Position numbers and translations under genes: made by a program. Under the pieces are notes generated by a model. That model did not search any database. It saw nothing but the letters and a program-made list of their open reading frames with translations, and had not been told where the DNA came from. Positions 1-64,000 of a DNA stretch of 64,000 nt are shown piece by piece. The stretch covers positions 744,001-808,000 of the forward strand of contig JAUSMV010000030.1 of NCBI GenBank assembly GCA_030645235.1. The letters are read 5' to 3'. Each line of letters begins with the position of its first letter. The first letter of the stretch is position 1. This stretch comes from Parvibaculum sp. (GTDB lineage: Bacteria > Pseudomonadota > Alphaproteobacteria > Parvibaculales > Parvibaculaceae).

Positions 1-1
1 C

Positions 2-127
2 GGCAAAATGACGACGCGTACCGGTGGCCGCCCCGCCGAACAATTCCGCTTCCGCCGCGAAGTGCTGAACGAACGCCCCGCACCGGGCCTGCGCCTCGCG
101 CCGTCCAAAAGCCGTGCGGTGAGTTAG
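2..127 (+). CDS. C-terminal fragment of an unidentified protein
   Basis: An open frame runs in from the window edge and stops at TAG just before the next gene. The visible 41 residues are basic and rich in Arg and Pro, with the tail APSKSRAVS. I do not recognise the family, and the start lies outside the window. The GC-rich third positions match the neighbouring core genes, so it is probably the real 3' end of a gene rather than a chance frame. Confidence 0.4.
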   Translation, partial: GKMTTRTGGRPAEQFRFRREVLNERPAPGLRLAPSKSRAVS

Positions 128-135
128 GCAGATTC

Positions 136-549
136 ATGAAAGATATTTCACTCAAAGCTGTGCTTATCAGTTCCGTTTTCAACTTCGTGCTGATGGTACT
201 GCTCATCATCGTGCTTGGTGCGATCTATACCGCGTACATGACATCAACCAACAGCGCGATGAGCGAAGCCGAAATTATATCTTCATTTGAGGCATCGTGG
301 TTTTCCATGCTCGCGCTTATCGCACCTTTGCCCGCAGGCTATCTCGCCGCATCAATTGCCAAGCGGCGCCCCTATCTCCATAGCCTTTTGTCTTCCAGCC
401 TCAACGTGCTCTGGGGTGTCTTCTGCATGATCTTCCTCGTGCCGGTCACACTCATCATGCTGCCAATGCTCGTCATCAATGTGGCCCTCAGCCTCGCAGG
501 CGGCTGGCTTTGGATTCAAAGACATAAATTTCGTCGTTCGGCTGATTGA
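136..549 (+). CDS. small integral membrane protein of unknown function
   Basis: A 137-residue protein with about four hydrophobic segments. The first (roughly residues 8-34) contains FVLMVLLIIVLGAIY. A second lies around FSMLALIAPLPAGYLAA. Two more lie near the C-terminus (LNVLWGVFCMIFLVPVTLI and MLVINVALSLAGGWLWI), and the protein ends in a basic tail. No catalytic motif is visible and I cannot name a family. It starts nine bases after the stop of the preceding frame, so the two may be co-transcribed. Base composition is slightly more AT-rich than in the nad genes that follow. A small membrane protein of unknown role is the safest call. Confidence 0.55.
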   Translation: MKDISLKAVLISSVFNFVLMVLLIIVLGAIYTAYMTSTNSAMSEAEIISSFEASWFSMLALIAPLPAGYLAASIAKRRPYLHSLLSSSLNVLWGVFCMIFLVPVTLIMLPMLVINVALSLAGGWLWIQRHKFRRSAD

Positions 550-636
550 TCATGTCGGCCTGAAAAACGGCTCATTCCCTTGCGTCAAGGGTCTTCCCAG
601 GTCCTAAGACCTGTCGCCGCAGCTTCATATTTGTGG

Positions 637-666
637 TTGACGCTTGATAATGCTCAAGCGTAGCAT
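637..666 (+). promoter_or_regulatory. putative nadABC promoter
   Basis: TTGACG is followed after 18 bases by TAGCAT, a reasonable sigma-70-like pair about 90 bases before nadA. The upstream operator copy fills the spacer and the -10 element, which would suit repression. Inferred from sequence only. Confidence 0.4.
650..666 (+). promoter_or_regulatory. upstream operator copy for nadABC (imperfect palindrome)
   Basis: ATGCTCAAGCGTAGCAT has the same 17-base length and the same left arm as the perfect palindrome 73 bases downstream; only the right arm is degenerate. It overlaps the predicted promoter. NAD-biosynthesis operons in alphaproteobacteria are known to be controlled by dedicated repressors such as NadQ. 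Linking this site to NadQ is my inference. Confidence 0.5.
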
Positions 667-722
667 ATCTCTAATGAAGGCCGGCCCTCATTGGAGGTGT
701 CGGTGTTTTTGATCCCGATAAT

Positions 723-739
723 ATGCTCAAGTTGAGCAT
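723..739 (+). promoter_or_regulatory. downstream operator copy for nadABC (perfect palindrome)
   Basis: ATGCTCAA-G-TTGAGCAT is a perfect 8+1+8 palindrome ending just before the nadA ribosome binding site (AGGAGA). A bound repressor here would block transcription or translation of nadA. The regulator gene is not in the window. Confidence 0.6.
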
Positions 740-756
740 TATTAGGAGATACGAAG

Positions 757-1830
757 ATGGCACTGGCAGGCGAACTCACCCGCGAAACAGCGCTCGTAAA
801 GCCGAAGGCGCGCGTGTTCAAACCGGTCGATATGCCGGAGCTTGAATACACGCCCGGTCTCGCCAAAGAGATGGCGCCGCTTTATGAAAAAGTGAAGAAC
901 GTCATCCCCTCGGTCGAGTGGCCCTTCTTTGCGCCCTATATCCACGCGATCAACCGTCTGAAGAAAGAGCGCGACGCCGTCATCCTCGCGCATAACTATC
1001 AGACGCCGGAAATCTTCCATGGCGTCGCCGACATTGCAGGCGACAGCCTTCAGCTTGCCAAGGAAGCCACCAAGGTTGAGGCAAGCGTCATCATCCAGTG
1101 CGGCGTTCACTTCATGGCGGAAACGTCAAAGCTGCTGAACCCCACAAAGACCGTGCTGATCCCGGACGTTAAAGCCGGTTGCTCGCTCGCAGATTCAATC
1201 ACAGGTGCCGACGTGCGCCTGCTGCGCGAAACCTATCCGGGCGTGCCGATCATCACCTATGTGAACACGTCGGCGGAAGTGAAAGCTGAAAGCGACATTT
1301 GCTGCACATCATCCAACGCCCTCAAGATCGTTGAGAGCTTCGGCGTTGACCGCGTGCTCTGTATCCCCGACGAATATCTCGCGCAAAACATCGCCAAGCA
1401 GACAGACGTAAAAGTCATTGCCTGGAAGGGTCACTGCGAAGTGCATGAGCGTTTCACGCCTGAAGAATTGCGCCAGTACCGCAAGGACGATCCGAACATC
1501 GTCATCATCGCGCATCCCGAATGCCCGCCTGCCGTTGTGGCAGAAGCTGATTTTTCGGGTTCCACAAGCGGCATGATCGACTGGGTGAAGAAGAACAAGC
1601 CCGCCCGCGTCGTCATGGTGACGGAATGCTCGATGAGCGACAACGTGGCGGTCGAAAACCCCGACGTTGAGTTTGTGCGGCCCTGCAATCTCTGCCCGCA
1701 TATGAAGCGTATTTCGCTCAAGAACATTCTCGACAGCCTCGTCTATATGCGTGAGGAAGTGACCGTCGATCCCCTGATCGCCGGCCGCGCGCGTCTTGCC
1801 GTCGAGCGGATGATCAATCTCAAGAACTGA
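757..1830 (+). CDS. nadA: quinolinate synthase A
   Basis: NadA condenses iminoaspartate with dihydroxyacetone phosphate to quinolinate, the second step of de novo NAD synthesis from aspartate. The 357-residue protein has the family hallmarks: [13 protein letters not shown] near residue 80, IIQCGVHFM (Cys about 115), GHCEVH (Cys about 227) and CNLCPHMK (Cys about 310/313). These Cys positions are consistent with the ligands of the oxygen-sensitive [4Fe-4S] cluster. The length fits the family. The ATG follows AGGAGA at good spacing. It is the first gene of nadA-nadB-nadC, so the whole pathway to nicotinate mononucleotide is encoded together. Two palindromic operators upstream suggest repression when NAD is plentiful. 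Confidence 0.96.
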
Positions 1831-1853
1831 CGAACACGTTTCGAGAGGCTTCC

Positions 1854-3437
1854 ATGTCTCAACGCAAAATAGTTGATGCCGGCGACGTGCTGATCGTCGG
1901 TGCGGGCCTTGCCGGTCTTTTCACAGCATTGAAGCTCGCGCCGCGTGCTGTCACTGTGCTCGCCGCCGCGCCTATCGGTGATGGTGCGTCGAGTGCGTGG
2001 GCGCAGGGTGGTGTGGCTGCGAGCGTTGACGCGGGCGACACACCGGCATCGCATACAGCCGACACTGTTGTTGCAGGTGCAGGCATTGTTGACGAAGGCG
2101 TGATGCTGCGGATCGCACAAGAAGCAGGCGACCGCATCGAAGATCTCTTGCGCCTCGGCGTGCCCTTTGACCGCGACCTCGAGGGCAAACTCTCACTTGG
2201 CCGCGAAGCCGCACATAGCCATCGCCGCATTGTCCGCGTCAGAGGCGACCGCGCAGGCCGCGCCATCATGGAAGCGCTTGTCGCCGCCGTGCGCGCGACA
2301 CCCTCGATCCGCGTCATTGAGGGATATTCCGCCTTTGAACTTATCAAGATCAACGGGCGTATCGAAGGCGTTCACGCGCATGATGCTGACGGCAATGTGT
2401 TGAGCGTATCGGCCCGCGCCACTGTGCTTGCGTCCGGCGGTGTCGGTCAGCTTTTTGCCGTTACAACCAATCCGTTGCAGGCTCAGGGTCAGGGCATTGC
2501 CATGGCCGCGCGTGCCGGCGCTGTCATTGCCGACCCCGAATTTGTGCAATTCCATCCGACTGCCATTGCAGGCCCGCGCGATCCCGCGCCGCTCGTCACC
2601 GAGGCTCTGCGCGGCGAAGGCGCCATCCTCATCGATGGTCAGGGCCGTCGCTTCATGCCTACGGTCCATCCTGACGCTGAACTTGCCCCGCGCGATGTCG
2701 TTGCACGTTCGATCTATCGGGAAATCGCCGCAGGCCGCTCCGTATTTCTTGATACACGCGGCGTGCTTGGCGCGCGCCTGCCGGAAGCCTTCCCGACGGT
2801 TTACGAGAATTGCATCAGTATGGGCATCGACCCTGTGGCCGATCCCATCCCCGTCGCGCCCGCTGCGCATTATCATATGGGCGGCATCAAGGTGGACGAG
2901 CAGGGCCGCACCTCACTCGATGGTCTTTGGGCCTGCGGTGAAGTTTCGTCCACCGGCGCGCATGGCGCAAATCGCCTCGCGTCAAACTCGCTTCTCGAAG
3001 CCGTTGTTTATGGCGCACGCATTGCTGAAGATATTGCGCAGGCAACATTAAACGACATGAGCGCTGACATCCCCGCGCCGCTGCTTGATCCATCTGCGCC
3101 TGTTTCGCCACTCCTCGTCACGCAGCTTCGTCAGATGATGACGGCCAATGTCGGCGTCATCCGCAACCGTGATGCAATGGTTGAAGCGCTTGCCACGTTG
3201 ACGAGCCTTGAACAGACAGTCGGCATGACGAACTTGTTTTCCAATCTCACCACCACCGCGAAACTCATCGCAGCAGGCGCCCTCGCTCGCGAGGAGAGCC
3301 GAGGCGGCCATTTCCGCAGCGACTTTCCGGAGCCGCGCGAGACATGGCGTCACCGCACGGCGATGACCCTTGACGATGCGAACCGCATTACGCGTGACGC
3401 TTCAATGACCAAGACACAAAAAGGCTCCTGTGCATGA
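1854..3437 (+). CDS. nadB: L-aspartate oxidase
   Basis: NadB oxidises L-aspartate to iminoaspartate, which NadA uses. The 527-residue flavoprotein begins with the FAD dinucleotide-binding motif [15 protein letters not shown]. It continues with [10 protein letters not shown] and the succinate dehydrogenase/fumarate reductase-like pattern around [18 protein letters not shown] and AAHYHMGGI. It ends with a helical C-terminal domain. Length and order match the family. It lies 23 bases after nadA, and its last four bases overlap the start of nadC (ATGA), consistent with translational coupling in one operon. Confidence 0.95.
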
Positions 3438-4306
3438 CACTGATTGATCTCGAGCCTCTGTCGCCGTTGCTTATTGAACCTGCCGTGCGCGCCGCACTCA
3501 TCGAAGACCTTGGCCGCGCCGGTGACATCACAACAGAAGCGACAATCCCGGCAAGCGCCAAAGCGCGCGTTGTCATCCGCGCGCGCGAAGATGGCCGCAT
3601 TGCAGGGCTTGATTGCGCCCGCACGTCCTTCCGTCTGATGGATTCCAATTTGCGCGTCGCCGTCGAAAAGCCCGACGGATCCGACGTGATGCCAGGCGAT
3701 ATTGTTGCCGTGATCGAGGGCAATGCGCGCGCGATCATCACCGGCGAGCGCGTGGCCTTAAACTTCATGGGCCATCTTTCCGGCATCGCGACATCGACAC
3801 GCGAGCTCGTGCGCGTTGTTGAAGGCACTAAGGCGCGCATTTGTTGCACACGTAAAACAACGCCGGGTCTGCGCGCTCTGGAAAAATACGCGGTGCGCGC
3901 AGGCGGCGGTATGAACCACCGTTTCGGTCTTGATGATGCCGTGCTCATCAAAGACAATCACATCGCGGTTGCAGGCGGCGTGCGCAACGCGATTGAGCGT
4001 GCGCGCGCCCGCGCCGGCCACATGGTCAAAATCGAAGTCGAAGTCGATACGCTCGACCAACTCGAAGAGGTCATGTCCATCGGCTGCGAAGTTGTGCTGC
4101 TCGACAATATGTCACCCGATACATTGCGCCGCGCCGTCGCCATCGTCGCCGGTCGCGCGCTCACCGAAGCTTCGGGCCGCGTCACCGCCGAAACGGCAGC
4201 CGCCATCGCCGCTACCGGCGTCGATCTCATCTCCTGCGGTTGGATCACCCATTCCGCCCCCTGTCTTGATTTAGGTTTGGATTTCGACGCCCTCACCGCC
4301 TCCTGA
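3434..4306 (+). CDS. nadC: nicotinate-nucleotide pyrophosphorylase (carboxylating)
   Basis: NadC converts quinolinate and PRPP to nicotinate mononucleotide, CO2 and pyrophosphate, completing the pathway begun by nadA and nadB. The 290-residue protein shows family motifs: [16 protein letters not shown] at the N-terminus, [15 protein letters not shown] in the middle, [12 protein letters not shown], and LIKDNHI, which supplies catalytic and binding residues. It ends with the (beta/alpha) barrel strand VEVDTLDQ and VLLDNM. The start ATG overlaps the nadB stop. The length is normal and nothing is missing. Confidence 0.95.
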
Positions 4307-4381
4307 TCGCCCTTCCCCTCCTTCCAAATTTTGCTAGACTGCGGTCTATCGAAATCAAAAAAGCCAAAACGGGGAGAAACG

Positions 4382-5206
4382 ATGGGACAGGCAAACGGAC
4401 GAAAGTCCATTTTCATTACAGGCGCGGCCTCCGGCATGGGCCTCGAGACGGCGCGGCTCTTTCATTCCAAGGGTTGGTTCATCGGCGGCTATGACGTCAA
4501 CACCGCGGGCCTCAAAGCGCTGGAAACCGAAATCGGAGCGGACAATTGCATCGTTCAGACGCTCGATGTCACCGACAAGAAGGCCTATGAGGCCACCATT
4601 GCCGCTTTCGGTAAGGCAACCGGTGGCAAGATGGACCTGCTCTTCAACAATGCCGGCATCGGCCGTGGCGGATTCTTCGACGAAATGCCTTTCGAGGATG
4701 TTCTCGCCGTCGTGAATGTGAACTTTATCGGCGTTCTCAACGGCATTTATTCAGCCATCGGTCTCCTCAAAGGCACGCCCGGCTCGCTCTGCTTCACCAC
4801 CTCGTCCTCGTCGGCCACCTATGGCATGCCGGGCATTGCGGTTTATTCAGCCACAAAACACGCCGTGAAGGGTCTTACCGAAGCCCTTTCCATCGAATTC
4901 CGCCGCTATGGCGTGCGTGCCGCCGACGTGCTACCGGGCCTCATCGATACGCCGATCCTGCCCGCCGGGGCCGCTGCCGGTGCGCCCAAGGAAGGTATGT
5001 TTCGCGCCATCCCGCCGTCAGACGTCGCCAAGGTTGTTTGGGATGCCTATGGCTCGGACACGCTTCATTGGTACGTGCCGCCGGAACTCGTCGAACTCGA
5101 CAAGGCCGCAGGCAACATGCCCGAACTCGTGCGCGAACAGATGGCTACCAATGGTCCCGTCTCGAAGGCCATTGAAGAAGCGCGTATCGCCAATCTGAAA
5201 AAATAA
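4382..5206 (+). CDS. short-chain dehydrogenase/reductase (SDR family)
   Basis: A 274-residue classical SDR. It carries the Rossmann motif ITGAASGMGLETA, the NNAG stretch (LLFNNAGIG), the catalytic Ser in TTSSSSATYG and the active-site YSATK. The substrate cannot be read from sequence. I prefer the ATG preceded by GGGGAGAAACG over the upstream in-frame ATG at 4331, because the extra 17 residues are not family-like. It follows nadC by 75 bases and ends just before a strong bidirectional terminator, so it may be the last gene of the same transcript or have its own promoter. Confidence 0.85.
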   Translation: MGQANGRKSIFITGAASGMGLETARLFHSKGWFIGGYDVNTAGLKALETEIGADNCIVQTLDVTDKKAYEATIAAFGKATGGKMDLLFNNAGIGRGGFFDEMPFEDVLAVVNVNFIGVLNGIYSAIGLLKGTPGSLCFTTSSSSATYGMPGIAVYSATKHAVKGLTEALSIEFRRYGVRAADVLPGLIDTPILPAGAAAGAPKEGMFRAIPPSDVAKVVWDAYGSDTLHWYVPPELVELDKAAGNMPELVREQMATNGPVSKAIEEARIANLKK

Positions 5207-5229
5207 CTTCACACGACACACCAAAAGCC

Positions 5230-5262
5230 AAAAAGGCGGAACCGTGGGGGTTCCGCCTTTTT
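5230..5262. terminator. bidirectional Rho-independent terminator
   Basis: A perfect stem, AAAAAGGCGGAACC paired with GGTTCCGCCTTTTT around a five-base loop, gives a T tract on both strands. It sits between the convergent SDR and SleB-type genes and can end both transcripts. Confidence 0.9.
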
Positions 5263-5297
5263 CATTGCCTCACAATGATAACTTCGTATGCCGGATC

Positions 5298-6077
5298 TCA
5301 GCTTTCCGGATCGACCACTTTGTCGGCCGCGCTGCGATAGAACACATGCTGGCCGATCTTGGCGACTTCGACCATGTGCGGTGCCCAATAGGGGTTCACA
5401 TAAGTCGCATGGTAATAGGTCGCCGCACCGATGCTGCTGCGCACTTTGCCCGACAACACATAATGGGCCATGCGCTGGGCTTTACGCCAGGCAACAGCAT
5501 CGCGCTTCTTGTTCATAATATCGGTGCAGGCAAACGAGAACTGGCATTGGCCGGTTTTCACGCCCTGAAACACCACACCACAGATCGTGGAGGGATAGCG
5601 ACCAGACACGACGCGATTAAGCACCACTTCGGCCACGGCACGCTGACCGGCGGCGTGCTCACCACGCGCTTCATAATAGATGCCTTCAACAAGGCAACGA
5701 CGTTCGCGCTCAAGATCAGCGAGCTTAATTTCAATCGTCGGTTTGGCAACCAGGGAGGCCTGCATCATCAGACCGGCTTCGCCGCCCGTGCGAAACACGG
5801 CGGCCTCAGCAACGGGCGCGCGACCGGAGGCGCTAACCGGTACGATATAAGCGACGTTGGCTCGGGCTGCATTTTCAGCGAGGTCAATTTTCAGCGCAAC
5901 GGCGCTGCGGCTGCCCTCAGCCGAAGCCGTGATCACGGGCTTGTCTGCAACCGGCGTATTTGTGAGGCTGACAGCGAACGCACCAGTAACGGCGGTAAGG
6001 CAAAATAAACCAACCGCGACATGTGCCGTGCCAGAAATGATATGGCTCACATCGAGCCATTCTAAAAGTCTACGCAT
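5298..6077 (-). CDS. cell wall hydrolase, SleB family
   Basis: A 259-residue protein with an N-terminal membrane anchor or signal segment (about residues 12-35) followed by a linker. From about residue 145 it has the SleB/CwlJ-type hydrolase domain, with CLVEGIYYEARGE, AVAEVVLNRV, TICGVVFQG, CQFSFACD-like and ATYYHATYVNPYW motifs. In the family, the Glu of the EAR(GE) stretch is catalytic in cutting peptidoglycan. In non-sporulating alphaproteobacteria such genes are cell-wall remodelling enzymes. I chose the ATG with TGGAGAACG upstream. The track frame stays open 84 codons further, but that part is better read as a structured leader. Confidence 0.85.
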   Translation of the reverse strand: MRRLLEWLDVSHIISGTAHVAVGLFCLTAVTGAFAVSLTNTPVADKPVITASAEGSRSAVALKIDLAENAARANVAYIVPVSASGRAPVAEAAVFRTGGEAGLMMQASLVAKPTIEIKLADLERERRCLVEGIYYEARGEHAAGQRAVAEVVLNRVVSGRYPSTICGVVFQGVKTGQCQFSFACTDIMNKKRDAVAWRKAQRMAHYVLSGKVRSSIGAATYYHATYVNPYWAPHMVEVAKIGQHVFYRSAADKVVDPES

Positions 6078-6121
6078 CGTTCTCCAATCCGACCGCTCTA
6101 GTTGTTCTCTCAGTCCTCGGA

Positions 6122-6189
6122 GTGACCCGCGCCTTTCCTGCGGTTCACCTGCCCCTTCTTCCGAAGGGTGCTCCTCAACGGTGAGGAGC
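6122..6189 (-). ncRNA. three-hairpin leader of the cell wall hydrolase gene (unrecognised structured RNA)
   Basis: On the minus strand the sequence upstream of the SleB gene folds into three consecutive stems. The first is GCTCCTCA with TGAGGAGC (8 bp, 4-base loop). The second is CCCTTC with GAAGGG around GGAA. The third is GTGAACCGC with GCGGGTCAC (one mismatch). They fill 68 bases, about 45 bases before the start codon. No U tract follows, so this is not an ordinary terminator. I cannot match it to a riboswitch class I know; a regulatory leader is inferred. Confidence 0.45.
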
Positions 6190-6821
6190 CTTACGAAGCA
6201 CTGCGTCACAGCTCTGCTGTTCGTGCCAGAGCCCGATGCCTTTCCCGACACCTGGGCATTTACACATTCATTAACTGATGCCGGAAATAGCACAGGGATT
6301 CCGGCCCGACAACGGTTTCTTGAGCCCAAAATTTAACCAATTCGTAATGACGTTGGTTTGCCTCATTTTTTGTCGTTAACGGGCCTGAAAAAACCTGCAG
6401 AAACGCTACGATTTGCCAGATTACATTGCGCGGAATCGTCGCAGTTTGTGCATTCCTGTACAAACCGATTCACGTGCTCATATTGCAGCCGCACACGAAA
6501 ATAATGCCATCCATCATAGGCAGTGACGAAATAGTGCTGATGCCACAACAATCATTTGAATCAGCAAAACGAGCCGGTCGATCTTTATCGCACAATCTTG
6601 TCTTCACTAATCCGACGCACTTTCGCATTCTGTAAGCAGATTATATTTCCGGAACGCAATTTCTTAAATTATTCCTTGTACAAATTAATTTCAATTGATC
6701 CGTAAACGGATTCGAACCAAAACGGATGCGATTCATGTCCCGAAACAGGTCTTTCGGTTGCTCTTTCAGACACCCGTGACAAAGTTAAATTTTGGCCCGA
6801 TTGGTTAACGACCGGACGGCA
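6190..6821. other. non-coding stretch upstream of the cell wall hydrolase gene
   Basis: No convincing gene is visible on either strand. The part around 6600-6720 is AT-rich and holds small palindromes (TTGTACAA, and ATCCGT-AA-ACGGAT at 6698-6711). It probably contains the minus-strand promoter of the SleB gene and possibly a small RNA. I found no tRNA. Confidence 0.5.
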
Positions 6822-6847
6822 AAAAGGGGCCGCAAACGGCCCCTTTT
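6822..6847 (-). terminator. Rho-independent terminator of ppdK
   Basis: AAAAGGGGCCG and CGGCCCCTTTT pair around a four-base loop, 29 bases after the ppdK stop, with a T run on the minus strand. Confidence 0.9.
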
Positions 6848-6875
6848 CATTAGATTTTTAAGGATTTTCGGCGCT

Positions 6876-9560
6876 TCAGACGTCGCGCTCCATATTGGCC
6901 GACAGGGCCGACTGGGCGGCCGCCAGGCGGGCAATCGGCACACGATAGGGCGAGCAGGACACATAGGTCAGGCCCACTTCCTCACAGAAGGCGATGGAGG
7001 CCGGGTCGCCGCCATGCTCGCCGCAGATACCGAGCTTGATGTCGGGCCGCGTGATGCGGCCACGCTCGGCGGCAATGCGGACCAGCTCGCCCACCCCCTC
7101 GGTGTCGAGTGAGACAAAGGGGTCCTGCGAGATGACTTTCTTGGAGATGTAATCATTGATGAAACTGGCCGAGTCATCGCGGCTGATACCATAGGTCGTT
7201 TGAGTTAAGTCATTGGTACCAAAAGAGAAAAACTCAGCCGATTCGGCAATTTGGCGGGCCAGAAGCGCCGCACGGGGCAACTCGATCATGGTGCCGATGT
7301 GGTAGCTAAGCTTGGCGTTCTGCTCTTTTTCGACAGCTCCGGCCACTGCCACGATCTTGGCTTTGAGCATATCAAGCTCGGCCTTCATCGCGACAAGCGG
7401 GATCATGATCTCAGGGATCACGGCCTCGCCGGTCTCTTTCGCCGCCTCAAGGGCGGCTTCAAAGATGGCACGGGCCTGCATTTCGTAGATTTCGGGATAG
7501 GTAATGCCAAGACGGCAACCGCGATGACCGAGCATGGGATTGAACTCATGCAGGTCCGAGACGCGGCGCTCAAGCTTGCCTGCCTCAATGCCGGTTGTCT
7601 GCGCCACCAGTTCAATCTCTTCCGGCGTATTGGGCAGGAACTCATGGAGCGGCGGGTCGAGCAGACGGATTGTGACCGGCAAGCCCTTCATAATGACAAA
7701 AAGCTGGCGGAAGTCGTCGCGCTGCATCGGCAGAATCTTGGCCAAAGGCGCGCGGCGGCCCGCCTCGTCGTCAGCCAAGATCATCTGGCGGACGGCGACA
7801 ATGCGGGTTTCATCGAAAAACATGTGTTCAGTGCGACAAAGGCCGATGCCTTCCGCGCCGAATTTGCGGGCCGTGGCCGCATCAAGCGGCGTTTCCGCAT
7901 TGGTGCGGACTTTCATACGGCGATAGCTGTCGGCCCAGCTCATAAGCTTGGCAAAATCGCCCGACAGCTCCGGCTGGAGCATCGGCACTTCACCTTTGAT
8001 GACCTGACCCGTCGAGCCGTCCACCGTGATGATGTCGCCCTTTTTGATCGTCTGGCCCATCACCGTGAAGTGCTCGGCCTTGTAATCAATGCGGATGGAG
8101 CCGACGCCCGAGACGCAGGGACGCCCCATACCGCGCGCGACGACCGCCGCATGGCTCGTCATGCCGCCGCGTGTCGTGAGAATCGCGACAGCAGAATGCA
8201 TGCCGTGAATGTCCTCAGGCGAGGTTTCGATACGCACGAGAACGACATTGCGGCCCTCGGCCTTGGCGGCCGCGGCTTCGTCGGATGAAAAGATCACTTC
8301 GCCCGACGCCGCACCGGGGGAGGCAGGCAAGCCAGACGCAATCACTTCGCGCGCTGCATCAGGATCAAGTGTCGGATGCAGCAACTGATCGAGCGAGGCG
8401 GGATCAACACGCAGCACCGCCTGCTTTTCCGTGATCAGACCTTCAGCGGCCATTTCAACGGCAATCTTCAGCGCCGCTTTCGCCGTGCGTTTGCCCGCGC
8501 GCGTCTGGAGCATCCAGAGCTTGCCGCTTTGCACGGTGAACTCAACGTCCTGCATATCGGCATAGTGCTTTTCGAGCCGCGCGAAATTGGCGAGCAGCTC
8601 GGCATAGACCACCGGCATCGCTTCTTCCATCGAGGGCTTTTTGTCATTGGCTTCGAGGCGCGCAACCTTCGTCAGCGATTGCGGTGTGCGGATACCGGCC
8701 ACTACGTCCTCGCCCTGCGCGTTCACAAGGAACTCGCCATAGATCGCACGTTCGCCCGTTGACGGGTTACGCGTGAAGGCCACGCCCGTCGCCGACGTCT
8801 CGCCCATATTGCCGAAGACCATGGCCTGCACATTGACGGCCGTACCCCAGCTTTCGGGAATGTTATGCAAGCGGCGATAGGTTTCCGCGCGCTGATTGCG
8901 CCATGAACCGAAGACGGCGCTGATCGCGCCCCAAAGCTGCTCATGCACATCCTGCGGGAAAGGCTTGCCGAGTTCCTCCTGCACGATGGCTTTGTAACGA
9001 CCAATGAGGTCGCGCCAATCATCGGCTTTCAACTCGGTATCGAGGTTCAGCTCATGCTCTTCTTTGTAATATTCGAGTACTTCCTCGAAATGATGATGGT
9101 CAACACCCAGCACCACGTCTGAGTACATCTGGATAAAACGGCGATAACTATCGAAAGCAAAACGCTCATCATTGGCGCGCGAGGCGAGGCCCTGCACTGT
9201 CTCATCGTTCAGACCGAGGTTCAGCACCGTGTCCATCATGCCCGGCATTGAGGCACGCGCACCTGAACGGACCGAGACGAGCAGCGGGTTCACCTTATCG
9301 CCAAATGTCGCACCAACCGTCTTGCCGATCGAGGCAAGGGCCACGTCAACCTGGCCGGCAAGATCAGCCGGGTACTGACGATCATTGTCATAATAGGCCG
9401 TGCAAAGTTCGGTGGTGATCGTAAAGCCCGGGGGGACAGGCAGACCAAGGTTTGACATCTCGGCCAGGTTCGCACCCTTGCCGCCCAGCAAATTGCGCAT
9501 CGACGCCGCGCCCTCCGCCTTGCCGTCACCGAAGGAATAGACCCATTTCTGTTCAGCCAT
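6876..9560 (-). CDS. ppdK: pyruvate, phosphate dikinase
   Basis: PPDK interconverts pyruvate + ATP + Pi and phosphoenolpyruvate + AMP + PPi, feeding gluconeogenesis or acting glycolytically in the cytoplasm. The 894-residue protein has the expected domain order. The N-terminal ATP-grasp begins with LLGGKGANLAEM and GFTITTE. The central swivelling domain has the phosphohistidine motif GGMTSHAAVVARGMG near residue 460. The C-terminal PEP/pyruvate barrel has CRTEHMFF, MLGHRGCRLG, MIELPRAAL, FFSFGTNDLTQ and GICGEHGGD. Length and motifs are complete. It stands alone with its own terminator. Confidence 0.97.
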   Translation of the reverse strand: MAEQKWVYSFGDGKAEGAASMRNLLGGKGANLAEMSNLGLPVPPGFTITTELCTAYYDNDRQYPADLAGQVDVALASIGKTVGATFGDKVNPLLVSVRSGARASMPGMMDTVLNLGLNDETVQGLASRANDERFAFDSYRRFIQMYSDVVLGVDHHHFEEVLEYYKEEHELNLDTELKADDWRDLIGRYKAIVQEELGKPFPQDVHEQLWGAISAVFGSWRNQRAETYRRLHNIPESWGTAVNVQAMVFGNMGETSATGVAFTRNPSTGERAIYGEFLVNAQGEDVVAGIRTPQSLTKVARLEANDKKPSMEEAMPVVYAELLANFARLEKHYADMQDVEFTVQSGKLWMLQTRAGKRTAKAALKIAVEMAAEGLITEKQAVLRVDPASLDQLLHPTLDPDAAREVIASGLPASPGAASGEVIFSSDEAAAAKAEGRNVVLVRIETSPEDIHGMHSAVAILTTRGGMTSHAAVVARGMGRPCVSGVGSIRIDYKAEHFTVMGQTIKKGDIITVDGSTGQVIKGEVPMLQPELSGDFAKLMSWADSYRRMKVRTNAETPLDAATARKFGAEGIGLCRTEHMFFDETRIVAVRQMILADDEAGRRAPLAKILPMQRDDFRQLFVIMKGLPVTIRLLDPPLHEFLPNTPEEIELVAQTTGIEAGKLERRVSDLHEFNPMLGHRGCRLGITYPEIYEMQARAIFEAALEAAKETGEAVIPEIMIPLVAMKAELDMLKAKIVAVAGAVEKEQNAKLSYHIGTMIELPRAALLARQIAESAEFFSFGTNDLTQTTYGISRDDSASFINDYISKKVISQDPFVSLDTEGVGELVRIAAERGRITRPDIKLGICGEHGGDPASIAFCEEVGLTYVSCSPYRVPIARLAAAQSALSANMERDV

Positions 9561-9603
9561 AGCTCACGCCTTTGTTGGCAGTACCAATTTATCTACTTAC
9601 ATT

Positions 9604-9690
9604 CGTCATGCGCGGGCTTGACCCGCGTATCCACGTCTTTGCCTCAAAAGAAGGAAGGCGTGGATGGCCGGATCAAGTCCGGCCATGACG
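9604..9690. repeat. REP-like intergenic palindromic repeat
   Basis: The ends CGTCATG and CATGACG bracket two nested imperfect stems (GCGGGCTTGACCCGC and GCCGGATCAAGTCCGGC), with TCCACG/CGTGGA between them. This layout resembles the palindromic repeats found dispersed between genes in Hyphomicrobiales. It lies between ppdK and glyS. Only one copy is seen in this window. Confidence 0.65.
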
Positions 9691-9711
9691 GTCCTGTTCT
9701 TGGCCAGAGCC

Positions 9712-11901
9712 TCAGCCCTCAACCTTCGAGAAATCCGCCACCGTATGAAGCGCCGCGCGGATCTGCGCGAGCAACTTCAGGCGATTCTCACGGAACCCTT
9801 CGTCATTGACCTTTACATGTTCAAAGAAGGCATCTACCGGCGCGCGCAATTGCGCAAGAGCGCCCATTGCCGCAGCGAAATCCTCTTTCGTCACAGCGGC
9901 CTTTGCCTCTTTCGACGCCACTTCAATGGCATCAAACAAAGCCTGTTCTTCCGGCAACGCGCCCCGATCCGGCACACCGTCAAACGACTTGTCGTCCTTC
10001 TTCTCTTCAATCTTGAGAATATTGACCGCGCGCTTGTAACCGGTGAGCAGATTCGCACCGTCATCGGTTGAGAGGAAAGCCGACAGCGCCTCAACGCGCT
10101 TCACGATGAGCACGAGATCGTCTTGACCTTCGAGCGCGAAGACGGCATCGACGAGATCGTGCCGCGCACCGCGATCACGGAGATAGACTTTCAGACGGTC
10201 AGCGAAGAAGTCCCAAAGTTGCCTAATTTGAGAAAATGCCAATTCAGCTTCTTCATCAGCCCTATCTCTGATGCCCGATTCAATTTTATCCAGCGCATTT
10301 ACAATAACGTCTGCTTCAAATAACGATTTCGCCTTATCAAGAATATTTTCAATATCCGCAAAACCAGCAGCAGCCAAACGTGCTGTGGAATGCCATGTCA
10401 ACGGATGCCAAATTAAATTTCTTTGAGCAACCCGTACATCACTCTCCAAAAGAATTCTGACTATGCCTAGTGCTGCACGACGAAGGGCAAACGGATCTTT
10501 CGATCCCGTCGGCTTTTCATCAATCACCCAAAATCCCGTCAGCGTGTCAATCTTATCCGCCAGCGCGACGACCTTCCCGAGAGGCGTTGACGGCACAGCA
10601 TCCGTCGGCCCCAGCGGCGAATAATGTTCCGCAATGGCGTCGGCGATGTCATCTCCCAAGCCATCTTCGCGCGCATAGTAAGCACCCATCAGGCCCTGCA
10701 ATTCAGGAAACTCGCCAACCATGCCGGACGTAAGATCGGCCTTCGCCAATTCGCCAGCGACCTGCGCCTTGTCAGCATCCGCGTCAGGTACAAAGGCCGC
10801 GAGTTCACGCGCGAGTTTACCAATACGCATCGCCTTGTCATGCACCGAACCAAGCTTCGCGTGGAACACGACCTCTTTCAGTTTCGGCAAGCGGCTCGTC
10901 AGCGTGTGTTTCTTATCCTGATCCCAAAGGAACCGCGCATCGGAGAAGCGCGCGCGCAGCACGCGTTCGTTGCCGTTGACGATGGCTTTGCCGCCGTCGG
11001 TCGCCACAAGATTTGCCACCACGATGAAACGCGGCGCGAGCTTGCCTGCCGCATCGGTCAGCGCAAAATATTTCTGGTTCGCGCGCATCGTGCTGGTCAG
11101 CACTTCCTGCGGCACGGTCATAAAGTCATCGTCGATCTTACCGATGAGCGGCACAGGCCATTCAACAAGTCCAGCCACTTCTCTGAGTAGCGCTTTATCC
11201 TCAAACAATTTGAGGCCCGCTTCTGCCGCGAGCTTCTGCGCGCCTTCATCGATGATTTTTTCGCGCGTATAAGGATCAAGTATGACGAATGCCTTTTCGA
11301 GCTTCGCCTGATAGTCAGCAAAGGATGAAACGTTAAACGCATCCGGTGCCATGAAGCGATGGCCGCGTGTTTTGTCGCCCGACTTGATGCCTTCAATCTC
11401 AAACGGCACAACTTTACCGCCGAACAGACACACAATCGAATGCAGCGGACGCACCCAGCGCAACGTGCCCGTGCCCCAGCGCATCGATTTCGGCCAGGGG
11501 AAATTGCGGATCACATCGGGCACAATCTCCGCAATGAGATCAGCCGTCGCGCGGCCTGCGCGTTCCGTCACGGCGATATAGAAGGCACCCTTCTTATCGT
11601 CCTGCACTGTCGCCTGATCGATTGACGTGAGACCCGCCGCGCGCAGGAAGCCGTCAATCGCCTGTTGCGGCGCGCCGACTTTCGGGCCTTTGCGTTCTTC
11701 TTTAACGTCCGGCGTTTTCTCCGGCAACCCGTCGATCACCAACGTCAGACGACGCGGTGTCGCGTAACCACGCGCATTCAAATTCAGGATGCCCGCATCG
11801 GCGAGCCCTTGTTGCACGCGCATACCCAAGTCATATGCGGCTTGTTTCTGCATCCGCGCGGGAATTTCTTCGGAGAAGAGTTCGAGGAGAAGCTCGCTCA
11901 T
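9712..11901 (-). CDS. glyS: glycine--tRNA ligase beta subunit
   Basis: The beta subunit of the heterotetrameric glycyl-tRNA synthetase, which binds tRNA-Gly. The 729-residue protein starts [18 protein letters not shown], as the family does. It includes [28 protein letters not shown] and the HD-type region with [15 protein letters not shown]. It ends in an anticodon-binding domain ([20 protein letters not shown]). I chose the ATG that overlaps the glyQ stop by four bases rather than the ORF start 42 bases upstream. About residues 470-560 are encoded by an AT-rich patch (about 42% GC against 62-72% in the flanking lines) and seem longer than the matching region of E. coli GlyS; see findings. 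No frameshift is present. Confidence 0.95.
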
Positions 11902-12800
11902 GCTGCGTTCCCCTCTTGCGTCTCGCGCCAAGCCTTGGCGCAACCCTTCGCAAGATCGCGCACACGCCCGATATAGGCTTGCCGCTCGGTCACTGAAATC
12001 ACGCCGCGCGCATCAAGCAAATTGAAGTTGTGGCTCGCCTTGATGCATTGATCGTAAGCGGGCAATGGCAGCTTCTTCTCCAGCAGCGCTTTGCATTCTT
12101 TTTCAGCGTCGGCGAAATGCCGGAACAACATTTCCGTATCCGCGAATTCAAAATTATGCGCGGAAAATTCCTGCTCGGCCTGCAGAAACACATCGCCATA
12201 GGTCACGCGGTCGGCACCCTCGGCGCCGTTAAAGTCGAGTTCATAGCCGTTATCCACGCCCTGGATATACATGGCGAGGCGTTCCAGCCCGTATGTGAGT
12301 TCGCCCGACACGGGGTTGCACTCCTCCCCGCCGACCTGTTGGAAGTAAGTGAATTGCGACACCTCCATCCCGTCGCACCAGACTTCCCAGCCGAGACCCC
12401 ATGCGCCCAGCGTCGGGCTTTCCCAATCGTCCTCGACAAAGCGGATGTCATGGTTCTTGGAGTCGATGCCAAGTTCGTAGAGGCTTTGCAGGTAAAGCTC
12501 CTGCAAATTGTCGGGGTTCGGTTTCAGGATCACCTGAAACTGATAGTAGTGCTGAAAGCGGTTCGGGTTGGTGCCGTAGCGACCATCGGTCGGGCGGCGC
12601 GAGGGCTGCACAAAGGCCGCCTTCCAGGGCTTGGGGCCAAGCGCGCGCAGCGTGGTCGCGGGGTGAAACGTGCCTGCCCCCATCGACATATCGTAAGGCT
12701 GAAGGATGACGCAGCCCTGCCCCGCCCAGAACATCTGGAGCTTGAGGATCAGAGACTGAAACGACAAATCGCGCTTGGTCGTCATGTGGGCCGAAGTCAT
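11898..12800 (-). CDS. glyQ: glycine--tRNA ligase alpha subunit
   Basis: The catalytic alpha subunit that activates glycine and pairs with GlyS. The 300-residue protein carries the class II synthetase motifs typical of Gly[61 protein letters not shown], and [19 protein letters not shown]. It precedes glyS with an ATGA overlap, a coupling that suits equal subunit amounts. The start is ambiguous: an internal ATG at 12785 (MTTKRDLSF) is equally possible, since neither has a clear ribosome binding site. The gene is divergent from the HerA-like ATPase gene. Confidence 0.95.
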
Positions 12801-13012
12801 GGGGAGCCGAAACTTTCAACTTAAGGGTCTGGTCGCCCGTCCGGAATCAGGACAGAACGAGCCATCAGGCGGGCGCAACCTAGCGGGAGGGCCTAGGCAG
12901 GGTCAAGGTTTGGACTGGGGCGGGGCAGGCCTTATAGCCCCATGGGAATTGCCCCTTTATAGTTGGCCCATAAGGGGTCCGGCGACTCTTTAATAAGCAA
13001 ATGAGGTTGCAT

Positions 13013-14509
13013 ATGGCGGACGGCGAAATTCTGATCGGGATGAGTGCCAAACCCGAAGCCCTGCTCCTCAAACTCGCCAACCGCCACGGCCTCGTGACAG
13101 GGGCCACAGGCACCGGCAAAACGGTGACGCTGCAAAAATTGGCCGAAGGCTTTTCCAATGCCGGCGTCCCGGTCTTTGCCGCTGACATCAAGGGCGACCT
13201 GTCGGGTCTTTGCCAGCCGGGTGACGGGGCCGCCCCCTTCGTCAAACGCGCCAAGGAAATCGGCGTTGAGTATGTCTCCGACCGCTTCCCCACCGTCTTC
13301 TGGGACGTGTTCGGCGAGAAGGGCCATCCGGTCCGCACCACCATTTCCGAGATGGGACCATTGCTGCTTGCCCGCCTCCTTGATCTCAACGACACGCAGG
13401 AGGGCGTGCTCAACATTGCGTTTCGCGTGGCGGATGAGCAGGGCCTGCTGCTCCTCGATCTCAAAGACCTGCGCGCCATGCTCGCCTTCGTATCGGAAAA
13501 TGCGAAAGACCTCAGCGCCACCTATGGCAATGTCTCACCGCAATCGGTCGGTGCCATTCAGCGGCAATTGCTCGTGATGGAAAACCAGAGTGCAGCTCAT
13601 TTCTTCGGTGAGCCTGCGCTCGAAATCGCAGACCTGATGCGGGTGGACCGCGACGGGCGCGGCATCGTCAATATCCTCGCCGCCGACAAGCTCATGGACA
13701 ATCCGCGCCTCTATGCGACGTTCCTGTTGTGGTTGCTGTCAGAACTCTTCGAGGAACTTCCCGAAGTCGGTGATCTCGAAAAACCCAGGCTCATTTTCTT
13801 CTTTGATGAAGCGCATTTGCTCTTCAACGATGCGCCAAAAGCCCTGATAGAAAGCGTCGAGCGCGTCGTGCGGCTCATTCGTTCCAAAGGCGTCGGTGTT
13901 TATTTCGTCACGCAAAATCCGCTGGATGTGCCCGACACTGTGCTCGCCCAGCTTGGCAACCGCGTCCAGCATGCGCTGCGTGCCTTCACGCCGCGCGACC
14001 AAAAGGCCGTGAGGGCCGCCGCTGAAACCTTCCGGCAGAATCCGGCTTTCAACACGGAGACTGTGATTCAGGAGCTCGGCGTCGGCGAGGCCCTCGTCTC
14101 CACGCTCGGTCCCAAGGGCGCGCCATCGATGGTCGAGCGCACATTGATCGCGCCGCCGTCAGGTCGCGTCGGACCTGCGACAGACGCCGAGCGCAAAACC
14201 ATCATGGACAATAGCCCTGTGCGCGGTCGCTATGACAAAACCATCGACAGAGAGTCCGCCTACGAACTATTGAACAAGCGGCAGGAAAAGGCGCAAGCCA
14301 AAGCGCGTGACGAGGAAGAAGCTGAGGCAGGAGAAAAAGCCGCCAAACGTGAAACGACCCCGACGCGGGGTCAGGGCCGTGCTTCAACGAGGGCGTCTTC
14401 AACAGAAAGAGTGATTACAAACCTCGCCTCATCGGCGGCGCGCTCCATCGGCACGCAAGTCGGTCGGGCAATCTTCCGCTCGATCCTTGGCAGTATCACA
14501 AGACGCTAA
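13013..14509 (+). CDS. HerA-like ATPase, DUF853 family
   Basis: A 498-residue P-loop ATPase of the HerA/FtsK superfamily (DUF853, YjgR-like). The Walker A is [14 protein letters not shown] near residue 32, with [12 protein letters not shown] after it. The Walker B is [12 protein letters not shown] near residue 265, followed by [14 protein letters not shown] charged C-terminal tail rich in Lys, Glu and Arg follows. HerA proteins in archaea work with NurA in DNA end processing; the bacterial DUF853 branch has no firm role, and no nuclease gene lies beside it. I prefer the ATG preceded by GAGG at six bases over the ATG four codons upstream. Confidence 0.88.
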
Positions 14510-14510
14510 A

Positions 14511-14702
14511 TCAGCGGCGATTTTCCGGCACATAGAAACCGTCTTCAGCCTCGCGCAATGTGCCGAGATCGCGCGGCTCCACGCGGGCCTGAGTCTTGCG
14601 GGCATAGGCCATTTCGCGCTGGCGCTCAGCGGCACGGGCAAAAGCTTTGTAAGCCGAATAGCAAGCCGCAAACAAAACAGCTGCGAAAACGAGTTTGGTC
14701 AT
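14511..14702 (-). CDS. small single-span membrane protein, hypothetical
   Basis: A 63-residue protein beginning MTKLVFAAVLFAACYSAYKAF, one hydrophobic segment followed by a charged, Arg/Glu-rich tail ending FYVPENRR. GGAGAGGTGG precedes the ATG; the longer ORF in the track lacks family-like sequence upstream. It converges on the DUF853 gene with a one-base gap and follows the SppA-like gene, so it is probably the last gene of that minus-strand operon. No function is known to me. Confidence 0.6.
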   Translation of the reverse strand: MTKLVFAAVLFAACYSAYKAFARAAERQREMAYARKTQARVEPRDLGTLREAEDGFYVPENRR

Positions 14703-14767
14703 GTTTCCACCTCTCCAAAGACGGGGATTCGTGTCGTAAAGCCCGCCCGATACCCAACTAACCGACA

Positions 14768-15658
14768 TTAAAGGCCAAAACGGGACCAAAGGGAACGGCT
14801 TTCAAGCGTACTGAGCAAGCCTTGGGCCAATTCATTGCCCAATTCAGCACCAAAATGATCGCCGCCACCCAATGAGGTCAGCCCGATGCCCCGTCGCCAG
14901 AAGGGCTTGCGGCCGCCCACCACCCGCAATTTGACCTTATTGCCGAATTTTTCCCGCATTATTGCCCGCAAATCACCCAGCCCGTCGATCAATCCGCGTG
15001 ACTTGGCACCGGACGCTGCCCAGAAGGCACCGGTGAAAAGATCGTCGGTTGTCTTGAGCCGCTCGCCACGCGAGGTCCGCACGAGGTTTTTGAAGCCCTC
15101 GTGGACCTCGGCCTGAAGCTCAAGCAACCGCTTCACGTCATCGGGATTCTCAGGCTTGAAGGGATCAAGCGTCGCTTTGTTCTCGCCCGATGTATGCACA
15201 CGACGCTCGATGCCAAGCTTGTCGATGAGACCGGTAAAGCCAAAGCCTGCTGAAACAACACCGATGGAGCCGATAATCGAGCTTTCATCGGCATAGATTT
15301 CGTCCGCCGCGCAAGCGAGCATATAGCCGCCCGATGCCGCCACATCTTCGGCAAAGGCATAGACGGGAATGCTCTCCTCGGCGGCGAGCGCACGGATACG
15401 CTTATAGATCAGTGATGACTGCACCGGCGAGCCGCCCGGCGAATTGATGACCAGCGCCACGGCCTTGACCCCCTTCATCGTGAAGGCTGCTTCCAGCGGG
15501 TCTGCGACAGAGGCAAAATCAATCCCGCCGCGCAAGGGTGACACAGTACCGATCACACCATTGAGCCGCACAACAGCAACCACAGCAGGTCGCACCCAAT
15601 CGGGAACAAAATGACGACGAAGCGGGGCAGGCAGCAGCGGGGCAATAAAATTTTTCAT
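14768..15658 (-). CDS. sppA: S49 family signal peptide peptidase (SppA/SohB-like)
   Basis: A 296-residue serine peptidase of family S49. Visible motifs are LVINSPGGSPVQSSLIY, DVAASGGYMLACAADEI with the catalytic Ser in SGGY, and SIIGSIGVV. The general base Lys of the family is probably in SGENKATLDPFKP. The length matches the short, SohB-like form with a single catalytic domain. It likely degrades cleaved signal peptides or membrane protein fragments. There is no obvious signal peptide, only a moderately hydrophobic segment near residue 25. It is followed by the small membrane protein and preceded by a methyltransferase gene 17 bases upstream. Confidence 0.88.
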   Translation of the reverse strand: MKNFIAPLLPAPLRRHFVPDWVRPAVVAVVRLNGVIGTVSPLRGGIDFASVADPLEAAFTMKGVKAVALVINSPGGSPVQSSLIYKRIRALAAEESIPVYAFAEDVAASGGYMLACAADEIYADESSIIGSIGVVSAGFGFTGLIDKLGIERRVHTSGENKATLDPFKPENPDDVKRLLELQAEVHEGFKNLVRTSRGERLKTTDDLFTGAFWAASGAKSRGLIDGLGDLRAIMREKFGNKVKLRVVGGRKPFWRRGIGLTSLGGGDHFGAELGNELAQGLLSTLESRSLWSRFGL

Positions 15659-15674
15659 CAGAAGCTTTCAGACA

Positions 15675-16487
15675 TCAGGCCGGTTGATCGAGACGCAAAG
15701 CTGCTGCATGACGCAACACGCCTTCGGCCCGTTCGCTGAAATGGCCATCCGTTGCATGCAGCACAAGGCCTGATCGCAAAATGAGCGGCGCATTCGATCC
15801 GCGTATACCACGCAGAATGATGCGGGACGCCGGTTTCCCCGCTGCGGGCCACAGGGGGAAGACCTCAATGCCGCCGACACGGCCTTGCAACGCCGACAAG
15901 AGAGCGCCCATGGCGTCGGCGCGATGGATAAAGCTCACCGTGCCTTTGGGCTTTGCCATCGTGCAGAGAAAGCGCACCCAATCATCAATATCTGACCCCA
16001 ATGTGAGATGCGATTGCGCCTTGCCCGCGTCGGGTGAGGCTGACGCCGATGCCGGATCATAATAAGGCGGATTGGCAAACACATGGTCAAAGCTTTGCGG
16101 CTCAAGACCCATTGTCACGAGATCACGCACGGGCGAGCCGATGTCGCCTTCGACAAAAGTCACACGACCCTGCATTGCATTGCGCCGCGCGTTTTCGCGC
16201 GCAAGGGTCACAAGCTCTCCCTGCATTTCGAGGCCAACCACATCAAGCCCCGGCACGCGTGACGCCAGACAAAGACTTGCTACGCCGACGCCCGCGCCTG
16301 CTTCCAGTACGCGCTCGCCTTTGCGCGCATTGATCGAGGCCGCCAGCAGCACAGCGTCGATACCCGCGCGATAGCCCTTCAGCGGCTGCAAGACCTGCAA
16401 GCGATTGCCGAGAAATCCGTCGTCGGAACGCGTCGGCGCGACGATGTCCGTATCTGCATTTGTCAGCGATTCAGATGTGCCGGTCAT
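15675..16487 (-). CDS. class I SAM methyltransferase, TrmN6-like (tRNA1(Val) adenine N6)
   Basis: A 270-residue methyltransferase. SAM-binding motif I is VLEAGAGVGVASLCLA. The NPPY motif (FANPPYY) marks N6-adenine methylation of nucleic acids. The start region FLGNRLQVLQPLKGYRAGIDAVLLAA is typical of the YfiC/TrmN6 family, which modifies A37 of tRNA1(Val) in E. coli. The target in this organism is inferred. Its start overlaps the DUF2007 stop by four bases, so the two are co-translated. Confidence 0.78.
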   Translation of the reverse strand: MTGTSESLTNADTDIVAPTRSDDGFLGNRLQVLQPLKGYRAGIDAVLLAASINARKGERVLEAGAGVGVASLCLASRVPGLDVVGLEMQGELVTLARENARRNAMQGRVTFVEGDIGSPVRDLVTMGLEPQSFDHVFANPPYYDPASASASPDAGKAQSHLTLGSDIDDWVRFLCTMAKPKGTVSFIHRADAMGALLSALQGRVGGIEVFPLWPAAGKPASRIILRGIRGSNAPLILRSGLVLHATDGHFSERAEGVLRHAAALRLDQPA

Positions 16488-16705
16488 AGCTCACCTCCCT
16501 GTTCGCGCCGCACATCATTAAGGATCGCGTCGGCGCGGATATGGTCATCATCCCCTACCATCATACGCCTTGGCAGCACGCCAAGGGAGCCTTCCAGAAC
16601 ACTCATATGGGCATCCAGCATGAAGCATTCTATGCCTTCTTCGCGCAGACGATGTTCCAGATAGGAGATGAGCACCATATCATTGCTGCGGATCAGTTCT
16701 TTCAT
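16484..16705 (-). CDS. DUF2007 domain protein
   Basis: A 73-residue protein, MKELIRSNDMVLISYLEHRLREEGIECF..., matching the small DUF2007 family (putative signal-transducing or regulatory proteins that bind an unknown ligand). The pattern of a strand, a long helix, then LGVLPRRMMV and a final helix is intact. AAGGGAAACG precedes the ATG, so I do not use the longer frame in the track. It is the first gene of the minus-strand operon continuing to the methyltransferase and the SppA-like peptidase, and is divergent from the polyprenyl synthase gene. Confidence 0.75.
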   Translation of the reverse strand: MKELIRSNDMVLISYLEHRLREEGIECFMLDAHMSVLEGSLGVLPRRMMVGDDDHIRADAILNDVRREQGGEL

Positions 16706-16895
16706 CGTTTCCCTTTGGCATCTGTCCCTCAGGCGTGTGGCAATCAGGTAACTCACCTGTGACCTTAATACGGGACCTTCATATGAGACCGGATGTCGCG
16801 GCGAAATCAGGCACCAGACTTGCCGCCTACGCCCCATCCTCTTATGCTCGCCCCGCTAGTATTGCATAAGACCACCATGTTTTCAGGAGCGAAAA

Positions 16896-17924
16896 TTGGG
16901 CGTAGTAGTCCCCCTTGATGACGAACGCGGCCGCGGCCACAACGCCGTCGCCCAGTTGCAGTCTCTCGTTGCCAAAGACATGGATGATGTCAACGAATTC
17001 ATCCGTGAGCGGATGGGCTCTGAAGTTCCCATGATCCCGGAACTGGCAAGCCATCTCATCAATTCCGGCGGCAAGCGTCTCCGACCGATGCTCACCATAG
17101 CGGCCTCACGCATCTGCGGCTACAAGGGTTCGGACCACATCAAGCTTGCGGCCAGCGTCGAGTTTCTGCACACAGCAACACTCCTTCACGATGACGTCGT
17201 GGACGAGAGCGACTTGCGCCGTGGCAAGAAGACCGCGCGCATGCTCTGGGGCAATCAGGCCAGCGTGCTGGTTGGTGACTTTCTGCTCGGTCGCGCCTTC
17301 CGCCTGATGGTCGAAACGAAATCTCTCCGCGCGCTTGAAATCATTGCGAACGCCGCCTCCATCATCGCCGAAGGCGAAGTGATGCAGTTGGCCGCCGCCA
17401 AGGATACAAGCACGACCGAAGACGCCTATATGCGCGTCATTCAGGCCAAAACCGCCGCCCTGTTTGCCGCCGCCGCCGAAGTCGGTGCGGTCATCGCTGC
17501 GCGCGCACCCAATGAAGCCGCCGCGCTTGAGAGCTATGGCCGCAATCTCGGCATCGCCTTCCAGCTTGTGGATGACGCGCTCGACTATGGCGGGCGCTCC
17601 GCGACTGCCGCAACGCTTGGCAAAAATGTCGGCGATGATTTCCGCGAGCGCAAAATCACGCTTCCGGTGGTCCTCGCTTTCCGCCGTGGCGACGCCGAAG
17701 AGCGCGCCTTTTGGCAGCGTGTGCTGCAGGATGGAGATCAGCGCGAGGGTGATCTTGAGCATGCAACGCAGCTTCTGGCGCGGCATTCCACCATCGACGC
17801 CACCATCGAACGCGCGCGCCACTATGGCTCGATTGCCAAAGACGCGCTCGCGATCTTCCCTGACACGCCCTACCGTCAGGCGCTGATCGACCTCGTCGAT
17901 TTCTGCATCGGCAGAACTTACTGA
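16896..17924 (+). CDS. ispB: all-trans polyprenyl diphosphate synthase (octaprenyl/decaprenyl type)
   Basis: It elongates farnesyl diphosphate with isopentenyl diphosphate to make the side chain of ubiquinone. The 342-residue protein has the first Asp-rich motif LLHDDVVDESDLRRG, preceded by GGKRLRPML, and the second Asp-rich motif in FQLVDDALDY. It ends IGRTY. The start is TTG, with AGGAG six bases upstream; no nearby ATG has as good a site. Product chain length cannot be read reliably. It converges on ispE, another isoprenoid gene, with only a two-base gap. Confidence 0.9.
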   Translation: MGVVVPLDDERGRGHNAVAQLQSLVAKDMDDVNEFIRERMGSEVPMIPELASHLINSGGKRLRPMLTIAASRICGYKGSDHIKLAASVEFLHTATLLHDDVVDESDLRRGKKTARMLWGNQASVLVGDFLLGRAFRLMVETKSLRALEIIANAASIIAEGEVMQLAAAKDTSTTEDAYMRVIQAKTAALFAAAAEVGAVIAARAPNEAAALESYGRNLGIAFQLVDDALDYGGRSATAATLGKNVGDDFRERKITLPVVLAFRRGDAEERAFWQRVLQDGDQREGDLEHATQLLARHSTIDATIERARHYGSIAKDALAIFPDTPYRQALIDLVDFCIGRTY

Positions 17925-17926
17925 AA

Positions 17927-18796
17927 TTATATCCGCGGAGCCGCTGCGACCCACCAATCAGGATGGGTCACGCGCAATGCTGCCGCCGCGCGCGTGGCTG
18001 ATGCCTCATCGGCATAAAGACCAAAACACGTGGCACCCGATCCCGACATACGCGCGAGCTTGCAGCCGTCCGTTGCACTCAATGCCGCCAGCACGTCGGC
18101 AATAGCGGGCGCAATTGTCTTTGCAGGGGCTTCGAGATCATTGCCGTGAGCTATGAGCCAGCCGACCAACGCGGCAAGATCAACAAAGTCCGGCACATCC
18201 GGCCCTTCTTCTTTTTCGGCGAGCGGCGCGGCATCAAGCGCCTTGAACACCTCAGCCGTTGAGACGGCCACGCGCGGGTTTACCAGCACCAACCAAAAAT
18301 CAGGCAGAGTGTCGAGCCGCGTCAGCAACTCTCCCTTGCCCCACATCAGGGCAGGCCGCGCCTCAAGACAGACCGGCACATCCGCACCGATGCAAAGCCC
18401 CAATGCCGCAAGTGCATGCGACTTCACAGGATGGTCGTGATAGCGGCAGAGGAGACGCAGCGCAGCCGCCGCATCTGCCGAACCACCGCCAATGCCCGAC
18501 GCCACGGGCACTTGCTTATCGAGCGTAAATTCCGCGCTCGTCGTGAGGCCGGTATATTCGTCAAACAGGCGCACGGCTTCGAGCACGAGATTATTTTGCT
18601 CCCCCGCCAGCAGGCCTGCGAAAGGTCCCGTGATGTTAAGGCTCAATGCAGCAGCAGCTTCGGCGCGCAGGCTCTCCCCGCAATCGACAAAGACGACGAG
18701 GCTCTGCAACTCGTGATAGCCGTCATGACGGCGACCTTTCACTTTGAGCGAGAGATTGATTTTGACCGGGGCTTTTTCCGTGAAGAGGCCGGACAT
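17927..18796 (-). CDS. ispE: 4-diphosphocytidyl-2-C-methyl-D-erythritol kinase
   Basis: IspE phosphorylates CDP-methylerythritol, the fourth step of the MEP isoprenoid pathway. The 289-residue GHMP kinase begins APVKINLSLKVKGRRHDGYHEL. It has the ATP loop PVASGIGGGSADAAAALRLL near residue 95 and the C-terminal GHMP motif MSGSGATCFGLY. Length and motifs are complete. It lies just downstream of the TPR lipoprotein gene on the same strand with a five-base gap. It belongs to the same pathway as ispH near 57 kb, so this organism makes isoprenoids by the MEP route. Confidence 0.94.
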   Translation of the reverse strand: MSGLFTEKAPVKINLSLKVKGRRHDGYHELQSLVVFVDCGESLRAEAAAALSLNITGPFAGLLAGEQNNLVLEAVRLFDEYTGLTTSAEFTLDKQVPVASGIGGGSADAAAALRLLCRYHDHPVKSHALAALGLCIGADVPVCLEARPALMWGKGELLTRLDTLPDFWLVLVNPRVAVSTAEVFKALDAAPLAEKEEGPDVPDFVDLAALVGWLIAHGNDLEAPAKTIAPAIADVLAALSATDGCKLARMSGSGATCFGLYADEASATRAAAALRVTHPDWWVAAAPRI

Positions 18797-18801
18797 GGAA
18801 A

Positions 18802-20541
18802 TCAGGAGCCCGTTTCCGATAACGGCTTTTTCAGTTCTGCTGCTTCTGCCGCTTCCAGACCAAATTGCAGCTTGGCTTTCAGCACCGGCACGCGGTCTTC
18901 TCCCGGCTTCATCTCAAGCGCGTGGCTCCACTGGAACCGCGCTTCGATCTTGCGCCCCACCTTCCAGAACGCGTCGCCCAGATGATCGTTGATTGTGCTG
19001 TCGCCGGGTTCAAGCTCCACCGCGCGCTGCAAGACCTGCACGGCATGTTCATAATCACCAAGCCGGTATCGCGCCCAACCGAGACTATCGACAATAAACC
19101 CGTCCGTCGGGCGCAGTTCCACCGCCTTCTCGATCATGGCGAGCGCTTCAGTGAGATGCGTACCCTGCTCGATCCATGAGTAGCCGAGATAATTCAGCAC
19201 CAGCGGATGATCGTCGGACAGTTTCAGCGCCAGTTTCAGATCGCGCTCTGCATCCGCCCATTTGTCCATGCGTTCCATGCAAATACCGCGCGCATAGTAG
19301 AGCGACCAATGCGAAGGCTGCGTCGGTCCGGCAAGTTTTATCGCCAGATCATATTGCTTGGCGGCGTCAGCGTATTTTTCCTTGGCGCGGTAGATGTCGC
19401 CCAGCGCCACATGCGGCTCGATGGAGGCCGGATTATTTTTGGCGAGCTTATTCAGCACATCGATGGCGTCAGCCTCGCGATCCAGATGATCAAGATTGAT
19501 CGCTGTCTGAATACGCGCATTGGAATAGAGCGGCGACGATGATGAGACATGGCTGTATGAGGCGATAGCATCGGCCCATTGCTTCTTTTGCTCGTAGGTG
19601 TCGGCGAGCAATGTATGCGCCACATCAAAATCAGGCCGCATCCAGATCGCCAGACGCAGATAAAGCACAGCCATATCGCTGCCCGATTCCTGTGCGAGCG
19701 CGCTGCCCAAGCCATATAGCGCTTCGGCCACGCCTTGCGATGCGCTGGTGATGAGCGGCTTTAGGGGCTTGCCCGCATTGAGTGTGGCAGCGTCGGCGAC
19801 CGCCAGCGGATGGCGCGGCGAGAGAGCAAGAAACGCATTCACCGTTTCTTTGGCACCGTCCATGTCGCCCTGACGGGTCTGAAAACTTGCATAGGCCTCG
19901 ACGATGCGGATTGAGCCGCCGCCGCTTGCTTCCATTGTCTCGGTATAGGCCGCTTGTGCGCCCTCTTTGTCGCCAAGAAGATCGAGCACTTGCGCCGTGT
20001 GGAACGTGCGGAACAGGTCAAAGGCGGGCTTGCCTTTGAACGTATCGAGCTTGGCAATCGCCACGTCGCGCTCGCCCGCGCCCGCCGCCGCCCAGGCTTG
20101 TGTCAAGGTGCCGACAAGAGCTGCGAAGACGCCGCCTTCAGCATTACCGATTTGCGTCTGTGCTTTGTCATAATCGCCGTCGCGGATGTCATCGAGTGCG
20201 AGAACCAGCCGCGCCATCCGATGGTCGGGCGCGAGTTTGATCAGCTGACGCGCAAGCCTCACCGCGCGGCTCATATCACCGGCATAGGCCGCCGACATGA
20301 AGGCGCGTTCAAGCACGATGGGATTGTTGCCATCGGTCGAGAGCGTCTTGTCATAATATTTTTCAGCGAGGTCAGGCGCGTTCACCGAGCTTGCATAACG
20401 CGCGGCGAGATAATCGCCATAGGCCGTCTCGCTCGCGCGCCCGCCGCCAAGCTTTTCAAGGCTCGCGCAACCGGCAAGCGCCGGAACCATTGTGAATAGG
20501 AGTACCGCCCGAAAAAATCCGGACACGTAATTCAACGCCAT
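18802..20541 (-). CDS. tetratricopeptide repeat lipoprotein
   Basis: A 579-residue protein with an N-terminal lipoprotein signal (FFRAVLLFTMVPALAGC), the lipobox Cys lying at about residue 25. The rest is a long array of TPR helices. Clear repeats include IEPHVALGDIYRAKEKYADAAKQYDLA, LYYARGICMERMDKWADAERDLKLAL, LVLNYLGYSWIEQGTHLTEALAMIEKA and TINDHLGDAFWKVG. It is probably a scaffold facing the periplasm. The track frame begins 12 codons earlier; the ATG at MALNY has GAGAG upstream. It is transcribed toward ispE. The partner proteins are unknown. Confidence 0.85.
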   Translation of the reverse strand: MALNYVSGFFRAVLLFTMVPALAGCASLEKLGGGRASETAYGDYLAARYASSVNAPDLAEKYYDKTLSTDGNNPIVLERAFMSAAYAGDMSRAVRLARQLIKLAPDHRMARLVLALDDIRDGDYDKAQTQIGNAEGGVFAALVGTLTQAWAAAGAGERDVAIAKLDTFKGKPAFDLFRTFHTAQVLDLLGDKEGAQAAYTETMEASGGGSIRIVEAYASFQTRQGDMDGAKETVNAFLALSPRHPLAVADAATLNAGKPLKPLITSASQGVAEALYGLGSALAQESGSDMAVLYLRLAIWMRPDFDVAHTLLADTYEQKKQWADAIASYSHVSSSSPLYSNARIQTAINLDHLDREADAIDVLNKLAKNNPASIEPHVALGDIYRAKEKYADAAKQYDLAIKLAGPTQPSHWSLYYARGICMERMDKWADAERDLKLALKLSDDHPLVLNYLGYSWIEQGTHLTEALAMIEKAVELRPTDGFIVDSLGWARYRLGDYEHAVQVLQRAVELEPGDSTINDHLGDAFWKVGRKIEARFQWSHALEMKPGEDRVPVLKAKLQFGLEAAEAAELKKPLSETGS

Positions 20542-20595
20542 CACTCTCGTCTGCCTCTGAACCGAAACGACACCCAAATACAGGCATAAACAAAA

Positions 20596-20624
20596 GGCCG
20601 GTATCCTGCCTCGGAATACCGGCC
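20596..20624 (-). terminator. Rho-independent terminator after the ETF-QO gene
   Basis: GGCCGGTATTCC and GGATACCGGCC pair with a one-base bulge on the minus strand, followed by TTTTGTTT. It separates the ETF-QO gene from the TPR lipoprotein gene. Confidence 0.75.
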
Positions 20625-20675
20625 CCTTATGTGCAAGCTTAGACCATTTCCGGCCTTAAGCGAATCTGCCTCAAA

Positions 20676-22343
20676 TCACATATTCGGGTAATTCGGACCG
20701 CCTGCGCCTTCCGGCACCGTCCAGTTGATGTTCTGGGTCGGGTCTTTGATATCGCAGGTTTTGCAATGGACGCAGTTTTGCGCGTTGATCTGGAAACGCG
20801 GGTTGCTGCCGTCGGCCTCGCGGATGACTTCATAGACACCGGCCGGGCAATAGCGCTGCGCGGGTTCGGCAAAGGTCGGCAGATTATAGGCAATCGGGAT
20901 CGCCGGATCTTTCAGCTTCAGGTGCACGGGCTGATCTTCTTCATGGTTCGTCGCCGAGATAAAGACGGACGAAAGCTTGTCGAAGGAAATCTTGCCATCG
21001 GGTTTCGGGTAATCAATCGGCTTGCAGTCTGATGCTTTCTTCAGCGTCTCGTGGTCGGCCTTGCCATGCTTCAGCGTGAAGGGCAGACCGATGCCCAACT
21101 GGTTCATCCACATGTCGATGCCGCCCAGCGGCAGACCGAAGATCGAACCAAAGCGCGTCCAGAAAGGCTTCACATTTCGAACGCGCTTGAGGTCTTTGTA
21201 AACGGGGCTGACAAGATAGGCCGCCGTGTAAGACGTCAACTCATCCGCCGCGCGACCGCCCTTCACCGCGTCAAAGGCCGCTTCCGCGCCCATCATGCCG
21301 GTGAGGATCGCATTGTGGCTGCCTTTGATGCGCGGCAGGTTCACAAAGCCCGCGGCACAGCCGACAAGCGCGCCGCCGGGGAAGGTGAGCTTCGGCACAG
21401 ACTGGAAGCCGCCTTCGGTGATCGCGCGCGCGCCGTAAGCAATGCGCTTGCCGCCTTCAAACGTCTCACGCACGGAGGGGTGCTGCTTGTAGCGCTGGAA
21501 TTCATCAAAGGGCGAGAGATAGGGGTTCTTGTAATTCAGATGGATCACGAAACCGACGGACACGAGATTATCGCCGAAGTGATAGAGGAACGAGCCACCG
21601 CCCGTGTCGTTTTTCAAAGGCCAGCCGAATGTGTGCTGGACGAGACCCTTGCGGTGCTTCTTCGGGTCGATTTCCCAAATTTCTTTGAGACCGATGCCGT
21701 ATTTCTGCGGATCGCGGCCTTCATCGAGCTTGAACTTGCGCGTCAGTTCCTTGGTCAGAGACCCGCGTGCGCCTTCGGCAAACAGCGTGTATTTGGCGCG
21801 CAGTTCCATGCCGCGCGTGTAGCTGTCTTTATGCTCGCCGTTTTTGCCGACGCCCATGTCGCCGGTCGCAACGCCGCGCACAGAGCCGTCTTCATTGTAG
21901 AGAACTTCCGCGCCCGCAAAGCCCGGATAGATTTCGACACCCGCTTCTTCAGCCTTCGTTCCGAGCCAGCGGCAGACATTGGCCAGACTGCCGATGTAAT
22001 TGCCATGGTTCGACATGAAGGGCGGGAAAATGATGTTGGGGATGCGGATCGAACCGGCAGGCCCGAGAAAAAGGAAATGGTCGGCCGTAACCTGCGTGTC
22101 GAGCGGGCAGCCCTGCTCTTTCCAGTCCGGCAACAGCTTGTTCAGACCGATGGGATCAAACACCGCGCCCGACAGGATATGCGCGCCGACTTCCGAACCC
22201 TTTTCGATCAGGCAGACGGAGATGTCGAAATCCTGCTCTGCCGCAAGCTGGCGCAGACGGATCGCAGCCGACAGACCCGCAGGGCCGCCGCCGACGATCA
22301 ACACGTCATATTCCATAAATTCGCGTTCAGGCAGGTCGCTCAT
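20676..22343 (-). CDS. etfD: electron transfer flavoprotein-ubiquinone oxidoreductase
   Basis: This membrane-bound flavoprotein passes electrons from ETF (fatty acid and amino acid oxidation) to ubiquinone. The 555-residue protein has the FAD motif VLIVGGGPAGLSAAIRLRQL at the N-terminus, the quinone-binding region around FPPFMSNHGNYIGSL, and a C-terminal [4Fe-4S] domain with RYCPAGVYE and NCVHCKTCDIKDPTQNI. The length is as expected. It stands as a single gene between a divergent DNA glycosylase gene and its own terminator. Confidence 0.95.
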   Translation of the reverse strand: MSDLPEREFMEYDVLIVGGGPAGLSAAIRLRQLAAEQDFDISVCLIEKGSEVGAHILSGAVFDPIGLNKLLPDWKEQGCPLDTQVTADHFLFLGPAGSIRIPNIIFPPFMSNHGNYIGSLANVCRWLGTKAEEAGVEIYPGFAGAEVLYNEDGSVRGVATGDMGVGKNGEHKDSYTRGMELRAKYTLFAEGARGSLTKELTRKFKLDEGRDPQKYGIGLKEIWEIDPKKHRKGLVQHTFGWPLKNDTGGGSFLYHFGDNLVSVGFVIHLNYKNPYLSPFDEFQRYKQHPSVRETFEGGKRIAYGARAITEGGFQSVPKLTFPGGALVGCAAGFVNLPRIKGSHNAILTGMMGAEAAFDAVKGGRAADELTSYTAAYLVSPVYKDLKRVRNVKPFWTRFGSIFGLPLGGIDMWMNQLGIGLPFTLKHGKADHETLKKASDCKPIDYPKPDGKISFDKLSSVFISATNHEEDQPVHLKLKDPAIPIAYNLPTFAEPAQRYCPAGVYEVIREADGSNPRFQINAQNCVHCKTCDIKDPTQNINWTVPEGAGGPNYPNM

Positions 22344-22479
22344 CTCGTCTTACTCCTCAAGGCGCACTTAAATGTCCGCCTGTCATCTTTAGGCTCGGCG
22401 CTAACCGTGGCCGTTTATGGTGCCTCGTCCGGATTTGGTCAATATCCGGACAGCCGTGTTAGACTAAGGCACTCAGACT

Positions 22480-23415
22480 ATGGGGCAAGCTACACGCCTC
22501 CCCGCATGGATCAATACGCCCAAGATGACGCATTTCGATGGTTCCGACGAAAATCTGACGCGCGAAGAAGCCTTTGCGCGTCTGTCTTTCTATGTCGAAA
22601 CCGGCGTCACCGACGTTTTCACCGAGACAGTTAATAATCGCTATCAACTGGACCCGAACCCGGCCTCCAAGAATGACGCGAGTGCCGCCCGTTCTGTGAC
22701 AGAGCAAGAATCATCGGGCCGCGCCCTCAATCGTGGCGCATCGCAAAATCCGCCGCCCAGAGCCGTCGCAGACAGCCAAACATTTGCGCTGGATGACAGC
22801 GCCGCCATTGCCACCGCAACGGCCATCGCCGCTCAGGCGACGACGCGCGACGCGCTGCGTGAAGCAGTCAGCACATTTGAAGGATGCACCCTGCGCGCCA
22901 CCGCCAAGAACCTCGTCTTCGATGACGGCAACCCGCATGCGCGCCTGATGTTCATAGGGGAAGCACCCGGCAAAGACGAAGACCTTGAAGGCGTGCCCTT
23001 TGCCGGAGAAGCCGGACGGCTGTTTGACCGGATGCTCGCCTCCATCGGTCTTGATCGCACAGAGGTCTATCTCGCCAACATGCTGCCATGGCGTCCGCCG
23101 GGCAACCGCCCGCCGACGGCCGGAGAGCAGGCCATGTGCCTGCCTTTCATCACCCGCCAGATTGAACTCTGCCAGCCCGACATTCTTGTGTGTGTCGGCG
23201 GCGTCTCCGCCAAGCAATTACTTGGCATAGACACGCCCCTGCCACGTCTCAGAGGCGAGTGGAAAGACTATGCCTATGGCAACGGCGCGCGGATTCCGGC
23301 GCTGACGATTTTCTCGCCCGACTACCTGTTGCGTCACCCGGCGCATAAGCGCCTTGCGTGGCGCGACCTGCTGTCGCTGAAAGCGCGGATGGGGGAGTTG
23401 GGGGCGCGGGGCTAG
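22480..23415 (+). CDS. uracil-DNA glycosylase, family 4-like without the usual Fe-S cysteines
   Basis: It should remove uracil from DNA, starting base excision repair. The 311-residue protein has a low-complexity N-terminal 120 residues and then the UDG fold: LMFIGEAPGKDEDLEGVPFAGEAGRLFDRML, where GEAPG is motif 1, YLANMLPWRPPGNRPP, and the C-terminal HPA motif in LLRHPAHKR. In family 4 enzymes a CxxC pair precedes motif 1. Here only one Cys is present (FEGCTLRATAKN), so the Fe-S cluster may be absent or differently held. It is divergent from the ETF-QO gene. Confidence 0.8.
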   Translation: MGQATRLPAWINTPKMTHFDGSDENLTREEAFARLSFYVETGVTDVFTETVNNRYQLDPNPASKNDASAARSVTEQESSGRALNRGASQNPPPRAVADSQTFALDDSAAIATATAIAAQATTRDALREAVSTFEGCTLRATAKNLVFDDGNPHARLMFIGEAPGKDEDLEGVPFAGEAGRLFDRMLASIGLDRTEVYLANMLPWRPPGNRPPTAGEQAMCLPFITRQIELCQPDILVCVGGVSAKQLLGIDTPLPRLRGEWKDYAYGNGARIPALTIFSPDYLLRHPAHKRLAWRDLLSLKARMGELGARG

Positions 23416-23504
23416 GCGGTAAACTCCGTGTGCGGAGTGTCTTAAAGGGTGAGGCTCAGTGTCGGCTTTGGGACAGGAGCGGACATCAAAAAGTGGAACA
23501 GAAG

Positions 23505-24320
23505 TCAAGCGGAATGACCAAACGTGAGATCAAGCAGTTTCTGCACCGCCTTGGCCTTGATGAAGTAAATTAGCCCGTTTCCAGACCGATTAATTACTCC
23601 GGCGAACTTCAGGACCACCTCGTGGTCCTGAAGTACTGTCGCAAAGACTGGACCACCTGAGAGTCCATTAGGATCGAAATCCATCGGCGACAGGAGCCTG
23701 CATAGCCCTAAGTCAAGGTCCGCGGGTTGCGCCTGCGGCTCACAGGTCATGGACCGGATCACGAGACCCACGTGGTTCTCATCGACGATGTTGTATTTTT
23801 GGTCAACGAACGGGCAACCATATGCGAGGTATGCAACCACATCATCTTTATCACGCAGGAAGTCATTCGAATTTAGCCGGAAGAAGCGCTCCACTAGTTC
23901 ACGATTGGAGGTCGCCTGCGGCGTGAAATCGAATACATATAAATCTTCCGCATCGCCCGGCGGCACGATGTCAGTGGCGCGAAAGCGCGTGAATCCTGCT
24001 GAGCTTAGGTAGCTGCTCCTCTCAGGCACCACGATTCCAACATCTTGCGCCGAAGAATCTTTCACTTGGTGAGCGGTGCAAACAAGGAAATTAGTGCCGC
24101 GATAGTGCAAGCCGGTCGCCGATCCGATCAATTGAACTTCGTACCCATCGACGTTGGTGAATACCACTAGGTTCTGGCCGAACTTGTTGAGGCGAGACTG
24201 AAGCGCGCTTGCAGGAACGAAAAGGTCATGGACTTTCACACTGGTCCATATTTTCCGTCCGACCACCGTTTCGATTTCGGCCCGTCGATTAAGGAGTAGA
24301 ATCAAATTGTTCATCGACAT
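23505..24320 (-). CDS. trypsin-like serine protease-fold protein
   Basis: A 271-residue protein with features of a trypsin-fold peptidase in the right order: FLVCTAHQVK (candidate His 84), EDLYVFDF (candidate Asp 126 or 131) and DPNGLSGGPVF (candidate Ser 221 in the SGGP nucleophile box). There is no signal peptide, so it is probably cytoplasmic. I chose MSMNN; the longer track frame adds 34 residues that overlap the divergent gene's promoter. GC content and codon use are lower than in flanking core genes. It is divergent from the EVE/GIY-YIG-like gene and probably belongs to the same imported cassette. The substrate is unknown. Confidence 0.6.
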   Translation of the reverse strand: MSMNNLILLLNRRAEIETVVGRKIWTSVKVHDLFVPASALQSRLNKFGQNLVVFTNVDGYEVQLIGSATGLHYRGTNFLVCTAHQVKDSSAQDVGIVVPERSSYLSSAGFTRFRATDIVPPGDAEDLYVFDFTPQATSNRELVERFFRLNSNDFLRDKDDVVAYLAYGCPFVDQKYNIVDENHVGLVIRSMTCEPQAQPADLDLGLCRLLSPMDFDPNGLSGGPVFATVLQDHEVVLKFAGVINRSGNGLIYFIKAKAVQKLLDLTFGHSA

Positions 24321-24442
24321 AACCCCAATACTATATGAGATTGAAATGCCGCGCCTTCTCAGCAGCAGACGGATGAAATAGGTCGGATGCACCGAGATAA
24401 GTGCCGAATGTTGTGCTGACAAGGAGAGGGTCGAAACAGACT

Positions 24443-25429
24443 ATGAGTGAAGCGGCTCAAAAGCTTCCCCAAGATCGGCAGATATGGCTTCGAGCATTCT
24501 ATGGGTTCAACCCTGAAGACGCAGGCTACCTCGGCTTCACCCATGAACCTCAGCGCGAATCTGTACTCAAAAATATGCACGATGGCGACTTGGTGCTGAT
24601 CTATGGTGCCGTAGATGATCTGACAGATACATTACTAAAGCGGCAAGCTTTGGGTTTTCTGGAAGTCACAGGGGAGCATTGCACAGACCGAGAACGCTCT
24701 GCACAATCGGCAATTAATTGGAAGGTCGATCATGGCTTCATTGATAGGTGGACGTTTGGAGTAAAAATCCGCCGCGCATGGCGGGTCAAGAACCGAGTCC
24801 ATATCAAGACGATTGCACCTGAAGCGTACAAAAATAAGAACCGGTTTGAGCGAACGACACGTGCATTGCTCCTAACACCCGAAGAGCGCGAACGCGCACT
24901 TAGTCACCCCGTGTATCAGGTCAACGTGTACGGAGAGCCACAGATTCCGGAAGTTAATCTAGCCAATGGGGTAATGGGCGAAATGCTCAAACCTTCGCGG
25001 GGCATTGTCCCTGCATTCGGTACCCGAGCGGCGACATATGAAGATGGCGAAAATATCCTGTATCTGATGACATTGGAAGGTGGCGCAGAAGTGCTACTCG
25101 GTCGAACCGGTCCTCATGTTGGTAAGATATTGGCGAAGGTTGGACGTTCAAATAATCTTAGGCGGAGACTAGGCGAGATTAATAGCGGCTTCCCTGAAAG
25201 AGCCATATTTCGCTGGAAACTCATTGCCCATCAGACTTTTCCGGATGCCTCGACAGCCCATCGATACGAAACTGAGCTGAAGGCGCTATTGCATGCCCAG
25301 TTCACCTCGCAAGGAGGCGAGTTCTTTACTGCAGATCAGCGCGAAATCAATAAAGAGTTCATAAGATTCTGTGCATCAAAAATACCAAAAATAAAAGGAG
25401 CGCCTGGAAAAGCGACTGGTGTGAGATAA
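24443..25429 (+). CDS. PUA/EVE-like domain fused to a GIY-YIG (T5orf172-like) domain
   Basis: A 328-residue protein in two parts. Residues about 8-150 look like an EVE/PUA-type fold: RQIWLRAFYGF, DGDLVLIYGAVDD, ALGFLEVTGEH and the closing ALLLTPEERERAL. EVE domains bind modified bases in DNA or RNA. Residues about 204-318 look like a GIY-YIG nuclease of the T5orf172/MUG113 type: ILYLMTLEGG, KVGRSNNLRRRLGEINSG, TAHRYETELKALLH and GGEFFTAD. The catalytic Arg would lie in LRRRLGE and the Glu in YETEL. A modification-sensing nuclease is my inference. The start at MSEAAQKLP avoids an upstream extension; the track frame begins 14 codons earlier. Confidence 0.6.
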   Translation: MSEAAQKLPQDRQIWLRAFYGFNPEDAGYLGFTHEPQRESVLKNMHDGDLVLIYGAVDDLTDTLLKRQALGFLEVTGEHCTDRERSAQSAINWKVDHGFIDRWTFGVKIRRAWRVKNRVHIKTIAPEAYKNKNRFERTTRALLLTPEERERALSHPVYQVNVYGEPQIPEVNLANGVMGEMLKPSRGIVPAFGTRAATYEDGENILYLMTLEGGAEVLLGRTGPHVGKILAKVGRSNNLRRRLGEINSGFPERAIFRWKLIAHQTFPDASTAHRYETELKALLHAQFTSQGGEFFTADQREINKEFIRFCASKIPKIKGAPGKATGVR

Positions 25430-25507
25430 AAGAGAAGAATTGGCGCGCGTGTCTGAAAGGTTTCTGCACCGCGAGGAGCCGGACGCCCGCCAACCTAGGA
25501 CTGAGCT

Positions 25508-26461
25508 ATGGCCGAGGCACACAACCATCACTACGTCCCTCAAGGGTACTTGCGCGGATTTGCTGCGGGAGTGGGGAGGCAAGCAAAGCTGCATGTCATT
25601 GACATAAAAGACCGACGAGCGTTTTCGACTCTGGTGCGCAATGTGGCGTCACGACGTGACTTTAATCGCCTAGATATCGATGGGGTCGAACCGAATGCAC
25701 TGGAAAAAGCGTACGGTCAGTTCGAGAGTCAAGCATCGGAGGCTATCAAACGGATCGCGACTTCGAGAACTTTCGTCGGCGAAGATCGTGTCATCATTAT
25801 TAACTTGCTCGCGATGTTAATTATTCGCAACCCACGGATGCGAGATAACTGGGCGGGTTTCATGGACCGCCTATGGCGTCTCACTGGCGATATGATGGTC
25901 GCAAAGAGAGAAAGATGGGAAGCTATCACGCGTCAAATGAAGAATGCAGGATATGATATAAACGAAAATGTTAGTTACGAGCAGATGCGCGACTTCGTGC
26001 GAGGGGGCGAGTACGATATTGTCACCGACCGCCATGTCCACATCCGTTTGGAGATCGAGACGCTAGACAAAGTGACCCGCATGCTCGCTTCTCGAAACTG
26101 GCGGCTCAGCATTGTTCCAGACCACTTGGACGATCTAATCACCTGCGACCATCCGGTCTGCCTGATCTCTACGGTGAAACGGCCTGATGGACTTCTGGGC
26201 GGTGTTGGCTACGGCATGACACACACCGCCGTGCTCTTCCCGCTCACGCGCAGGATTTCGTTGTGGGGTTCCTTCGAAGATCGAGAGGAGGTGGTTGAGA
26301 TGCGCAGGGAACAAGTGGCATTTTTCAACACTCACCTAATAAGGAACGCCGAGAGACAAATATACGCTCTGAATGACGATTTTGACTACGTTTGGAACCG
26401 CCAGCTACACCGAGGAACCACGTTCTTGGAGGATTTAAAAAGGGGACCGCACGAAACCTAG
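25508..26461 (+). CDS. DUF4238 domain protein
   Basis: A 317-residue protein beginning MAEAHNHHYVPQGYLRGFAAG, the hallmark of DUF4238 (HHYVPQxYLRxF). Further family-like features are LLAMLIIRNPRMRDN, LITCDHPVCLIS and PLTRRISLWG. The function of the family is unknown to me. The His-rich N-terminus and the conserved acidic and His residues would suit a hydrolase, but this is not shown. It follows the EVE/GIY-YIG-like gene by 78 bases on the same strand, with the same low-GC codon use, so the two may be co-transcribed. Confidence 0.75.
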   Translation: MAEAHNHHYVPQGYLRGFAAGVGRQAKLHVIDIKDRRAFSTLVRNVASRRDFNRLDIDGVEPNALEKAYGQFESQASEAIKRIATSRTFVGEDRVIIINLLAMLIIRNPRMRDNWAGFMDRLWRLTGDMMVAKRERWEAITRQMKNAGYDINENVSYEQMRDFVRGGEYDIVTDRHVHIRLEIETLDKVTRMLASRNWRLSIVPDHLDDLITCDHPVCLISTVKRPDGLLGGVGYGMTHTAVLFPLTRRISLWGSFEDREEVVEMRREQVAFFNTHLIRNAERQIYALNDDFDYVWNRQLHRGTTFLEDLKRGPHET

Positions 26462-26491
26462 GTGCGCACGCTGTTCAACCGCCAATTTGGT

Positions 26492-26536
26492 TTAGGCGCC
26501 CTCTTCGACCGTCTCGCTGCCCTCATAAGCGTTCAT
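26492..26536 (-). pseudogene. remnant of an SDR gene (C-terminal fragment)
   Basis: The minus strand reads MNAYEGSETVEEGA and then a stop. This is nearly the same as MNGYEGTETVEEGARE inside the intact SDR gene at 28109-28864, and the DNA is closely similar across the 45 bases. Similarity fades on both sides. It lies just past the end of the first SDR gene at the edge of the low-GC cassette, and looks like debris of a lost or rearranged SDR gene. Confidence 0.6.
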
Positions 26537-26559
26537 GGCCCCGACAGACCGGTTTCGTG

Positions 26560-27273
26560 TCAGGCACCGAAGCCGCCGTCGATGGTCAGCATCGAGCCTG
26601 TGATCATCGCAGCGTGCGGGCTGGCGACGTAGGCGACAAGTTCCGCGATTTCCTCAGGGTGAGCGTGACGCTTGATGGCCATGAAGCTGTGCATTGCTTT
26701 AGCCATCGGGCCGTCAGCCGGGTTCATATCGCTATCGGTCGGACCTGGCTGGATCGCGTTGACCGTGATGCGGCGGTCGCCAAAGTCCCGGGCCAGCCCG
26801 CGAACCATTCCTTGTAAACCCGATTTGGTCAGCGAATAAGCCGAAAGGCCGGGAAAGGGAATGCGATCACCGTGCACTGAGCCGATCACAATGATGCGAC
26901 CGTCTGCATTCATGTGCCGGGCCCCTTCGACGGCAGCGTGATAGGGCGCGCGGAGGTTTACGTCGAACAAACGGTCAACGGCGTCTGGTTCCAGCGATAG
27001 CGGATCGCCGACAATACCCATACCTGCATTGATGATCAAAATATCCAGCGGGCCGCGCGCGGCTATAGCTTCGGTTTGCGCCGCCCTGTCGGCGCTGTCG
27101 GCCTTGACGATCTCTGCGCCGGACTGCTGCCCCAAGGTCCGGGCCGCCGCCTCGGAACCGAAATAAGTGAAAGCAACCTTGGCGCCTTCACTTGCAAAGC
27201 GGCGAACGATCGCAGCTCCGATTCCGCGACTGCCGCCGAGGACAAGAATGTTCTTTCTTGAGATTTCAGACAC
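26560..27273 (-). CDS. short-chain dehydrogenase/reductase
   Basis: A 237-residue classical SDR. It has the Rossmann motif VLGGSRGIGAAIVRRF, INAG (LIINAGMG) in place of NNAG, catalytic Ser in VIGSVHGDRI, the active-site YSLTK and the typical end MLTIDGGFG. The start is GTG behind AAGGAGG with six-base spacing. It is the third and last SDR of a minus-strand cluster that starts next to the TetR regulator. The substrate cannot be inferred. A decayed SDR fragment lies just beyond its stop. Confidence 0.85.
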   Translation of the reverse strand: MSEISRKNILVLGGSRGIGAAIVRRFASEGAKVAFTYFGSEAAARTLGQQSGAEIVKADSADRAAQTEAIAARGPLDILIINAGMGIVGDPLSLEPDAVDRLFDVNLRAPYHAAVEGARHMNADGRIIVIGSVHGDRIPFPGLSAYSLTKSGLQGMVRGLARDFGDRRITVNAIQPGPTDSDMNPADGPMAKAMHSFMAIKRHAHPEEIAELVAYVASPHAAMITGSMLTIDGGFGA

Positions 27274-27326
27274 GTAGCCTCCTTAAACCTATTCAGTAAA
27301 CGTTGCGAAGATGCGGAGATCTGCCA

Positions 27327-28046
27327 TCACATCTCAGCCACCATGCGTTTGATGATGTTGGGTGCGATCCGCAGCAACATCGGGAGCTGTCGGGTTGCGC
27401 CGGGCATGGCCATGGGTTGGTGGTTCGCTAATGCCTTGAGGGTGATTTTTGCCACTTTGGCGGGTGCCATCTTTTTCCCCGGAAGGTTTGCGTTCATGGG
27501 CGTGTCTACAGCAGGAGGAAGCAACTCGAGGATATGCGTTCCTCTGGGGGCGAGTTGCCGACGCAGTCCTTCTGCAAAGGCATGTAGCCCCGCCTTAACG
27601 GCGCCATAGGTCGGGGCGCGGGTCGGAGAAACGAGAGCGAAGCCCGACGTGACAAACACGATTGCAGCCATGGCAGGCCAGCGGTTCAGCGCCGCGCCCG
27701 TCAGCTGAATTGGTGCTGTCAGATTAAGAGCGACTTCCTGTTCGAGATCTTGTGTGGCATCCGCGCCGTTCGTGAAGTTTCTCTCGACGAACGTGCCGGC
27801 ATTGTTGATCAGAATATCTAACCGGCCGAAGCGTTCGGCGACGGCATTCAGCATGGCGATCCTTGCGGCGTCGATGGTGACGTCGGCCTGAATAGCCAAT
27901 GCTTTCGGATGCGTGCGGGAGAAGCGCTCAAGCGCTGCCTCTGAGCGCCCGCAAACCGCAACATCAGCACCCTGACTTATGAAGGCGTCGGCAAGGGCCA
28001 TGCCGATACCTGACGTGCCGCCGGTTATGAGGACAACTTGTTTCAT
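27327..28046 (-). CDS. short-chain dehydrogenase/reductase
   Basis: A 239-residue SDR with the Rossmann motif ITGGTSGIGMALADAF, NNAG (ILINNAGTF), catalytic Ser in FVTSGFALVS and the active-site YGAVK. The layout resembles DltE-type oxidoreductases (COG3967). I use the ATG at MKQVVLITGG. The track frame begins with an upstream TTG whose extra 14 residues are not family-like, although AAGGAG sits a little far (11 bases) from this ATG. It lies between two other SDR genes with gaps of 53 and 62 bases, presumably in one transcript controlled by the TetR operator. Confidence 0.82.
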   Translation of the reverse strand: MKQVVLITGGTSGIGMALADAFISQGADVAVCGRSEAALERFSRTHPKALAIQADVTIDAARIAMLNAVAERFGRLDILINNAGTFVERNFTNGADATQDLEQEVALNLTAPIQLTGAALNRWPAMAAIVFVTSGFALVSPTRAPTYGAVKAGLHAFAEGLRRQLAPRGTHILELLPPAVDTPMNANLPGKKMAPAKVAKITLKALANHQPMAMPGATRQLPMLLRIAPNIIKRMVAEM

Positions 28047-28108
28047 CTTGCCGTCAGCTCCTTGTTTGCGAGGGATATGTTTCTTCAATGATTTTGTGGC
28101 TGTTCAGA

Positions 28109-28864
28109 TCACCAGGGGATGGTGCCGAACGTGGCATGCGTGAAGGTTCCCGTCGGTGCGTCCTTGCCGAGCAGCGCCACGCGCACCGCCTCGCGGGCGC
28201 CCTCTTCAACTGTCTCGGTGCCCTCATAGCCGTTCATGGCGGTTCTGGTGAAACCCGGCGAGACGGCGTTGACGCTGATCCCCTCCGCCTCGAGTTCGAT
28301 TGCCATGGCAAGGGTCAGGGCGTTGAGGGCGGTTTTTGACGCCGCATAGAGCGGACTGAAATGCGAGCGGTAGGGGAGCGACCGATCGGAAGCGATGGTC
28401 AGCGATCCGCCGCCGCTGGACACATTGACGATGCGTGCGCCCGGCGTTGCCCGTAGCAACGGAAGCATTGCCTGATAGACGGCCAGAACGCCGAACACGT
28501 TGGTCTCCCAGACCGCCCGCATCTCATCAAGGGGCACCACGCTGGCGCGTTTTGTCTTCGCATATTCGAGCACTGAGCCGGGATGGTCGCCGGTGGTCAT
28601 GATGGCGGCGTTCTGGATCAGCACATCAAGACGACCGAATGTCTTGTGCACTTGTGCCGCCGCTGCCGTGATCGAGGCCTGATCCGTGACGTCGAGCTGG
28701 AGCGCATGGGCGTCGGGGCCAAGCTCTTTGGCCGCTGTCTCGCCGCGCTCAGGGTTGCGCGCGCCAACGAGGACAGTGAAACCACTGGCCATCAGATCCT
28801 TTGCGATCTGGTAGCCAATTCCCTGATTGGCGCCGGTGATCAGGGCGACGGGCTTGTCCTGCAT
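28109..28864 (-). CDS. short-chain dehydrogenase/reductase, TetR-linked
   Basis: A 251-residue SDR with ITGANQGIGYQIAKDL, a variant NAA motif (LIQNAAIMTTG), catalytic Ser in IVNVSSGGGSL and the active-site YAASK. The overall pattern resembles carbonyl reductase-like SDRs that act on small ketones, quinones or aldehydes, but the substrate is not known. AGGAAATCACC precedes the ATG. It is first in the three-SDR cluster and directly faces the TetR gene across a 125-base region holding paired palindromic operators, so it is very likely the primary target of that repressor. Confidence 0.85.
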   Translation of the reverse strand: MQDKPVALITGANQGIGYQIAKDLMASGFTVLVGARNPERGETAAKELGPDAHALQLDVTDQASITAAAAQVHKTFGRLDVLIQNAAIMTTGDHPGSVLEYAKTKRASVVPLDEMRAVWETNVFGVLAVYQAMLPLLRATPGARIVNVSSGGGSLTIASDRSLPYRSHFSPLYAASKTALNALTLAMAIELEAEGISVNAVSPGFTRTAMNGYEGTETVEEGAREAVRVALLGKDAPTGTFTHATFGTIPW

Positions 28865-28923
28865 GGTGATTTCCTGTTTGTTGAACGTGTTGTCAGTGAG
28901 GCCGCGCCGCGGTATGAAGCATC

Positions 28924-28967
28924 AAACGGAGCATTGTTCCGATTATATACGGAGCAATGTTCCGTTT
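28924..28967. promoter_or_regulatory. paired TetR operators between the SDR cluster and tetR
   Basis: Two 15-base imperfect palindromes, CGGAGCATTGTTCCG and CGGAGCAATGTTCCG, are separated by ATTATATA, and the whole 44-base region is itself an inverted repeat with one mismatch per arm near the ends. The AT core probably contains a -10 element. The position suits autoregulation plus repression of the SDR genes. Confidence 0.7.
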
Positions 28968-28989
28968 AACAAGTGGGATATTGGCGTAA

Positions 28990-29619
28990 ATGTCGGGCGT
29001 GCGTTCAAAAGGCGATCAGGCCGAAACCGCTGCGGATACGGGCGGAGACCGGCGGCTGCGCGCCGACGCGAAACGCAGCATTGATGCCCTGATGCAGGCC
29101 GCGCGGGAGGTCTTTGCCAGTTCCGGGGTGGACGCGACCGTGCGCGAGATCGCCGAGCGGGCCGGTGTCGGCATGGGCACGCTTTACCGCCACTTCCCCC
29201 AACGCGCCGACCTGATCACCGCTGTTCTCCACAGCGAAATGGACGCCTGCTCGGACGCTGCGGCGACCCTTGCGGCCAAACATCCGCCCTTCGAAGCGCT
29301 GGCGGCCTGGATGCAGCGCTATGCGGACCTCGTCGGGACCAAGCGCGGACTGGCCAAGGCGCTCAACTCGGGAGACCCGGTGTTTGAAGGTTTGCTCACG
29401 CGCTTTGAGGAGCGGCTTCGCCCCGCCGTCCGGCCGCTTTTTGCAGCTGCGATTGTTGCCGGGGAGATCGAACCGGATACCGATGCCGACGAAATTCTCT
29501 GCGCCGTCTCCAGCCTGTGCATGTCCGCTTACGATGCGAAGCCTGAACATGCCCGACGCATGGTCGCGCTCTTCATCGACGGATTGCGTCGCCCCGTTAA
29601 GGGATCATCGTCTCACTGA
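28990..29619 (+). CDS. TetR/AcrR family transcriptional regulator
   Basis: A 209-residue repressor with the TetR N-terminal helix-turn-helix (IDALMQAAREVFASSG, VREIAERAGVGMGTLYRHFP) and a helical ligand-binding C-terminal domain. It is divergent from three SDR genes and probably represses them and itself through the paired palindromes between the genes, releasing DNA on binding a small molecule. The inducer is unknown. The first 20 residues before the HTH are a little longer than usual, so a later start is possible. Confidence 0.85.
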   Translation: MSGVRSKGDQAETAADTGGDRRLRADAKRSIDALMQAAREVFASSGVDATVREIAERAGVGMGTLYRHFPQRADLITAVLHSEMDACSDAAATLAAKHPPFEALAAWMQRYADLVGTKRGLAKALNSGDPVFEGLLTRFEERLRPAVRPLFAAAIVAGEIEPDTDADEILCAVSSLCMSAYDAKPEHARRMVALFIDGLRRPVKGSSSH

Positions 29620-29716
29620 GGGGACCGGATCGGGGAGTATCCCGCCCCCCTCCCCCCATTAACCCAAAACCCAATTCCTTCGCAGTTGCAGCGAATTGGG
29701 CGAATCAGCGCTTGGC

Positions 29717-31759
29717 ATGACGGTCTTCGTGGCTAGAATGCAGCCCATGCACAGGGGGTCCGTTCCAAAAGGCGAAAGCTATTTGCGCCGCAGCTTGATT
29801 ATTGCTGCATCGCTGACGCTCGGCCTCGGCCTTGCGGGCGCCGCGCTTGCCGCCGCGCCCGTGCCGTTGCAATCACCACTCACAAAAACGGCCGGGGCCG
29901 CGCCCGCAAAGCGCGCCGCAAGTGTTCCGGCGCTCCGTCCCGCCATCATCGAGGCGCCTGCCGACGCAGCGGATGCAGCCGATGCAGCGGATGACGAAGC
30001 CATTGCCGCCCAAATGCCGCAGATGTATTCGCCGCTCTCGCCGCCCATCGCGAGTTCCATGCCGCAATCCGCGCCCCTTTCGGCGCGGGCTAAAATCTGG
30101 AGCCCTGAAGTTCTCAGCGGCGCTGACCGCGAACGGTACCTCAGGATTTTTGCCGCGCAGAAAAAAGGCAATTGGAAAGTTGCTGACAAGCAGATCGCCG
30201 CCCTCGCCGACAAGCGCCTCATGGGCTATGTGCTGTTCGAGCGCTATCTCCATCCGAAATACCGCACGACCTATTCAGAGCTGCGCGGCTGGATGGCGGA
30301 ATATTCCGACCTGCCGGACGCAACACGCATTTACAAACTCGCGCTGAAAAAGAAGACCCGCAAAGCCGCCGCGCCCGCGCGGCCGCAGGTGCGCAAGTTC
30401 CGTCAGCTCACCAGCAACAATTACAATGCCGAGGCCGATGACGGCGATGGCGCGGCGTTCTCGGAGCAGTTTGCCCGTGTCGATGAACGTGTTCGAGAGA
30501 TCGTTCGCAGCCAAAAGGCGCGCGATGCGCTGATCTATCTCAACCAGACCACCATCCGCCGCTCGCTTTCCGATGTTGAATATGACAAGGCGCGCGAGCG
30601 CGTCGCCGCGTCATACTTTATCGAGAATGACAATGAGAATGCCTATCTGACGGCGGACGAGATTGCGCGCGCCCATCCCCGCGACGTGCCCTTGGCCGAT
30701 TGGTATGCCGGTCTTGCCGCCTGGCGCCTTGAACGCTTTGACGATGCGGCGCGCCATTTTGAAAAGCTCGCACGCGCCAACTATGTGTCGGACTGGACGC
30801 GCGCGGCCGGTGGCTTCTGGGCCGCGCGCTCTTATCTCGCCGCCCGCGCGCCCGAACGTGTCACCGAGATGCTCGAACTCTCGTCTGACACGGGAGCAAC
30901 CTTCTACGGTCTCATTGCGTCGCGCCAGCTTGGCCGCGATCTGAAGATTGATTGGGTTGAACCGAGGCTCGATCAGGCGGGCTATGAAGCCCTTGTGCGC
31001 GATGCCGCCGTCGCGCGCGCTGTGGCGCTCGTGCAGATCGGTCGCCGCGATGCGGCGGAACAAGAGCTTGTCCGCGCGCATGGCTGGCTTGATCATTCGA
31101 CCGACGAGGCGCTCATTGCCCTTGCCGCCACGTTCAAACTGCCCGCCGTCGAGTTGCAGGCCGCCAGCAGCGCCGACCTGCCGCAGGCCCGGTTGCGCAA
31201 TGGTGCGATCGCGCTCAATGCCGGTCTCTATCCCGTCCCCAATTACAAACCGAAAAACGGGTTCCGTGTGGACCCCGCGCTCTTCTATGCCGTCATGCGT
31301 CAGGAGAGTAAGTTCCGCCCTGACGCCACCTCCGGTGCCGGTGCGCGCGGCCTCATGCAGATCATGCCGGCCACCGCCAGCCTCATTGCGTCCGACCGCA
31401 CGCTGGCCGGCGGCAACAAGGACAAGCTCCTTGATCCCTCGTTCAATCTCACGCTCGCCCAGAACTATATCGAAACGCTGATGGCGTCGGCGGAACCGCG
31501 CGGCAATCTCTTTATGCTGACGTCGGCCTATAATGGCGGGCCTGGCAATCTGTCGCGCTGGCTTGATGAGATCAATTTCAAAGGCGACCCGTTCCTCTTC
31601 ATCGAGAGCATTCCGGCCGCCGAGACACGCGCCTATATTGAGCGCGTCGTGATGAACTTCTGGATCTACCGCGCCCGCCTCGGCCAGACTTCAACCTCCC
31701 TCGCCGTCAGTGCCTCCGGCGACTGGCCCGTCTATGACGCATTTGAAACCCCGCGCTAA
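29717..31759 (+). CDS. slt: soluble lytic murein transglycosylase
   Basis: A periplasmic enzyme that cleaves peptidoglycan glycan strands to 1,6-anhydro-muropeptides. An N-terminal signal sequence (RRSLIIAASLTLGLGLAGAALA) is followed by a Pro/Ala-rich stretch, then a long helical superhelix domain (YLHPKYRTTYSELRGWMAEY onward). The C-terminal SLT domain has YAVMRQESKFRPDATSGAGARGLMQIMPATA, where the Glu of RQES is catalytic, and TSAYNGGPGNLSRWL. The start is unsure. The track begins at TTG 29696; TTG 29783 directly before RRSLII, behind AAGGCG, would give a textbook signal peptide. I list the first ATG. Confidence 0.88.
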   Translation: MTVFVARMQPMHRGSVPKGESYLRRSLIIAASLTLGLGLAGAALAAAPVPLQSPLTKTAGAAPAKRAASVPALRPAIIEAPADAADAADAADDEAIAAQMPQMYSPLSPPIASSMPQSAPLSARAKIWSPEVLSGADRERYLRIFAAQKKGNWKVADKQIAALADKRLMGYVLFERYLHPKYRTTYSELRGWMAEYSDLPDATRIYKLALKKKTRKAAAPARPQVRKFRQLTSNNYNAEADDGDGAAFSEQFARVDERVREIVRSQKARDALIYLNQTTIRRSLSDVEYDKARERVAASYFIENDNENAYLTADEIARAHPRDVPLADWYAGLAAWRLERFDDAARHFEKLARANYVSDWTRAAGGFWAARSYLAARAPERVTEMLELSSDTGATFYGLIASRQLGRDLKIDWVEPRLDQAGYEALVRDAAVARAVALVQIGRRDAAEQELVRAHGWLDHSTDEALIALAATFKLPAVELQAASSADLPQARLRNGAIALNAGLYPVPNYKPKNGFRVDPALFYAVMRQESKFRPDATSGAGARGLMQIMPATASLIASDRTLAGGNKDKLLDPSFNLTLAQNYIETLMASAEPRGNLFMLTSAYNGGPGNLSRWLDEINFKGDPFLFIESIPAAETRAYIERVVMNFWIYRARLGQTSTSLAVSASGDWPVYDAFETPR

Positions 31760-31821
31760 ACGTCGCATATTTCCAGCGACCCTCCGGTCATCCGGCCTCC
31801 CTCCCCAGCGAAAGCCCCTTC

Positions 31822-32352
31822 ATGCCCGGTATTGATGAAACACGTCCCTTCATTCCGTTGAACATTGCCGTGATGACAGTGTCCGACACACGCACGCCCG
31901 AGACCGACAAATCCGGCGATGTGCTCGCCGACCGCGTCACCGCCGCAGGCCACAAGCTTGCGGCACGCACCATTGTCACCGACGATGTCCAGATGATCCG
32001 CCAGCAGCTCCTTTCATGGATTGCTGACGAGCGCGTGGATATTGTGATCTCGACCGGCGGCACCGGCCTTACAGGCCGCGACGTGACGCCCGAAGCCTTC
32101 AAATCCGTCTATGACAAAGAGATCGACGGCTTCTCGGCAGTGTTTCACGCGATCAGCTTTGCCAAGATCGGCACATCCACCATCCAGTCGCGCGCAACCG
32201 CAGGCGTCGCCCATGGCAAATATATTTTCGCCCTGCCGGGTTCCCCCGGTGCCTGCAAAGACGGCTGGGACGAAATCCTCGTCCACCAACTCGACAATCG
32301 CTTCCGGCCCTGTAATTTTGTAGAAATACTGCCGCGCCTGCAGGAAAAATAA
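31822..32352 (+). CDS. moaB: molybdenum cofactor biosynthesis protein B
   Basis: A MoaB/Mog family protein that adenylylates molybdopterin or binds it before metal insertion. The 176-residue single-domain protein carries [17 protein letters not shown], the conserved [17 protein letters not shown] with the nucleotide-binding [33 protein letters not shown] and a short C-terminal tail. The length matches MoaB. It lies 17 bases before mscL on the same strand. No other molybdenum cofactor genes are in the window. Confidence 0.9.
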
Positions 32353-32369
32353 CCGGAGAGAACGCCCCC

Positions 32370-32798
32370 ATGCTGAAGGAATTTCGTGAGTTTGCCCTGC
32401 GCGGCAATGTGCTGGACCTCGCTGTCGGTATCATCATCGGCGCGGCCTTCACCACCATCGTCACCTCACTCGTCAATGACATCATCATGCCGCCCATCGG
32501 GGTGCTCATGGGCGGCGTCGATTTCTCCAATTACTTTGTGGCGCTGACCACCACCGATGTCGCGCCCGTCTCCATCGAAGCGGCCAAAACCGCAGGCGTG
32601 CCCGTGCTTGCCTATGGCAAATTCATCAACGCGCTCATCAATTTTGCGATTGTTTCCTTTGCGCTCTTCATCGTCATCCGCCAGATGAACCATCTGAAAC
32701 AGCGCATCGCCAAAGGCGAAGAGCCTGCCGCCGCCGCACCGCCGCGTCAGGAAGTTCTGCTGGAAGAAATCCGCGACCTGCTGAAGGCGCGCGCCTAA
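32370..32798 (+). CDS. mscL: large-conductance mechanosensitive channel
   Basis: MscL opens under membrane tension to release solutes on hypo-osmotic shock. The 142-residue protein starts [44 protein letters not shown], the classic N-terminal helix plus first membrane span with the gating GxxxG-type pattern. A periplasmic loop follows. The second span ([19 protein letters not shown]) and the cytoplasmic helix with [12 protein letters not shown] complete it. GGAGAGAACGCCCCC precedes the ATG. The stop overlaps the stop of a convergent methyltransferase gene by four bases. Confidence 0.95.
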
Positions 32799-33538
32799 AC
32801 GCGCTTCAGAATGTAATAGACATAAGAATAATCACCGGCACTTTTCTCAAACACGGTGATCTCGTCTTCTATCTCGTCATAAACAGGTTGCGGCCCGTGG
32901 CGTCGCCGCGCGTCTGCAATCGCGTGTGCCATCGGGCCGTAATAGCTGTCGCGCCAGTCGTCCAGCGGCAGGATCATGGTGCCGATCACTTCGTAGCCCG
33001 CCGCTTCCGCCACCGCGCGGTTCGACGCCACTGTGCCCATCGTCGGATAGGCATTGCCCCAAAAGCTTTCTGCAATCGGCGTGCGCTTTGTCTTGAGCCA
33101 TGTGACTTCCGACACAACCACAAAGCCGCCGCGCTTCACAAATTGTCGCCACGCCTGCAAACCCTCGGCAAAGCCCAACAGATAGATCGCGCCTTCCGAC
33201 CAGATGAGGTCGAAACTTTCCGCGTCATATTCAAGTTCGCCGATATCGCCGCGTTCAAAGGCCAGCCGGTCCTCGCCGATGCCTTCCGCTTTCGCGCGCG
33301 CTGACGCCTTGTCGAGAAACGGCTCGAACAGATCAACCGCCGTGATGTGGCCGTCGCAGACCTCAAGTAGATCAAAGGCCTCCGGTGCCTGCCCGCAGCC
33401 GAGATCAAGCACGCGTGGCTTTGCGGGCAGTCCGCGCAGACAGGCATAAATCTCCTGCGTCGCAGCCTTGCTGCCCGGCCCGTTGCGCGGCAGGGAGAGT
33501 TGCACGTCGAGAAAAACCTTGAACGTATCGGGTGTCAT
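32795..33538 (-). CDS. class I SAM-dependent methyltransferase
   Basis: A 247-residue methyltransferase with motif [18 protein letters not shown], the acidic [25 protein letters not shown] and [22 protein letters not shown]. The substrate is not evident. It overlaps the TIGR04282-like gene by four bases, and a TIGR04283-like glycosyltransferase gene lies next to that, so the three form one operon. Linking it to the same small-molecule pathway is inferred. I use MTPDTFKVF; the track frame starts six codons earlier. Confidence 0.75.
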
Positions 33539-34140
33539 GTCTGCCGGGCTTTCCATCGCAGGTAATCATCGCGCGTATCAATATCGCTCAGCACACCGAG
33601 CATCGCCACGCTCAGGCCCGCGCGCGCGACATTGCGCAACGTATCGTCAAGCGTATGTTCGCAGGACCAGCGCACATCATTAAATATATCAACAATGCGG
33701 GGGCGACGCCGCAACCCGACGAGCCAATAGCCGCCATCGTCCGCAGGACCAAACACAGCTTCATGGCGCCCGAGCGCCTTAAACGCCTCAGCAATATGCG
33801 CTGCCGAAATATCAGGAATGTCGCTCCCCACAATCACAACCGGCCCCACCGGCAGATCGCGCATCAGCCGCCCCATGCGTACACCAAGATCGCCCGTGCC
33901 TTGCGCCAGCACCGGCAAACCATACCGGGCGAACACGCGCTCATGCACCGCGCGGTCCGGCGCGACCGCCACAGCCGTCTGCCAGCGCGGATCATCGCCG
34001 ACACGGCGCAGAACATCATCCGTTGTCTGCCGATAAAACCGTGCGGCAGCGACAGCGCCCAGCCCCTTGGCCAGCCGCGTTTTCACACGCCCCAGTTCAG
34101 GGTGCTTCACCATCACCACAAGCTGCGCGCCCGCGCTCAT
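33535..34140 (-). CDS. TIGR04282-like glycosyltransferase (DUF2064)
   Basis: A 201-residue protein with a nucleotidyl/glycosyl transferase fold: LVVMVKHPELGRVKTRLAKGLG at the N-terminus, a signature-like loop, VVIVGSDIPDISAAHIAEAF and FGPADDGGYWLVGLRR. These match the TIGR04282/DUF2064 family, often annotated as arsenosugar biosynthesis glycosyltransferase or CofC-like. The partner TIGR04283 gene lies three bases upstream, the usual pairing. No arsenic gene is nearby, so the arsenosugar label should be treated with care. Confidence 0.8.
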   Translation of the reverse strand: MSAGAQLVVMVKHPELGRVKTRLAKGLGAVAAARFYRQTTDDVLRRVGDDPRWQTAVAVAPDRAVHERVFARYGLPVLAQGTGDLGVRMGRLMRDLPVGPVVIVGSDIPDISAAHIAEAFKALGRHEAVFGPADDGGYWLVGLRRRPRIVDIFNDVRWSCEHTLDDTLRNVARAGLSVAMLGVLSDIDTRDDYLRWKARQT

Positions 34141-34143
34141 ATC

Positions 34144-34848
34144 TCAGGCGTAGATGCGCGCGATGAAACGCGGCGGCACATGCAGATAATAAAGCGTGAG
34201 GCACAGCGCGTTGCGCGCCATTCGCGTGAGATAGCCTTGCTTCAGATACCGCTCCGGACTCGTCACCGCCTGCGAACGCAGCAGCACAAGCCGCCGACGC
34301 CCGACACGGCGCACAAGGTCCACATCCTCCATCAGCGGCAGCGCGCGGAACCCGCCGAGCTTGTCGTAAAGCCGCCTGTTGATGAGCAAGCCCTGATCGC
34401 CGTAAGGCAATTTGAAGACCGCGCATCTGAACGCCACCATGCGCTCGAGAAACCGCGCCGTGCCGGAAAAATCATCCAGCGTGAAGCGAAACGCGGCGGC
34501 GACTTCCGCATTGCCAAAGCGTCCCGCCGCCACATGCTCTAAAAACTTTTCGACTTCCGCGTCCCAGCCATGTTCGAGAACCGTGTCGGCATGGAGAAAC
34601 AAAAGCCATGTGCCCTTGGCCGCCTTCGCGCCCGCCTGCATCTGGGTGCCCCGACCACGCGGCGCTTTGATAAATTTCGCGCCAGCCGCTTCCACAATGT
34701 CTGAGGTCGCATCGTCCGATCCGCCATCGACAATAATGACTTCGCGCACCAGCCCGTGAACGGCAGCCGGAATCAACGCCGACAAGGCGCGCGGCAGCGT
34801 CTCTTCGGCGTTCAGCGTAGGAATAATGACACTCAGCATGACCCGCAT
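34144..34848 (-). CDS. TIGR04283-like family 2 glycosyltransferase
   Basis: A 234-residue GT-A glycosyltransferase starting LSVIIPTLNAEETLPRALSAL. It has VIIVDGGSDDATSDIVEAAGA, RGRGTQMQAGAKAAKGTWLLFLHADT with the DxD-like HADT, and GDQGLLINRRLYDKLGGFRALPLMEDVDL. These are hallmarks of TIGR04283. It is the first gene of the operon with the TIGR04282-like and methyltransferase genes. ATG at 34839 (MLSVIIP) is an equally plausible start. It faces the radical SAM gene divergently. Confidence 0.82.
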   Translation of the reverse strand: MRVMLSVIIPTLNAEETLPRALSALIPAAVHGLVREVIIVDGGSDDATSDIVEAAGAKFIKAPRGRGTQMQAGAKAAKGTWLLFLHADTVLEHGWDAEVEKFLEHVAAGRFGNAEVAAAFRFTLDDFSGTARFLERMVAFRCAVFKLPYGDQGLLINRRLYDKLGGFRALPLMEDVDLVRRVGRRRLVLLRSQAVTSPERYLKQGYLTRMARNALCLTLYYLHVPPRFIARIYA

Positions 34849-34938
34849 CTTACGTATTGCGATTGCGAAGGGAAGACGCGCAAGAATGTTCTTGTTATGT
34901 TCTTATGTTGTGATATGGTTTTCTCCAAGGAAATGACC

Positions 34939-36129
34939 ATGACCGCACGTCACGAAACAGCACGCTCCGGCCACCCCGCCCGCACCCCCCCGGCCAATTC
35001 CCCTATTGGTCCATCGGGCGCCCGGCCGCACCGCATGACGGAACCCTACCCCTTCGCACCGAGCGGGGTTCCGCTATCCGGCCGCCGTGGCCGGGGCGCG
35101 CTGACCAATGACAGCGGACGGTTTGAGCCCACGTCCCGCGTCCAGATCGACGATGGCTGGGATATCGACAATCAACCGCCGCCGCTGCGCACCGAAGTCA
35201 CGGCTGAGACCGCACGCACCATCCTGACGCGCAACACCTCGCCCGATATACCCTTTGACCGCTCCATCAATCCCTATCGGGGGTGCGAGCATGGCTGCGT
35301 CTATTGTTTCGCGCGGCCCACCCACGCCTATATGGGATTGTCAGCCGGTCTCGATTTTGAATCGCGTCTGTTTGCCAAGCCCAATGCCGCAACGCTGCTG
35401 GCAAAGGAACTTTCACGCGCGGGTTATGAGCCCGCGCCGATTGCGATGGGCACCAACACTGATCCCTATCAGCCGATTGAGCAGACCTACCGCATCACGC
35501 GGTCGATCCTCGAAGTGCTGTCAGACTTCAATCACCCTATCACGATTGTAACGAAGTCGGCCCGCGTCACGCGCGACCTCGACATTTTAAGCGACATGGC
35601 CAAACGCAATCTCGTGAAGGTCGCTTTGTCAGTGACGACGCTCGACGCCAAACTCGCCCGCACCATGGAGCCGCGCGCCTCCACCCCGTCGCGCCGTCTG
35701 GAGGCGATGAAGCTCCTGTCCTCGTCCGGCGTCCCCGTCGGCGTCATGGTCGCACCGATCATTCCGGCTTTGAATGACGCAGAGATGGAAAAGATTTTGA
35801 CAGGTGCAGCCTATGCCGGCGCGCAGTCTGCGGGTTTCGTCCTTCTGCGCCTGCCGCTCGAAATCAAAGACCTGTTCGACGAATGGCTCAAAGAAAACCA
35901 ACCCGACCGCGCCGAACATGTCATGTCGCTCATCCGCTCCATGCGCGGCGGCAAGGAATATGATGCGACCTTCGGCCAGCGCATGCGCGGCACCGGCCCC
36001 TATGCCTGGCAGATCAGCCGCCGGTTTGAAATCGCCTGCAAACGCCTCGGCCTCTCGCGCGGCAGCTGGAACGTGGACAGTTCCCAGTTCCGCGTGCCGG
36101 GACGGGGCAAGCAGTTAGATTTGATTTAG
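34939..36129 (+). CDS. PA0069-type radical SAM protein
   Basis: A 396-residue radical SAM protein with the cluster motif YRGCEHGCVYCFARPTHAYMG (CxxxCxxC binding [4Fe-4S]) near residue 115. Further motifs are GTNTDPYQPIEQTYRITRSILEVL and the barrel strands TIVTKSARVTRDLDIL and VPVGVMVAPIIPALND. These match the PA0069/COG1533 (SplB-related) family, whose physiological role is not settled; the motif is not that of spore photoproduct lyase proper. I use the ATG with AAGGA at seven bases. The 60-codon upstream extension in the track overlaps the divergent gene and is not family-like. Confidence 0.85.
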   Translation: MTARHETARSGHPARTPPANSPIGPSGARPHRMTEPYPFAPSGVPLSGRRGRGALTNDSGRFEPTSRVQIDDGWDIDNQPPPLRTEVTAETARTILTRNTSPDIPFDRSINPYRGCEHGCVYCFARPTHAYMGLSAGLDFESRLFAKPNAATLLAKELSRAGYEPAPIAMGTNTDPYQPIEQTYRITRSILEVLSDFNHPITIVTKSARVTRDLDILSDMAKRNLVKVALSVTTLDAKLARTMEPRASTPSRRLEAMKLLSSSGVPVGVMVAPIIPALNDAEMEKILTGAAYAGAQSAGFVLLRLPLEIKDLFDEWLKENQPDRAEHVMSLIRSMRGGKEYDATFGQRMRGTGPYAWQISRRFEIACKRLGLSRGSWNVDSSQFRVPGRGKQLDLI

Positions 36130-36159
36130 CACGCCCTTGTGGGGTCGTAGGCGGATCAG

Positions 36160-36230
36160 AAATTGGTCCGGTGGACCAATTTCCCGCCGGAGCCAAAATA
36201 TTCGCCTTCGAATATTTTGGGTGGGGGGAC
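36160..36230. repeat. left palindromic repeats flanking the DUF559 gene
   Basis: Two perfect hairpins stand side by side: AAATTGGTCC-GGT-GGACCAATTT, then CCAAAATATTCG-CCTT-CGAATATTTTGG followed by GTGGGGGGAC. The second has the same layout as the units on the other side of the DUF559 gene (AT-rich stem, then a GGGTGGGGG run). Confidence 0.75.
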
Positions 36231-36241
36231 CGGCAGCGAGA

Positions 36242-36610
36242 ATGAAAACAATGCCAAGCCAATTCGCCCGCTTCCTCAGAAAAAATCAAACCGACGCCGA
36301 AAGAAAACTCTGGCGCGAATTACGGTACCTGAAGCAATACGGCTTTCACTTCAGACGACAGGTGCCGATGAGACAATACGTGACAGATTTCATCTGCCAC
36401 TCGGCGAAGCTCGTCATCGAACTTGACGGCGGCCAGCACGATGAAATTAAAGCCATCGCATCAGACGCCCGCAGAACCGCATGGCTCGAAACGCAGGGCT
36501 ATAAAGTACTGCGCTTCTGGAATAATGATGTGCTCTTGAATGTCGAAGGTGTGCAAACCGCGATACGCGCTGAATTGCGCCTCGACTGCCCCCCCACCCA
36601 AAAAATCTAA
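36242..36610 (+). CDS. DUF559 domain protein (Vsr/PD-(D/E)XK nuclease-like)
   Basis: A 122-residue protein: FLRKNQTDAERKLWRELRYL, then FRRQVPMRQYVTDFICHSAKLVIELDGGQHDE and TAWLETQGYKVLRFWNNDVL. This is the DUF559 family, which is related to very-short-patch and other PD-(D/E)XK endonucleases; the D..E.DGGQH residues are the likely catalytic set. I use MKTMPSQFARF; the upstream part of the track frame runs through a palindromic repeat. The gene is bracketed by repeat units in opposite orientations and its last codons lie inside one, so it looks like part of a small mobile or repeat-borne cassette between the radical SAM gene and rnhB. Confidence 0.75.
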   Translation: MKTMPSQFARFLRKNQTDAERKLWRELRYLKQYGFHFRRQVPMRQYVTDFICHSAKLVIELDGGQHDEIKAIASDARRTAWLETQGYKVLRFWNNDVLLNVEGVQTAIRAELRLDCPPTQKI

Positions 36611-36720
36611 AGAAGATTTTTTGACCTCCCCACAAGGGGGAGGTAAGCAAAAGAATCGAACCAAATCTTCACCTCCCCCTTGTGGGGAGGTCAAAATATC
36701 GAAGATATTTTGGGTGGGGG
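36589..36720. repeat. right palindromic repeats flanking the DUF559 gene
   Basis: First comes an inverted unit, CCCCCCCACCC then AAAAAATCT/AGATTTTTT. Then a perfect 26-base inverted repeat (36619-36644 with 36671-36696) contains GACCTCCCCACAAGGGGGAG and its complement. Last is a direct unit, CAAAATATC-GAA-GATATTTTG, followed by GGTGGGGG. The first unit is opposite in orientation to the left-hand unit. Confidence 0.8.
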
Positions 36721-36787
36721 TCACGGTATCAACGTCACTCACATCAATTCAGTTGAGCCCCTCTTCCTCAAGCGGCACACTCCGCTC

Positions 36788-37462
36788 ATGCTCACAGATT
36801 CCAAATCCCCACGCCTCAAGCGCGCCGCATCTATCCTGCTGCCCGCCACCCCCGACTACACCTTTGAAACCGAACACGGCGCGCCGCATCTCCGCGTCTG
36901 CGGCATCGACGAAGCCGGTCGCGGCCCTCTCGCCGGTCCCGTCGTCGCCGGTGCCGCTGTCATCGACATGAGCCGCCTCCCGCAAGGCCTCAATGATTCC
37001 AAAAAGCTCAATCACAAGACCCGCGAACGGCTTTTCACCGAACTGATGCAATCAGCCGATATCGGCATCGGCATTGCGAGCGTCGAAGAGATTGACGAGA
37101 TCAACATTCTGCAAGCGACCATGCTGGCGATGACGCGCGCGCTTGCCGCGTTGAAAATCGCGCCCGCTTTCGCCCTCATTGACGGCAACCGTATCCCGAA
37201 ATTTGCGACGCCCGCGCGGGCCATCGTCAAGGGCGACGCCCGTGTGCTCTCCATCGCCGCCGCCTCGATTGCCGCGAAGGTCACGCGCGACCGCATGATG
37301 ATCGAGATGAGCGAAATGCATCCCGGTTATGGCTTTGAAAAACACATGGGCTACGGCACCGCCTTTCACCTAAATGCACTTAAAGAGCTCGGACCCACGA
37401 TCCATCACCGCCGCAGCTTTGCGCCGATACGCAATATGTTGAGTCCGTCGATTCCAAAGTGA
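36788..37462 (+). CDS. rnhB: ribonuclease HII
   Basis: RNase HII nicks RNA in RNA/DNA hybrids and removes single ribonucleotides from DNA. The 224-residue protein has the active-site motif [19 protein letters not shown] (Asp, Glu and GRG), [46 protein letters not shown] and a C-terminal HHRRSFAPI. The catalytic Asp residues of the DEDD set are present. The track frame begins 36 codons upstream inside the repeat region; I use MLTDSKSP. rnhA is also encoded, near 59 kb. The downstream flank leads into the ccrM promoter. Confidence 0.94.
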
Positions 37463-37514
37463 CTCGATTTAGTGTGTCAGATTCCGTTAAGTCTTTGATT
37501 CTTGACGCAGATTC
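37441..37514. promoter_or_regulatory. cluster of six GANTC sites at the ccrM promoter
   Basis: GANTC, the expected CcrM methylation site, occurs at 37441, 37450, 37461, 37480, 37497 and 37510. That is six in 74 bases against about one per 256 by chance. The last two flank the predicted -35 element. In Caulobacter, GANTC sites in the ccrM promoter leader couple its transcription to methylation state; autoregulation here is inferred. Confidence 0.65.
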
Positions 37515-37530
37515 CTCGCCCCCTCATGAT
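37502..37530 (+). promoter_or_regulatory. putative ccrM promoter
   Basis: TTGACG and CATGAT are spaced by 17 bases, with two GANTC sites overlapping or next to the -35 box. It lies about 30 bases before the TTG start. Confidence 0.45.
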
Positions 37531-37551
37531 CCGCCCCTTGTGTAAAAGTAG

Positions 37552-38667
<1,116 letters not shown>

Positions 38668-38734
38668 GAATTTTTCACGCGAAAACACCAACAATTGCCA
38701 CAGGAGATCGGGCGTTTTCATGTAAAGATTATTG

Positions 38735-38763
38735 CTCGCCTATAGGCGAGACTCGCTGTTTTT
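38735..38763 (+). terminator. possible terminator after ccrM
   Basis: CTCGCC-TATA-GGCGAG forms a 6-bp hairpin followed after eight bases by TTTTT. A second small palindrome (GTTTTT...AAAAAC) overlaps the T run. It is weaker than the other terminators in the window. Confidence 0.45.
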
Positions 38764-38816
38764 GACGGAAAAACGGTGACGTGTGCCGAACATTCAACCA
38801 AGGGCAATTCGCCGTG

Positions 38817-39651
<835 letters not shown>

Positions 39652-39655
39652 AAAC

Positions 39656-39856
39656 CGGGGACAGATTTATTTTGCGGGATAAGTATCCGAACGCGAACAT
39701 AATCCCCCATGGGGGATAGTGATTTCGGCTCCGCCCTTTTTGACTACTCGAAGCGAGCTACGATCTCTACATGGAAACCTCGAATCTCTTGCAAGAAATA
39801 CTGATTGCTTCGAGTGTTGCTCGTTGCGTTTATCCCCGAAAATAAATCTATCCCCG
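39656..39856. mobile_element. 201-bp MITE-like element with terminal inverted repeats
   Basis: The ends are 27-base inverted repeats with 24 matches (left begins CGGGGACAGATTTATTTT; the right, reversed, begins CGGGGATAGATTTATTTT). An internal 39-base stretch ending CGAATCTCTTGCAAGAAAT recurs in reverse at 59.6 kb with about one mismatch, and both copies hold an ATCCCC...GGGGAT palindrome. No transposase is encoded. The right end overlaps the mutY stop codon. Confidence 0.75.
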
Positions 39857-40930
39857 CCCGCCTTCTATGCCCGCCAGCGCCACGACTTTGCGCATCAGCG
39901 ATGGCAATGCTTCGTCGGCCAGCTCGTCTTGCGCGATCCACACCCCCTCGGCTTTCGTCGCCGTGGCCGCGCTGACCTCGCCGACAAAAACCGTCAGTAT
40001 AAGGTGGAAATGGGTGAATGTGTGCTCGACCAACCCCACGCGCTTTTTCCATTTGGCTTTGAGCGGCGCAAATTCCGCATAGTCTTCCGCCACTGCGTCC
40101 GCCCACGGTGTCGTCGGCACTTCCATCATGCCGCCGAGCAATCCTTTGGCGACGCGTTTCCTGAGCAGCACCGCGCCGTCAGGCCGCGTGACGAAGAAAC
40201 ATGCGCCGTGTCTCACGGGTCGCGCCTTCTTCGGCGCGCGGCGCGGCAATGTGTCGGCGATGCCTTGCGCATTCGCGTCGCACATGTCGATCACGGGACA
40301 GCGATTGCATGACGGGCTCTTTGGCGTGCAGATCGTTGCGCCCAAATCCATCATCGCTTGCGCGAAGTCACCGGCGCGTTTGTCAGGTGTCAGGGTTTCT
40401 GCATGCTCGCGGATTTCGGGCTTTGATAAAGGCAGTGGTGTTTCAATGGCAAAGAGCCGTGTCACCACGCGGTCCACATTGCCATCGATGACGGTGGCGC
40501 ATTTGCCAAAGGCAATGGCCGTGATCGCTGCCGCCGTATAAGGCCCGACGCCCGGCAACTTCTTTAGCTCATCTTCTGTGGACGGAAAGATGCCGCTATA
40601 TTCATTCGCGACCATCTGCGCGCAGGCATGAAGGTTGCGCGCGCGGCTGTAATAACCAAGCCCCGCCCAGCGTTTCATCACATCATCAACGGGGGCGGCG
40701 GCGAGCGCCGTGACTGTCGGCCAGCGGCTCATAAAGTCACGGAAATAATTACCGACCGCCGCCACCGTCGTTTGCTGGAGCATGATTTCAGAAAGCCATA
40801 CCGCATAAGGGTCCGTCGTCTCGCCGGGCAGGAACCGCCATGGCAGAACGCGGGCATGTTTGTCGTACCAGCGCAGCAGCGCGGGCGCGACCGGACGCGC
40901 GTTTTCCTTTTGTTTCCGGAGCTTTCTCAT
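39848..40930 (-). CDS. mutY: A/G-specific adenine glycosylase
   Basis: MutY removes adenine mispaired with 8-oxoguanine. The 360-residue protein has the HhH-GPD region (WLSEIMLQQTTVAAVGNYF, LPGVGPYTAAAITAIAFG, VIDGNVDRVVTRLF with the catalytic Asp), the [4Fe-4S] ligands in CTPKSPSCNRCPVIDMC, and a C-terminal NUDIX-like 8-oxoG recognition domain with VEHTFTHFHL. The ATG at MRKLRKQK is used; 174 upstream codons of the track frame belong to the divergent DUF721 region. The last two codons and the TAG stop lie inside the repeat element's terminal repeat, so the native C-terminus was probably altered. Confidence 0.94.
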   Translation of the reverse strand: MRKLRKQKENARPVAPALLRWYDKHARVLPWRFLPGETTDPYAVWLSEIMLQQTTVAAVGNYFRDFMSRWPTVTALAAAPVDDVMKRWAGLGYYSRARNLHACAQMVANEYSGIFPSTEDELKKLPGVGPYTAAAITAIAFGKCATVIDGNVDRVVTRLFAIETPLPLSKPEIREHAETLTPDKRAGDFAQAMMDLGATICTPKSPSCNRCPVIDMCDANAQGIADTLPRRAPKKARPVRHGACFFVTRPDGAVLLRKRVAKGLLGGMMEVPTTPWADAVAEDYAEFAPLKAKWKKRVGLVEHTFTHFHLILTVFVGEVSAATATKAEGVWIAQDELADEALPSLMRKVVALAGIEGGRG

Positions 40931-41005
40931 GGTGTGACTTCTGACGGATTCCGCGTTCCCGTCAACCGGACTCGCACTTGCCGCATTTTCAAAGCAGAAT
41001 GGGCC

Positions 41006-41536
41006 ATGTCCAACAGGTCCGATCATATTCTTGCGCCCAAACGCTTCAGTGTACCGCCGATCGGCACACAGGTGGCGGGCCTGACGCGCGAGCTTTTTCG
41101 CAAACGTGGCTTTGCGGAAGGCCATATTCTGGCCCATTGGCCCGATATTGCGGGCGACGTTATCTCTGATTATTCCGCGCCCGAACGCCTCGTCTATCCG
41201 CGCCGCCCCAATGAAGGGCGTGGTCCCGCAGGCGCGGCGGTGCTCGAAATCCGCGTTGACGGGCCGATTGCGCTCGAAATCAGGCATCTCGAACCCCAGA
41301 TTATCGAGCGCATCAATGCCTATTACGGCTATGCCGCCGTCTCGCGTCTGAAGCTCACCCAGGGCCCCTTGCCCGCCCGCCCCAAGGCACGTCGCCGCCC
41401 CATCAGGGCGCTGTCGCCCACGGAGCGTCAGGGGCTCGCAGACGAGCTGCAACCCATATCGGAACCCGACTTAAAGGACGCTCTGACACGGCTCGGCGAA
41501 CGAATTCTGGGGAGAACTTTGAGAACAAAAGCATGA
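41006..41536 (+). CDS. DUF721 (DciA-related) protein
   Basis: A 176-residue protein with the DUF721 core: IGTQVAGLTRELFRKRGFAEGHILAHWPDIAGDVISDYSAPERLVYPRR, then VLEIRVDGPIALEIRHLEPQIIERINAYYGYAAVSRLKL. DUF721 includes DciA, the loader or operator of the replicative helicase in many bacteria. The alphaproteobacterial branch has this core plus a basic C-terminal tail (RPKARRRPIRAL). The gene is divergent from mutY across 75 bases and precedes the DsbA-like gene. The helicase role is inferred from family membership. Confidence 0.78.
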   Translation: MSNRSDHILAPKRFSVPPIGTQVAGLTRELFRKRGFAEGHILAHWPDIAGDVISDYSAPERLVYPRRPNEGRGPAGAAVLEIRVDGPIALEIRHLEPQIIERINAYYGYAAVSRLKLTQGPLPARPKARRRPIRALSPTERQGLADELQPISEPDLKDALTRLGERILGRTLRTKA

Positions 41537-41594
41537 CTCACCCCAAAACCACCAAAAATCGCCCCGAGTCGCGATTCTGGCTCGGAGTCGAGTC
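41535..41594. promoter_or_regulatory. cluster of five GANTC sites before the DsbA-like gene
   Basis: GANTC occurs at 41535, 41566, 41573, 41585 and 41590, five in 60 bases. They lie between the DUF721 stop and the thioredoxin-like gene, where its promoter should be. Methylation-dependent control is inferred from the density and from ccrM being in the genome. Confidence 0.5.
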
Positions 41595-41662
41595 AAAGGT
41601 TTGGTTGAGCGGCTGCAAGGCCGACGCCATAATGCGTCAACATCTAGTGGAGAGCGCGTAAA

Positions 41663-42418
41663 GTGAATCAAAATCGAGTTATTGCGATAGTGGTAGCGGC
41701 TGCCTTGGCCATCATGGCGCTTGGCTATTTCGGCTATTCAACCTTCGCCGCCAAGAACAGCACCGCGTCGACGGACGCGACCGACGGGGACCAGGACCGC
41801 TCGCAAATCGAGCAGGAACTGGCCGTTCCCGGTCCCATGGGTGACATGTCGCTGGGCGATCCGAAGGCGCCTGTGCGCGTCTATGAATATGCTTCGCTCA
41901 CCTGCTCGCATTGCGCTGAGTTCAACAAAGACACGTTCCCGTCCTTTAAGAAGGACTATATCGACACGGGCAAAGTCTATTACACGCTGCGCGACTTCCC
42001 CTTCGATCCGATTGCGACAGCCGCCTATATGCTCTCCCATTGCGCCGGCAAGGACCGCTATTTCGGCTTTGTCGATGTGTTATTCTCCACACAGGCCGAC
42101 TGGGCCTTTGTTGAAACGCCGATGGAAGCCCTCAAGGGGATCGCGCGTCAGGGTGGCTTTTCGGGTGAAGCTTTTGAAGCCTGCATGAAAAATGAAGAAG
42201 TCTTCGACCATGTGAAGAAGACGGCAGAGCGCGGTGCACAGACATTTGGTGTGCGCTCGACACCGACCTTCTTCGTCAATGGCGAGAAGGTTGAAGGCGC
42301 CCTTCCCTATGCAGAGTTTGAGACGATTTTGAAAAAGCACATGCCCGGCTACGTCGCCGGTGAGGAAGAGGCGCCATCGCCGACCGGCGAGACAACGCCT
42401 GCTACACCAGAAGAATAA
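41663..42418 (+). CDS. DsbA-family thioredoxin-like protein (membrane-anchored)
   Basis: A 251-residue protein: an N-terminal hydrophobic anchor (VIAIVVAAALAIMALGYFGY), an acidic linker, and a DsbA-type thioredoxin domain with the redox motif CSHC in YASLTCSHCAEFNKDTF and the cis-Pro loop GVRSTPTFFVNGEKVEGALPY. It ends in a Pro/Thr/Glu-rich tail. It probably forms or reshuffles disulfides in periplasmic proteins. The start is GTG behind GGAG. It lies downstream of a dense GANTC cluster and upstream of smc, separated from smc by a perfect hairpin. Confidence 0.88.
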   Translation: MNQNRVIAIVVAAALAIMALGYFGYSTFAAKNSTASTDATDGDQDRSQIEQELAVPGPMGDMSLGDPKAPVRVYEYASLTCSHCAEFNKDTFPSFKKDYIDTGKVYYTLRDFPFDPIATAAYMLSHCAGKDRYFGFVDVLFSTQADWAFVETPMEALKGIARQGGFSGEAFEACMKNEEVFDHVKKTAERGAQTFGVRSTPTFFVNGEKVEGALPYAEFETILKKHMPGYVAGEEEAPSPTGETTPATPEE

Positions 42419-42421
42419 CCG

Positions 42422-42440
42422 GCAAGGCCAATGGCCTTGC
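42422..42440 (+). other. hairpin between the DsbA-like gene and smc
   Basis: GCAAGGCC-AAT-GGCCTTGC is a perfect 8-bp stem three bases after the stop codon, with no T run. It may protect the upstream mRNA or act as a weak, Rho-assisted pause site. Confidence 0.5.
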
Positions 42441-42489
42441 ATGAGAGCTAAAGCCCGACCAGTACCAAGACCAAACAGGATCGCCCGAA

Positions 42490-45400
42490 GTGAAATTCAA
42501 TCGTTTGCGCCTTTCCGGCTTCAAATCATTTGTCGATCCGACCGATCTCATCATTGAGCCCGGCCTCACAGGCGTTGTCGGTCCCAATGGTTGCGGCAAG
42601 TCGAACCTTCTGGAAGCCCTGCGTTGGGTGATGGGTGAAAACTCGTTCAAAAACATGCGCGGTTCGGGCATGGAAGACGTGATCTTTGCGGGCACGACAG
42701 GACGCCCCGCGCGTAACTATGCCGAAGTGACGCTCTATATCGATAACTCGGACCGCTCGGCCCCTGCCGCTTACAACGATCTCGACATGATCGAAGTGTC
42801 GCGCAAGATCGAGCGCGACGAAGGCTCGACCTATCGTGTCAACGGACGCGAAGTGCGCGCGCGCGACGTGCAGCTTTTGTTTGCCGATGCGTCAACAGGC
42901 GCTCACTCGCCTGCCCTTGTGCGCCAAGGCCAGATCGCGCAGATCATCGCGTCAAAGCCGATCAACCGTCGCCGCATTCTGGAAGAAGCCGCCGGTATCA
43001 CGGGGCTTTACACGCGTCGCCATGAAGCGGAACTGCGCCTGAAAGCTGCAGAGACAAACCTCACACGACTTGATGATGTTGTGGCGCAGGTAGAAAGCCA
43101 GCTTGCGAGCCTCAAGCGTCAGGCCCGTCAGGCCACACGCTATCGCAATCTGTCGGGGCAAATCCGCGAGACGGAAGCGATCTTCCTGCATCTGAAATGG
43201 AAGCAGGCTGTTGACGGTTTGCGCCACGAAGAAACGCGCCTGAGTGAGACCGACGCGCGCGTTGCCGAACTCACACGCGAAAGCGCTGCCGCCACCATTG
43301 CCGAAGCCGAAGCTGCCGAAACGCTGCCCGCTCTGCGCGATACGGAAGTACAAGAGTCGGCACGTCTGCGTCATCTCACGATTGAGCGCGACCAGCTCGA
43401 TGCCGAAGAAGCCCGTGCACGCGAGCAGGCCCAACGCCTCACCGCCCGTCTTGACCAGATCGGCCAAGACCTTGCGCGCGAAAAAGTGCTGATCGAAGAC
43501 ACGCGCACCGCGATTGCGCGGCTTGATGAAGAAGCCGCCGAACTCACTGAGGCCGATGCCGGACAGGCAAATGCGCAGGACGAAGCGCGCGTGCTCGTCG
43601 ATGAAACGCAGGCGCGTCTCAGCACCAGCGAAACAGAACTCGACCAAACTAACCGCGAAATCGCTGTGCTGACGGCAGAGCGCCAGAGCCTTGAACGCTC
43701 GATTGAAGCAGGCCGCACACGCATCGAACGCTTGCAGGCGCAGCTTGATGAAATTGCATGCGAGCAAGCGACGTTGACAGACGCCGCTGAAAAGCAGGCC
43801 GAAATTGATCTGCAATCGGCAGAACTTGAAGCCGCAGCGCTTGCCGTGAACGAAGCGGAGATGGCCGCGATGCTGGCCGAAGAAGCCCGCACGAACGCGC
43901 AGACAGCGGAGCGCGCCGCGCGCGAACCGATGCAGATTGCCGAGCGTCAGGCGGGCGACCTGTCGGCGCAGGCAAAGACCATTGCCGATCTTTTGGCGCT
44001 TGATGAAAGCGGTCTCTGGCCGCCGATGATTGACGCACTCAATGTTGAGCATGGTTATGAAACCGCGCTTGGTGCGGCAATGGGCGATGACCTTAGTGTC
44101 CCCGGCGATGTGGCGGCCCCTGTCCATTGGGATGCGCTGCCTGATTTCGAAGTGACACCGGCGCTTCCCGTTGGTGCGACGCCGCTAACGCTATTTGTCA
44201 AAGGCCCGCATGCATTGTCGCGGCGCCTGAGCCAAATCGGCGTCGTTGATGCCGCTGACGGCAAGCGTTTGCAAAATGAATTGAAACCCGGTCAGCGTCT
44301 TGTGACGCGCGAAGGCGGCCTCTGGCGTTGGGATGGCTATACAGCCGCCGCCGATGCGCCGACTGCAGCGGCGCGTCGTCTCGAACAGCGCAACCGGTTG
44401 GCTGATCTTGAGATTGAACTCTCAAGTGCGCGTGAGCTTGCCAATGAAGCACGCGCGCATTTCGAAAATGCCCGTGTCGCCGCTGAAGACGCATTGGCGC
44501 AAGAACAAGATGCACGTCGCGGTCAGCGCGAAGCACAGGTGGCACATAATACAATCCGCGAGCAGCTTTCTGCTGCTGAGCGTGCGGCGTCTGCCCTGTT
44601 GCAGCGCGTGGCCGCATTGGCCGAGGCCGAAGAACGCTTGCAGGGTGATCGCGGCGAAGCTGCGCGCGCACTTGAAGAAGCCGCTGCCTCGCTCGAAGCT
44701 TTGCAGCCCGACGAAGAATTGCGTCTGCGCGCCAATGACATGCGCGACACGGTGGGTCAGCTTCGCATTGAACTCACCGAAGCGCGCGCCCGCTACGAAA
44801 GCATGAAGCGTGAAGCCGAAGCGCGCACGCGCCGCCTCGTTGTCATCAGCGATGAACGCCGCGCTTGGGAGCTGCGTTCGGGCAATGCTGAGCGTCAGAT
44901 TTCGACGCTGGAAGAACGCCAGGCCGAGGGTTTGAGCGAGTTGCAGGAACTCGAAGCTGTGCCTGCGATGATCGAAGAGCGCCGCATCGGGTTGCTCGAT
45001 CATATCGGCGCGGCAGAAGCAGCGCGCGGTGCGGCGGCTGATGCACTGGCGCAGGCCGAAGCACGTCTCACGGAATGTGCGCGTCTGGCTAAAACCTTTC
45101 AGGCCCATCTTGGCGAAGCGCGCGAAGACCGCGCCCGCATTGACGGTCTTGTTGAAGGCGGCCGCGAACGTCTGCGCGAAGCGGAAGAGCGCGTGCGCGA
45201 GGCGCTGGAATGCGAACCGGCTGCTGCGTTGGCTCAGGCCAATCTCGAAGACGGGGCTGAACTGCCGACACTTGAGCAGGTGGACGCGAAGCTCGACCGG
45301 TTGAAGCGCGAGCGCGAAAGCCTTGGCGGCGTCAACCTGCGCGCAGAAGAAGAAGCGCGCGAATTTGCCGAGCAGCTTGAGACCATGACAAGCGAGCGCG

Positions 45401-45948
45401 AGGACCTGATCAATGCGATTGCAAAACTTCGTCAGGGTATTGGCAGCCTCAACCGCGAAGGCCGCGAGCGTATGCTTGAGGCTTTTGAGAAGGTGAATGC
45501 GAGCTTCGGACGTTTGTTCACGCATCTGTTCGGTGGCGGCGAGGCGCACCTGAAATTTACAGAATCAGAAGATCCGCTGGAAGCCGGTCTGGAAATCTTT
45601 GCACGTCCGCCGGGCAAGCGTTTGCAGATCATGTCGCTTCTGTCGGGCGGCGAGCAGGCGCTGACCGCTATGTCGCTTATTTTCGCGGTGTTCCTCACCA
45701 ACCCCTCACCCATCTGCGTGCTGGACGAAGTGGACGCGCCTTTGGACGATGCGAATGTGGAACGCTTCTGCGATCTGATGGAAGAAATGAGCCGCACGAC
45801 CGATACGCGCTTCCTCATCATCACTCACCACGCACTGACCATGGCCCGTATGAACCGCCTCTTCGGCGTCACCATGCAGGAACGCGGCGTCTCGACGCTC
45901 GTGTCAGTTGATCTTGAGGGTGCGGAGCGCTATCTCGAGGCGTCGTGA
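42490..45948 (+). CDS. smc: chromosome segregation ATPase SMC
   Basis: SMC dimers, with ScpA and ScpB, organise and help segregate the chromosome. The 1152-residue protein has the N-terminal head with Walker A GPNGCGKSNLLEALRWVMGE, a first coiled coil (about 170-495), the hinge (about 498-625, beginning LALDESGLWPPMIDAL), a second coiled coil (about 640-1000), and the C-terminal head. That head carries the signature LSGGEQALTAMSLIFAVF and Walker B VLDEVDAPLDDANVERFC. The start is GTG with AGGA ten bases upstream. The length is typical. A strong terminator follows. Long reverse-strand frames over the coiled coil are codon-bias shadows. Confidence 0.97.
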   Translation: MKFNRLRLSGFKSFVDPTDLIIEPGLTGVVGPNGCGKSNLLEALRWVMGENSFKNMRGSGMEDVIFAGTTGRPARNYAEVTLYIDNSDRSAPAAYNDLDMIEVSRKIERDEGSTYRVNGREVRARDVQLLFADASTGAHSPALVRQGQIAQIIASKPINRRRILEEAAGITGLYTRRHEAELRLKAAETNLTRLDDVVAQVESQLASLKRQARQATRYRNLSGQIRETEAIFLHLKWKQAVDGLRHEETRLSETDARVAELTRESAAATIAEAEAAETLPALRDTEVQESARLRHLTIERDQLDAEEARAREQAQRLTARLDQIGQDLAREKVLIEDTRTAIARLDEEAAELTEADAGQANAQDEARVLVDETQARLSTSETELDQTNREIAVLTAERQSLERSIEAGRTRIERLQAQLDEIACEQATLTDAAEKQAEIDLQSAELEAAALAVNEAEMAAMLAEEARTNAQTAERAAREPMQIAERQAGDLSAQAKTIADLLALDESGLWPPMIDALNVEHGYETALGAAMGDDLSVPGDVAAPVHWDALPDFEVTPALPVGATPLTLFVKGPHALSRRLSQIGVVDAADGKRLQNELKPGQRLVTREGGLWRWDGYTAAADAPTAAARRLEQRNRLADLEIELSSARELANEARAHFENARVAAEDALAQEQDARRGQREAQVAHNTIREQLSAAERAASALLQRVAALAEAEERLQGDRGEAARALEEAAASLEALQPDEELRLRANDMRDTVGQLRIELTEARARYESMKREAEARTRRLVVISDERRAWELRSGNAERQISTLEERQAEGLSELQELEAVPAMIEERRIGLLDHIGAAEAARGAAADALAQAEARLTECARLAKTFQAHLGEAREDRARIDGLVEGGRERLREAEERVREALECEPAAALAQANLEDGAELPTLEQVDAKLDRLKRERESLGGVNLRAEEEAREFAEQLETMTSEREDLINAIAKLRQGIGSLNREGRERMLEAFEKVNASFGRLFTHLFGGGEAHLKFTESEDPLEAGLEIFARPPGKRLQIMSLLSGGEQALTAMSLIFAVFLTNPSPICVLDEVDAPLDDANVERFCDLMEEMSRTTDTRFLIITHHALTMARMNRLFGVTMQERGVSTLVSVDLEGAERYLEAS

Positions 45949-45965
45949 TCTCTCCATAATCTCGT

Positions 45966-45994
45966 AAAAAGGCTCCCTTTACGGGAGCCTTTTT
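45966..45994. terminator. Rho-independent terminator after smc
   Basis: AAAAAGGCTCCC and GGGAGCCTTTTT pair around a five-base loop, 17 bases past the smc stop, with T runs on both strands. Confidence 0.93.
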
Positions 45995-46115
45995 CATGCA
46001 TGCCGCCGCGACTCTCCCGCCGCGACTCAGACGGGCGGCGGGGCGGATTGCCGCAGTCGCGAAAGTCGCCTAAAATCTTTTTGTTATCAATGGCTTAAAG
46101 AGTGTTAGCGGGTTC

Positions 46116-46144
46116 TTGACAGGTCTATGGGGCGCAAGTAGGGT
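46116..46144 (+). promoter_or_regulatory. putative promoter of the F0 ATP synthase operon
   Basis: TTGACA is followed after 17 bases by TAGGGT, 66 bases before atpI. The -35 is perfect and the -10 weak. It lies in the 261-base gap after the smc terminator, which holds no gene. Confidence 0.45.
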
Positions 46145-46209
46145 GCGCGCGGCTTAAGGCGGGGCTTTATGAGTATTCATGAGCCTTTTGGCACGAGGAG
46201 CGCGGGAAT

Positions 46210-46578
46210 TTGGCTAGCTCAGGTGGCGACAAATTCCCCGACGATCCGGAGGCGAAAGACGGGTTGAAGTCCGATTTAGCGGATTTCGAGGCGAGGCTGC
46301 GGAAAACGCAGAAAGCCCACCAAGAGCCATTGAATAATGCCGGTCGCGGTACGGCCATGGGCATCGCCTTCAGGCTCACCACAGAACTCGTGGCGGGCAT
46401 CATTGTCGGCGGTGGCATTGGTCTTCTTCTCGACAAATGGCTTGGCACGGGGCCCTTGTTCCTGCTGGTCTTTTTCTTCCTCGGCATGGCAGCCGGGATT
46501 TTGAACGTGCTCAAGACGGCCAAGCAGATGACTGCGCAGGCCGAATTGGACGCAAAGAGCGATAATCAGGGTTCTTAA
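46210..46578 (+). CDS. atpI: ATP synthase protein I
   Basis: AtpI helps assemble the c-ring and may aid Mg2+ handling. The 122-residue protein has a charged N-terminus (DDPEAKDGLKSDLADFEARLRKTQ), then two membrane segments: GIAFRLTTELVAGIIVGGGIGLLLDKWLG and FLLVFFFLGMAAGILNVL. The GxGxxLDxxxG pattern is typical of alphaproteobacterial AtpI. It starts with TTG behind an AGGAG site. It is first in atpI-B-E-b'-b. The F1 genes are not in the window, in line with the split arrangement of this class. Confidence 0.9.
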   Translation: MASSGGDKFPDDPEAKDGLKSDLADFEARLRKTQKAHQEPLNNAGRGTAMGIAFRLTTELVAGIIVGGGIGLLLDKWLGTGPLFLLVFFFLGMAAGILNVLKTAKQMTAQAELDAKSDNQGS

Positions 46579-46608
46579 CCGAACCCGTCTAGCGACAGGA
46601 ACACACAC

Positions 46609-47403
46609 GTGTCGGCACAAGAAGCAGCTCACGGCGCAGCAGCAGCGGCTCACGGCGCAGCGCCCTCAGGTGGCCTCGCCATCGACCCGATGCACCAGTT
46701 CCACATCAATACGATTTATCCGATCCATATTGGTGGGTTCGATGTGTCCTTCACCAACTCCGCTCTGTGGATGGTGATTGTGGCGACCGCCATCACGCTG
46801 CTGACAATCTCCGGCATGGGTAAGCGCTCGCTGGTGCCCGGCCGTCTCCAGTCAGTTGCTGAACTCTCCTACGAATTTGTTTCCAACATGCTGCGCGACA
46901 ATGTGGGCGATGCGGGCAAGCGCTTCTTCCCCTTTGTCTTCACGCTCTTCATGTTTGTGCTCTTCTGCAACATGGGCGGCATGCTGCCCTACTCGTTCAC
47001 CGTCACCAGCCACATCATCGTGACCTTTGGTCTGGCGATGTTCATCTTCCTCGGCGTGACGATCCTCGGCTTTGCCGTGCACGGGCTTCACTTCTTCCAC
47101 TTCTTCGTTCCCAAGGGCGTGCCGGCTTTGCTGCTGCCGCTCCTCGTGGTCATCGAAGTCATTTCTTACCTCACGCGCCCCATCAGCCTCTCGGTTCGTC
47201 TTTTCGCGAACATGATGGCGGGCCATACCATGCTGAAAGTATTTGCCGGTTTCGTCATTGCGATGGGCTGGATGGGCGGTTTCCTGCCGCTCGCTTTCAT
47301 GGTGGCCTTTACGGGTCTCGAAATTCTGGTCGCGTTCCTGCAAGCCTATGTGTTTGCGATCCTGACCTGCATCTATCTGAACGACGCGCTGCATATGCAC
47401 TAA
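46609..47403 (+). CDS. atpB: ATP synthase F0 subunit a
   Basis: Subunit a forms the proton half-channels against the c-ring. The 264-residue membrane protein begins with a Gly/Ala/His-rich tail, then about five to six spans. The conserved helix has SLSVRLFANMMAGHTMLK, with the essential Arg of the RLFANMMAGH motif. It also has DNVGDAGKRFFPFVFTLFMFVLFCNMGGMLPYSF. The end LQAYVFAILTCIYLNDALHMH matches the family. The start is GTG behind CAGGAA. It follows atpI by 30 bases and precedes atpE. Confidence 0.95.
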   Translation: MSAQEAAHGAAAAAHGAAPSGGLAIDPMHQFHINTIYPIHIGGFDVSFTNSALWMVIVATAITLLTISGMGKRSLVPGRLQSVAELSYEFVSNMLRDNVGDAGKRFFPFVFTLFMFVLFCNMGGMLPYSFTVTSHIIVTFGLAMFIFLGVTILGFAVHGLHFFHFFVPKGVPALLLPLLVVIEVISYLTRPISLSVRLFANMMAGHTMLKVFAGFVIAMGWMGGFLPLAFMVAFTGLEILVAFLQAYVFAILTCIYLNDALHMH

Positions 47404-47456
47404 GCTTGTGCCACGCACAGACTAGCCGGGCGACAAGCCCTACGATCAACCTGGAA

Positions 47457-47474
47457 GAGGCGCATAAGTGCCTC
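47457..47474 (+). other. hairpin in the atpB-atpE gap
   Basis: GAGGCGC-ATAA-GTGCCTC pairs with one G-U, just upstream of the atpE ribosome binding site region. With the hairpin after atpE, it may set atpE mRNA stability or translation. Confidence 0.5.
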
Positions 47475-47497
47475 GTTGAAGACGGAGACTAAGGACC

Positions 47498-47725
47498 ATG
47501 GAACCAGCAGCAGCCAAGCTCATCGGCGCGGGCATTGCTTGTATCGCTCTTGCAGGCGCAGGCGTCGGCATCGGCACAATTTTCGGTAACTACCTTGCAG
47601 GCGCTCTGCGTAACCCGGCCGCCGCTCCGGCCCAATTCCCCAACCTGCTTCTCGGCTTCGCGCTTGCCGAAGCGACAGGCCTCTTCGGTCTCGTCGTCGC
47701 GCTCATCCTGCTCTTCGTTATCTAA
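47498..47725 (+). CDS. atpE: ATP synthase F0 subunit c
   Basis: The proton-carrying c-ring subunit. The 75-residue hairpin of two membrane helices is KLIGAGIACIALAGAGVGIGTIFG and FPNLLLGFALAEATGLFGLVVALILLFVI. The polar loop is RNPAAAPAQ and the proton-binding carboxylate is Glu in ALAEATGLF. The GxGxGxG pattern of helix 1 is intact. Many copies per complex are needed. The gene sits alone between two hairpin-containing gaps (about 94 and 109 bases), unlike the tight spacing elsewhere in the operon. Confidence 0.96.
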   Translation: MEPAAAKLIGAGIACIALAGAGVGIGTIFGNYLAGALRNPAAAPAQFPNLLLGFALAEATGLFGLVVALILLFVI

Positions 47726-47749
47726 CGAAACAGTCCGTCTTCCGGAATT

Positions 47750-47778
47750 GGGGATGGGCGCATCATGTGCCCGTCCCC
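47750..47778 (+). other. hairpin in the atpE-b' gap
   Basis: GGGGATGGGCGC-ATCAT-GTGCCCGTCCCC is a 12-bp stem with two G-U pairs and no T run. It could protect atpE mRNA from 3' decay and so raise c-subunit yield. Inferred. Confidence 0.6.
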
Positions 47779-47834
47779 CGCTCCGGCCTGACCCGGAATT
47801 TTTTGAGAGGCTCCCTCACAAGGGTGCGTGACAT

Positions 47835-48320
47835 ATGCCGCAATTAGATTTTGCAACATTCGTTCCCCAGCTTGCCTGGCTCGCGATTGTTTTTCTGACC
47901 CTTTATGTGCTGATGTCGCGCATTGCGTTGCCGCGCATTGCTTCTGTGCTTGAGGGACGCCGCGACCGTATCGCAGGCGATCTCGATAAGGCCGCGCAAT
48001 CCAAAGCCCAGACGGACGCTGCCATTGCAGCTTACGAAAAGGCACTGGCCGAAGCGCGCGCCAAAGCCCACACCATCGCTCAGGCGACACGCGACCAGCT
48101 CTCTGCTGAAACGGAAGCCAAGCGCGTCGCCATTGAAGCCCAGCTCAACGATAAAATTGCCAAAGCCGAAGCCGCTATCAAGGCGACCAAGGAAACGGCG
48201 CTCTCAAACGTCCGCGCTGTCGCCGTCGATGTGGCCGGTGCCATCGTTTCGCGCCTTCTGGGCGAAGAGGCTGACAAGGCCGCAACCGAGCGCGCCGTTG
48301 ACGCCGCTCTGAAGGGCTGA
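47835..48320 (+). CDS. atpG: ATP synthase F0 subunit b'
   Basis: One of two b-type stator subunits. The 161-residue protein has an N-terminal membrane anchor (FVPQLAWLAIVFLTLYVLMSRIALPRI) followed by a long charged, Ala-rich helix (LEGRRDRIAGDLDKAAQSKAQTDAAIAAYEKALAEARAKAH) for right-handed coiled-coil pairing with subunit b. It ends RAVDAALKG. Divergent b and b' pairs are typical of photosynthetic bacteria and many alphaproteobacteria. It is followed by atpF after eight bases. Confidence 0.92.
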   Translation: MPQLDFATFVPQLAWLAIVFLTLYVLMSRIALPRIASVLEGRRDRIAGDLDKAAQSKAQTDAAIAAYEKALAEARAKAHTIAQATRDQLSAETEAKRVAIEAQLNDKIAKAEAAIKATKETALSNVRAVAVDVAGAIVSRLLGEEADKAATERAVDAALKG

Positions 48321-48328
48321 GGAATATT

Positions 48329-48835
48329 ATGCACGAAGAACCCGCATCCATTTTTGCAACGGCTGAGTTCTGGGTCGCTGTTTCGTTTTTCCTCTTTGTG
48401 GCGATGGTCATCTATTACAAGGTGCCCGCCATGATCACAGCCGCTCTCGACAAGCGCGCCGATGACATTGCCAAAGAGCTCGACGAAGCCCGTCGTCTGC
48501 GCGAAGAAGCCGAAGCACTCCTTGCCTCCTACAAGCGCCGTCAGGCCGAAGCCATGCAGGAAGCCGACGCCATCATCGCTCAGGCGAAGATTGAAGCTGA
48601 ACGCCTCGCCGAAGAAACACGCGCCGCGATGGAAGCACAGGTTGTGCGCCGTCAGCAGGTTGCAGAAGACAAGATCCGTCAGGCCGAAACAACAGCCATC
48701 GCCGAAGTGCGCTCAGCAGCGGCTGATGTCGCTGTCAACGCCGCCCGCGCCGTCATTGCCGAAAAGGTCGATGCAGGCCGGGACAATGCGCTGATCGAAA
48801 AGTCGATCTCGGAACTGGCCTCGAAGCTCCACTGA
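48329..48835 (+). CDS. atpF: ATP synthase F0 subunit b
   Basis: The 168-residue b subunit has a membrane anchor (FWVAVSFFLFVAMVIYYKVPAMI) and a long dimerisation helix (LDKRADDIAKELDEARRLREEAEALLASYKRRQAEAMQEADAII). It ends with a delta-subunit binding region (DNALIEKSISELASKL). With b' it forms the peripheral stalk linking F0 to F1. It is the last gene of the operon; a strong terminator lies 26 bases past the stop. Confidence 0.94.
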   Translation: MHEEPASIFATAEFWVAVSFFLFVAMVIYYKVPAMITAALDKRADDIAKELDEARRLREEAEALLASYKRRQAEAMQEADAIIAQAKIEAERLAEETRAAMEAQVVRRQQVAEDKIRQAETTAIAEVRSAAADVAVNAARAVIAEKVDAGRDNALIEKSISELASKLH

Positions 48836-48860
48836 GCTTCGCTCTCTAAGACACAGACAG

Positions 48861-48889
48861 ACCCCGCCCTTTTCACCGGCGGGGTTTTT
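48861..48889 (+). terminator. Rho-independent terminator of the F0 operon
   Basis: ACCCCGCC and GGCGGGGT pair around a nine-base loop, followed by TTTT. Confidence 0.9.
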
Positions 48890-48946
48890 CTTTGTCCGCT
48901 ACCCGTGCATCCGCTAGCCTTTACGCACATCATTGGGAGAGACGGG

Positions 48947-49729
48947 ATGCTGAACGACTATACGCCGACAGAATTTACGCATGAAGGCAAGACCAAGCCC
49001 GTTTATGTGCGTGGTCACGGACCGGCCGTCATCGTCATGCATGAAATTCCCGGCATCACGCCTGAAGTCGTGCGCTTTGCCGATTGGGTGGTTGATGCGG
49101 GCTTTCGCGTTTACATGCCGCTTCTCGTCGGCAAGGCGGGCGCGCCGATCTCTGCAGGTTATGTCTTGAAGTCGATTGCAACGATCTGCATCAGCCGCGA
49201 GTTTCATGTGCTGGCGAGTCACAGCTCAAGCCCTGTCACCGATTGGCTCCGGGCGCTCGCCCGTCATGCGCATGAGGAGGCGGGCGGTAAAGGTGTCGGT
49301 GCGATCGGCATGTGCTTCTCCGGCAACTTTGCATTGTCGATGATGATGGAGCCTTCGCTCCTCGCACCGGTTCTCTGCCAGCCTTCGATGCCCTTGCCGC
49401 TGGGCGAAGAGCGCAAGTCGGCGCTGCATGTGTCGCCCGCCGAATTTCAATGCGTCAAAGACCGCTGTGCCAAGGGGGCTAAAGTTTTGGGGCTGCGCTT
49501 CAAAGGCGATGTGATGTCGCCGCCCGGCAAGTTTGAAGTGTTACGGCGCGAATTGGGTGCGGGTTTTGAGGGCATCGAGCTTGACGATGATACAGCCAAT
49601 CCGGATTCATTTGGCGGCACGGCACATAGCGTTGTGACGAACGATCTTATCGACAAGGACGGCGAGCCGACGAAGGAAGCGGCCAAGCGCGTGATTTCAT
49701 TCCTCGTAGAGCAATTGCAGACGGCTTAG
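48947..49729 (+). CDS. dienelactone hydrolase family protein
   Basis: A 260-residue alpha/beta hydrolase. AVIVMHEIPGITPEVVRFADWVVDAGFRVYMPLL is the N-terminal strand-loop-helix of the DLH family. IGMCFSGNFAL holds the nucleophile, a Cys in the usual DLH position (GxCxSG). Candidate Asp and His follow in LRFKGDVMSPPGKF and GTAHSVVTND. The natural substrate is not evident and no catabolic genes are near. I use the ATG after GGGAGAGACGGG; the track frame starts 14 codons earlier. Its 3' end faces the convergent nucleotidyltransferase gene. Confidence 0.85.
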   Translation: MLNDYTPTEFTHEGKTKPVYVRGHGPAVIVMHEIPGITPEVVRFADWVVDAGFRVYMPLLVGKAGAPISAGYVLKSIATICISREFHVLASHSSSPVTDWLRALARHAHEEAGGKGVGAIGMCFSGNFALSMMMEPSLLAPVLCQPSMPLPLGEERKSALHVSPAEFQCVKDRCAKGAKVLGLRFKGDVMSPPGKFEVLRRELGAGFEGIELDDDTANPDSFGGTAHSVVTNDLIDKDGEPTKEAAKRVISFLVEQLQTA

Positions 49730-49741
49730 GGCGCCCCGCTA

Positions 49742-50296
49742 TTAAGGAGCAATGACCGTCAGTTCCGGCCATTGCTCTTTCCAGCGCGCGGCTTTGGCGA
49801 GATAGAGATCAGCTTTGAAATTCGGCGCGCGGTTGGGGCGGAGCGTCATTGTCTCAATGTCGGAAAATCCGTGCTGTGCATAGACAGCATGATCCGACTG
49901 AAGCCCGACCATGCAGGCGGGCGCCAGAAAACGGTCGATGCCTTCGCAGGATGATTTGAGCGGCGGATAGGCGGACCCGAATTTTTCTGCATACCAGAGA
50001 TGCACACGGGCCTGATTGCGAATTTCAACATCCACGCCCAAGTCCGCAAAGAGCGCTATGCCACGGTTGATGACTTCGTCTTCCGCCTCCCAACTCGTGT
50101 CGGGGTCGAAGTAGAAAACATCGTAGTCCTTGATGCCATGCGTGATGTCGCGATGGGTCAGCACATTCCACACGCTTTGGAACAGACCGCCGGAGACGAG
50201 CCAGCAATCATTGAGACCGAGCGAGGGAAGTCGCACGAGAATCTCGCTATTCGCAAAGTTCTGGAGCGCATGTTCGACGAACTGCGCCTCCTTCAT
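49742..50296 (-). CDS. nucleotidyltransferase family protein (COG3575-like)
   Basis: A 184-residue protein with WLVSGGLFQSVWNVLTHRDITHGIKDYDVFYFDPDTSWEAEDEVI, the nucleotidyltransferase-like GG...D.D pattern of the COG3575 (DUF925) family. Further conserved features are RNQARVHLWYAEKFG and DIETMTLRPN. The family has no settled function; transfer of a nucleotide to a small molecule is the general guess. It overlaps the 3' end of the beta-lactamase-related gene upstream by four bases, so the two are in one operon. Confidence 0.72.
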   Translation of the reverse strand: MKEAQFVEHALQNFANSEILVRLPSLGLNDCWLVSGGLFQSVWNVLTHRDITHGIKDYDVFYFDPDTSWEAEDEVINRGIALFADLGVDVEIRNQARVHLWYAEKFGSAYPPLKSSCEGIDRFLAPACMVGLQSDHAVYAQHGFSDIETMTLRPNRAPNFKADLYLAKAARWKEQWPELTVIAP

Positions 50297-51531
50297 TTCG
50301 GCAGGTTCGCCGTAATGGCATCAAACAGAGCAAAGGTTTCGCCTTCGCGGTAGCTCGCCTCTGTCGTGTCACTCGCATAGGTGCGATTGGCCGATGTTTT
50401 AACGATGACGAGATCATGCGCCGGATCGACGTAGATGAATTGGTTGTAGATGCCGATTGCAGAATAAGGACCATCGACCGCGCTCGGAATCCACCAGAGA
50501 TAGCCGTAACCCATGCCGAAGGAGGTTTCAGATTTGTTTTCATGCCTGCCGGGCATGAGGTAATCCGCGTCGGGCGTGTGGGATGCCTTCACCCAATCGG
50601 CGGGCACAAGCTCAACGCCGTTCCATTTGCCTTCATTCAAATAGAGCAAACCGAATTTGGCATAGTCACGCGCCGTGACGTTGACGCCGCCTGCAGCAAG
50701 TTCGTTGCCGCTATCGTCGAGCACCCAATAAGCATCGTGCTCCGCGCCGATTTTGGACCAAATTTTCTGAGACAGATAATCGGACGGTGTTTCGCCGGTT
50801 GCGTTTTTCAACACGAGATCCAAAACCTGCGCGTCCATGCTGTTATAGAGATTATAGGTGCCCGGCTCTTTTTCACGTTTCAGCGTTTTCGCGAACTCGA
50901 CCATCGAACCACCGAAAGCGAGCGTACGGCCGAAGCGGGCGATGTCTGAATCTTTGTCGCTGTAATCTTCATTCCAGCCAAGACCTGAAGACATTTGCAA
51001 GGCTTGCTTAATCGTCACGCCATCATAGCCGGTGCCTTTCAGCTCCGGCGCGTAAGTCACGATCTGATCGTCAATGTTTTCGATTTTACCTTCGGCGATA
51101 GCGATGCCGACAAGAGATGAAATGAACGACTTGCCGACCGACCATGAAATCGTGCGCGTGTCCTTATCGGTGCCGAGCCAGTAGTTTTCGGAGACGATCT
51201 TGCCGTGATGGATCACGACGAGCGCGGTCGTGTCGGTCTCCGAGAGAAGCGTCGCCGCGTCGAGTGTCTTGCCCGCATAATCATAGGTGGACGGAAAGGT
51301 CAGCGCCTCGCCAGCCGGAAAAAGGAAAGTCTCACCTGCCCGCGCGATATTCCGCGTCGGGAAAATCGTATTCATGCTGCGGAAGTTCTCAACCTCATCC
51401 GCACCAGAAAACATGGAAGAGACAAATTGCGCGCGTTTGATTTCGCGCATTTTTGCAACGCCGAAAATGGCTGTGCCCGCAACGAGCACAGCAAGTGTTA
51501 CAAGCGCGATGCGCTTTACTGACCAACGCAT
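50293..51531 (-). CDS. beta-lactamase-related serine hydrolase (class C fold)
   Basis: A 412-residue serine hydrolase. It has an N-terminal hydrophobic segment (RIALVTLAVLVAGTAIFGV), then the SxxK active site in SWSVGKSFISSLVGIAIAEG and the YxN-type motif in YNLYNSMDAQVLDLVL. The C-terminal region has GYGYLWWIPSAV and a third box before VIVKTSANR. This pattern is closer to 6-aminohexanoate-dimer hydrolase and esterase-type relatives than to true beta-lactamases, so antibiotic resistance should not be assumed. It is probably anchored in the periplasm and is coupled to the nucleotidyltransferase gene. Confidence 0.82.
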   Translation of the reverse strand: MRWSVKRIALVTLAVLVAGTAIFGVAKMREIKRAQFVSSMFSGADEVENFRSMNTIFPTRNIARAGETFLFPAGEALTFPSTYDYAGKTLDAATLLSETDTTALVVIHHGKIVSENYWLGTDKDTRTISWSVGKSFISSLVGIAIAEGKIENIDDQIVTYAPELKGTGYDGVTIKQALQMSSGLGWNEDYSDKDSDIARFGRTLAFGGSMVEFAKTLKREKEPGTYNLYNSMDAQVLDLVLKNATGETPSDYLSQKIWSKIGAEHDAYWVLDDSGNELAAGGVNVTARDYAKFGLLYLNEGKWNGVELVPADWVKASHTPDADYLMPGRHENKSETSFGMGYGYLWWIPSAVDGPYSAIGIYNQFIYVDPAHDLVIVKTSANRTYASDTTEASYREGETFALFDAITANLPK

Positions 51532-51540
51532 ATTCTGACC

Positions 51541-53124
51541 CTACTCTGCCGCTTGCTTCGGGGCCGCAGGCTGCCAACGCAACACGGGGTTGCGGGCGGC
51601 GAGCGTTTCGTCGAGACGATGACGCGGCGCGAAATGCGGCGCGCCGGTGAAGAGCGTCTTATCATTGCCCTTCGCGGCCTTGGCGAGATGCTTCAACGTG
51701 CCGATGAACTGATCGAGTGTCTTTTTCGATTCCGTTTCGGTGGGCTCAATGAGCAACGCACCATGAACGACCAACGGAAAATACATGGTCATCGGGTGAT
51801 AGCCCTCGTCGATCATCGCCTTGGCAAAGTCGAGCGTTTCGACGCCGGTGCCTTTGAGGAAGCGATCATCGAAAAGCGCCTCGTGCATGCAGGGGCCTTC
51901 AAACGGTGCGGAGAGATCATCCTTCAACGAAGCGAGCACGTAGTTGGCATTCAGCACCGCATCCTCGGCGACCTGACGCAGACCGTCTGAACCGTGGCTC
52001 ATCATATAAGCCACCGCCCGGACAAACATGCCCATCTGACCGTGGAAGGCGACCATGCGGCCGAAGGGATCGGTACCATCGACTTTAGCTTCGCCCATTG
52101 TTTCGACAAGTTTGAACCCATCGGCACTGTGGACCACATAAGGCAGCGGCGCGAAAGGTGCGAGAGCGGCTGAGAGCACAACAGGACCAGCGCCCGGACC
52201 GCCGCCGCCATGCGGCGTCGAGAAAGTTTTATGCAGGTTGATATGCATGGCGTCGATGCCGAGATCGCCGGGGCGGACGCGGCCGACAATGGCGTTAAAG
52301 TTTGCGCCATCACAATAAAAGTAAGCACCGGCAGCATGAACTGCATCGGCAATGTCGATGATGTCGCGCTCGAACAGACCGCATGTGTTCGGGTTGGTCA
52401 ACATGATCGCAGCAACGTCAGGGCCGAGCTTGGCTTTGAAGGCGGCAAGATCAACACGACCTTCGGCGGTCGCGGGGATTTCATCCACTTTATAGTTCAG
52501 CAACGCGGCAGTTGCGGGATTGGTGCCGTGCGCGGATTCCGGCACAAGGATGCGCGTGCGGGTTTCGGCTTCGCCGCGTGCGGCGAGCGCGGCACGGATC
52601 GCCATCATGCCGCAAAGCTCACCATGCGCACCGGCTTTTGGCGACAAGGCAACAGCGGGCATGCCGGTCAGTTCTTTCAGCCAATGAGCAAGCGTGTCCA
52701 TCAGCTCCAACGCACCCTGCACTGTCTTTTGCGGCTGCAAAGGATGCACATCGCCGAAGCCCGCAAGCCGTGCCATTTTTTCGTTGAGGCGCGGGTTGTG
52801 CTTCATCGTGCAGGAGCCGAGCGGATAGAGGCCTGCATCGATTGAATAGTTCTTGCGTGACAGGCGCACGAAATGGCGCATGACGTCAGGCTCGGACACG
52901 CCGGGAAGACCGATGCGGGCTTTACGTTCCAGCGAGCCGAGACGCGAGGTGAAGGCGTCGGGCTCATCGAGATCGACGCCGCAGGCACCCGGATTATCAA
53001 GTTCAAAAATCAACGGCTCTTCGAGGCGCAGACCACGATTGCCTGTGTAGGTCTGGATGGAGTTTGACGATGTCGCTTCGCCTGCGCCGGTGGGGCGGCC
53101 CTGATTGTTCATGGCTGACATCAC
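51541..53124 (-). CDS. gcvPB: glycine dehydrogenase (decarboxylating) subunit 2
   Basis: The PLP-binding half of the split P-protein of the glycine cleavage system. The 527-residue protein has the PLP-Lys motif in [25 protein letters not shown] near residue 275, plus [16 protein letters not shown] and [13 protein letters not shown]. It ends KQAAE. It overlaps gcvPA by four bases, giving coupled translation of the two halves. The operon order is gcvT-gcvH-gcvPA-gcvPB behind a glycine riboswitch, so all P, H and T proteins are made together when glycine is abundant. Confidence 0.96.
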
Positions 53125-54467
53125 AGCACCTCCTTCAACGCGGCGACAAAGGCAGCGCGGTCATCATCCGTGTTGATTTCGGTTGAGGCCACGATGAGTA
53201 GATTTTCGACAGATTTGTCGTTCGGGATAAGACGGCTAGCAGGAAGACCGGCGATCACTTTTTTGTCGGCGAGCGCATCGACAATGCCCGCGGCGGAGCG
53301 CGGCAAACGGATGGTAAATTCGTTGAAGAAGGTTTTGCTTAAAACTTCGACGCCTTTGACGGTCGCGAGCGCGTCGGCAAGTTTCACAGCATTGGCATGA
53401 TTGATGCGAGCGAGACGTTTGAAGCCATCTTCGCCCAGCAGAGAGAGATGGATGGTGAATGCCAAGCAGCAGAGACCTGAATTGGTGCAGATATTTGACG
53501 TCGCCTTTTCTCGGCGGATGTGTTGCTCACGCGTTGAAAGGGTCAGCACAAAGCCGCGTTCGCCGACGGCGTCCACCGTTTCGCCGCAGAGACGACCCGG
53601 CATCTGGCGGACATATTTTGTCTTTGTCGCAAAGAGACCGACATAAGGTCCGCCGAAATTGAGTCCATTGCCGATTGACTGCCCCTCGCCCACGACGATG
53701 TCGGCACCCATGTCGCCAGGAGGCGTCACGAGGCCGAGCGAAATAATTTCAGTGACAACCGCAATAAGCAAAGCGCCCTTGGCATGCGCGGCATCGGCGA
53801 TGGCACGCAGATCAATGAGGTCGCCAAAGAAGGACGGGCCCTGTACGACGACACAGCTTGTATCATCGCCGATGCTGGAGATGATATCTTCGGTTGCGCC
53901 GGACACGGCAGGCGCGAGCGCCTCAACATCATAGCCACCGACTTCGGAAATGTTTTCAACGACAGCGCGGTAATGGGGATGAAGCGTACCTGACAGAACG
54001 GCTTTTTTACGCTTCGTCACGCGATGCGCCATGAGGACTGCTTCGCCGCAAGCCGTCGATCCGTCATACATGGAGGCGTTGGCCACATCCATGCCGGTGA
54101 GCATGGCCACCTGTGTCTGAAACTCGAAAAGATATTGCAGCGTACCCTGCGTGATTTCCGGCTGATAGGGCGTGTAGGAGGTGAGGAACTCCGAGCGCTG
54201 GATCAGGTGATCGACCGTGGACGGTACATGATGGCGATAGGCGCCTGCACCGACAAAGAACGGCACGGAACCTGCCGACACGTTCTTGGCGGCCATAGCC
54301 GACAGCGCGCGGTCCACATCGAGCTCGCCCTTGCGCTTTGGCAGATCGACCAGCCCGGCGCGGCGCGCGCGGACGGGCACGTCGACAAAAAGATCATCAA
54401 CGGATTTCGCACCGATCACACCGAGCATCTCGCGGCGATCATTCTCAGTCAGGGGCAAATAGCGCAT
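53121..54467 (-). CDS. gcvPA: glycine dehydrogenase (decarboxylating) subunit 1
   Basis: The N-terminal half of the split P-protein. The 448-residue protein begins [19 protein letters not shown] and includes [39 protein letters not shown]-like sequence, [22 protein letters not shown] and [15 protein letters not shown]-like sequence near the C-terminus. It lacks the PLP lysine, as expected, because that is in subunit 2. It lies 24 bases after gcvH and overlaps gcvPB by four bases. Confidence 0.96.
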
Positions 54468-54491
54468 GGGGAGATTTCCAATACAGAGATA

Positions 54492-54869
54492 TTACGCGAG
54501 GCCTTCGACGAAGGCTTTGTAAGCGTCTTCATCCATCAATTTTGTGAATTCGCTTTTGTCCGAAAGCTTCAGTTTCACGAACCAGCCACGTCCCATCGCG
54601 TCTTCATTGACGCCACCGGGCTGGCCTTCGAGATCTGCGTTGACCTCGACGACTTCGCCTGAGACCGGCGCATAGACTTCGCTCGCGGCCTTGACGCTTT
54701 CAACGACAGCGGCTTCGTCGCCTGCGGCGACGGTCTTGCCGACTTCAGGCAGTTCCACATAAACGACGTCGCCGAGTTGCTCCTGCGCATAGTCGGTGAT
54801 GCCGATGGTTGCCGTGTCGCCTTCAACGCGGACCCATTCGTGCTGGTCGGTAAATCTTATCTCGCTCAT
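54492..54869 (-). CDS. gcvH: glycine cleavage system H protein
   Basis: The lipoyl carrier that shuttles the aminomethyl group from P to T protein. The 125-residue protein has the expected fold and the lipoylation Lys in [21 protein letters not shown] near residue 63, after [12 protein letters not shown]. It ends [22 protein letters not shown] precedes the ATG. It lies between gcvT (29 bases upstream) and gcvPA. Confidence 0.97.
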
Positions 54870-54898
54870 TTCGTTTCCTTGTTCTCTTTGGAATTCAA

Positions 54899-56044
54899 TT
54901 ATTTCGTTGCAGGGCGGTGGAAGCGCTTTTCAACGAACGGCAGCGCCACAATTTTCGCGGGACGGCCTTTGCCGCGCACCATCAACTCAATATCTGTACC
55001 GACTTTTGCATATTCCGTTTCGACATAACCCATCGCAATCGGACCGCCCATTGTCGGGCCGTAACTGCCGCTGGTGATTTCGCCGATAACTTTGCCGGAC
55101 GCATCCGTGATCTCGGTGTGATCGCGCGCGGGGGCTTTGCCATCCGGCAAAATGCCGACGCGCTTGCGCTTAACACCGTTAGCGATCTGATCCATGATGA
55201 TGTTTGCGCCAGGGAAGTTTACTTCAGTGCGGCGGCGCTTGCCGATGGTCCAGCCGAGCGCGCCTTCGATGGGAGTTGTTGTCTCGTCAATATCGTGACC
55301 ATAAAGACAGAGACCCGCCTCGAGACGCAACGAGTCACGCGCGCCGAGGCCGATGGGTTTTACTTCCGGTTCAGCGAGAAGCTTCTTCGTGAGTTCCACA
55401 ACCCTGTCGGCAGGCACGGAAATTTCGTTGCCGTCTTCGCCCGTATAGCCGGAGCGGCTGACATAACAAGGGATGCCCGCCACATCCATGTCCTGCGACG
55501 TCATAAAATCCATCGTGGCGACGGCGGGCGCAAAACGCGCGAGGACTTCAACCGCTTTCGGGCCTTGCAACGCGATGAGGGCGCGGTCGGTAACGCGGTT
55601 GAGCGTGATGCCCTGGGGCAGGTTCGCTTCAATATGGGCGAAGTCCTGATGCTTGCAGGCGGCATTGACGATGAGGAAGAGCGTGCCGTCTTTTTGCGTG
55701 CGCGTGACCATGAGATCGTCGCGGATGCCACCTTTGTCGTTCAGCAGCAGCGTGTAGCGGATGGCACCGGGCGTGAGGCCCGCAATGTCACCCGGCACAA
55801 GGGCCTCGAGGGCGCGCGAGACTGTCGCGTGGTCGGGACCGACGAGAAAGGCCTGCCCCATATGCGACACATCGAACAGGCCCGCCGCCTCGCGCGTGTG
55901 CAGATGTTCGGTCAGCACACCGTCTTTGTATTGAACAGGCATGTCATAGCCGGCGAAGGGCACCATCTTCGCGCCAAGCTCAATGTGGAGCGCGTGCAAA
56001 GGTGTAACTTCGAGAGGGGCTGAGGTGTCGTGATCTGTGCTCAT
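54899..56044 (-). CDS. gcvT: aminomethyltransferase (T protein)
   Basis: GcvT releases ammonia from the aminomethyl-lipoyl H protein and forms methylene-tetrahydrofolate. The 381-residue protein starts [26 protein letters not shown]. It has [18 protein letters not shown], the folate-binding [25 protein letters not shown]-like sequence ([15 protein letters not shown]), [18 protein letters not shown], and the C-terminal domain with [21 protein letters not shown]. It is the first gene after the glycine riboswitch. The start at MSTDHDTS is preferred; upstream in-frame starts at 56071 and 56074 have no better site. Confidence 0.95.
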
Positions 56045-56105
56045 CAGGGCTTTCAAGTACGCGCGAATCATCAAGGACTGCCGCTTGACAACTTCACGTT
56101 GCCAG

Positions 56106-56312
56106 CAGCGCCCCCTCTGTCGCGGAACCTGAGAGATTTCGCGGTTTCGGCAATCGCCTGAGCCGCTTACGCCCGTCGGTGAGAACAGCCTAGTCCGGCT
56201 GCTCTGCTTTCCAGAGATTCATCCCCCTGCGGTCCTTTGTGCCTGAGAGTTTCCGGGGCGGTTGCTCCTTCGGCGCCGAAGCTCAATCGATGGCTCCGGT
56301 CTCTCCCGCAGA
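56106..56312 (-). promoter_or_regulatory. tandem glycine riboswitch
   Basis: On the minus strand two similar aptamers follow each other. The first has GCGGGAGAG, GCGCCGAAGGAGCAA, CTCTCAGGCACAAAGGACCG and a closing TCTGGAAAGCAGA. The second has CACCGACGGGCGTAAG, CTCTCAGGTTCCGCGACAGA and GGGGGCGC. This is the classic glycine riboswitch pattern, about 60 bases before gcvT. Glycine binding is expected to turn the gcv operon on. Confidence 0.95.
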
Positions 56313-56347
56313 GTTCATGTGTATGGCTCTGTATCGGTAGTGGCGCG

Positions 56348-56375
56348 ATCATATGGACCCCTGCCTTTGAGTCAA
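56348..56375 (-). promoter_or_regulatory. putative promoter of the gcv operon
   Basis: On the minus strand TTGACT is followed after 16 bases by TATGAT, about 36 bases before the first riboswitch aptamer. This is a good sigma-70-type match. Confidence 0.65.
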
Positions 56376-56426
56376 TTGCGGCAGAGCGGCACGTCGCAGA
56401 ATTCGTGTCTTTTCCACGCTTTTCGC

Positions 56427-57068
56427 TTATTTGGCGCCTGTCGTGGACAATTTCTTGTTGTAGTCGAGCTGGTCTTTGGTCACCTGAAAACCGATCAGAA
56501 ACTCGTAATGACTGCCGTTCCGGGCATCCGTATAGGGAACCACGGTTTCCTCAATACTTTTCAGGAAACGGATCTGGCGGCTGTTGTCTTCAAAGGTGAT
56601 CGGAATGTCATAGAGTTGTTTGCTGACGCGGGTGCCGTCGATACGGGTCACCGCCAAAAAGCCCTTGAGGTTCATTTCGCGCGATGTTGCCGCCGGCCCC
56701 ATTTCCGCACCGCCGTTGAAGGCCAGATCAACCGAAATGGTATAATCATCGGTGTTGTATTCGCATTTCGTGACGGCTTTGGTGATCTCTGCCTTGACGA
56801 TCACGTCGGTCAGGTCCTGACCGGATCCGTTAAAGACGGTGATCCTGTCTGCCCCGTCCAGAACGCCGATGGTCGGACAGGGTTTCGGAGCGGCGCTCTG
56901 AATGGCCTCGAAGGCCTCGTCCTCGTCGCTCCCGCCAAACAAGCCGCAACCGCCCAGCGCCAACGGAGCCACCAGCATCACAGCAAGCGCGAGCCTGCGA
57001 TAAGCGTGGGAGGAAGGGCTTGGCGCGTCTTGTCGCTCTGTCGAAAACGGCATGGTTGGCTTGCTCAT
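56427..57068 (-). CDS. putative lipoprotein of unknown function
   Basis: A 213-residue protein. A polar N-terminal stretch precedes a lipoprotein signal ([16 protein letters not shown], lipobox LGGC). The mature part has strand-rich sequence such as [43 protein letters not shown] and [14 protein letters not shown] know similar unnamed lipoproteins from alphaproteobacteria but no function. The true start may be a later codon near the signal, since about 24 polar residues precede it. It is divergent from ispH, and ends just before the gcv promoter on the same strand. Confidence 0.7.
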
Positions 57069-57210
57069 CTGGTGGGAGGGCGATTCTAAGAAGGAAAGAT
57101 TAGTTGAATTTCATAGTGTTAGGCGGAAATATCCGCCTGATGCAGTGGGCCGCACTTTATCGAAGTGTCCGCTATGCTACAAGCTAAGGCACACCTCAAG
57201 CGAGCCTGTT

Positions 57211-58164
57211 ATGCCTGATATTACACGACCTTTGACATTGATCCTTGCCAGCCCCCGCGGCTTTTGCGCGGGCGTGGACAGGGCTATTCAAATCGTGGAG
57301 AACGCGATCGATAAATTCGGCCCGCCGGTCTATGTCCGCCACGAAATTGTGCATAACCGATTTGTGGTCGAAGCCCTCGAACGCAAAGGCGCGGTCTTTG
57401 TCGAAGAGCTCGATGAAGTGCCCGAAGGCGGCAAAGTGATTTTCTCGGCGCATGGCGTGCCGAAATCCGTGCCCGAAGCGGCGAAGGCGCGCGAGCTGAT
57501 CTATTTTGATGCGACCTGCCCGCTCGTGTCCAAAGTGCATATCGAAGCCGGACGCCTGCAGGAGCAGGGCATGCAAATTCTGCTCATCGGGCATGCGGGG
57601 CATCCGGAAGTCATCGGCACGATGGGGCAGCTACCCGATGGCGCTGTCACGCTCATTGAGACGCTCGCCGATGTCGCAAAGTTTGAGCCCGTTGACGCAG
57701 ACCGCCTTGCCTTTGTGACGCAGACGACTTTGTCGGTCGATGACACGGCGGAGATTGTCGCGGCGCTCAATGCACGCTTTCCCAATATCGTTGCGCCGCA
57801 TAAGGAAGATATTTGCTACGCCACGACCAACCGGCAAGAGGCGGTCAAGGTCATCGCGCCGCGCGCCGAAGCCATGCTTGTGATCGGCGCACCCAACTCC
57901 TCGAACTCGATGCGGCTTGTGGAAGTGGCAGAACGCGCGGGATGTTCTTACGCAGCGCTTGTGCAGCGCGCGGCTGATATTGACTGGGCGGCACTCGGCC
58001 ATCCGCGCACGGTGGGCCTCACGGCGGGGGCGAGTGCGCCTGAAATTCTGGTTGATGAAGTCATCGCCGCTTTCCGCGAACGATTTGACGTGACGCTCGA
58101 AATGGCCGAAACGGTACGCGAGAACGTGCAGTTCAAACTGCCGCGCGCTCTGAGAAACGAATAG
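57211..58164 (+). CDS. ispH: 4-hydroxy-3-methylbut-2-enyl diphosphate reductase
   Basis: IspH makes isopentenyl and dimethylallyl diphosphate in the last step of the MEP pathway. The 317-residue protein has all three Fe-S cysteines: [28 protein letters not shown] and [13 protein letters not shown]. It also has the substrate loops [22 protein letters not shown] and [16 protein letters not shown]. The track frame adds 53 N-terminal codons that are not family-like; I use [11 protein letters not shown] palindrome AGGCGGA-AATA-TCCGCCT lies in its leader. It is followed after 13 bases by thrB, the usual order in Hyphomicrobiales. Confidence 0.96.
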
Positions 58165-58177
58165 GAGCGAGAGGCGT

Positions 58178-59143
58178 ATGGCCGTTTACACAGATGTCGC
58201 CGACGAGGAGCTTGAAGCCTTTCTCGAACCCTATGGTCTTGGCACTTTGCTTTCCTACAAAGGCATTGCCGAGGGCGTCGAGAATTCAAACTTCATGCTG
58301 CATACGGATAAAGGTATTTTCTTCCTGACGCTTTATGAAAAGCGCGTTGCCGCAAATGACCTGCCCTATTTTCTCGGGCTGATGGATCATCTTGCGGCCA
58401 AGGGCATCGCCTGCCCTGTGCCCTTGCGCGACCGCAACGGCGTGATGCTGGGTGAGCTTGCGGGACGCCCTGCGGCGCTTATCTCTTATCTCGAAGGCGT
58501 CTCGGTGCGCCGTCCGCAACCGCGTCATTGCGCGGCGGTTGGTCGTGCGTTGGCTGAGTTTCACCTCGCAGGTCGCGACTTTGGCATGGTGCGTAAAAAC
58601 GCGTTGAGCGTGGCGGGTTGGCGGCCATTGTTTGAAGCGAGCCGCGCGCGCGCCGATGAAGTGATGACGGGTCTTGGCGGCGAGTTGCAAAACGAACTTG
58701 ATCTGCTTGAGCGCGAATGGCCGAGCGCATTGCCGCAAGGCGTTATTCATGCCGATGCGTTTCCTGACAATGTGTTTTTCATCGGTGAAAAATTCTCCGG
58801 CATTTTTGATTTCTATTTCGCCTGCAATGACGCGCTCGCTTACGATCTTGCGATCTGTCTCAATGCCTGGTGCTTCGAGCATGATGCCGCGTTCAACATC
58901 ACCAAGGCACGTGCGTTGCTGCAAGCTTATAATGAAGTGCGCCCATTGAATGCTGATGAGCTTGCGGCGCTGCCGCTGCTTGCGCGCGGCAGCGCCGTGC
59001 GGTTTTTGCTGACGCGTCTTTATGATTGGCTCAACCGCCAACCCGGCGCACTCGTGACGCCGAAAAATCCCGTCGAATATATACGCCGGTTGCGTTTCCA
59101 TCGCGGCGTCACATCGCCTGCGGGTTACGGACTCGACATATGA
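58178..59143 (+). CDS. thrB: homoserine kinase (ThrB, choline kinase-like type)
   Basis: It phosphorylates homoserine for threonine synthesis. The 321-residue protein belongs to the aminoglycoside/choline kinase fold rather than the GHMP type. Its motifs are [46 protein letters not shown], the catalytic [14 protein letters not shown], and the metal-binding [34 protein letters not shown] precedes the ATG. The stop overlaps the rnhA start (ATGA). The ispH-thrB-rnhA cluster is a common alphaproteobacterial arrangement. Confidence 0.93.
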
Positions 59144-59589
59144 CGGCGTTGGAGCATGTTGAGATTTATACCGACGGTGCGTGTTCAGGAAATCCCGGTC
59201 CCGGTGGTTGGGGCGCGTTGCTCACTTACAAAGGCAAAGAAAAAGAAATCTGCGAAGGCGAAGTTCTGACCACGAATAATCGCATGGAATTGTTTGCCGC
59301 GATTGCCGCATTGGAAACACTGAAGCGTCCGTCGCAGGTGAAGCTCCATACGGATTCAATTTATTTGCGCGATGGCATTACCAAATGGATTCACAATTGG
59401 AAGCGCAATGGCTGGCGCACAGCGAACAAGAAGCCGGTGAAGAATGCTGATCTTTGGCAGCGGCTTGAGACAGCCATTGAGACCCATAAAGTGAGCTGGC
59501 ACTGGGTCAAGGGCCATGCGGGACACGATGGAAATGAGCGCGCGGACGAGCTGGCGCGGCGCGGTATGGAGCCTTATCTGAAGCGTTGA
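59140..59589 (+). CDS. rnhA: ribonuclease HI
   Basis: RNase HI degrades RNA in RNA/DNA hybrids. The 149-residue protein has the complete DEDD active site: [17 protein letters not shown] (Asp), [12 protein letters not shown] (Glu), [12 protein letters not shown] (Asp) and [14 protein letters not shown] (Asp). The basic handle region ([16 protein letters not shown]) is present. The start overlaps the thrB stop by four bases, so I do not use the track's longer frame. A repeat element begins five bases after its stop codon. Confidence 0.96.
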
Positions 59590-59593
59590 GAGG

Positions 59594-59780
59594 CGGAGGA
59601 TAAGTTTATTTTGGGCATGCAATTCGCTCGATGCAGTTGCAATTTCTTGCAAGAGATTCGAGGTTTCCATGCAGAGATCGTTGATCAGTTTGTCGAGCAC
59701 CTAAGCAGGCGACGCGGATGCCAATCCCCAGTTGGGGATAGATTTATTTTTGAAAATTTATCCCGCAAAAATAATCATCG
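59594..59780. mobile_element. second copy of the MITE-like element (inverted, diverged)
   Basis: It begins CGGAGGATAAGTTTATTTT, a weaker form of the terminal repeat. It then contains ATTTCTTGCAAGAGATTCGA and the flanking 39-base match to the element next to mutY, in the opposite orientation, followed by the ATCCCC-AGTT-GGGGAT palindrome. It ends in TATCCCGCAAAAATAATC, like the other copy's end. No transposase is encoded. Confidence 0.7.
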
Positions 59781-59840
59781 GGTGGGGATAGATTTATTTT
59801 TGAAAAACTATCCCGCAAAAATAGTCCCCGGGTGGGGATA
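59731..59840. repeat. 50-bp tandem repeat made of terminal-repeat sequences
   Basis: Two 50-base units (59731-59780 and 59781-59830) agree at 44 positions, and a third begins GGTGGGGATA at 59831. Each unit joins a right-type end (GGGGATAGATTTATTTTTG) to a left-type end in reverse (CTATCCCGCAAAAATA), so it looks like head-to-head element ends without the middle. Confidence 0.8.
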
Positions 59841-59850
59841 AGGAGGTCTC

Positions 59851-59902
59851 GCGAAGCGGACCCCCCTCCCTAACCCTCCCCCTCAAGGGGGGAGGGGACA
59901 AG
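59851..59902. repeat. GC-rich palindromic intergenic repeat
   Basis: CCCTCCCC and GGGGAGGG pair around CTCAAGG in a C/G-run hairpin. It resembles the CCTCCCC...GGGGAGG hairpin beside the DUF559 gene. It directly follows the peroxiredoxin gene and may also slow transcription, but it lacks a proper T run. Confidence 0.5.
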
Positions 59903-59907
59903 AAAAA

Positions 59908-60393
59908 TTAAATCTGGCCAAGGATCGTGTCGGCACCGGAGACTTTGGCTTCGCCGGGATTGGGTTCTTTGTTGAGCGACTTTACAACACCGTCATCGAC
60001 GAGCATCGAGTAGCGCAGTGAGCGGCGGCCCATGCCGAAGCCGGAGCCGTCGAAGTCGAGGCCGAGCGCTTTGGTGAAGTCGCCATTGCCGTCGCCGAGC
60101 ATGGTCACTTTATCTTCCGCACCCTGAGCTTTGCCCCATGCGCCCATGACGAACGCGTCGTTCACGGAGACGCAGGCGATCTCGTCAACACCTTTGGCTT
60201 TGAAGTCGCCCGCCTTCTGGATGAAGCCCGGCAGATGCTGGTTGGAGCATGTGGGTGTGAAAGCGCCCGGCAGCGCGAAGACCACGACCTTGCGGCCTTT
60301 GAAATAATCGCCTGTCTTGACCGGTGCCGGACCTTTGTCGGTCATCTTCATCATGGTGACGTCGGGAATTTTGTCGCCGATATTGATGGTCAT
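59908..60393 (-). CDS. peroxiredoxin, Prx5/AhpE-like (redoxin family)
   Basis: It reduces hydrogen peroxide or organic hydroperoxides in the cytoplasm. The 161-residue protein has the peroxidatic Cys in VVVFALPGAFTPTCSNQHLPGF (PxxxTxxC) near residue 49. It also has the PRX5 features GVDEIACVSVNDAFVMGAWGKAQG and GMGRRSLRYSMLVDDGVV. No second conserved Cys is seen, which suits a 1-Cys or Prx5-type mechanism. The ATG follows GAGGAGGCAGAT; the eight extra residues of the track frame are not used. Confidence 0.93.
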   Translation of the reverse strand: MTINIGDKIPDVTMMKMTDKGPAPVKTGDYFKGRKVVVFALPGAFTPTCSNQHLPGFIQKAGDFKAKGVDEIACVSVNDAFVMGAWGKAQGAEDKVTMLGDGNGDFTKALGLDFDGSGFGMGRRSLRYSMLVDDGVVKSLNKEPNPGEAKVSGADTILGQI

Positions 60394-60480
60394 ATCTGCC
60401 TCCTCATTGAGTGCCACTTTGGACAGCGGCGTTTGTCGTTGGCGGGCATTAAAGACCCAAAAGCCAAACTCTGCCAGTCA

Positions 60481-61290
60481 CTATTCGACTTTTACTTTTG
60501 CTTCGATGGCGGTTTCCGGACCGGCAAAAACCATTGTCACTGTGGTGTCTTTGAGTTTTTGACCTTTGCCAATTTCCACCGGCATTTTGTAAGTGACATC
60601 TGCACCGCTCCGGCTCACCTGCGGCGGACCGAACCAGAAACCACGGGTGACTTCGGGGATGAAAACCGGCGTCCCGGAAACACCCGCCAAAACAACCTGC
60701 AATTCTTCACCGTTCAACTTCGCTGTGACTTTAACGGGCGGCTCGGGTGCTACGGGCACGCGCAGGAGAGACGCGCGGATTGCGCCTCCTTCCGCGTTGC
60801 CGATGATCGCCTGTTCAGACGCCGTCGGAAAAACCGTCAATGCAAGACGCACGGCGTTGGGCACACATATATTATTGCAAACGCCGTAGCTCATGTTGAG
60901 GTGAAGAACGAGAGGTTTTGCGGGATCGGTCACGCGCACCAGAACCGGCCAGATCACTTCACCCGCGTAACCGAATGTTATGTCGCCCTCCGCGTCGAAC
61001 CGCTCCGGCACAGGCCAGAGCAATTCAAGCGTCGTAACATTCTTCGAGGCGGACCAATCGAAGGTCGGCGCAATTCCCGAATCGCCCGGCGCGCGCCAAT
61101 AGGTGTGCCAACCCGGCTTCATCTTCATGCGCAGGCCGATGAGCACCGGCTCGGCGCTCAACGTGTTTCCGGCGATCAGTGTGACTTTTTCGCCTGCGCC
61201 TTTCAGCACCACTTCATCCGCCGCGACGGGCGCGGCAAAGATAAAAAGAGCAAAGAAAGCCGCCAGAAAATGCCAAACGTATGCCGCCAT
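60481..61290 (-). CDS. periplasmic DsbD N-terminal (DsbC-like) domain protein
   Basis: A 269-residue protein with a signal peptide (MAAYVWHFLAAFFALFIFAAPVAADE), then GLRMKMKPGWHTYWRAPGDSGIAPTFDW and WPVPERFDAEGDITFGYAGEVIWPVLV. The Cys pair lies in MSYGVCNNICVPNAVRLAL. This is the N-terminal domain of the thiol:disulfide interchange protein DsbD, found here alone, without the membrane and thioredoxin domains. It probably accepts electrons from a separate membrane partner. An upstream ATG at 61329 is also possible. Confidence 0.78.
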   Translation of the reverse strand: MAAYVWHFLAAFFALFIFAAPVAADEVVLKGAGEKVTLIAGNTLSAEPVLIGLRMKMKPGWHTYWRAPGDSGIAPTFDWSASKNVTTLELLWPVPERFDAEGDITFGYAGEVIWPVLVRVTDPAKPLVLHLNMSYGVCNNICVPNAVRLALTVFPTASEQAIIGNAEGGAIRASLLRVPVAPEPPVKVTAKLNGEELQVVLAGVSGTPVFIPEVTRGFWFGPPQVSRSGADVTYKMPVEIGKGQKLKDTTVTMVFAGPETAIEAKVKVE

Positions 61291-61471
61291 GGCGACAGTT
61301 TCCGAATTTGATTTTACGTTTCTGCTCATGTCCGGAGAATAACGCCATGAAGATGGCGACGATATGGCAAAAGAGTTTTGCGTGACACGCGGCGCGCTTC
61401 GCATAAGAATGGACGGGTTAGTTGTGTCAGCCGGTTCTTCCGGCCCCTAGCATGGAGGCAAGTCGTTTCGC

Positions 61472-62092
61472 ATGCGTCATGTGTCAGGTGATCTGAGTTA
61501 CCAGCCGGACGAGGAGAGTTTCCTCGAAGGCAAGATGTTAATTGCCATGCCGACGATGGGCGATGAACGCTTTGCCCGCACGCTCATCTATATGTGTGTG
61601 CACAATCCCGAAGGCGCGATGGGCATTGTCGTCAACAAGCCCGCCCAAAACATCACCATGCCGGAGCTTCTGAACCAGCTCGAAATTCATGTGCCTGACG
61701 GCGTGCCCGACATTCAGCAGCGCGTGATGGCTTGCCCTGTTCTTGCCGGTGGCCCCGTTGAAACGGCGCGCGGCTTTGTGCTTCACTCCCAGGATTATTA
61801 TTCCGAAGATTCCACCCTGCCCGTTGATGACGACATCGGCCTCACGGCGAGCGTTGACATTTTGCGCGCCATTGCGGACGGGCGCGGGCCGGATCGTGCG
61901 TTGCTGGCACTTGGTTATGCCGGATGGGCGGCGGGTCAGCTTGAAGCAGAAATTCAGGCGAATGGCTGGCTCCATTGCGACCCTGACCATGAGCTTTTAT
62001 TCGGCCAGAACATTGCCGCGAAATATCACTGTGCGCTTGCCAAGCTCGGCGTGAATATATCGCTGCTGTCCGGCGAAGCGGGACACGCTTAG
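61472..62092 (+). CDS. YqgE/AlgH family protein (DUF179)
   Basis: A 206-residue protein with the family's signatures: [62 protein letters not shown] and [26 protein letters not shown]. YqgE/AlgH has no firmly established biochemical role; in Pseudomonas AlgH was linked to alginate regulation. It is divergent from the DsbD-like gene and ends four bases before the stop of the convergent EAL protein gene. Confidence 0.92.
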
Positions 62093-62095
62093 TTT

Positions 62096-63997
62096 TTAAC
62101 GCGGAATATGTCTGGCGATGAAGTCGAGGGCTTCGGTGGACCGCATCGGCTGGCCGAAGAGATAGCCCTGACCGTAATCACACCCCATCGCAGCGAGATC
62201 GTGTGCCTGCTCTTCGCTCTCTGTCCCCTCGGCCACAATCTCCATGCCGAGATCATGGGCGAGCTGCACCATCGAGCGGATGATCAGCGGCGTTTCGCGG
62301 TCCGCCGACATGCCCGCCACAAAGGAGCGATCCACTTTCAACGTGTCGAAGGGAAAACGTTGCAGGTAGCTCAGGCTTGAATAGCCGGTGCCGAAATCAT
62401 CGAGCGACAGACCTGCGCCGAGACTTTTCAGGCGCACCAGAACCTGCGCTGCAAATTCAGGATTCTCCATGACGAGGCTTTCCGTCACTTCAAGTTTCAA
62501 TGTGCCCGGCACAATGTCGATGCGGTGAAGCACGCGCTTCACATCTTCGATAAGATCGTGGCGCAGCAATTGGCGGCTTGAGACATTGACGCTGGCAAAG
62601 AGCGGCCTGTCCTGCGGGAAAAGCTTTTGCCATGTTGCCAGTTCTTCGCTCGCGGCGCGTAGTGCAAAGCGGCCCAACTCGTTGATGAAACCCAGCTCTT
62701 CGGCCAGCGGAATGAAATCATCGGGCGAGAGAAGGCCTCGTTCGGGATGGTTCCAGCGGACCAACGCCTCGAAGCCGCGCACACTGCCGTCCACAAGCGA
62801 CATGATCGGCTGATAATACATTTCGAGTTGCTTGCGTTCGAGCGAGTGGCGCAGATCGCTCTCGACGCTCACCTGATCTTCGGCGTCACCGCGCATTTCC
62901 GTTTCAAAAATCTCGATCTTCGCTTTGCCGCCGCGCTTGGCTCTGAACATCGCAATCCCGGCTTCGGTCAGCAGGTCTTCCGGCGCTTCGTGGCTGTCTT
63001 CGCAGATCGCCACACCGATGGAGGCGGTCGGGAAAACTTCCTTGCCTGCAATCTCAATCGGCTGGGACAGAAATTCCGCAAGCGAGTCTGCAAAGGCCAT
63101 CGCGTCATCGCGATGTGTGCGGGTGGCGAGCAGTACGGCAAACTCATCACCATTGATGCGTGCCACTGTGTCTTCATGCGTGACGAGCGATTCAAGGCGG
63201 CGGGCGATAGCAATGAGCAATGCGTCACCGCCGGAATGGCCGAGACTGTCATTGATGGTTTTGAAGCGGTCAATATCGATAAGTAACAAAGCGGCGCGCG
63301 GACGGTCGATGAGGCCTGTGCGACGGATGGCACGGTCGAGACGGTCCATGAACAGCGCCCGATTGGGCAGGCCCGTCAGACTGTCATGCACGGCGTCATG
63401 GAACAGGCGCTCCTCTGCCACTTTGCGCGCCGTGACATCGCTCACTGTGCCGATGCAGCGCGTGGCGAAAGCCTCGCCGCTCGCTATGCAACTCGCATTG
63501 AGCGCCAGCGTGCGATAGGCCCCGTCGGAATGACGCAGGCGAAACTCGAGGCTGAACGAGACATTGCCGCGATTGATATAGGCATTAATGGCATTGCGAT
63601 AAGTTTCGCGGTCGGCGGGATGCATATGTTCGCGCCACGCGACTTCTGTGCCGCCGAGGCTGCCATGATCGAGGCCCAGCATTGCTTCAACGGAGGGCGA
63701 GACATAGAGCGTGTCGGCGAGAATGTCCCAATCCCAAACGCCCTGACGCGCGCCGGTGAGCGCAAACGCATGGCGCTGCTCGCTGCGGATGGACCCCATA
63801 TCCGCGCGGCGGCGTCCGCCCTGCGCGTGATAGGCGGCGGCAAAAGCAAAGAGCACAAGCGCGATGGTGAAAAGCCCCACCGTGAAGACCGTGCCGACGA
63901 AGGTGCCGGGCAACCAGCCAATGGTCAGGAGGGTTGCGGCAAGGCCTGCCAGCGCAAAAAGCGCGACACCCGGAATGAGAAGCTGCGCCGGACGCAC
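62096..63997 (-). CDS. membrane PAS-GGDEF-EAL protein (cyclic di-GMP phosphodiesterase), 5' end cut by the window
   Basis: At least 633 residues. Two membrane segments (about 5-28 and 32-56) are followed by a PAS domain (about 75-195, [24 protein letters not shown]), a GGDEF domain and an EAL domain (about 385-620). The GGDEF signature reads NGDEF in [14 protein letters not shown], with the first Gly changed, so diguanylate cyclase activity is doubtful. The EAL set is intact: [48 protein letters not shown] and IVAEGTES. It probably degrades cyclic di-GMP. The first codon seen is a GTG three bases from the window end, so the true start may lie outside. Confidence 0.92.
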
Positions 63998-64000
63998 ACC

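Follow-up and report, generated by a model that had tools for sequence, protein, structure and literature searches.

What keeps the copies of a short dispersed bacterial repeat alike has been an open question since the 1980s, with transposition, selection and gene conversion as the candidates. DNA uptake sequences (DUS/USS) are evenly spaced, intergenic and found as species dialects. They share all three traits with the repeat family described here, which differs from them in having a 34-nt core, only ~90 copies and no graded near-matches. The BIME/REP elements of enterobacteria are also similar, being short palindromic modules around other motifs that lie outside genes, mostly at 3' ends or between convergent genes; in the present family, however, the main conserved module lacks palindromic symmetry and is a fragment of a protein gene, and at shared loci the sister species carry different ones. 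Homogenisation of REP sequences by gene conversion has been proposed, to judge from the title of a 1988 paper by Higgins that PMC3733652 cites. REPINs, which depend on RAYT transposases (PMC3116915), likewise form a dispersed, homogeneous and non-autonomous population of short repeats, whereas the present genome has no Y1/RAYT gene and a paired inverted repeat is no trait of the family. MITEs and the enterobacterial RU elements (PMC2759123) are, like this family, 100-200 bp long, intergenic, devoid of a transposase and able to supply coding ends, but this family conserves an internal core instead of terminal inverted repeats. A published description of the family was not found in the literature.

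The window, i.e., the whole 64,000-nt stretch that was analysed, corresponds to contig C58:744001-808000 of the 3.83-Mb source genome (G000). In it, the initial annotation described a 201-bp element next to mutY (Table 1), and most of what it reported on this copy holds. The two 27-nt arms are complementary at 24/27 positions (89%) and enclose 147 nt, and the right arm supplies the end of mutY, encoding Arg-Gly-stop with the TAG as the complement of 39848-39850. The element indeed has the duplicated tail of ccrM on one side and mutY on the other, the products of both genes having been identified by the family scan of the window (MutY, TIGR01084, 315 bits; CcrM, 650 bits), and it is predicted to fold strongly. 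A clear target duplication was not seen at this copy, as had been noted before, and the ends of the family cannot be defined because the flanks differ among copies. On the ccrM side, G000 carries an insert of ~985 bp after ccrM (window 38668-39655) with a hypothetical gene (38781-39470) that has no NCBIfam match, downstream of which the last ~150 bp of ccrM are present a second time (39502-39655). This insert is absent from the sister species.

Table 1. Features of the two element copies in the window (window coordinates).
Feature	Position	Strand	Remark
Left inverted-repeat arm, 27 nt, CGGGGACAGATTTATTTTGCGGGATAA	39656..39682	no strand	Peculiar to the mutY copy
Right inverted-repeat arm	39830..39856	no strand	Encodes the final two codons and the stop of mutY (minus strand)
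H1 short palindrome, TAATCCCCCATGGGGGATA	39700..39718	+	Based on column conservation and fixed distance to the core
uup-like tract (-22..+49 around the core), borders CTCGAAGC/GCTTCGAG	39743..39814	+	Interspecies replacement
34-nt core, CTCTACATGGAAACCTCGAATCTCTTGCAAGAAA, TA / CTCGA haplotype	39765..39798	+	
mutY, altered C-terminus (...GIEGGRG*)	39848..41137	-	Start codon approximate
Second copy, core	59643..59676	-	After rnhA
Second copy, uup-like tract	59627..59698	-	
Second copy, H1 palindrome	59723..59741	-	

That the element belongs to a family had been proposed from a second copy after rnhA. This copy is a related element with its core on the minus strand, and the family extends well beyond the window. 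A 34-nt pattern matches 92 sites of G000 at up to 3 mismatches, 57 of them exactly, and the reversed control pattern matches none. All copies are located on the five largest contigs hit; the other ~80 contigs, which are small, have none. In an alignment of the G000 copies on the core, conservation is 97-100% in most columns from -4 to +33 and drops in two variable blocks at positions 3-4 and 14-18. The H1 palindrome at -65..-47 shows a column conservation of ~45-80%, and the spacer between H1 and the core is near random. H1 lies at exactly -64 from the core in 58 of the 92 copies; a distance this constant across a near-random spacer points to selection in addition to copying. Each copy has a ~71-nt interior, with the nearly invariant 34-nt core in it, and around this a partly palindromic (TATCCCCG-rich) shell that is specific to its locus. 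The 27-bp inverted repeat of the mutY copy is not part of this common structure: own-arm scores equal the scores of arms swapped between copies, terminal repeats are not shared, and the arm-pairing score exceeds 11 in only 2 of 87 copies (L001 and L010, the only ones above background). The MITE-like identity assigned initially is thus not retained, since terminal repeats are no family trait and conservation centres on an internal core derived from uup; a MITE with terminal repeats was ruled out by the swapped-arm test.

By a crude gene finder, the 42 copies with long flanks are placed as REP/BIME elements are, outside genes and at 3' ends or between convergent genes: none overlaps a predicted gene, and 24 of the 41 copies with both neighbours typed have convergent neighbours. 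The copies are spaced more regularly than by chance (CV of the gaps 0.67 vs 0.98; 0/5000 simulations as low): 2 gaps are shorter than 7 kb where 14 would be expected, and the widest one is centred on uup. The copies are discrete and without graded near-matches, as exemplified by a scored stretch of 400 kb: of its 15 sites, 14 exceed 40 bits, and the range of 5 to 30 bits is empty. Among the core haplotypes at positions 3-4 and 14-18 nearly every combination occurs, independently of flank similarity save for a weak link of positions 3-4 to the adjoining 20 nt.

One of the 92 core matches resides inside uup itself, a 609-codon open frame for an ABC-F ATPase of the Uup type (Uup is the best family in the scan, with a score below the equivalog cut-off). 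This frame holds the core in frame as LDEPTNDLDMETLDLLQEML, which encodes DLDMETLDLLQEM downstream of Walker B. Identity between elements and uup is 0.76 in segment -22..0, 0.85 in 0..20, 0.99 in 20..34 and 0.44 in 34..50, and it amounts to 0.59 in H1 and to 0.27 in the spacer against a background of 0.25. The elements are on average 0.785 identical to the uup of their own genome and at most 0.704 to that of any congener, and they carry the synonymous bases of G000 uup and not those of the congeners, at a site where the encoded residues are nearly identical across all congeners. The higher identity to the own uup, together with these near-constant residues, makes uup the likely donor of the core, captured recently relative to the genus. 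In most copies a derived TG replaces GA at core positions 3-4, which points to elements as the source of the later copies.

With the G000 element as query, DNA searches gave no match in congeners, and the other 25 congeners are without the family. At the family level, 39 genomes contained no core beyond uup matches and a single site with 2 mismatches, and the exact core pattern was absent from viral contigs and from the contigs of 85,000 species (this genome and near ones left out). The Y1/RAYT transposase domain (PF01797) has no match in G000 and is present in 1 of 27 genus genomes; a RAYT-driven REPIN was ruled out on its absence from G000. The earlier statement that no transposase is encoded thus extends to a Y1 gene anywhere in G000, and a search for an autonomous partner by PF01797 alone found none.

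The family is known from only two genomes, G000 and the sister Parvibaculum G003, a fragmented MAG whose uup is 81% identical to that of G000. The G003 element downstream of mutY has a different core, which recurs elsewhere in that genome: a search with it returned 43 places at E<=0.01, ~30 of them strong and a few of them coding genes, and the number of elements is put at ~30-40. The footprint is also 34 nt long, with the invariant blocks CTCGACATGGAA-NNN-CTCGAA-NNNN-GACAGGAAA. Because this core tolerates more variation, the G003 family was detected solely via the mutY locus; high-copy 18-mers like those of G000 were not found in 265 kb of G003 or in 400 kb of a further genome, G013. Candidate donors of the G003 core are prmC (identity 0.58) and uup (0.55). 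Mapping of flanks yielded 24 G003/G000 pairs at the same locus, partly found via known elements, with equal orientation in 23/24. The fraction of shared loci rests on a small unbiased sample, G000 C58:1-400 kb, where of 8 mapped G003 elements 5 have a G000 core, 1 a degenerate one and 2 none; each species has gained some elements of its own.

Comparison of these pairs separates the history of the flanks from that of the cores. Near flanks score 49 vs 22 and 53 vs 18 in orthologous vs swapped pairs (0/5000 permutations), whereas cores score 29.4 vs 29.6 (3194/5000 permutations). Flanks are locus-specific, and cores are no more alike at orthologous than at random loci, which is the mark of concerted evolution. 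On the left, similarity between the two species is locus-specific up to -25 and leaves a faint trace in -25..0; on the right it is absent from 34..50 and returns at +50. The tract replaced between species is ~75 nt long, and from its limits it matches the uup-like tract. Elements at the same loci in the sister species have species-specific cores inside inherited flanks, and the core appears to have been rewritten in parallel at many sites, i.e., to evolve in concert.

This history also bears on the end of MutY, which the initial annotation regarded as reset by the insertion. The tail is altered with respect to relatives, in which MutY ends in ...MPDxGPLFxK or MPDxGPLFxKR, as it reads ...VVALAGIEGGRG in G000. 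In G003, however, MutY ends in VVALAMPDEGPLFSKQSKK, with an intact tail and an element at the same locus. The G000 tail was therefore probably lost after the element was present and not upon its arrival. On this comparison, an element is placed at the mutY locus already before the species split.

Core-like stretches also occur in coding genes. Two of the 92 core matches are inside conserved genes, addB (G000:C58:1436519) and queD (C58:25749), both antisense and both named by eye from the protein sequences. In these stretches, with L457 and L456 as the G003 loci, each species shows its own core type, and AddB aligns to a congener without an indel across the core-like stretch. These cases speak for replacement over insertion, although they are only two and codon effects may contribute. 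The gene prmC (G000:C24:9863, G003:C89:9818) also resembles the core of its own species, in the codons for DLDMETL..AQE, and may be either a further donor or a gene that was itself converted. Coding matches in a response regulator (RR) and alr (G003) and in hemH (G000) were considered as donors and set aside, several being doubtful in that helices like LDMETL..QE share codon similarity.

Taken together, these data are best explained by gene conversion with a putative enzyme and a putative donor event. The interior would originally stem from uup, through ectopic gene conversion over a short tract, and would since have been copied from site to site between CTCGA and TTCGAG borders, causing all sites to evolve in concert. 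More weakly, the core may in addition be held as a DNA site, as in BIMEs, e.g., for a protein with an architectural function or one linked to supercoiling; this role is suggested by the even spacing, the 3'-end location and the extreme constraint on the core. For the whole, that is ~90 dispersed mosaic repeats with a uup-derived core, homogenised by such conversion and with a putative role as DNA sites, we see about an even chance. RecA recombination usually needs homology near or above the length of this tract. The homology available for conversion here is 34-75 nt, which argues against this reading, and divergence among the flanks in G000 is too great for recent copying to be seen directly. 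The constant H1 distance, the near-equal identities of prmC and uup as candidate sources in G003 and the restriction of the family to two genomes also count against it. An unlikely reading is a dedicated mechanism of cassette exchange or copying, by which a ~75-nt core would be rewritten at ~90 fixed sites at once, with new cores taken from host protein genes (here uup) and coding sequence of conserved genes (e.g., addB and queD) at times overwritten.

High copy number, a location mostly outside genes, species-specific gains and restriction to one lineage are also what a non-autonomous mobile element would produce. A MITE- or REP-like element of this kind would have picked up a piece of uup and then inserted anew at identical preferred sites in either lineage, namely the repeat-rich gaps between convergent genes; the repeat-rich flanks could serve as a target. 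We consider this unlikely, as terminal repeats are not shared, a Y1 transposase is absent from G000, the core-like stretch of AddB preserves length, and orientation is equal at 23/24 shared loci with inherited sequence reaching to 25 nt from the core. Because of these inherited flanks and orientations, transposition alone is insufficient. Selection on genome-wide sites of a putative chromosome-organising or regulatory DNA-binding protein, with the core following changes of the protein in both species, seems equally doubtful. The near-invariant 34-nt footprint in both species, the even spacing with its largest gap centred on uup, the location between convergent genes and the fixed H1 distance all agree with it, but the other 25 congeners have no such family, and multi-base core haplotypes common to many loci require copying and not point mutation. 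Moreover, a uup tract of ~71 nt cannot come from binding-site selection, which alone is thus insufficient.

Two further readings are very improbable. For a structured RNA or a transcription terminator, the location at gene 3' ends, the H1 palindrome and the strong fold of the window copy could be cited, but most core bases are near-invariant, no Rfam family matches at the element, and covariation between the arms across the core was not found, own arms pairing no better than swapped ones; an RNA hairpin across the core was ruled out on this ground. Spread of a DNA-uptake-type sequence through biased uptake and recombination would account for even spacing, a mostly intergenic location and species dialects, and has just as little probability. 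It was ruled out by the lack of a continuum of partial matches (none at 5-30 bits in 400 kb), and to our knowledge all known uptake signals are far shorter than the 34-nt core.

Parallel rewriting of scattered sites is rarely visible in bacteria. Here, each locus common to the two sister species retains its own flanks around cores that differ between the species and are uniform genome-wide, which makes the copied tract measurable (~75 nt) and a donor gene nameable. If coding genes are overwritten as well, this process would also change proteins in patches, which models of ordinary point mutation do not capture.

Some other repeats and a known RNA element were seen along the way. At two G000 copies (L079 and L102), a 21-nt unit, CTCGACATGGAAACACTCGAT or its TG variant, stands in tandem immediately before the core. 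Another dispersed palindromic family, CCTCTCCC..GGGAGAGG, occurs at 12 places in G000:C58:1-400000. In the first 400 kb of G013, 18-mers (GAGACGGCCGCAATCCGC...) are repeated 49 times at few places (L258-L277), perhaps as a CRISPR array. Finally, the window contains a glycine riboswitch (Rfam RF00504, 69.9 bits) at 56220-56318 on the minus strand.
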